Part shown: positions 1 through 22,889 of the stretch, one piece after another
How positions within the stretch are numbered: position 1 is the stretch's first letter
How the letters are laid out: each line of letters opens with the position of its first letter
Translations under genes and position numbers: made by a program
Notes under the pieces: generated by a model
Databases searched by the model: none
Told to the model about the DNA's origin: nothing
The model's input: the letters and a program-made list of their open reading frames with translations, nothing else
Origin: a virus
IMG/VR virus record: IMGVR_UViG_3300046535_001314
Coordinates: 1-22,889 of that record
Reading direction: 5' to 3' (one strand)
DNA length: 22,889 nt

Positions 1-2
1 CA

Positions 3-305
3 ATGCGAAAACTGTCCATCGCGATCGCCGATCTCGTCCTCTGCCGCAGCGATGCGGGAGATGGCGGCTGGAGCCTGCACGCCCCAGGATCGACCGACGA
101 TGCCATAGCCAGCGGCGAGGCACCCTACCTCGTAAGCGGGCCCGCCAACCGGGGCGCCGGTGGCTGGAACCGGCCGAACGCTGCCGATTATCGCCACGCC
201 GCCGAGCAACTCGCCCCTTGGGCGGCTGAAATCATCCCGTGCGAGGGTGGTTATCAGGCTTTCGAGTCCGTCACGGACGCAACCACTTGGCAGCGGCAAG
301 CATGA
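3..305 (+). CDS. Small hypothetical protein on the plus strand, convergent to the phage late operon
   Basis: This is a 100-residue ORF and the only plus-strand reading frame in the window that I consider a likely gene. Its ATG lies two bases from the window edge, so any ribosome binding site is outside and the true start could be further upstream. The protein is soluble, with no signal peptide or membrane segment. It has a normal amino-acid composition, unlike the Arg/Ala-rich shadow frames elsewhere, with Cys at 14 and 80 and a motif-like stretch WSLHAPGSTDDAIASGEAPY. No competing minus-strand frame of comparable quality covers the region. I do not recognise a family. It could be the last gene of a convergently transcribed lysis or lysogeny module. 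Its TGA stop abuts the stop of the opposing gene with no gap. Confidence 0.5.
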   Translation: MRKLSIAIADLVLCRSDAGDGGWSLHAPGSTDDAIASGEAPYLVSGPANRGAGGWNRPNAADYRHAAEQLAPWAAEIIPCEGGYQAFESVTDATTWQRQA

Positions 306-308
306 TCA
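303..308. other. Back-to-back stop codons forming the palindrome TGATCA
   Basis: The plus-strand gene ends with TGA at 303-305 and the minus-strand gene ends with TGA read from 308 to 306. The two stops together form the palindrome TGATCA with zero bases between the genes. There is no room for a terminator, so each transcript must run into the antisense of the other gene unless termination occurs outside the window or depends on Rho. Confidence 0.85.
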
Positions 309-530
309 TTTTGCCTCTTCCAACCGTTTACGAACCACGTCGCATGGCTCGATCACGCTGAGCACTCTTCCATCGGCCAGCCAGACAACGCAGCGCGCTG
401 AGGGGTTCGCTACTTTGACGCCTGTCTTAGCCGCTGCGTGTAGTGACGTTACCTGACCCGGAGTGACAGCGACGGTGCCGCCATCGGCTCTCGTCAGCAA
501 CACCATGACCAGGGCAGCGGGTATCATCAC
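306..530 (-). CDS. Small probably exported or membrane-anchored protein at the end of the tail operon
   Basis: This 74-residue protein is read from a GTG at 530; an ATG follows immediately at 527 and may be the real start (73 residues). The N-terminus MMIPAALVMVLL is hydrophobic and could act as a short signal peptide or anchor, although it lacks the usual basic n-region. The rest is soluble, with two cysteines (C47 and C63) that could form a disulfide in the periplasm, and it ends in a charged helix, VVRKRLEEAK. It lies 12 bases after the tail-fibre stop, so it is the last gene of the operon. I do not know a named family. A small periplasmic accessory (moron-type) protein is an inference. 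The absence of a strong ribosome binding site suggests coupling to the fibre gene. Confidence 0.6.
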   Translation of the reverse strand: MMIPAALVMVLLTRADGGTVAVTPGQVTSLHAAAKTGVKVANPSARCVVWLADGRVLSVIEPCDVVRKRLEEAK

Positions 531-542
531 CGAGCCCGTCGC

Positions 543-3500
543 TCATCGAGAGCGGGAATATAACGACAGCGTCCCGGAAGCGATGTTGCCGCTCGACATC
601 ATGAACCGAATGCCGGTGACAGCGGCGCCGAGCGTGCAGCGGCCGCCGTAAGCAAATCGGTAAAAATTGCCGTCCTGATTATCCATAATCTCGTTGCCCG
701 ATATCAGGACATATGTGTTGTTGCTTGTGATATCGAACGTGAAACCAACCCCGATGCCGGCATTGGCAAGGGCGCCGACAATAGAATGCTGCGGGTCACT
801 TTGGCCGCCGGCTTGCCCGGTAGTACCGATGCTGCTGGTATATTGCTGAGCCCAGCGATAGTTGTTCCCGACCATCCATGTCGGCCCCGAGCCGCTGCCG
901 TATCGCACCCACGCTGCGACGTTGTTCGTGACGGGTAAGAGAAACCGGCCGACCAGGACGTAATCTGTAGTTGCGGTCAACCCGGTGAAATCGAGCGTCG
1001 CGCTGTTCGAGGCGGTCAGGGTCGAGATCAGCGTCAGCGCGCCCGGCGCGCCGCCTCCGACCGAAGCCGCGGCGCCGTTGACGAAAAGACCGGCGACGTT
1101 GATCGTGCCGGGCCCCTTGCTGCCGCCGGTGACGGCGTTCGAAACAAGCCCGCCGTCCTGCTCCAGCCCCAACGGAAAGATCGGCGCGGTGGTGCCGTTC
1201 GGCGTGACGCCCAGGAGCAGCTTTGAGCCGCGTGCGCTGCCGCCCCAGGTCTCGGTTGCCGACGCCTGGATCGACGCGCCGACCCGGAAGCCGCTGCCGT
1301 CGTGCCCGTAAAAGGCACTAGCGCCAAGCACATCGCCGGCGTGTACCGCCGCCGGTGCCGCGCCGGTGCCGCGCGCCTGGCGGGTGGCGAAGATCGGAAA
1401 ACTGGTGACCGCCGACTGCGTGCCGGCGTAGTTCTGCAGCACCCCTGGCGTGCCGTTCGGGCTGCTTTCTTGCTGCACGGTCAGGGCGCTGAGCAGCGGC
1501 CCGGATGCGGTCAGCCTGACTTGCGCTTCACCGTCTCGTAAAAGACTGAGGTCGTTGGTTCCGGTGAAACCCGTGGTGCCGAAATACGCGCCATCGGCGG
1601 TCGACGCGCCGATATAAAATGTGCCGTCAGTGCCACTGTTAAGATAAAGGTCGAATTCGGTAAAGGTGGGACTGCCGTGTAAATACATAAACGCTATTGG
1701 CGGCGCCGACAGCAATTTCTGCCAAAACGTAAACCCGCCATCGAATGAGCTTGAATCGTTGCTCGGGTCCGCCTCGTGCACCGACCAAAGATCAACGTTG
1801 TGAATATCGGCGGGGTCGTAGTTCGCGCCTATTGCCCAACCGTCCGACGAGGATGCCGGGGCAGCGCTGAACCCGGTGCCGACCCCCGATCCGGCAAACC
1901 CCTGCACCTGCAGCTCGTCGAACCAACCATCGGCGGTGTTGACCCATTTCAAGCTCGAGCCGTCGAAGCGCAGGTATTGCTTGTCGACGGGTGCCGTCAG
2001 CGTCACGTCCACAAGGCCGCCGAGCGTACCAGTGCCGCCGCCGCCGGTGCCCCAGGACGGGTTAGCGCCCGGCCCGCCCGACATCAGCACCTGGCCGTTG
2101 GTGCCCGGCGTCAGCGCCTGCCAAGCGCTGGCGCCGCGGAACAGCACCGAGCCGCGGGTGCTGCCGATCGTGTCGAGGTCGTTGCCGAGGGAGCCAGCGG
2201 TCGAGAGCGGCGCGCCGTTGACGTAAAAGCCGCCGGTCAGGTTGACCGTGCCGGCGCCGCGGCTGCCGCCGCTGACGCCTGGCGTATAGAGCCCGCCGTC
2301 GCCCTCCACCGCCAGCGAGCGCTGCGTCGTCAGCGAGCCGGCCGGGATCGTTTCGAGGACCAGGCGCGAGCCGTGCCGGGTGGTGTTCCAGGCCTCGACC
2401 GCCTCGACAAAGAAGCCGGCGGCCGCGGGTGCCACAGCGGTCCCGTCAAAGGCGGCGCCGACATAGCCGGCGATCTGGTCGCCGGCCGCGATCGGGGCGA
2501 TGCCGCGCACCGCGGTCACGACGGCGAGCCCGGCGGCGTTGCGGAACCAGCCCTCGCTCGACGGCACCCACGCGCTCGCGCCGGCGTCGTAACGCGCATA
2601 TTGCTTGTCGGTGGCGCCGCCAAGCGCCAGGCCGGCGTCGTAAACCAGCGGCAGGCCGGCGCCCTGCGACTTCAGAAACGTGCCCGCGGCACCCGGCGCC
2701 AGCGGCAGCCAGCCGGCGATGTCGCGGTGCAGAAGCGTGCCCGGCGCGGCGCCGAAACTGCCATCGAGCGCGGCGCTGTCGACCGCCGAGAGCTGCGACC
2801 AGTGCGCCCCGTCGGCGCCGGGCCGAAGCGCGCTGTGGCCGACCCCGAGCCAGCAGGCAAAGAACGCCGCGCCGTCGCGCACCACGTCGTTCGGGGCATA
2901 GACCCCGGTGGTGATCCAGATGCCGCGGTAGAGCAGCACCGTGCTCCCGCCGCCACCGCCCGAGGGCGGGTTGACGTTGACCCAGGCGCTCGCGCTCGCG
3001 TGCCAGGCCAGCATCTGCTGGTCGGCGAGCGCCGCCAGGTGCACATCGCCCAGCGCCGCCAGCGTCGGCGTGCGGTTGACCCAGGTGCTCGTCGCGGTGT
3101 CCCAGACCAGCGCCTGGTTATTGACCGCCGCGGTGATGACGACGTCGGCGAGCTCGTCGAGCGCCGGCAGGTCGCGGTTGATCCAGGTCGCGGTCGCGGT
3201 GTCGTAGCGCAGGATCTGGCCGTCCTGCGGCGCGGTGATGGCGACGTCCGAGAGGCTTTCGAGCGACTCACCCGACCCCATCGGCAGCATAAACAGATAA
3301 AGCGGGCCGGCGCCGCCAGGATCGGTCGCGGCCTCGTCGAATACCGCCGCCGAGGTGTGGTCGACCAACACCGAGAACTCGCCGGTGCCGGTGACGATGA
3401 AAACGTCGAGCACCTGGTAGAGCGTCGAAGGCGCCCACTCGCCGCGGTAGCGGAATTCGAGGATCGGCAAGGGCACCGGGCCGATCGACGTGCCGTCCTG

Positions 3501-3692
3501 AAAGTGGAAGGTGATCGAGGTCGAATCGGTGGTGATCGAGGTGATATTGTTGGGCTGCGGCCGCGAGGTTTCCAGGGCCTCGACCGCGACCTCGACCTCG
3601 TGGAAATTTGTATCGACCTCGACGCCGGTGAGCTTGCGGCCGAGGCCCGGCCCCCAGGCGCCGGCGTTTTTGTAGTTGAGGTCGAGCGGCAT
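543..3692 (-). CDS. Tail fibre protein with repeated stalk modules
   Basis: This 1049-residue protein is the probable host-recognition fibre at the tail tip. The order of regions is: an N-terminal attachment region (1-75); a carbohydrate-binding-like module (80-112); three degenerate repeats of about 33 residues (144-243) with the pattern L..L.DV.....D.Q.L.....T.TWVN; a Gly-rich linker (245-249); a second carbohydrate-binding-like module (253-302); and a long beta-rich shaft. The shaft carries a domain present twice (401-496 and 783-877), each copy ending in a GGS.G.GT.N......VNGA motif. The C-terminal region (881-1049) is rich in Gly, Ser, Thr and Asn and is the likely receptor-binding tip. 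The ATG is preceded by GAGGTAGGG. It follows the tail-tip genes, the usual place for a fibre. There are no cysteine clusters, signal peptide or peptidase motif. The fold assignment is inferred from composition and repeat pattern. Confidence 0.85.
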   Translation of the reverse strand: MPLDLNYKNAGAWGPGLGRKLTGVEVDTNFHEVEVAVEALETSRPQPNNITSITTDSTSITFHFQDGTSIGPVPLPILEFRYRGEWAPSTLYQVLDVFIVTGTGEFSVLVDHTSAAVFDEAATDPGGAGPLYLFMLPMGSGESLESLSDVAITAPQDGQILRYDTATATWINRDLPALDELADVVITAAVNNQALVWDTATSTWVNRTPTLAALGDVHLAALADQQMLAWHASASAWVNVNPPSGGGGGSTVLLYRGIWITTGVYAPNDVVRDGAAFFACWLGVGHSALRPGADGAHWSQLSAVDSAALDGSFGAAPGTLLHRDIAGWLPLAPGAAGTFLKSQGAGLPLVYDAGLALGGATDKQYARYDAGASAWVPSSEGWFRNAAGLAVVTAVRGIAPIAAGDQIAGYVGAAFDGTAVAPAAAGFFVEAVEAWNTTRHGSRLVLETIPAGSLTTQRSLAVEGDGGLYTPGVSGGSRGAGTVNLTGGFYVNGAPLSTAGSLGNDLDTIGSTRGSVLFRGASAWQALTPGTNGQVLMSGGPGANPSWGTGGGGTGTLGGLVDVTLTAPVDKQYLRFDGSSLKWVNTADGWFDELQVQGFAGSGVGTGFSAAPASSSDGWAIGANYDPADIHNVDLWSVHEADPSNDSSSFDGGFTFWQKLLSAPPIAFMYLHGSPTFTEFDLYLNSGTDGTFYIGASTADGAYFGTTGFTGTNDLSLLRDGEAQVRLTASGPLLSALTVQQESSPNGTPGVLQNYAGTQSAVTSFPIFATRQARGTGAAPAAVHAGDVLGASAFYGHDGSGFRVGASIQASATETWGGSARGSKLLLGVTPNGTTAPIFPLGLEQDGGLVSNAVTGGSKGPGTINVAGLFVNGAAASVGGGAPGALTLISTLTASNSATLDFTGLTATTDYVLVGRFLLPVTNNVAAWVRYGSGSGPTWMVGNNYRWAQQYTSSIGTTGQAGGQSDPQHSIVGALANAGIGVGFTFDITSNNTYVLISGNEIMDNQDGNFYRFAYGGRCTLGAAVTGIRFMMSSGNIASGTLSLYSRSR
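1062..1346 (-). repeat. Second copy of the internal tail-fibre domain
   Basis: This segment encodes residues 783-877 of the fibre. It matches residues 401-496 at spaced positions: an AGD...G start, a central EAW or ETW, GS.L.L, E.DGGL, GGS.G.GT.N and a closing VNGA. The DNA has diverged, so the duplication is old. Confidence 0.65.
2205..2492 (-). repeat. First copy of the internal tail-fibre domain
   Basis: This segment encodes residues 401-496 of the fibre and is the partner of the copy at residues 783-877. The best conserved part is the end, where GGSRGAGTVN in this copy corresponds to GGSKGPGTIN in the other. About 285 residues of different shaft sequence separate the copies. Confidence 0.65.
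2964..3263 (-). repeat. Three tandem stalk repeats in the tail fibre
   Basis: This segment encodes residues 144-243. The three units each carry L..L.DV, then D.Q.L.(Y/W), then a T.TWVN-like end (TATWINRD, TSTWVNRT, SASAWVNVN). This kind of short repeat is usual in phage fibre stalks, and the number of units probably sets fibre length. Confidence 0.7.
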
Positions 3693-3707
3693 CTGGACCC
3701 TACCTCA

Positions 3708-4625
3708 TCATGTTTGATAGCCGGCCCTGGTGATCCTGGCGATCACCCCGGGCTGGTCGTAGGCGGCGGTCTTAGTCTGGCTCAGCGAAGGCGGCAGCGG
3801 CACGTTCGGCGGCGGCGGCGGTGCGGTCGCGGTGATGGACGTGCCGGCCACTTTGAAGACCGCGCCCTCACCATACATCCGCAGCGGCATCTGCATGATG
3901 TAGCTCGGCAGCCGGTCGTCGTGCGTCGGGTTGTTGATCGAGAGCTCGACCATGCCCTCGCCGATCCGGCCTTCGATGCTGCGGAAGTCGAGGAGGTAGG
4001 CATATTTGCGGTAGTCGCGGACCGCGGCGCTGGTTTCCTGGCGCTCGCCCAGACCCCAGAAAGGCTCGATTGTGTAGCCCTCCTCGGACGGGTCGGAGCC
4101 GGACGAGGGCGGCAGGTAGCCCGGCCGCCCGTCGAGGTTGTAGCCCCACGGGAAATCCGGATCGGCCCAGTTGCCGTCGGTCGGCCAGCCGTGGATGTAG
4201 AAGGCGGGGAATTCGTCGTGGCCCAAGGTGCGCAGGTCGACGACCTCGACCCAGCGGTGCCCCGGGGTGAATTCATAAAGCGATTTCATCGTTTCATAAT
4301 CGAACGGCGGCGGTGTATCGGGAAAAGTCCCCGCTTCGATAATCCAACTGTAGCTGCTGGAGGTGTAGAGGTTGCCGAGCACCGGGTTGTCGAAGAGGAT
4401 CTCGGTGATGGCGTCGTGGATGTCGGCTTGCGTAAAGGTCTTGCTGCCGCCCGGCGGCGGCGGCGGTATCGTGCCCGTTACGTCGAACTGACCGAAATAG
4501 AACCCCATCTGCGTCGGTGCGGTTATCTCCAATACCCCGAACCCGCCAGCGCCCCAGCCGACGCCGACGATCAGTTGATAATGGTCTAGCTGTACCGGGC
4601 GCTCGGGGCTGCCGCCGGTTATCAC
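3708..4625 (-). CDS. Tail-tip/fibre-proximal protein of unknown function
   Basis: This protein of about 305 residues sits between the small tail protein and the fibre. I chose the GTG at 4625 because it overlaps the stop of the preceding gene as GTGA, the junction style used across this operon. A longer reading from a GTG at 4682 would overlap that gene by 61 bases and has no visible ribosome binding site. The protein is rich in Trp, Tyr and Pro, with two polyproline runs (TGTIPPPPPGG near the N-terminal third and APPPPPNVPLPP near the C-terminus) that look like flexible linkers. It has no signal peptide or recognisable catalytic motif. From position it is likely part of the tail tip or an adaptor that holds the fibre. 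I do not recognise the family. Confidence 0.65.
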   Translation of the reverse strand: MITGGSPERPVQLDHYQLIVGVGWGAGGFGVLEITAPTQMGFYFGQFDVTGTIPPPPPGGSKTFTQADIHDAITEILFDNPVLGNLYTSSSYSWIIEAGTFPDTPPPFDYETMKSLYEFTPGHRWVEVVDLRTLGHDEFPAFYIHGWPTDGNWADPDFPWGYNLDGRPGYLPPSSGSDPSEEGYTIEPFWGLGERQETSAAVRDYRKYAYLLDFRSIEGRIGEGMVELSINNPTHDDRLPSYIMQMPLRMYGEGAVFKVAGTSITATAPPPPPNVPLPPSLSQTKTAAYDQPGVIARITRAGYQT

Positions 4626-5092
4626 TGGAGGCCCGGCGGCGTGGAATGCCTCGCCCAATCGAGCTGATATTGATCCTCGCACTTCTGCGTCGGACCCATC
4701 GAGCGCCCGGTATCAAACTTTACGTCCAATTGGCTTTCCGCCTGCTTCAGCGAATAGGCCACGTAGGAATTGCTTTGGTCGCCCTTGTCCGGTTTCTTAA
4801 ATGTAATGCTGTCGATCCGGCGGACGACGACGAACTGTGTTTTGTCTTTCGGGTTTTCGACGCGGACATCGGTGCCGGCGCGGGCGCTTTCGGCGAACGA
4901 CGTATTGCAATCCTTGACTGTAAACCCGCCGCCCTTGGGAACCTCGGTCGCGGTCGGCAGCGTGCCGACGGCGCCCCAGCGGGTCTCGGCCGGCGTGACC
5001 GGAACCTTCAACCGGCTGACGACGACCCGGCCCTGGTTGATGACCAGCGGTGTTTCAAACGGCCGGACGATGGTTTCGAGCGCGAAGGACAT
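4622..5092 (-). CDS. Small tail protein of unknown function
   Basis: This 156-residue soluble protein starts at an ATG that overlaps the stop of the hub-like gene as TGATG and ends overlapping the next gene as GTGA, so it is translationally coupled on both sides. The N-terminus (MSFALETIVRPFETP) and a Val-rich beta segment (GRVVVSRLKVPV) suggest a beta-sandwich. The middle is charged (VRVENPKDKTQFVVVRRIDS) and there are two cysteines, in KDCNTS and QKCEDQ. No enzyme motif is visible. Position between the baseplate hub and the fibre-proximal protein points to a baseplate or tail-tip component, but the family is not recognised. Confidence 0.6.
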   Translation of the reverse strand: MSFALETIVRPFETPLVINQGRVVVSRLKVPVTPAETRWGAVGTLPTATEVPKGGGFTVKDCNTSFAESARAGTDVRVENPKDKTQFVVVRRIDSITFKKPDKGDQSNSYVAYSLKQAESQLDVKFDTGRSMGPTQKCEDQYQLDWARHSTPPGLQ

Positions 5093-7662
5093 CAGGCGGC
5101 CTCCAGGTCAATGGTTTTGGGAATGACCAAGTTGGAGACCGTGACGGCGTATTCGGTGACGAAGTCGCCACCTACTACCGGCACCAGCAGCAGGTCGACG
5201 ACGGTCGGGTGCGATGCGAGCCCCTGCACCGGGTCGCCCACCATCACCGCCGCCTCGTCGATGGCGGCGCGCTGGGCATTCGGGCCGTCGATGACCTGCA
5301 GCGATTGGATGACGTGGCCGGGCGTCATGTCGAAGAGATCAACCCCGTCGTCGTCGATCGCGAAGGTGCCGTCGAGGCTGGTGTAATGCAGCTCGCCCGG
5401 CACGACCGCGATGCCGCCGCCCACCACCTGGTCGTAATCGTCGGCATAGTCGTCGCTGTAGTCGTGCTCGCCGGCGGCCGGGTCCGGCAACGCGATGCCG
5501 CGGCCGATGGCGCAACCGAAGGTGACATTGGCGCTATGGTTGCCCTCGCCGTCGGCGTGCAGCCGGTAGCTCTTGACCTTGCCGCCGGCCTGGCCGCCGG
5601 GCAGCCGCCGGTCGGTGAGCAGGATCGCCTGCCGACAGGATATTTCGGCGAAGGGGAGCCACGGCGCGTCAAAGGATATCTCGACCGCCCGCGCCTTCGC
5701 CCGCAGCTTCGCCGCCGCCATGACGATGAGGTACTGCAGCGCAGCCTGGCCGCGGTCGGTCGGGAAAAACGCATTGCGCCTGACGTCGCCGATCGGCAGG
5801 CCGCCGTCCTGGTCAATCGGCTGCTCAAGGAAGGCCGAGCTCAGCGTCACGACCTGGCTGTCGCTGCCGTTGGGATCGACCAGCAGGCTCTGCACGTCGG
5901 CGGCCAAAGTGAAGAACACGGTTTCGCTACGGTGTCGGTCGGCGACATAGCGGGCGAGGAAGTTGACGTAGACCGGCGACAGCGAAAACTGCACGAGCCA
6001 GTCCTCGTACCCCGACAGCGCCGTGATGCCGCCGACCTCCGGGTTCTCGAAGGGCGACAACGAGGCCCTGCCCTCGTCCCGGAATTTGGTTTGCGTTTCG
6101 GCCGGCAGCATAGAAGTTGTGAGCGAGCCGCCTTTCGCCGAGTAGCGCACCTGGTAGCGCCCGATCGGTTGCCAATCGGCAGCGACGGCGATTGCGTCCG
6201 CGGCCAAGGACCAACCGCCGCCGAGGCCCGATTCCGCCTTCGGCCAGGCCGAGAGGAGTCCGTCGCCGGTATAGCTGCCGACCACCGGCCATTCGAAGGG
6301 CGAACCCTGGGCCGCAAAGGCGTTGACGATCGCGTCGGTCAGGTCGACCTCGCCCTCGCCCTGCTGCTGCCATTCGACCGTCGCGCTGACCGTGACGCTG
6401 ACCAGCGCCGGTTCGGAATAGCCGAGCCGCAGCGAATCGTAGAAGTGCCCCGCCTCGTCGACCGCGATGGTGCCGTCCTCGGCTTCGAGGATGTCGGACG
6501 CCGTCACCTCGAGCGACACCCGGTCGATGTGCCAGAGCGCGCTGCGCGCCTCTAAGACGGTGTCCGGGTTGTCGATGCCGTTCTGCAACCACAGCGGATC
6601 CCAATACGGCGCCACCTGCAGGTCGGCCGCGAGCGCGGCTTTCTGCTCGGCGTAGTCGGCCGGGCGGGCGACAAATTCGAGGGTCACGACCTCGTCGGTC
6701 AGGTTGCGCGGGATGCCGACGAGGCGCCCGTGAAACAGCGGCACGATGGTCCCGTCGCCGCGGTCCCAGGATAGCCAGCACCACCATTTGCTGGTCGGCG
6801 CGATGAGCCCGACCGCGGGGTTGCGCACGTCGGCGTGCAAGGTCGCGAAGTCGCCTTCATGCTGCTCGATGTCGAGGCTGACGATCTTGAGGTCTTCGAC
6901 GAGGTGTACGCCCGCGTCGAACGGCCCGCCGTCGTCCTCGGTGATCCCCTTGCGGATTGCGAGGAAGGTGCCGAGCGTCGAGAGCGTCGCCGGCTGGTTC
7001 AGCGTGACGTCGGCGCCGCCTTCGTAGCTAAAAAAGTCATTGGCCGGGATGCCGGCGCCGCTGATCCAATAGGTCTGCCCGACGATGAGGCCGGCGGTGG
7101 TGCCGAGGTTTTGCACGGTATAGCGCCCGGCGGTGGTGCCGGCGCGCAGCGGCGCAAAGCGGCTGGTCTGCGTCGCCGGCTGCGAGATCGTGATCTCGGC
7201 GGTGCCCCCATAGGTAAAGCTGGTGCCGGCCATGATGCCGCTGCCCGAGAGCGTGTAGGGATCGCCGATGACAAGCTGCGCCAGCCCGGCGCCGAGCAAC
7301 CCCGAGACAATCGTGCGCTGCGCTTCGTTGCGCAGTACCAGGCTCGCGCCTGCCTGGGTTACGGTCGCCGGCAAATTGAGGATCGCGCTGGTGCCGCCGG
7401 CATATGTGAAGGCCGCATACTGCGGGATGCCGGTGCCGGTGACGTCGTAGATTTGCCCGATCACCAACTGGTCGGCGTTGACGATGTTGCTGATCGTGGT
7501 CGAGTCTTTTAGCAGGTCGCCGCTGGTCGAGAGCGAGCCGCCCCAGACATTGCCGACAATGTCGGCCGCACCGCCCCAGACATCGCCGGTCGTCACCAGC
7601 GCAAAGGCCGGGTCCGCGATCCCGCCGACGAGCGCGAGGTAGAAGCGGGTCAGGTCCGCCAA
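5092..7662 (-). CDS. Baseplate-hub-like / tail-tip protein
   Basis: This 856-residue protein is the largest component between the tape measure and the fibre, the normal position of the tail-tip hub. It starts at a TTG four bases after the previous stop, with a GAGGAAGT ribosome binding site upstream. Residues 1-20 begin MADLTRFYLALVGGIADPAF. Residues 52-237 hold three tandem beta-rich repeats. The following part (from about 239) begins a hub-like body, with LKIVSLDIEQHEGDFATL and LFHGRLVGIPR, phrases typical of phage tail proteins that build the hub ring. The C-terminus (about 730-856) is acidic, with a Tyr/Asp cluster (HDYSDDYADDYD). No peptidase or lysozyme motif is visible. The general role is fairly sure; the exact structural family is inferred. 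Confidence 0.7.
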   Translation of the reverse strand: MADLTRFYLALVGGIADPAFALVTTGDVWGGAADIVGNVWGGSLSTSGDLLKDSTTISNIVNADQLVIGQIYDVTGTGIPQYAAFTYAGGTSAILNLPATVTQAGASLVLRNEAQRTIVSGLLGAGLAQLVIGDPYTLSGSGIMAGTSFTYGGTAEITISQPATQTSRFAPLRAGTTAGRYTVQNLGTTAGLIVGQTYWISGAGIPANDFFSYEGGADVTLNQPATLSTLGTFLAIRKGITEDDGGPFDAGVHLVEDLKIVSLDIEQHEGDFATLHADVRNPAVGLIAPTSKWWCWLSWDRGDGTIVPLFHGRLVGIPRNLTDEVVTLEFVARPADYAEQKAALAADLQVAPYWDPLWLQNGIDNPDTVLEARSALWHIDRVSLEVTASDILEAEDGTIAVDEAGHFYDSLRLGYSEPALVSVTVSATVEWQQQGEGEVDLTDAIVNAFAAQGSPFEWPVVGSYTGDGLLSAWPKAESGLGGGWSLAADAIAVAADWQPIGRYQVRYSAKGGSLTTSMLPAETQTKFRDEGRASLSPFENPEVGGITALSGYEDWLVQFSLSPVYVNFLARYVADRHRSETVFFTLAADVQSLLVDPNGSDSQVVTLSSAFLEQPIDQDGGLPIGDVRRNAFFPTDRGQAALQYLIVMAAAKLRAKARAVEISFDAPWLPFAEISCRQAILLTDRRLPGGQAGGKVKSYRLHADGEGNHSANVTFGCAIGRGIALPDPAAGEHDYSDDYADDYDQVVGGGIAVVPGELHYTSLDGTFAIDDDGVDLFDMTPGHVIQSLQVIDGPNAQRAAIDEAAVMVGDPVQGLASHPTVVDLLLVPVVGGDFVTEYAVTVSNLVIPKTIDLEAA
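6952..7509 (-). repeat. Three tandem repeats of about 62 residues inside the hub-like protein
   Basis: This segment encodes residues 52-113, 114-174 and 175-237. Each unit contains (L/I)(V/I)(I/V)G...Y..(S/T)G.GI, then an F.Y.GG or FTYGG segment, then PAT. The three core phrases are LVIGQIYDVTGTGIP, LVIGDPYTLSGSGIM and LIVGQTYWISGAGIP. The DNA copies are diverged. The repeats sit between a short N-terminus and the conserved body, like an insertion. Confidence 0.75.
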
Positions 7663-7666
7663 GGGA

Positions 7667-8101
7667 TCAGACTTCCTCGGCGTGGATCGACCAGGTGACC
7701 GCGCGGCCCCACTCGTTTTCGTCGATCGACCAGTCGGTGACCATGACGACGAGCTGCGGCCGGTAGAAGGTGAAGGCGCCGTCAGTGCGCGACGCCACCA
7801 CCGGGCGCTGCGGCGTGCCGCCCGTCGTCAGGTAGGCGAGCTCGGCGACGCAGTCGAGCGTCAGCACCATGCCCGGCCATACCCCGTCGACCGCCGGCGA
7901 GTCGAAGTCGGTGCAGGTGATCTCGGTTTCGTATTTGGTGAATTGCGCCGGCGCGATGTCGAGGAGCTCGCCGTTGACCGTGCGGCGCAGCGCCCTCGCG
8001 GCGGCGATCGGCTTTAGGGTCTGCCTGGCGCCGCGAGCGGCATAGGGCGGCAGCCCGATCGGCGCCAGCACCAGCAGTGTCGAAAACGTGGCCGCCAGCA
8101 A
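7667..8101 (-). CDS. Tail adaptor/distal-tail-like protein of unknown family
   Basis: This protein of about 144 residues lies between the tape measure and the hub. The frame is open to 8266, but reading from there would overlap the tape measure C-terminus by more than 160 bases with an Arg/Ala-rich shadow sequence. I therefore take the TTG at 8101, two bases downstream of the tape-measure stop. The protein begins LAATFSTLLVLAPIGLPPY, then RGARQTLKPI, LRRTVNGELLDIAP and WPGMVLTLDCVAEL, and ends WSIHAEEV. The mix of beta strands and the position suggest a distal-tail-type ring between tail tube and hub. No ribosome binding site is clear, so coupling to the tape measure is likely. The start is uncertain. 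Confidence 0.6.
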   Translation of the reverse strand: MLAATFSTLLVLAPIGLPPYAARGARQTLKPIAAARALRRTVNGELLDIAPAQFTKYETEITCTDFDSPAVDGVWPGMVLTLDCVAELAYLTTGGTPQRPVVASRTDGAFTFYRPQLVVMVTDWSIDENEWGRAVTWSIHAEEV

Positions 8102-8102
8102 G

Positions 8103-10235
8103 TCAGTTGGCCCAGCCGGGCTTGCGGCCGGCGCTGCGCATCGACTGGCTGCGCGCGACGCGTGCGAGGCTCGCCGCCGTCGCGTTGTCGGTCGAAGCGT
8201 TGAACGAATGCCCGCCGAGGACAATGGTAAAGCCGGCCGGCGAAGATACCGCGCCGCCGGACGCAAAGCGCGGCAGCGCGCCGACCAGGCCGCCGGATGC
8301 GAAGGAATTGAGCCCCTGCAGGAAGCCGACTCCGAGGCGGCGCACGCTGTCGGAATTCACAACAAACTCGCCGTTGCTGAGCCGCGCCAGGATCGAGTCG
8401 CTGGTGCCGCTGCCGGGCCCGCGGATGTAGCCGCCGGATGCGAATGGACGCTCGATGCCGCCGCCGGTTGGTATTTCGCGCCAGGTGGTCGGGCCGCTTG
8501 ATATTGCGCGCGTCCCGGCCGGGTCGACATAGCCGCTGGCGGCGCGTACCGCCGCCTTGGCGTCTGCCGCTGCTTGGGGATCCATGCCCGCATATGGGTT
8601 GACGGCACTGGTATCCGTCAGGCTCTTCCCGCCGCCGCCCCTCAGAGCAATCCCCGACGTGTCGTCGCTCTTGGGGCTCCAGTCACCCGTGTCAGGCTTC
8701 TTTAGTGCCGACATCGCGGCATTCCAGATCGACACCATTGATTTGGCTAGGTTGGCGGACCATGACGCGAGGCCGCTGAATGCGCCCTCGATGTTGCCGA
8801 CGGTAATTTTTGTGTTCTCGGTGACAGACTTGGTTAGCTGGTTCCATTGCGCGGCCGACGTCTGCGCCAGTGGTTGCGCTCCCTTCCCGCGGTCTTCGGG
8901 CAGTGGCATCGCCGCGATGCTCGGGTCGCCAAAGGCGCCGCCGCCGCCCGGGCCTTGCCCCGACAGGCTTTTCCACAACGCGTCGTGCGCGGCTTTTAAC
9001 TGCTCGTCGCCCCACCGCATCGACGCCAGCAGCGCCTGCCAATCGGCTTCGATGATGGCAATGTTTTTCTTGAATTCGTCGATCGCGAGGAATTCTTCCC
9101 AAGCGCTTTTTTGTCCCGCCGGTCGGCTCAGAAACTCTTGTAATTGGTGGATCCACCGCGTCGCGTCGGGAAACACCATCAACGCGATCTGCTGCTGCAG
9201 TCCCTGGTAACTTTCGGTGACGTCATCGACCGCGATGGCGTATTCGAGCGCTTTCTTTTCGGTTTGCGGGTCGAGCAACGTGCCCTGTTGCTTCATAGCG
9301 GCGAGAAGTTTTTCTCGCTCGTTAATAAATTTGTTGAGCGATGGCAGCGCTCGATCCAGCGATAAGCCCGTAAGATCCAGAGAGCGAAGGTTCGCTTCGG
9401 CGTATTTCCCGGCGGCGACGAGGTTGTTTAATTCGGTCGCAATCCCCTTGACCACCGCCTGCGTTCGGTCAGCGCCCGAGCCGGGAAACTGCCGGTACAA
9501 ATCCGTAATATTGACCCGTACGCCCTTTAGCTTGTCGCCAAAGTCAACCGCTTCCTTGCTCGCGCCGCGGTACACCTGCACCGCCGTGGTGCCGAACGTC
9601 GTAACCTCGCTGGTCAAATCCTTGACCCCGCCGCGCAGGGTGGCGGGGCCGCCTAGAGTCCCGCCGGCTTGCAGCGCGGCTCGCTCGGCGTCGCGGATTG
9701 CCCCGGCGATCTTGTCGATGACGCTCGTCGCGTCCGCCGCCGAGCCGCCGGTCTCCCTGAAAGCCTTCCCCAGCGCCTGGACGTTCTGGGTGCCGGCGCC
9801 GGTTTGCTTGGCCTGGTCGGTGATCGCCTTGATGCGGTCGCTGACCTCGCCGAGCGTGCGGATGACCTGGGTTCCGACGAGGCCGGCTAGACCGAATTTA
9901 GTAGCCCTCAGCACCTCGTTGCTGAGGCCCGCGGCGTGCGTCAGATGGGAGAGCTCGATCCCCATCCGGCGAAAGGTCTCGGTGTGTTCGGTGTTGGCGC
10001 GCGTGCTGGCGTGCGTTACGACGGTATGCTTGACGATCTCCCGGTCCAGCGACTGAAGCTGCCGCGTCACTTCCAGATAACGGGCCGGGTCAGCGCCCTT
10101 GTTTTGCGCCTGCTCTTGCGCGAGTTGTCGCCACTCCTTTCTGACATCCCGCAGCGACGCCTGCAGAACCCCGAGTTGCGCCTTCGCCTGGGTGACGTCG
10201 GCCGAGATGCCGATCGAAACATTGTTGTCAGCCAT
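8103..10235 (-). CDS. Tail tape measure protein
   Basis: This 710-residue protein should set tail length and be held inside the tail tube. The N-terminal 80 residues are helical and charged (VTQAKAQLGVLQASLRDVRK, then EWRQLAQEQAQ), and a hydrophobic segment lies near 105-125 (KFGLAGLVGTQVI). The C-terminal part has the Gly-rich signature of many tape measures, SNGEFVVNSDSVRRLG, flanked by three FASGG motifs. No lysozyme or peptidase domain is visible. The ATG has AGGAG ten bases upstream and overlaps the chaperone T frame by 8 bases. At a typical rise of about 1.5 angstrom per residue for helical tape measures the tail would be roughly 0.1 micrometre long, which is an estimate only. Its position after the frameshift gene pair is diagnostic. 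Confidence 0.88.
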   Translation of the reverse strand: MADNNVSIGISADVTQAKAQLGVLQASLRDVRKEWRQLAQEQAQNKGADPARYLEVTRQLQSLDREIVKHTVVTHASTRANTEHTETFRRMGIELSHLTHAAGLSNEVLRATKFGLAGLVGTQVIRTLGEVSDRIKAITDQAKQTGAGTQNVQALGKAFRETGGSAADATSVIDKIAGAIRDAERAALQAGGTLGGPATLRGGVKDLTSEVTTFGTTAVQVYRGASKEAVDFGDKLKGVRVNITDLYRQFPGSGADRTQAVVKGIATELNNLVAAGKYAEANLRSLDLTGLSLDRALPSLNKFINEREKLLAAMKQQGTLLDPQTEKKALEYAIAVDDVTESYQGLQQQIALMVFPDATRWIHQLQEFLSRPAGQKSAWEEFLAIDEFKKNIAIIEADWQALLASMRWGDEQLKAAHDALWKSLSGQGPGGGGAFGDPSIAAMPLPEDRGKGAQPLAQTSAAQWNQLTKSVTENTKITVGNIEGAFSGLASWSANLAKSMVSIWNAAMSALKKPDTGDWSPKSDDTSGIALRGGGGKSLTDTSAVNPYAGMDPQAAADAKAAVRAASGYVDPAGTRAISSGPTTWREIPTGGGIERPFASGGYIRGPGSGTSDSILARLSNGEFVVNSDSVRRLGVGFLQGLNSFASGGLVGALPRFASGGAVSSPAGFTIVLGGHSFNASTDNATAASLARVARSQSMRSAGRKPGWAN

Positions 10236-10386
10236 CTGCCGCCCACTCCTTCAATTGCCCGTGGATTGCCTTTTCGTCGCCGCGGGCGGCCAGCGTGCTG
10301 ATGTGCAGTTGCTCGCGCAGTTCGTCCCGCCGGCGCCGCTCGGCGATAAACAGGAACGCCGCCAATTGGCGCGGCGTGTACTCCAT
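10228..10386 (-). CDS. Tail assembly chaperone T-like extension (frameshift and/or own start)
   Basis: As a separate gene this is a 52-residue helical, highly charged peptide (MEYTPRQLAAFLFIAERRRR, then DELREQLH). Its ATG overlaps the stop of the G-like gene as TGATG. The same frame is open upstream to 10566, so it overlaps the G-like gene and can also be reached by a -1 frameshift at the CCCTTTA heptamer (10521-10515). That would append 95 residues to the G-like protein. This mirrors lambda gpG/gpGT, where the T part binds the tail tube protein and the G part the tape measure. No good ribosome binding site precedes the ATG, so translation would rely on coupling or on frameshifting. The function is inferred from position and from the slippery site. 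Confidence 0.7.
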   Translation of the reverse strand: MEYTPRQLAAFLFIAERRRRDELREQLHISTLAARGDEKAIHGQLKEWAADG

Positions 10387-10847
10387 CACTTCGCTACGGT
10401 CATGTCCGGCGGCGATGAGCCGTTCGGCAGCGGCGGCACATTCGTATCCGGGGCCCTGCCAGACCGGCCGACGACGAGGCCGCCGGCGCGCAGCAGGACG
10501 GCGACCCGTTCCAGTAAAGGGGAGACACCCCGCGGGAAGGTGAGTTCGTAGATCGCCTCCAGGCAATCGAGGATCTCGTCCGGAGAAAGCGCGCCGCCGG
10601 CAACCACCGCAGCCGCATCCGGTTGCCCGGCCGCCTCGGCGACGATCGCCGCAACCGCGTCGGGCGCCTGCAGCGCCACCTGCGTGATCGTCACGTCGGT
10701 GTCGTTCTCGGTGAAGAGGTCGCGCAGCGTCATGAACTGCAGGAAGAGGTCCGCGATCTGGCGCAGCCCGAGGCCGCGCAGTTCAAGTTCGCCCGCGGCG
10801 GTCTGCACGGCCCGCTTTTGCGGGACGATGTCGGTGAGCGAGATCAA
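10386..10847 (-). CDS. Tail assembly chaperone, G-like
   Basis: This protein of 153 residues lies directly between the tail tube gene and the tape measure, the fixed place of the tail assembly chaperone in siphophages. I take the TTG at 10847, which overlaps the tail-tube stop as TTGA and has GGGGG about ten bases upstream. A GTG at 10895 would add 16 residues but overlap the tail tube gene by 52 bases. The N-terminus (ISLTDIVPQKRAVQTAAGEL) runs into helical, acidic segments, with LRQIADLFLQFMTLRDLF and SPDEILDCLEAIYEL. The C-terminal 40 residues after the slippery site are Pro/Gly-rich and look unstructured, as expected for the unshifted product. Confidence 0.75.
   Translation of the reverse strand: MISLTDIVPQKRAVQTAAGELELRGLGLRQIADLFLQFMTLRDLFTENDTDVTITQVALQAPDAVAAIVAEAAGQPDAAAVVAGGALSPDEILDCLEAIYELTFPRGVSPLLERVAVLLRAGGLVVGRSGRAPDTNVPPLPNGSSPPDMTVAK
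10515..10521 (-). other. Programmed -1 ribosomal frameshift heptamer CCCTTTA
   Basis: On the minus strand C CCT TTA lies with the codons TCC CCT TTA in the G-like frame, matching the X XXY YYZ rule. Slipping back one base pairs CCC and TTT and continues in the T-like frame, which is open from 10566 to its stop at 10228. Five bases downstream a small stem-loop, ACGG-GTCG-CCGT (10509-10498), could help pausing. With the TTG start, the shifted product would have 111 + 95 = 206 residues. Location and geometry match the conserved frameshift of tailed-phage chaperones. Confidence 0.75.
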
Positions 10848-11374
10848 GGGCCGGTAACCCCCAGGAAGGCGAGCAGCAAGTTGTCGTAGGTCCACTCTTC
10901 GAGGATCAGGTTCAGCGTCGCGGCCTTTTCGTGCAGGATTTCCAGATCCTTGATCCGCACGCCCTGGCGCGAGGAATAGTGCGGCAGGGTGGTAACGTTC
11001 GGGACAAACTCAAAGGTCGGCGCGTCGCCGACATCGCGATAGGTGACATCCCCCGGGCCCTGGATCGAGATGACGCCCTTGCCGAGGTAGTACATGCTGG
11101 TCAGCGGACTGACGAGCGTCGTGTCGGGATGGGTGATGGTGCCGAAAATGCCGGTTTCGTCGGCCAAGACCTCGCCGGTCAGATGCAGTTGCCCCCAGGC
11201 GTCCGAAATGAGCCCGATCGGGTTGCCGGGGCGGAACATGACGTTGGTCAGTTCCATCGTCAGCTTTGGCCCCTGGTCGTTGGCCCCGGTAAACTTCACT
11301 CCCGCCAGGATCGTGCCCGACCCGAAGACGTTGATGGTGCCGGGCGTTGCGACGCGCGGTGATGCTGTTTCCAT
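10844..11374 (-). CDS. Major tail (tube) protein
   Basis: This 176-residue protein is taken as the tail tube subunit. It lies between the head-tail adaptor cluster and the chaperone/tape measure genes, which is where the tube gene sits in siphophages. The sequence is beta-rich, beginning METASPRVATPGTINVFGSG, with FEFVPNVTTLPHYSSRQGVR in the middle and the C-terminal helix LEILHEKAATLNLILEEW. Tube proteins often show such a beta-sandwich followed by a helix. The ATG has a strong GGAGG nine bases upstream, the best ribosome binding site of the tail block, fitting a highly expressed protein. No cysteine or signal peptide is present. Confidence 0.8.
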   Translation of the reverse strand: METASPRVATPGTINVFGSGTILAGVKFTGANDQGPKLTMELTNVMFRPGNPIGLISDAWGQLHLTGEVLADETGIFGTITHPDTTLVSPLTSMYYLGKGVISIQGPGDVTYRDVGDAPTFEFVPNVTTLPHYSSRQGVRIKDLEILHEKAATLNLILEEWTYDNLLLAFLGVTGP

Positions 11375-11389
11375 GTTGTGAGTCCTCCG

Positions 11390-11866
11390 TTATCGGGTTG
11401 GAGCCGTCGTCCCTTGCATGGCTTTTATGACCGCTTCTGTGATCTCGGCCTTAGCGCGTTGCTGTATCGCCGCCTCGGGGCCACGCAGGAAATTATGCGC
11501 CCTGATATTCGCGCGCCTGGTGTAGCCGCGCACCGCGCCCGAGCGGCGCCTGTAACTCCGCACATCAACAGCGCGGTGCGCGCCATATTCCAGCGCCGCG
11601 GCGGCGATATTGAAGGCGTCCCCGGCGTTCGCCAGCACGCGCACCCGGCCCCGCACGAAGTTCTCGCCCTGGTCGACAAAGGCCCGGGTGTTTGAGATCA
11701 GCGCCCCGGTGCGGCGCGGCTCCAGCGAATGAACCTGCGCCAGCAGTTCGTTGGTCAAGCCCGAAATCACCGGCAGCAGCGCCTGCCTTAAGAGGTCCGG
11801 CAGCTTGTCGATGTGCACGGTCAGCAGCCGGTCGTCCATCGTCACAGTCAGGTTGACGTCGCTCAT
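11390..11866 (-). CDS. HK97 gp10-like head-tail/minor tail component
   Basis: This 158-residue protein starts at an ATG overlapping the preceding stop as ATGA. Its N-terminus (MSDVNLTVTMDDRLLTVHID) runs into KLPDLLRQALLPVISGLTNE and HSLEPRRTGALISNTRAFVD, the helix-then-RRTGAL arrangement typical of the HK97 gp10-like family, which acts at the head-tail junction during tail completion. The C-terminal third is very basic (YRRRSGAVRGYTRRANIRAH) and may contact DNA in the portal channel, which is inference. The frame is open further upstream to 12271, but that part is an Arg-rich shadow of the neighbouring gene. It lies 15 bases from the tail tube gene. Confidence 0.75.
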   Translation of the reverse strand: MSDVNLTVTMDDRLLTVHIDKLPDLLRQALLPVISGLTNELLAQVHSLEPRRTGALISNTRAFVDQGENFVRGRVRVLANAGDAFNIAAAALEYGAHRAVDVRSYRRRSGAVRGYTRRANIRAHNFLRGPEAAIQQRAKAEITEAVIKAMQGTTAPTR

Positions 11867-12315
11867 GCGGCGAGGTCCGCCAGGTTCCAGGTGTAGGTGA
11901 AGACCAGCGACAGGTCGATCCGGTGCTCCTGCGCCTCGGCGCCCGGCACCGCGACGACGGCGCCGCCATAGCGGATGCGGCCCTGCCAGCAATAGGAGAG
12001 CAGCGTCGCATCGCCGAGCACCGCTGCCAGCACGCGGCTTCGGTAGAGCGACAACAGCCCGCCGCCATCGACCGCGTCGGTGCCGCGCACATGGATTGAG
12101 AGCGCCGGGGAGAGTTCCATCCGCTGGATCTGCGGCAGCATCGACAGCCCCGTCGGCGGCGCGTCGGTAAACTGTTCTGATCCGTCGAGGATGACGATCG
12201 CCGGCCGGCCGAGCCCGCCGACGTCGAGCCGGTTGCGCGCGACCGCTTGCACGCCCTCGACCGCGGCGCATACTGTCACCAGCCGCGCCAGGATCAATTC
12301 GCGGGCGTCAGCCAC
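11863..12315 (-). CDS. Tail terminator-like protein
   Basis: This 150-residue protein uses a GTG start that overlaps the preceding gene by 8 bases. The order N-terminal helix (ARELILARLVTVCAAVEGVQ), beta strands (RPAIVILDGSEQF), hinge (LPQIQRMELSPALSIHV) and C-terminal strand HRIDLSLVFTYTWNLADL fits phage tail terminator/minor tail proteins that cap the tube before it joins the head. Its place in the connector-adaptor-gp10-tube series supports this. In many siphophages the terminator follows the gp10-like gene, whereas here it precedes it. No ribosome binding site is obvious, so coupling is likely. Confidence 0.65.
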   Translation of the reverse strand: MADARELILARLVTVCAAVEGVQAVARNRLDVGGLGRPAIVILDGSEQFTDAPPTGLSMLPQIQRMELSPALSIHVRGTDAVDGGGLLSLYRSRVLAAVLGDATLLSYCWQGRIRYGGAVVAVPGAEAQEHRIDLSLVFTYTWNLADLAA

Positions 12316-12649
12316 GGCAGAACATGTTGATGCGGACGAGGACGCCGCCGTATTTCAGGAACCCCACCTCCTCGATGTTCGAGGGGTTGCCGTCGACCAA
12401 AACGCGGTCGTCGCGGCTCGGCAGCCCAAAGGCGCCGAGCCCGGTCGGGCTCAGTATGACGCGGATCGGCTGCACGCTGCCGGCTTCGAGGTCTTGCGGC
12501 ACGTAGCTACGCACCGCCGCCGGGCAGGTCACCGACTGCGCGACCGAAATGCCGCCGGTCGCGTCAACCGCGGTGCGCTCCAAGACGACGCTCTGGCCGT
12601 AGCCGGCGATCGCCTTGTCGAGCCGCGCGATGATGACCTCGGGCGTCAT
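12308..12649 (-). CDS. Head-tail adaptor-like protein
   Basis: This 113-residue protein begins at an ATG overlapping the upstream stop as ATGA (MTPEVIIARLDKAIAGYGQS). It continues with VVLERTAV and ends in a beta-rich half that includes RDDRVLVDGNPSNIEEVG and VLVRINMF. An N-terminal helix followed by a small beta-barrel with a VLV.G....I motif is typical of head-tail joining proteins (stopper/adaptor group). The frame is open upstream to 12793, but that stretch is His/Arg-rich shadow sequence. It is translationally coupled on both sides, with an 8-base overlap with the terminator-like gene. The function is inferred from size, pattern and position. Confidence 0.68.
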   Translation of the reverse strand: MTPEVIIARLDKAIAGYGQSVVLERTAVDATGGISVAQSVTCPAAVRSYVPQDLEAGSVQPIRVILSPTGLGAFGLPSRDDRVLVDGNPSNIEEVGFLKYGGVLVRINMFCRG

Positions 12650-13287
12650 ACCGTCAACATCCGGTAAGGCGCCAGGAACTCGCGCACATTGCTCGGCATG
12701 CCCGGCGAGGTGGTGTCGGAATAATAGACGTGCGTGATGACGTCGGGGATCGACTCGGTGCGCAGCGTCGGGTCGCGGCCGACCGCGAACCATCGCGCCG
12801 CCAGGTATTCGAGCGCCGCGCTCTGCACGTCGGCCGGGATCGGGTCGAAGCCGGCGGTGTAGTCGACCACCAAGAGCGGGCTTGCCCAGACGCTCGGGTC
12901 CAGCGAGGCGGCGTCGAGCCGGTAAAGGCTGCCGGTTTCCGGGTAGACTTCGAGGAGGGTCGGGTCGAGCGCGGCGCCGTCATCGACGACCGCCACCAGC
13001 GGCACGCCGCCGGGGTCGAGCACGATCGGGTATTGCCGCGTCACCAGCGGCTCGCCCCACCGACCACAGGCGCCGCGGACCTGGTCGCGGTAGGACTGCA
13101 CCACGAACACCCGGTCGCAGTAGTTGTTGATCGCCTGCGACACCGAGTCGATCTGCTGCTGCAGCGCGGCATCCTGCGAGGTGTCGGCGGGGTCGATGCC
13201 GAGCGCCGCCTTCGCCTGGTCGAGCGTCACCAGCGCCAGGCTCGTCGCCGGCGTCGTGACCCGGCTGATCCGGTAGTCGGCGCTCAC
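12646..13287 (-). CDS. Head-tail connector (gp6-like) protein
   Basis: This 213-residue protein starts at GTG 13287, which overlaps the collagen-like gene stop as GTGA, with GGGTGG just upstream. The N-terminal half has the gp6-like connector pattern: LALVTLDQAKAALGIDPAD, then a helix (LQQQIDSVSQAINNYCDRVF) that should build the ring under the portal. The second half (VYPETGSLYRLDAASLDPSV, then LLVVDYTAGFD, then VQSAALEYLAARWF) is the fold common in phage connector proteins of the longer type. The frame continues upstream to 13485 only as Arg-rich shadow. It follows the portal and a collagen-like gene, so it belongs to the neck. Confidence 0.8.
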   Translation of the reverse strand: MSADYRISRVTTPATSLALVTLDQAKAALGIDPADTSQDAALQQQIDSVSQAINNYCDRVFVVQSYRDQVRGACGRWGEPLVTRQYPIVLDPGGVPLVAVVDDGAALDPTLLEVYPETGSLYRLDAASLDPSVWASPLLVVDYTAGFDPIPADVQSAALEYLAARWFAVGRDPTLRTESIPDVITHVYYSDTTSPGMPSNVREFLAPYRMLTV

Positions 13288-14198
13288 CGCGCCACCCGCG
13301 TCAGCACGGGATAAAAATCGCAGGACAGCACCGTGCCGTCGCTGAGCCGCAGCGTCAGGAGGCCATCGGTGTCGACTTCGAGCGCCGCGGGCGACGCCGC
13401 TGCCGCACCGGGCGGACCGCGCTCGCCGCGTTGGCCCGGTTCCCCAGGCTTGCCCCGATTCCCCGACGCGGCAATAAGCTGCCACCCGTCACCGGGGCAG
13501 GCACCCGGCCGGTCGGTCCGAGCGACAAAGCTCGAACCGCCGAGCGCCACGACGTCCATCTTCGAATAGTCCGCATCTTTGCTCCAAGTGCCGCGGACGC
13601 TAAACGACCCGCCATCGGCGCCGTCGCGGCCGGCGGCCGCCAACCGGCACCAATCCTCGCCCGGCGGTTCGCGGCCGGTGTCGCGCGCGGCCTGGAAGGT
13701 TTCCCCGGCGTGAACGACGACATCGCCGGCGTAGTGGACGCCCTCGGTCCACACCCGAACCACCGGCAGCAAGCCCGGTGCACCCTCGGGGCCCGGTGGG
13801 CCGGTGATGCTCTCGCCGGGCTCACCGCGCGGCCCAGGCGGGCCCTCGGCGCCGGCAATGCCCGGGGCTCCCTCAGGGCCCGGCGGGCCTTCAATGCTCT
13901 CCCCTGGCGCCCCAGGTTCGCCGTTGCGCAATTCCGCCAGCCGCGTCGCGACTGCCTCGCCCAGCGCCCGCTCGGCCCGGTCGGCGCGCAGCTCGCTTTC
14001 CGCCCGCGCTGCCCGCAATGCCGCGATCTCCTCGCGCACCTCGGAGAGCGCCGCCCCGACCTGCAGGCGCAATTCCCGTTCGAGGGTGCCGACGACAAAG
14101 CCGAGTTCAGCCGCCAGCGGGTCACGCGGCAAAGCGACGCTGTTCGTCATACGCTGCGCGGAACGAAGCGAGTTTGCTTGCGGTGTCGTCGCCGCCAT
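13284..14198 (-). CDS. Collagen-like neck/head fibre protein with carbohydrate-binding-like modules
   Basis: This 304-residue protein starts at the ATG at 14198, preceded by AGGGGAG; the ATG at 14213 lacks such a site. The domains in order are: a helical, heptad-like coiled coil (about 28-91, rich in Arg, Glu, Ala and Leu); a collagen-like Gly-X-Y segment with a few interruptions (92-143); two carbohydrate-binding-like units (146-187 and 199-243), each with W....Y..GDVV or W....Y..MDVV, then an F.A segment and a final W; a second short collagen segment (246-267); and a beta-rich tail. It overlaps the portal gene by 77 bases and precedes the connector. A trimeric fibre attached to the head or neck that touches surface sugars is the natural reading. 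The carbohydrate-binding assignment is by motif only. Confidence 0.75.
   Translation of the reverse strand: MAATTPQANSLRSAQRMTNSVALPRDPLAAELGFVVGTLERELRLQVGAALSEVREEIAALRAARAESELRADRAERALGEAVATRLAELRNGEPGAPGESIEGPPGPEGAPGIAGAEGPPGPRGEPGESITGPPGPEGAPGLLPVVRVWTEGVHYAGDVVVHAGETFQAARDTGREPPGEDWCRLAAAGRDGADGGSFSVRGTWSKDADYSKMDVVALGGSSFVARTDRPGACPGDGWQLIAASGNRGKPGEPGQRGERGPPGAAAASPAALEVDTDGLLTLRLSDGTVLSCDFYPVLTRVAR
13773..13904 (-). repeat. Duplicated 15-residue collagen unit
   Basis: The collagen segment contains GESIEGPPGPEGAPG at residues 99-113 and GESITGPPGPEGAPG at 128-142, which differ at one residue. The spacing is 29 residues, with AGAEGPPGPRG-type sequence between. Collagen repeats of this kind can expand or contract by recombination and could tune fibre length. 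Confidence 0.75.
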
Positions 14199-15516
14199 CG
14201 GCGCTCCCCTCATCGGGATTGACTGGGTCGGCCGGTGGCGCGGCCGGCGGCGGCAGCGCGGCTTGCGGCGAGGGCGGTTGCAGATCGGCGCCGTAGGACA
14301 GCGGGACGACCTGCTGCTGCACCCGCGGTTGCTTGCCGTAGCCGCCCGGCACCGCCGGCAGGTCTTCCTCGGCCCGCGCCTCGTCGGGGCTGTAGATGCC
14401 CGAAATCACGCCGCGCGACAGCGCCTCGATGCGCTCGCGATAGGCCGAGCGTAAGAGCGCCTTGGTGTCGAGCTCGAGGTACTCGTCGGGCACGCCCTTG
14501 AGGTTGAACAATTGACCGAAGGCTTCCTCGATATGATTCAGCGTGAACCCGAGCCCCGAGGCGATCCACGACTGCATCAGGAGCTCGGTCGAGGCGTAGG
14601 TGGTGCCGCCGACGCCCAGGATCGCCAGCGGGATGCGCATCGCCAGCGCGATATTCTGGTCCGACATCTTCAGCATTTCGGCCAGTTGCGCATCGACCGC
14701 TGACGTGGCGATCGGCTGCGCCTTCAGCCCGGCGGTGAGGATCGGCGTGCCGCCGACATTCTCGTTGTGCGTCTGCTCGTTCCACCAGGCGCGCAGTTCC
14801 TGCGCCTGCTCGCGCTTCAGTACCTGGTCGGTGGTGAGCAGGAAGCTCGGCCGGGCCTGGTTGATGTAGAAACTGACCTGCTGCCCCAGCGCGGCGTTGT
14901 TCATTGCCAGGTCGAGCGCCGCCGCCAGGATGGGTGAAGCGCCTTTCAGCGGGTGCCGCGGGGTGTGAAGGCGGACGTGCAAGACGTCGCGCGCCGGCAC
15001 CGGATAGGTGATGTCGAGCCGCTGCTCGACTACCTGGTTGCCGTGCAAGCTGTAGAATATCGAACCGTCCTCGGCGATCTGCGGCACGCCCTCGCGCATC
15101 AGGTGCAATTCGATGATCTCGGCGCGGTTGTTGCGCACGGCCAGCGCGAAGGTCTCGCCGCGCTCGTAGAGTCGGCGGGTCAGGTTTAGCAGGAAGTCGG
15201 AAATGCTTTGGTAGTCGTTCGGCCGCCGCATGATGCGGCTGAGCGCCGAATTGGTGACGCGCTCGCGGCCGCCGTTGTCGAGGGCGCGCCAGTGGTCGCC
15301 GGGGCACATCGGCACGGTTTGGCTGTAGGCGCTGACGCAGGCCTCCAGCATCGCGCTCTGCGAGCCATAGGGCTGCAGGTTGTGGCCGCTCTGCCAGTAG
15401 TTCCAATACCGCCCAACGCTGGCGCTGAGCCAGCCGTCGGACAGCATATAGGGGCCCGGACGATACTGCCCCTCGGCCGCGCGGCCCCAGGGCAGCATCC
15501 GGGTCAGCCAGTTCAC
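14122..15516 (-). CDS. HK97-family portal protein
   Basis: This 464-residue protein is the dodecameric portal through which DNA enters and leaves the head. I start it at the GTG at 15516: AAAGG lies eight bases upstream and the GTG overlaps the stop of the SGNH gene as GTGA. The longer reading from a TTG at 15543 lacks a ribosome binding site. HK97-portal phrases include RIMRRPNDYQSISDFLLNLT, LYERGETFALAVRN, DVLHVRLHTP, LTTDQVLKREQAQELRAWWN, SDQNIALAMRIPLAILGVGG and STELLMQSWIASGLG. The C-terminus is Pro/Gln/Ala-rich and probably flexible. It lies downstream of the capsid gene, not upstream as in HK97. Its first codons are partly duplicated about 1.9 kb upstream in transcription order (17427-17414). 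Confidence 0.9.
   Translation of the reverse strand: MNWLTRMLPWGRAAEGQYRPGPYMLSDGWLSASVGRYWNYWQSGHNLQPYGSQSAMLEACVSAYSQTVPMCPGDHWRALDNGGRERVTNSALSRIMRRPNDYQSISDFLLNLTRRLYERGETFALAVRNNRAEIIELHLMREGVPQIAEDGSIFYSLHGNQVVEQRLDITYPVPARDVLHVRLHTPRHPLKGASPILAAALDLAMNNAALGQQVSFYINQARPSFLLTTDQVLKREQAQELRAWWNEQTHNENVGGTPILTAGLKAQPIATSAVDAQLAEMLKMSDQNIALAMRIPLAILGVGGTTYASTELLMQSWIASGLGFTLNHIEEAFGQLFNLKGVPDEYLELDTKALLRSAYRERIEALSRGVISGIYSPDEARAEEDLPAVPGGYGKQPRVQQQVVPLSYGADLQPPSPQAALPPPAAPPADPVNPDEGSADGGDDTASKLASFRAAYDEQRRFAA
15501..15514 (-). repeat. Repeat copy at the start of the portal gene
   Basis: This 14-base sequence, GAACTGGCTGACCC read on the minus strand, covers portal codons 2-6. It matches the copy at 17427-17414 in 13 of 14 bases. 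The match continues imperfectly downstream (CGGATG with TGGGGC versus CGCATG with TGGGGC) after a 21-base difference. Confidence 0.7.
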
Positions 15517-16922
15517 GGAACTACCTTTCTGACTTCCCAGCAACAGGTCTGCATCGTGCTGGCGATCGCCCCGGCCGCCTTTGAGCCCAGCCTTAAATCT
15601 ATATAAATCTGGGTCACCGGGCCGGCAGGTATCGTGTATTCATCCGACAGCATCGGCACCCAATTCTTACCGCCCATCGGGTAGGTAATCCCGCCAGTCG
15701 TCGGGAACCCAGCTGCCGGGATGCCTTCAGGAGGTGTATCGAACGCCATATGATAGGAAATCACCGCGTTCGTCGTCACCGCGATAAACGGGTTCAATGC
15801 TGCAATATTCGTATTGGTTGCCCCCAAATTCACCCAGAACAACCCTCGTATCACGTCCCCTGTCACAAAATTACCCGGCGTCGACAGGACCACCTGCACA
15901 TCCAAATTCTGCGGCGACGTCATCGTTCCGCCCAGCACCGCCTGCAATGCCCGCACCCCGTTGGTCAGCGTCTGAACGCTCAACGCACAGGTCCCGGCCG
16001 CCGTCGTAAACGGGGTCGACGCCACCGAAAAACCGTTCGGGGTTTGACCGGTGCAGGTTCCGATCGCGCCCGCCGTCCCGGTCATCGCCGGGTTGAGGAC
16101 GTGATTGCCGCGGGGATTGTTGGTGGCGTCGTAGGCATCGCTCGCGGTCAGCTGCGGCGCCAGCCACGGTGGCGCCAGGGCGTTGACGGTCGCAGCAATC
16201 GCCGCCGCCATCGCGGAAGCGCCCAAGCTGGAGGGATGCACCCCGTCCGCCAGATAGCCGGCCAAAACCGCCCAGGTCGCGCTGGTCGGATCGGTCATCA
16301 CCGGGTCCAAATCCACCAGGTAATACCCGTCGCTACCCGAGCCGCGGGCAAACTCCCGCCGCCAGCTGTTGACGCACAACGCCTGCGCCGTCAGCGCCGC
16401 GTTCCACAGCAACCCCCCGCTACGCGGGAAGATCGTGGTGTCAACCACCGTCGTCCCCGCCGCCAGCAGGGTGTTCACAATCGCCCGCAAATTTGCCGTT
16501 ATCGCGCTGCAACCGGCGTTCCCGTTCACATCGTTGGTGCCGCCGTTCATCACCACCATGTCGCAGCCGGCAGCGGATACCGCACCGATTCGCGCCAGCA
16601 TCATCGTCGTCGTATCGCCGCTGACCCCAAAATTATTGGTTTGCGGCGACCGGTACACCCGATAGCCAGTGTATACGTTCAACCAAGTGCCGTAGGACTG
16701 GGAGGTTTGCGCCGAGTAGACGCCGGCGTTGACCGTATCCGACTGCGCGGTAATGCTGTCGCCGTATAAACAAAGTTTTTTTGCCTTCGCGCCGCTATAC
16801 GCGTTCAGCCCGGCACCACCCGTCCCCAGGCTTTTCACCACCGCGCCGGCGGGGGTGGCCAGCAGCTGGGCCAGCAGCAAAAAGCCGCCAAAAACCGCTG
16901 CGGCAATCCCTGGTTTCATCAT
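15513..16922 (-). CDS. Secreted SGNH/GDSL-family hydrolase with C-terminal beta domain
   Basis: This 469-residue protein has all SGNH blocks: Ser56 in CLYGDSITAQ, Gly102 in GVSGDT, Asn130 in NGGTNDV, and Asp226 and His229 in DGVHPSS. Residues 1-27 form a Sec-type signal peptide (MMKPGIAAAVFGGFLLLAQL, then LATPAGAVV). The enzyme core ends near 240. Residues about 245-469 are Gly/Thr-rich and beta-sandwich-like and could be a carbohydrate-binding or autonomous domain; a CC pair occurs near the end. The ATG at 16922 has GGGAG seven bases upstream. The open frame extends to 17309 only as a shadow of the next gene. The family cleaves esters, often acetyl groups on polysaccharides; the substrate here is unknown. 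Finding it exported from within a head gene operon is unusual. Confidence 0.85.
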   Translation of the reverse strand: MMKPGIAAAVFGGFLLLAQLLATPAGAVVKSLGTGGAGLNAYSGAKAKKLCLYGDSITAQSDTVNAGVYSAQTSQSYGTWLNVYTGYRVYRSPQTNNFGVSGDTTTMMLARIGAVSAAGCDMVVMNGGTNDVNGNAGCSAITANLRAIVNTLLAAGTTVVDTTIFPRSGGLLWNAALTAQALCVNSWRREFARGSGSDGYYLVDLDPVMTDPTSATWAVLAGYLADGVHPSSLGASAMAAAIAATVNALAPPWLAPQLTASDAYDATNNPRGNHVLNPAMTGTAGAIGTCTGQTPNGFSVASTPFTTAAGTCALSVQTLTNGVRALQAVLGGTMTSPQNLDVQVVLSTPGNFVTGDVIRGLFWVNLGATNTNIAALNPFIAVTTNAVISYHMAFDTPPEGIPAAGFPTTGGITYPMGGKNWVPMLSDEYTIPAGPVTQIYIDLRLGSKAAGAIASTMQTCCWEVRKVVP

Positions 16923-16962
16923 ATTCCGGCTCCCGGGGTCAGGTACAAAGCTCGCTAAAGCA

Positions 16963-17319
16963 TCACAAGCCGGTCCCCGGCGTGATGTAGAGCGTCGCGG
17001 TGCCGCTCGCGGTGATGCCGGCGAAGTAGGTCTGATTACAGCCGATAACCTCGACGGCCCCCGGCGCGACCGGGAGCGAGGCTGCAACCGTTGCCACGAC
17101 CGCGACGGTGCCGCATTCGACGAACACGGCGACAGTCCCGGCGTTGTAGAGGCGCACGTTCTGCGTGCCGCCCACCGCGGTCTGGATCTGCACCCGGCCG
17201 GTTGTCGCGGTGGCGGCCAGCGTGACGGTGGCAGCGCCATCGGTGCGGAACACTTGTTGCGCGCCGGCCGGCACCGCCAGCAGCAGCAGCAGCGTCGCGG
17301 CAATCGCAAATCGAAGCAT
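16963..17319 (-). CDS. Small secreted beta-rich protein
   Basis: This 118-residue protein has a clear Sec signal peptide: MLRFAIAATLLLLLAVPAGA with a likely cut after residue 20 (AGA|QQ). The mature part is Gly/Val/Thr-rich and predicted beta-sandwich, with two cysteines (C69 and C94) that could form a disulfide in the periplasm. The ATG has AAAGGA eight bases upstream. It lies 40 bases before the SGNH esterase gene, and the two probably form one exported unit. No lipobox is present at the cleavage site. I do not recognise a family. It resembles fragments of surface or pilus-like beta proteins only in composition. A binding partner or regulator of the esterase is a possibility, not shown by the sequence. 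Confidence 0.72.
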   Translation of the reverse strand: MLRFAIAATLLLLLAVPAGAQQVFRTDGAATVTLAATATTGRVQIQTAVGGTQNVRLYNAGTVAVFVECGTVAVVATVAASLPVAPGAVEVIGCNQTYFAGITASGTATLYITPGTGL

Positions 17320-17342
17320 CGGATGGTTCCTTTAGTGTGCCG

Positions 17343-17432
17343 CTAACAGCGCGATTGCCTTGTCGGGCGAGCGCCGCCCCACCCGAACATGCGGGCGAGC
17401 GGCGCCATTACTGGGGTTAGCCAGTTCGCCAT
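17343..17432 (-). pseudogene. Possible relic of a portal gene 5' end (29-codon ORF)
   Basis: Immediately after the stop of the proline-rich gene an ATG at 17432 opens a 29-codon frame whose protein begins MANWLTPVMAPLARMFGWGG and then stops at TAG. Compared with the portal start (NWLTRMLPWGRAAEG) the N-terminal NWLT and the later WG.A region correspond, with seven extra residues between. At DNA level 14 bases (17427-17414) match the portal copy in all but one base. I see no ribosome binding site of note. It may be a remnant left when the secreted-protein genes were inserted, or a very small real gene. The rest of the gap between 17320 and 17343 holds only the upstream ribosome binding site of the secreted protein. 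Confidence 0.4.
17414..17427 (-). repeat. Repeat copy of the portal 5' sequence in the relic ORF
   Basis: This copy, GAACTGGCTAACCC read on the minus strand, pairs with positions 15514-15501. The two copies have the same orientation and lie on either side of the segment carrying the two signal-peptide genes. Confidence 0.65.
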
Positions 17433-17717
17433 TTAGCGGGTGGCGTATCCCGGCCCGCGTTCGCCCGCCATCGCACGCTTCTTGGGCTCCGCTTTGACGC
17501 GCTGCCCGGCCGGCGCCGAGGCGTCGTATTCGCCGAGCTTGATGGCGTCGGCCTCCTCCTGCGTCGGCGTCGGAGTTTCCGGCGGTGTCGAGATCCGCTC
17601 GGCAATTTCTTTGTCGGTCCGCTCGCGCTGCTCGGTGTCAGTTGCCGGGTCAGCAGGTGCGGGCTGCGGCTGCGGCGCGGGCCGCGGTTCCGGCGGTGTG
17701 TGACTGGTCGTTGCCAT
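17433..17717 (-). CDS. Proline-rich acidic hypothetical protein
   Basis: This protein of 94 residues starts at ATG 17717, which sits nine bases from an AGGAG. An ATG two codons upstream (17723) is closer to that site and also possible. The N-terminal third is a proline/alanine run (PPEPRPAPQPQPAPADPA). The middle is acidic and likely helical (TEQRERTDKEIAERI and QEEADAIKLGEY), and the tail is basic (VKAEPKKRAMAGERG). There is no signal peptide. It lies between the Ig-like gene and the portal relic in the capsid-portal interval. It is likely a disordered structural or linker protein, but I do not recognise the family. Confidence 0.6.
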   Translation of the reverse strand: MATTSHTPPEPRPAPQPQPAPADPATDTEQRERTDKEIAERISTPPETPTPTQEEADAIKLGEYDASAPAGQRVKAEPKKRAMAGERGPGYATR

Positions 17718-17737
17718 TGTCATACTCTCCTCAAGCT

Positions 17738-18160
17738 TCAAGGGATCGTCACGGCATTTGACGGCGGCGCCGCGGTCGATCCGTTGGCGTTGGTCGCCGT
17801 CACAATGCAAACAATGGTGTGGCCCGCATCGCCGGCAGCAACGACGTAATCCGGCCCGGTGGCGGCCGTCGCCACGCCGTCGGATTGCCAGGAATAGGAA
17901 TAGGCGGCAGGCTCCCCGCCCATCCCGGTCCAGTTACCCATCGTGCAATTGAGCGTGCCTCCGACCTCGGCCGCGCCACCGACATAGGGCACGTCCTTGT
18001 TCTGCGGCGGCAGCAGCGGGTCGATGTCGTCGGCGTCGGCGCCGTGCACCTTTGCCTTGAGGTAATCCGCCCGCGCCTGGGTCGGCGCCGGCGCGCCTTC
18101 GGGTTCCGGGTCGCCTTCGCGATACCGCGGCACCGTGCGTTCGGGTGTTCTGGTTTGCAT
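17738..18160 (-). CDS. Ig-like domain protein, possible head decoration
   Basis: This 140-residue protein starts at ATG 18160 with a good AGGGAG site six bases upstream. Residues 1-60 are charged and Pro-rich (RTPERTVPRYREGDPEPEGA), with no signal peptide. Residues about 61-140 form a single Ig-like domain: GGTLNCTMGNWTG, then YSYSWQSDGVA, then DAGHTIVCIVTATNANGS. The two cysteines (in LNCTM and IVCIV) lie where an Ig disulfide pair would be, and the tryptophans are in the usual core positions. It lies 9 bases from the HNH gene. Surface-exposed Ig-like domains are often added to phage capsids and tails, where they help weak binding to cell-surface sugars, so a decoration role is plausible but unproven. 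Confidence 0.68.
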   Translation of the reverse strand: MQTRTPERTVPRYREGDPEPEGAPAPTQARADYLKAKVHGADADDIDPLLPPQNKDVPYVGGAAEVGGTLNCTMGNWTGMGGEPAAYSYSWQSDGVATAATGPDYVVAAGDAGHTIVCIVTATNANGSTAAPPSNAVTIP

Positions 18161-18169
18161 ATTGTCTCC

Positions 18170-18883
18170 CTAAAGCAGCAACCCGAGCTCTCGGGCATAA
18201 TCAATCGGGTCTTGCGCGTTTTTCTTCTGGTTGCACGGTTCGCAAAGGTACTGAAGATTAGCCCGGCCATTCGACCCACCCCGCGATAGTGGGATGATGT
18301 GGTCAACTTGCTTCCGAACCTTTCGTAGATTTGCGCGGCAATAAGCGCAGCGGTGTTTCTGCACTCGTAAAATCTCGTCGAGGTCCGCCTTCGTGTGCTG
18401 GTCTGGCGACCCCATTTCGCGAGCGCGGCGCCGGGCACGGGCGAGGCGGAACGCCTCTCGCGATCTCTCGCGGTTTTCCTGGTGCCATTTGCGTGATCGC
18501 TCGATGAGCTTCTGCCGGTTCGCTTCGTAGTATTTCCGCATGCTGGCACGGCGTGCTTCTTTGTGTTTTTGATAGTCGCGCTTTGCCCATATCGCCGCTT
18601 TCCTCTTATCTGGCGGCTTGTATGGTTTGGCTTTTTCTCTTTGTCGAGACGCCGCCACCTTCTCGGGGTTGTTTTCTTTCCATCGGCGCTTGCTTTCACG
18701 GTCGCGCGCAACATCTCGCTTTGTGCGATACCAAAAGCGGCCACGCTCGTTATTGCAGACCCAGCACGTCCAATTCTTGACATTTCGGCGCGCGATATGC
18801 CCGCGCAGGCAGGGTTTCCCGGTGAAATAGGATGTGAGCCCTTGCGCTATGGCCTCGGCGCGCGAAATGATCTCGTCAGCCAT
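18170..18883 (-). CDS. HNH endonuclease (free-standing, homing-type)
   Basis: This 237-residue protein is made from an ATG with a strong GGGAGG eight bases upstream. A putative zinc motif lies at the N-terminus (CLRGH at 25-29 with CWVC at 40-43). A long, very basic helical linker (50-160, rich in Arg and Lys) suits DNA binding. The HNH core is at 179-220: CAYC at 179-182, VDHIIPLSRGG with Asp194/His195, and NLQYLCEPCNQKK with the second CxxC at 214-217. The last two are the catalytic and metal elements. Its DNA is richer in A+T than the neighbouring genes, and it sits alone between capsid and accessory genes, as expected of a mobile free-standing endonuclease. A packaging-assisting nuclease is the alternative. 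Confidence 0.85.
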   Translation of the reverse strand: MADEIISRAEAIAQGLTSYFTGKPCLRGHIARRNVKNWTCWVCNNERGRFWYRTKRDVARDRESKRRWKENNPEKVAASRQREKAKPYKPPDKRKAAIWAKRDYQKHKEARRASMRKYYEANRQKLIERSRKWHQENRERSREAFRLARARRRAREMGSPDQHTKADLDEILRVQKHRCAYCRANLRKVRKQVDHIIPLSRGGSNGRANLQYLCEPCNQKKNAQDPIDYARELGLLL

Positions 18884-18915
18884 TCTACGATCCTCCCGTG
18901 ATCGTTGGTGGTTAG

Positions 18916-18948
18916 AACCGGCGGCGTGCTTCCAACACGTCGCCGGTT
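18916..18948 (-). promoter_or_regulatory. Inverted repeat (stem-loop) between capsid and HNH genes
   Basis: In the 75-base gap after the capsid stop, AACCGGCG (18916-18923) is the exact complement of CGCCGGTT (18941-18948). Inside, CGTG pairs with CACG around a 7-base loop, with one mismatch (A against C in the minus-strand RNA). The late-operon transcript would carry this hairpin directly after the capsid gene. It is not followed by a U run, so it is not a classical terminator; RNA stabilisation or attenuation is possible. The rest of the gap holds the HNH ribosome binding site. Confidence 0.6.
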
Positions 18949-18958
18949 TGTACTTATA

Positions 18959-20896
18959 TTATCCCCACGAAATACCCGAACCGATAAACTGGACCATTCC
19001 CGGCCGCCGCATCGCCCAATTGATATTCGCGATCATGCGAATCGCGATCTGCGCGGTCTGGAACATGCTTTGCGTCGGCGTCGCCAGCACGCCACTGCCC
19101 TGCGCGCCGCTCGCGATATTCAGCGGCGTGGTGTCCTCCATGTGGATCGTTGCCACCTCGGACACTTCGAATTCCGGCGCCCCGCTGACACTGACGAAAT
19201 CGGCGGCGTCGATCATGTAGACCGCACCGGCTGTGATGCTGGTGCTGACGATCACCGAAAACATATCGGTGAATTGCGTTGACCAGCCGAATGGCGCACC
19301 CGGCGGCCCCGGAGCGAACAGCAGCTGATTGCGCTGCGCCGGGTTCATCAACATCACCAGCTTGCGGCCGGCGTTGACGGCATAAAATGGCGCCGTGAGC
19401 TTGCCCAAATCGCCGAGGAATGCGGCGTATCCGCCGCCCGCGGTCGCGGTCAGCGTTGAAACACCATTGGTCAACCCCGCCGGCCGCGTCGTCGATACCG
19501 CCACGTTGTCCAACAACAAAGCGTCGACGTTGATCTGCGTATCGGCGACGATGCTGTCGCGGATCAGCGTCTCGATGTCGGGGTTGCTGTACATCGCGAT
19601 TTCCCGGCTAAACACCGAGATGCCGCCGACCTTGTGCGGATAGAGCGTGATCGCGGTGGTGCCGAGGCGACGCACCGGGATCGGCGCCGACTCCGCGACG
19701 AACGCGCCGCCGATCGAGGGCGTGGTGGTGCGCGACGGGATTTTTATCGCCCCGGCATTCGGGCCGAAGGTCAAAGCGATGCCCATCCCCGACAGTTGCG
19801 GAAAGACCATGTTCGGCATCAGGGTGTTGACGAATTCCCCCTGCGCAAGCTGCACCAGTTCCGCCGCCCAGCCGGCCGTGGTCGTCGTGGCGCCGGCGAT
19901 CGCCGCGCGGGTGACGACCGCAGTCGGCTCATGGTCCGGATAGCGTTCCGCCAGCACCTGGTCGATCGACACCCCGCGCACATATGCAGAGAATTTGGCG
20001 GCAATGGCGCGCAAGTAGAGATCGCTCGGCTTGATCTCCTTGGTCGGCATGCCGAGCGGTCGGCGGCTCAGCGCCGGGCCCCCGTTATGGCCCATGCCAG
20101 GCGGCAAGATTTCTTGCGGCGGCTGTTGCTGCACGGTGCGCAGGCCGAGGCGGCGCTCGCTTTCCTGCAAGCTCGCCAGCCGGGTTTCCTGCTCGTCGAT
20201 CTCGGCGAACAGCCCCTTGGCGATCTCGACGTCGTGCTCGGGGTCGTGAGTGTGCTCGGCCAATTGGTCACGCGCCGCGTTGAGCCGCGCCTGCCGGTCT
20301 TCGATCTGTCGCGAAATTGAAAGGTCCATTGGGGTTGCCCTCGATTTGGGCTGCGTCACGGCTTGCCCGCCGGTTGTCGCCATGCGCCTGCGCCCCAAAT
20401 CGGCATGCCCGCCGAAGGCCAGTTGCAAGGTGTCGTCGCTGATGTTGAGAGACTTCGCGATCTGCAGCGCCGCCGGGTTGGCCGGCACGCTGACGATCGA
20501 GGTTTCGAGGAGCTCCTGCCGGGTGTAGCGGGTGCCGGCAAGGGGTCGCTTCGGGTCGATCGGCTCGGATTCGACGCCGAGAAAGCCAACTGATGTGGCG
20601 CGCAGGATGTCCTGCTCGATGAGGCTGAGGATCTCGTCGACTCGCTGGCTGGTGCCCTTCGCCGCCGGCACGAGGTCCGCCACCAGGCGCTCGCCCTCGA
20701 CCCGGATATTGGCCCACTTGCCAATGGGTGCATTCGGGCTGTGGTTGAACAGCGCGATCGGGTTGCGCTGGAATTGATCCAACAGCCAGCCGTCGGGCTC
20801 GATGATGTCGCCGTAGCGGTCGACGGTGGCGTCGCTGAGGACATAGGTCAGCGACCCGTCCACCTTGCCGGCGGCGGTTTTGCGTAGCAGGGCCAT
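18959..20896 (-). CDS. Fused HK97-like prohead protease and major capsid protein
   Basis: This single 645-residue ORF starts at the ATG at 20896, preceded by GGGGAA; longer readings are Arg-rich shadow. Residues 1-165 form an S78-type prohead protease: DATVDRYGDIIEPDGW, then LFNHSP with His52, PIGKW, LRATSVGFLG with Ser102, and ETSIVSVPANP. Residues about 190-260 are charged and helical and should be the scaffold (delta) domain (RLASLQESERRLG). Residues 290-645 are the HK97-fold capsid: SDLYLRAIAAKFSAYVRG, IKIPSRTTTPSIGGAFVAES, VGGISVFSREI, MNPAQRNQLLFAP and IRMIANINWAMRRPGMVQFI. In HK97 these are separate genes. An internal ATG at 20329 (residue 190) has GAGGG eight bases upstream and might yield separate capsid. 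Confidence 0.9.
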   Translation of the reverse strand: MALLRKTAAGKVDGSLTYVLSDATVDRYGDIIEPDGWLLDQFQRNPIALFNHSPNAPIGKWANIRVEGERLVADLVPAAKGTSQRVDEILSLIEQDILRATSVGFLGVESEPIDPKRPLAGTRYTRQELLETSIVSVPANPAALQIAKSLNISDDTLQLAFGGHADLGRRRMATTGGQAVTQPKSRATPMDLSISRQIEDRQARLNAARDQLAEHTHDPEHDVEIAKGLFAEIDEQETRLASLQESERRLGLRTVQQQPPQEILPPGMGHNGGPALSRRPLGMPTKEIKPSDLYLRAIAAKFSAYVRGVSIDQVLAERYPDHEPTAVVTRAAIAGATTTTAGWAAELVQLAQGEFVNTLMPNMVFPQLSGMGIALTFGPNAGAIKIPSRTTTPSIGGAFVAESAPIPVRRLGTTAITLYPHKVGGISVFSREIAMYSNPDIETLIRDSIVADTQINVDALLLDNVAVSTTRPAGLTNGVSTLTATAGGGYAAFLGDLGKLTAPFYAVNAGRKLVMLMNPAQRNQLLFAPGPPGAPFGWSTQFTDMFSVIVSTSITAGAVYMIDAADFVSVSGAPEFEVSEVATIHMEDTTPLNIASGAQGSGVLATPTQSMFQTAQIAIRMIANINWAMRRPGMVQFIGSGISWG

Positions 20897-20919
20897 AGGT
20901 ATTTCCCCGTATAGGGCCG

Positions 20920-22485
20920 TCAGACCACCATCGACATGATGTCGAGCGGTTCTTCGGCCTCGGCGGCGGCCGCACCGCGGGCCATCGTCAATGCCACCAT
21001 CCCGTCGATGCGGCCGGCGGCACGCGCCTTGTCGAGCTTGCGGTTGCCCGCCGGATCGGTCTTGGTGACGGCATTCGCCGCGCACATCGTCAGCACCGGA
21101 TGACTGCCGTGGGCCAGCTTGGCGTTGAGCAGATCGCTTTCGAGCTCACGCAAGGCCGGCGACATCGACTGCACGCCCTGCCCGAATTCGACAAAGCGGC
21201 TATCGAGGTCGGCGTCGCTGAAGCCCGCCTTTACCAGCCACGGGCGCAAGTGCTTCCAGCCCCAACGGTCGAAGGCCAACTTTTGCACGTCGTAGCGCTG
21301 GAAGACGTCGCGCAGGTATTCGGCGACAAACTCGTATTCGATGCTCTTGCCCGGCGCGGCTTCGAGATATCCCTCTTTGTGCCACTGGTCGTAAGGCACC
21401 CGGTCGGCGCGGGCCTTCAGTGCCAACCCGTCGCCCGGCAGCCAGAATGTCGGGTGGCATTGCCATATCCCGTCCACTTCGCCGAGCAGCACCAATGCCG
21501 TCAGATCCGACACCGACGACAGGTCGAGCCCGCCATAGACCGGCGTTCCGTCGATCGGCAGCGCCTCCGCACCGCACGCCGCCCATACACTGGCGCTGAC
21601 AAACGGGTTGTTCGCATCGACCCGCTGGTTCAGCACCAGGTTGCGGAATTCCGCTTCGCGGCTCGGCATGCGCCGCGCGTCCTCGGCCATCGACAGGACT
21701 TCTGTCGAATTCAGGAAATCGCCAAAGGCCGGGTTTGCGGCGCGGATTGCCTCTTCGCCAAACGGGTCGAGGTCTTCGTCGGCGGTGTAGAGCTTGACTA
21801 CAACTCGCGGGTCGTGCCCCGCCAGCGCATCATCGATCAGCACCGACAAGAGATCCGCGTCGGTCGGCGCTTGGGTTGAAATGATGATGCTGAGCGGATC
21901 GTCCTGCGCCCCGGTCGCTGTTTCCAGCGCTTCATACAAGGTGCTGCGCGGGCCTCTTACTTGGCCGAGCTCGTCGTGAACGATGAACCGCGGGTTAAGC
22001 CCGAAGGCGGTCGTCGCTTCCGCAGACAGCGCTTTGTAGAAGGTGCCGAGCTCGGGATAGAGAATTTCCTTTGCGGTTTGGCGAATCTGAATGAACGGAT
22101 GTAGTTCCGGTGATAGCCGCACGCATTGCGCCGCCAGGTCGAACAACAATCCCGCCTGATCCCTCGATTGCGCCGCACTGTACATCCGCGAGTTGGCCTG
22201 CGCTTCCGGCCCGCATAGGTGCAATAGCAACAGGAACGCAGAGAGCGCCGTCTTGCCGTTCTTCCTGCCGAAGCTGAGGATCGCTCGGCGCGTACCGTGC
22301 GGGTTGTCGTAGATCGCTCGTATCGCCTCGCGCTGCCATTCGCGCAGCACTACACGCTTGCCAACCATGTCCGCGCGCCCGCTCGGTACGCGGCAGCACT
22401 CCTCGATCCACGCAATGGCGCGCTCACCCCGCGTGCGTTCGCGTGTGCGGGCTACTGACGACTGCAAGCGGCTTCTTGTTGCCAT
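20920..22485 (-). CDS. terL: Terminase large subunit
   Basis: This 521-residue packaging motor has both the ATPase and nuclease domains. The Walker A motif is GRKNGKT (73-79) and Walker B is FIVHDE (167-172), followed by a STQAP coupling motif (203-207). The RNase H-like nuclease carries Asp321 in GGLDLSS, Asp406 in AFDRWGW and Asp494 in GRIDGMVALTMA. It packages DNA from a procapsid via the portal. The ATG at 22485 lies inside the small-subunit gene (62-base overlap) without a good ribosome binding site, so it is likely coupled. All key residues are present, so the enzyme should be active. It ends 23 bases before the capsid fusion gene. Confidence 0.93.
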   Translation of the reverse strand: MATRSRLQSSVARTRERTRGERAIAWIEECCRVPSGRADMVGKRVVLREWQREAIRAIYDNPHGTRRAILSFGRKNGKTALSAFLLLLHLCGPEAQANSRMYSAAQSRDQAGLLFDLAAQCVRLSPELHPFIQIRQTAKEILYPELGTFYKALSAEATTAFGLNPRFIVHDELGQVRGPRSTLYEALETATGAQDDPLSIIISTQAPTDADLLSVLIDDALAGHDPRVVVKLYTADEDLDPFGEEAIRAANPAFGDFLNSTEVLSMAEDARRMPSREAEFRNLVLNQRVDANNPFVSASVWAACGAEALPIDGTPVYGGLDLSSVSDLTALVLLGEVDGIWQCHPTFWLPGDGLALKARADRVPYDQWHKEGYLEAAPGKSIEYEFVAEYLRDVFQRYDVQKLAFDRWGWKHLRPWLVKAGFSDADLDSRFVEFGQGVQSMSPALRELESDLLNAKLAHGSHPVLTMCAANAVTKTDPAGNRKLDKARAAGRIDGMVALTMARGAAAAEAEEPLDIMSMVV

Positions 22486-22834
22486 TGTGGTTTATCAGTG
22501 ATTGCGGGGTCAGGCGCAGCGATACCGACAGCTTGCGCACCTGTTCAGTCTCGGCCCGTTGATGGACGAGCAGTGCCAACAACGCTGCGTGGTTGCGTGC
22601 GTAACGCACCATCCGTGCGATGCGATCAGTAGCAGCGACGTGCCGACATAGCTGGGTCAGCACCGGGATTGCCCCCGCATCGAACCAATCGGCAGGGTGA
22701 CCATCGACGATTGCCACCCATACCGCTGCCTGCTCGAGGTCGAGGCAGTCGGGTGGCTGCAGCCGCTCGATGCGCTCAAGGCGCGACGGGACGATCGACA
22801 ACGAGGCAGCCGACTTGCGACCGTTCTGTCTCAT
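22424..22834 (-). CDS. Terminase small subunit-like protein
   Basis: This 136-residue protein precedes and overlaps the large terminase subunit and is the likely DNA-recognition partner. The pattern resembles P27-type small subunits: QPPDCLDLEQAAVWVAIVD, a middle helix (IPVLTQLCRHVAATDRIARM), then EQVRKLSVSLRLTPQSLINH before a disordered tail (KPLAVVSSPHTRTHAG). The N-terminus is basic. No strong ribosome binding site precedes the ATG at 22834; instead a run of nine cytosines (minus-strand sense) lies about 13 bases upstream. The family is assigned by position and pattern, not by a full motif. Confidence 0.7.
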   Translation of the reverse strand: MRQNGRKSAASLSIVPSRLERIERLQPPDCLDLEQAAVWVAIVDGHPADWFDAGAIPVLTQLCRHVAATDRIARMVRYARNHAALLALLVHQRAETEQVRKLSVSLRLTPQSLINHNGNKKPLAVVSSPHTRTHAG

Positions 22835-22846
22835 GGCATCAAACCA

Positions 22847-22855
22847 GGGGGGGGG
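22847..22855. repeat. Homopolymer run of nine G upstream of the terminase operon
   Basis: Nine consecutive G bases (C on the sense strand) lie 13 bases before the small terminase start, followed by A and three more G. Such runs are prone to slippage and also to sequencing error. The remaining bases to the window end show no gene. Confidence 0.8.
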
Positions 22856-22889
22856 AGGGTCGCTTTCTCGGGCGGATCGGCCGAAATAG

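Follow-up and report, generated by a model that had tools for sequence, protein, structure and literature searches.

Gene gain by phages is usually inferred by comparison, and the junctions involved are often too clean for the events to be reconstructed. The definition of phage morons includes a promoter and a terminator of their own (PMC3029335). Here we describe two extra genes, a 118-amino acid gene (sec118) and an SGNH/GDSL esterase-type gene, in 22,889 nt of the IMG/VR virus record IMGVR_UViG_3300046535_001314 (the whole analyzed stretch, hereafter the window). Like morons, they separate two genes that are adjacent in relatives, a proline-rich gene (pro96) and the portal gene, they have no obvious role in head assembly, and PHROGs assigns the SGNH family to its moron category. 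They differ from morons in overlapping their neighbors and in the scars of earlier states that remain around them. Base composition departs at most mildly (GC content 62.1% for the SGNH gene, 69.2% for sec118, 67.1% for the portal gene, and 65.7% for the window). The preliminary description of this DNA proposed a moron cassette, which holds for position but not for regulation: a scan for sigma-70-type promoters returned a sole promoter-like match, inside the SGNH gene, and terminator-like sites showed no excess over shuffled sequences.

Phage esterases acting on surface polysaccharide are also known from the tailspikes of Moo19, B2, and G7C, which are virion proteins (PMC11654681), whereas the window proteins are predicted to be exported as free proteins. 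Signal-peptide export of a tailspike-like polysaccharide enzyme has a precedent in WceF of Pantoea stewartii, encoded in an EPS operon (PMC7949094), although WceF is a bacterial beta-helix hydrolase using a Tat signal peptide, and the window gene product is an SGNH protein of a phage whose start is Sec-like. A further known system is phrog_6102 with phage GDSL-like lipases such as that of Pseudomonas phage Lyrsu01. The match covers the SGNH domain and C-terminal region of the window protein (residues 48–467); the Lyrsu01 protein keeps the GDS, GTND, and DGLH blocks and has the motif D-[AI]-Y-[DN]-A-T-[NT]-N-P in common with the window protein. The Lyrsu01 protein lacks a signal peptide, in contrast to the signal-peptide-like start in the window, and is encoded beside particle-protein genes, suggesting that this fold family is often virion associated.

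We propose, with a probability of roughly 80% for the explanation as a whole, that a cassette of secreted-protein genes was inserted at the portal start, leaving a relic of the older start and involving at least two exchanges, and that the pro96–portal boundary is a turnover site for such cassettes in a group of soil phages.

Gene Layout

The features of the region, all on the minus strand, are as follows in order of transcription.

17433–17723 (-), pro96, an ORF for a proline-rich protein of 96 amino acids ending in ...PGYATR and a stop, which precedes the portal gene in uninserted relatives
17343–17432 (-), 29-codon ORF, relic of the ancestral portal start by junction HMM, translated MANWLTPVMAPLARMFGWGGARPTRQSRC and a stop
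17414–17427 (-), 14-mer copy with one change, GAACTGGCTAACCC, by sequence match
17375–17410 (-), second, weaker portal-start-like stretch within the relic, TAATGGCG..CGCTCGCCCGCATGTTCGGGTGGGGCG, by junction HMM and local alignment
16963–17319 (-), sec118, 118-amino acid protein with a signal-peptide-like N-terminus, head gene of the cassette, an ORF with IMG/VR homologs
16919–16950 (-), stub, 3' end of a second gene of the sec118 family, LYLTPGAGI and a stop, by sec118 3'-end HMM
15513–16922 (-) (alternative start 16919), SGNH/GDSL esterase-type protein with a signal-peptide-like N-terminus, by PF13472 and phrog_6102
15501–15514 (-), exact 14-mer at today's portal start, GAACTGGCTGACCC, by sequence match
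14122–15516 (-), HK97-type portal gene with a GTG start, by TIGR01537 and PF04860

The insert between pro96 and the portal gene comprises 1,916 nt, and the portal GTG overlaps the SGNH stop (GTGA). The portal assignment is secure (TIGR01537, E 7.1e-45, 153.6 bits against a cut-off of 112.05; PF04860, E 4.7e-64), and the earlier SGNH esterase call is solid, with matches to PF13472 (E 1.5e-21, 78.1 bits against a curated cut-off of 32.9) and to phrog_6102 “lipase” (E 2.8e-52). Its catalytic blocks can be read from the sequence as G54-D55-S56, G102, GTND at 128–131, and D226-x-x-H229; the AlphaFold model has a pLDDT of 43.7.

The 29-Codon ORF as Remnant of an Earlier Portal Start

Homologs of pro96 with a recognizable ..Y.TR-stop end take the same position in 42 non-redundant loci. 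The junction is empty in 33 non-redundant relatives, whose portal gene starts next to the pro96 stop or overlapping it (-1 to +2 nt), and portal genes at such junctions usually begin ATG-GCN-AAC-TGG (MANWL...). Relatives without the secreted pair, as had been anticipated, have the portal gene straight after the proline-rich gene, and its N-terminus resembles that of the relic (L019, ...GYMTR-stop MANWLTRALGWG; L052, ...GYTTR-stop MPNWLTRMFSWGG; L066, ...GYQTR-stop MANWLTNLLSWG). The ATG of the 29-codon ORF likewise comes immediately after the proline-rich gene's TAA.

A copy of the 14 bases at the portal start had been reported in this ORF with one change, and we recovered it as the only other site within one mismatch in the whole 22.9-kb record. 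The first base of the repeat is the final G of the portal GTG (15516–15514), one base off its original placement after that codon. Both copies contain the TGGGGC motif, though out of simple register: the relic carries about 20 additional bases. A simple-register match of 14 bp is what a chance resemblance between the two starts might offer. We consider that reading refuted, however, given the position of the match at the same gene boundary as in the relatives and its score against a profile of the empty pro96–portal junction built from the 33 non-redundant relatives: this junction HMM matched the window at the true portal start (15514–15463, E 6.8e-9) and at the relic (17461–17405, E 1.8e-8), the next-best match being 17410–17375 (E 0.15) with no others below E 0.1. 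An HMM of the portal gene only also picked out the relic (E 0.0028; next match, E 1.0). When the window is joined at the two 14-mers, the product, MANWLTRMLPWGRAAEGQYRPGPYM, is identical to relative L007 at 24 of 25 positions. By blastn, DNA of L019 aligns to the window twice: one alignment begins upstream, crosses pro96 without a break, and reaches into the relic, and the other falls on the portal gene, with 14 nt shared. An assembly chimera was rejected because a separate contig, L003, carries the same arrangement, with six mismatches in 6,393 nt and none from the proline-rich gene to the portal start.

The relic is best preserved over its first 19 nt, and portal likeness is weak past the first 19–25 nt. 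Its second half (17410–17375) resembles a second partial portal start in the junction HMM search of the whole window; local alignment to portal 5' ends scored 107 against a maximum of 102 in 200 shuffles, a score equaled by 2.5% of window 71-mers.

The ORF could instead be a functional small gene, or a leader that provides translational coupling for the secreted genes, as it is intact, begins exactly at the stop of pro96, and lies 23 nt ahead of the sec118 start and its AAGGA motif. This is very improbable in our view. Conservation of the ORF as an intact gene was looked for with the NWLTPVM pattern and found in L003 alone, which is the same phage; other cassettes at this site have no such ORF, and in them the first ATG directly overlaps the pro96 stop. 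A conserved small gene was accordingly rejected. Since the junction HMM matches it and joining at the 14-mers restores a portal start, sequence comparison identifies the 29-codon ORF as the relic of an older portal start that once followed the proline-rich gene, as first suggested.

A Second Scar and a Proposed Order of Events

The gap between sec118 and the SGNH gene holds the final ten codons of a further gene of the sec118 family. This stub matches the sec118 3'-end HMM with an E of 1.7e-4 (next match, E 0.26) and has an alignment score of 105 against a maximum of 78 in 2000 shuffles. This remnant of a second sec118 gene between the cargo genes points to at least two recorded exchanges. The original insertion history thus stands for the relic and the inserted genes but not as one event.

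The boundary is occupied by other DNA in eight non-redundant relatives, mostly genes with signal-peptide-like starts. Other genes are present at L022, L027, L030, L035, L036, L048, and L050, with starts scored as signal-peptide-like by heuristic at L022, L035, L036, L048, and L050 but not L027. One relative retains only a deletion remnant: of a cargo gene since deleted, L032/L034 keep no more than 5 nt plus 46 nt, identical to the gene of L035. In L050/L051 the GTGAACTGG portal start is the same and overlaps the cargo stop, and cargo-bearing relatives are plausible donor types. The closest genome-borne relatives of this phage group are found mostly in Hyphomicrobiales. Absence of the window cassette from most relatives is consistent with its being dispensable for phage growth.

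Two 14-mers with one mismatch flanking an insert, whose joining restores a normal portal start, are also what would be expected if the entire cassette had entered the 5' end of the portal gene in a single transposon-like step, duplicating about 14 bp of target and leaving the present portal start as the original. We regard this as improbable: neither inserted gene is a transposase, the stub of a second sec118 gene requires an extra event, the relic continues past 14 bp with portal-like but divergent sequence, and neighboring occupied sites lack a duplication of this type.

We favor a history in which gene ends took part in two or more illegitimate exchanges. The recipient would have had pro96 followed by a portal gene starting MANWLTPVMAPLARMFGWGG, and the donor pro96 followed by sec118, SGNH, and portal genes without a relic. 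The SGNH gene would earlier have sat behind another sec118, as the stub before it indicates. DNA with sec118 and the SGNH gene would then have entered at the portal start, leaving the original 5' end behind as the 29-codon relic; the complete portal start, translationally overlapped with the SGNH gene that it now follows, was likely brought with the incoming DNA. Of this history, the relic and stub are identified by comparison, and we infer the order of events.

sec118 and its Cassette

Homologs of sec118 were found at 47 IMG/VR loci and at several positions in the structural region, comprising the portal junction, the interval between terL and capsid (L104–L106), and tail modules (L086, L087, L136). 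The usual gene after sec118 is an arabinofuranosidase-like (lamG-type) secreted gene, found downstream at all the other sec118 loci apart from L121 and L136, both of which end within about 0.45 kb; the window departs from this pattern in having an SGNH gene instead. Cassette partners match alpha-L-arabinofuranosidase B (PF09206, E 8.3e-14) and, weakly, a tail spike, in keeping with a polysaccharide theme. Searches with SGNH, sec118, and the relic pattern recovered the sec118–SGNH pair among relatives only in L003, the same phage, and no donor.

No match to sec118 was found in PHROG, Pfam, or NCBIfam, or in annotated phages, and a single weak match was obtained among 397 genomes of the order holding the Bradyrhizobium relative. 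AlphaFold returned a low-confidence all-beta model (pLDDT 59.6), for which Foldseek listed assorted beta-sandwich binding domains with a TM-score of at most about 0.6; these were not used for function. The signal-peptide-coding DNA of the window sec118 is closest to that of tail-type loci. A tail-module origin was dropped, as the upstream flank match reached only the shuffle 95% value and the protein tree leaves the cassette positions unseparated.

Predicted Export and Function

Both inserted proteins had been credited with signal peptides, and both N-termini are indeed signal-peptide-like, by a heuristic applied to N-termini that is passed by 25 of 31 sec118 members and 34 of 874 antisense control ORFs. 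We predict export and, for the SGNH protein, a polysaccharide-esterase function. At about even odds, both proteins would be expressed late together with the head genes and exported by way of their signal peptides, and the SGNH protein would strip ester groups from polysaccharide near the infected cell, either extracellular or on the host surface, aiding progeny spread or blocking re-adsorption.

Alternatively, the cargo proteins may be virion parts, decorating the particle or degrading receptors, with hydrophobic N-termini that serve something else. Their genes lie among head and tail genes, tail modules also hold sec118 cassettes, particle proteins are the annotated neighbors of SGNH relatives in Pseudomonas phages, and esterase tailspikes are known (PMC11654681). 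We nevertheless think this less likely, because signal-peptide-like starts are common to unrelated cargo proteins at the site and missing from the virion-type relative, and because virions assemble in the cytoplasm, from which Sec export would take these proteins away.

Judged from its sequence, the secreted-gene cassette appears to be a moron-like insertion with scars of more than one rearrangement. An empty site, occupied sites, a part-deleted cassette, and two scars in one genome make part of its history readable. sec118 matches no PHROG, Pfam, or NCBIfam family, but dozens of phage contigs have it as the first gene of a cassette whose products are predicted to be secreted and carbohydrate active. 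Tentatively, it could be the constant exported partner of swappable surface-polysaccharide-active proteins, in a general and so far undescribed secreted module that soil phages move among several sites in the structural block. If export is real, these phages would modify polysaccharide outside the cell by free enzymes, beyond tailspikes alone.

Gene Order and the Empty Site in Related Phages

The structural genes of the window lie on the minus strand in the following order, with connector and tail genes after portal; L-numbers denote the related phage loci or contigs compared with it.

22485-20920, minus strand, terminase large subunit
21085-18959, minus strand, head protease and major capsid protein, apparently joined as a single ORF (phrog_617, Peptidase_S78, weak Phage_capsid)
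18883-18170, minus strand, HNH endonuclease (PF14279, E = 2.1e-13) in the interval from capsid to pro96, possibly a free-standing homing endonuclease
18160-17738, minus strand, small gene
17723-17433, minus strand, pro96, proline-rich
17432-17343, minus strand, 29-codon ORF (relic)
17319-16963, minus strand, sec118
16919-16950, minus strand, second sec118 3′-end stub of ten codons, directly before SGNH
16922-15513, minus strand, SGNH esterase-type gene
15516-14122, minus strand, HK97-type portal (TIGR01537, E = 7.1e-45)
13284-14213, minus strand, collagen-like protein with a weak CBM_5_12 match, its frame overlapping the portal 3′ end

The arrangement around the insertion is confirmed on a separate contig, L003 (6 mismatches in 6,393 nt). 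The relatives examined comprise 80 IMG/VR portal relatives and 16 from bacterial genomes, the latter mostly Hyphomicrobiales (e.g., Mesorhizobium, Bradyrhizobium, Devosia, Aureimonas, and Methylobacterium). Counted as related sequences rather than independent events, 33 of the 42 non-redundant loci in which the end of pro96 (..Y.TR-stop) can be recognised have portal starting -1 to +2 nt from the pro96 stop, the uninserted state predicted in the preliminary description, and nine, including L003 (this same phage), carry 46 to 2,804 nt between the two genes. The junction form of the relic (TAA, then ATG at once) recurs exactly in L019, L052, L066, and L078.

Two Scars at the Insertion Site

The 14-mers said to bracket the cargo are present as described, with an exact copy at 15501-15514 and a copy with one change at 17414-17427, and the whole record holds no third copy with one mismatch or fewer. 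Joining the window at the 14-mers yields MANWLTRMLPWGRAAEGQYRPGPYM, the last residue of which is the sole difference from L007. L019 gives two alignments to the window, one through pro96 into the relic and another along portal, with 14 nt of L019 common to both. An HMM derived from the 33 empty pro96-portal junctions matches both the relic (E = 1.8e-8) and the real portal start (E = 6.8e-9); the next-best match, a second, partial portal-start-like stretch within the 29-codon ORF (17410-17375, minus strand; E = 0.15), is weak on its own and possibly represents a further exchange layer.

The gap that separates sec118 from SGNH contains TTG TAC CTG ACC CCG GGA GCC GGA ATA TGA, encoding LYLTPGAGI-stop, a sec118-family C-terminus (compare LYLTPGSGI-stop in L087 and LYITPGTGL-stop in the window sec118). 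A sec118 3′-end HMM built without the window's own copy matches this stub at E = 1.7e-4 (next match, E = 0.26), and its local alignment score of 105 exceeds the maximum of 78 from 2000 shuffles. The stub overlaps SGNH by TGATG, the junction type that also links sec118 with its usual partner gene in L022 and L036. SGNH therefore most likely once stood behind a different sec118 copy, and the site records at least two exchanges.

The simpler alternative, one insertion event that duplicated 14 bp of target, leaves unexplained both the second sec118 stub and the divergent portal-like sequence past this 14-bp stretch. A better fit is illegitimate recombination at gene ends; the intact portal start would have been brought by the incoming segment or retained to its right. 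The closest relatives differ between the portal 5′ end (L004-L016) and pro96 (L019, L022), but mosaicism runs throughout these phages, and the present portal 5′ end may be either donor or recipient DNA.

Cargo in Relatives and Mobility of sec118

Other occupied sites carry sec118 with an arabinofuranosidase-like protein (L050), these two with a probable beta-helix protein (L022, L036; PF09206, E = 8.3e-14 for the L022 arabinofuranosidase-like protein), a 137-138-aa predicted secreted protein (L035, L048), or a 111-residue reading frame of that same family (L030). In the cases where the first cargo gene could be located, its ATG overlaps the stop of pro96 and no relic is present. The portal start GTGAACTGG is common to the window and L050/L051, where it overlaps the cargo stop. 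All that is left of an L035-type gene in L032 (3433-3480) and L034 (529-576) is 5 nt from its beginning plus 46 nt from its end, identical to L035; here the cargo was deleted in place.

The sec118 family comprises 47 loci and is also found in the terminase-capsid interval (L104-L106) and in tail modules (L086, L087, L136). Its tree mixes these positions, and the cassette is thus mobile within the structural block. Searches of PHROGs, Pfam, and NCBIfam assigned sec118 to no family, and annotated phages likewise gave no match. The cargo had been proposed as a moron cassette; its position agrees with the definition of a moron (PMC3029335), whereas the promoter/terminator feature, when tested, was not found, and we therefore term the insert moron-like.

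Predicted Export and Function

Signal peptides had been claimed for both cargo genes; by a heuristic (not SignalP), sec118 and SGNH have signal-peptide-like N-termini, as do 25 of 31 non-redundant sec118 proteins, compared with 34/874 control ORFs and 1/14 other window genes. The cargo protein of L027 lacks such a start. SGNH retains every catalytic block. The main rival reading is a virion role for the cargo proteins; an SGNH relative in phage Lyrsu01 is encoded among particle-protein genes and has no signal peptide, in contrast to the signal-peptide-like start of the window protein. Precedents exist both for an exported enzyme, the tailspike-like EPS enzyme WceF (PMC7949094), and for phage esterases, in esterase tailspikes (PMC11654681). 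The most likely function of SGNH, at roughly even odds (about 0.5), would be that of an exported esterase acting late in infection on ester-decorated host surface or extracellular polysaccharide, with sec118 as a small, probably all-beta, co-exported protein.
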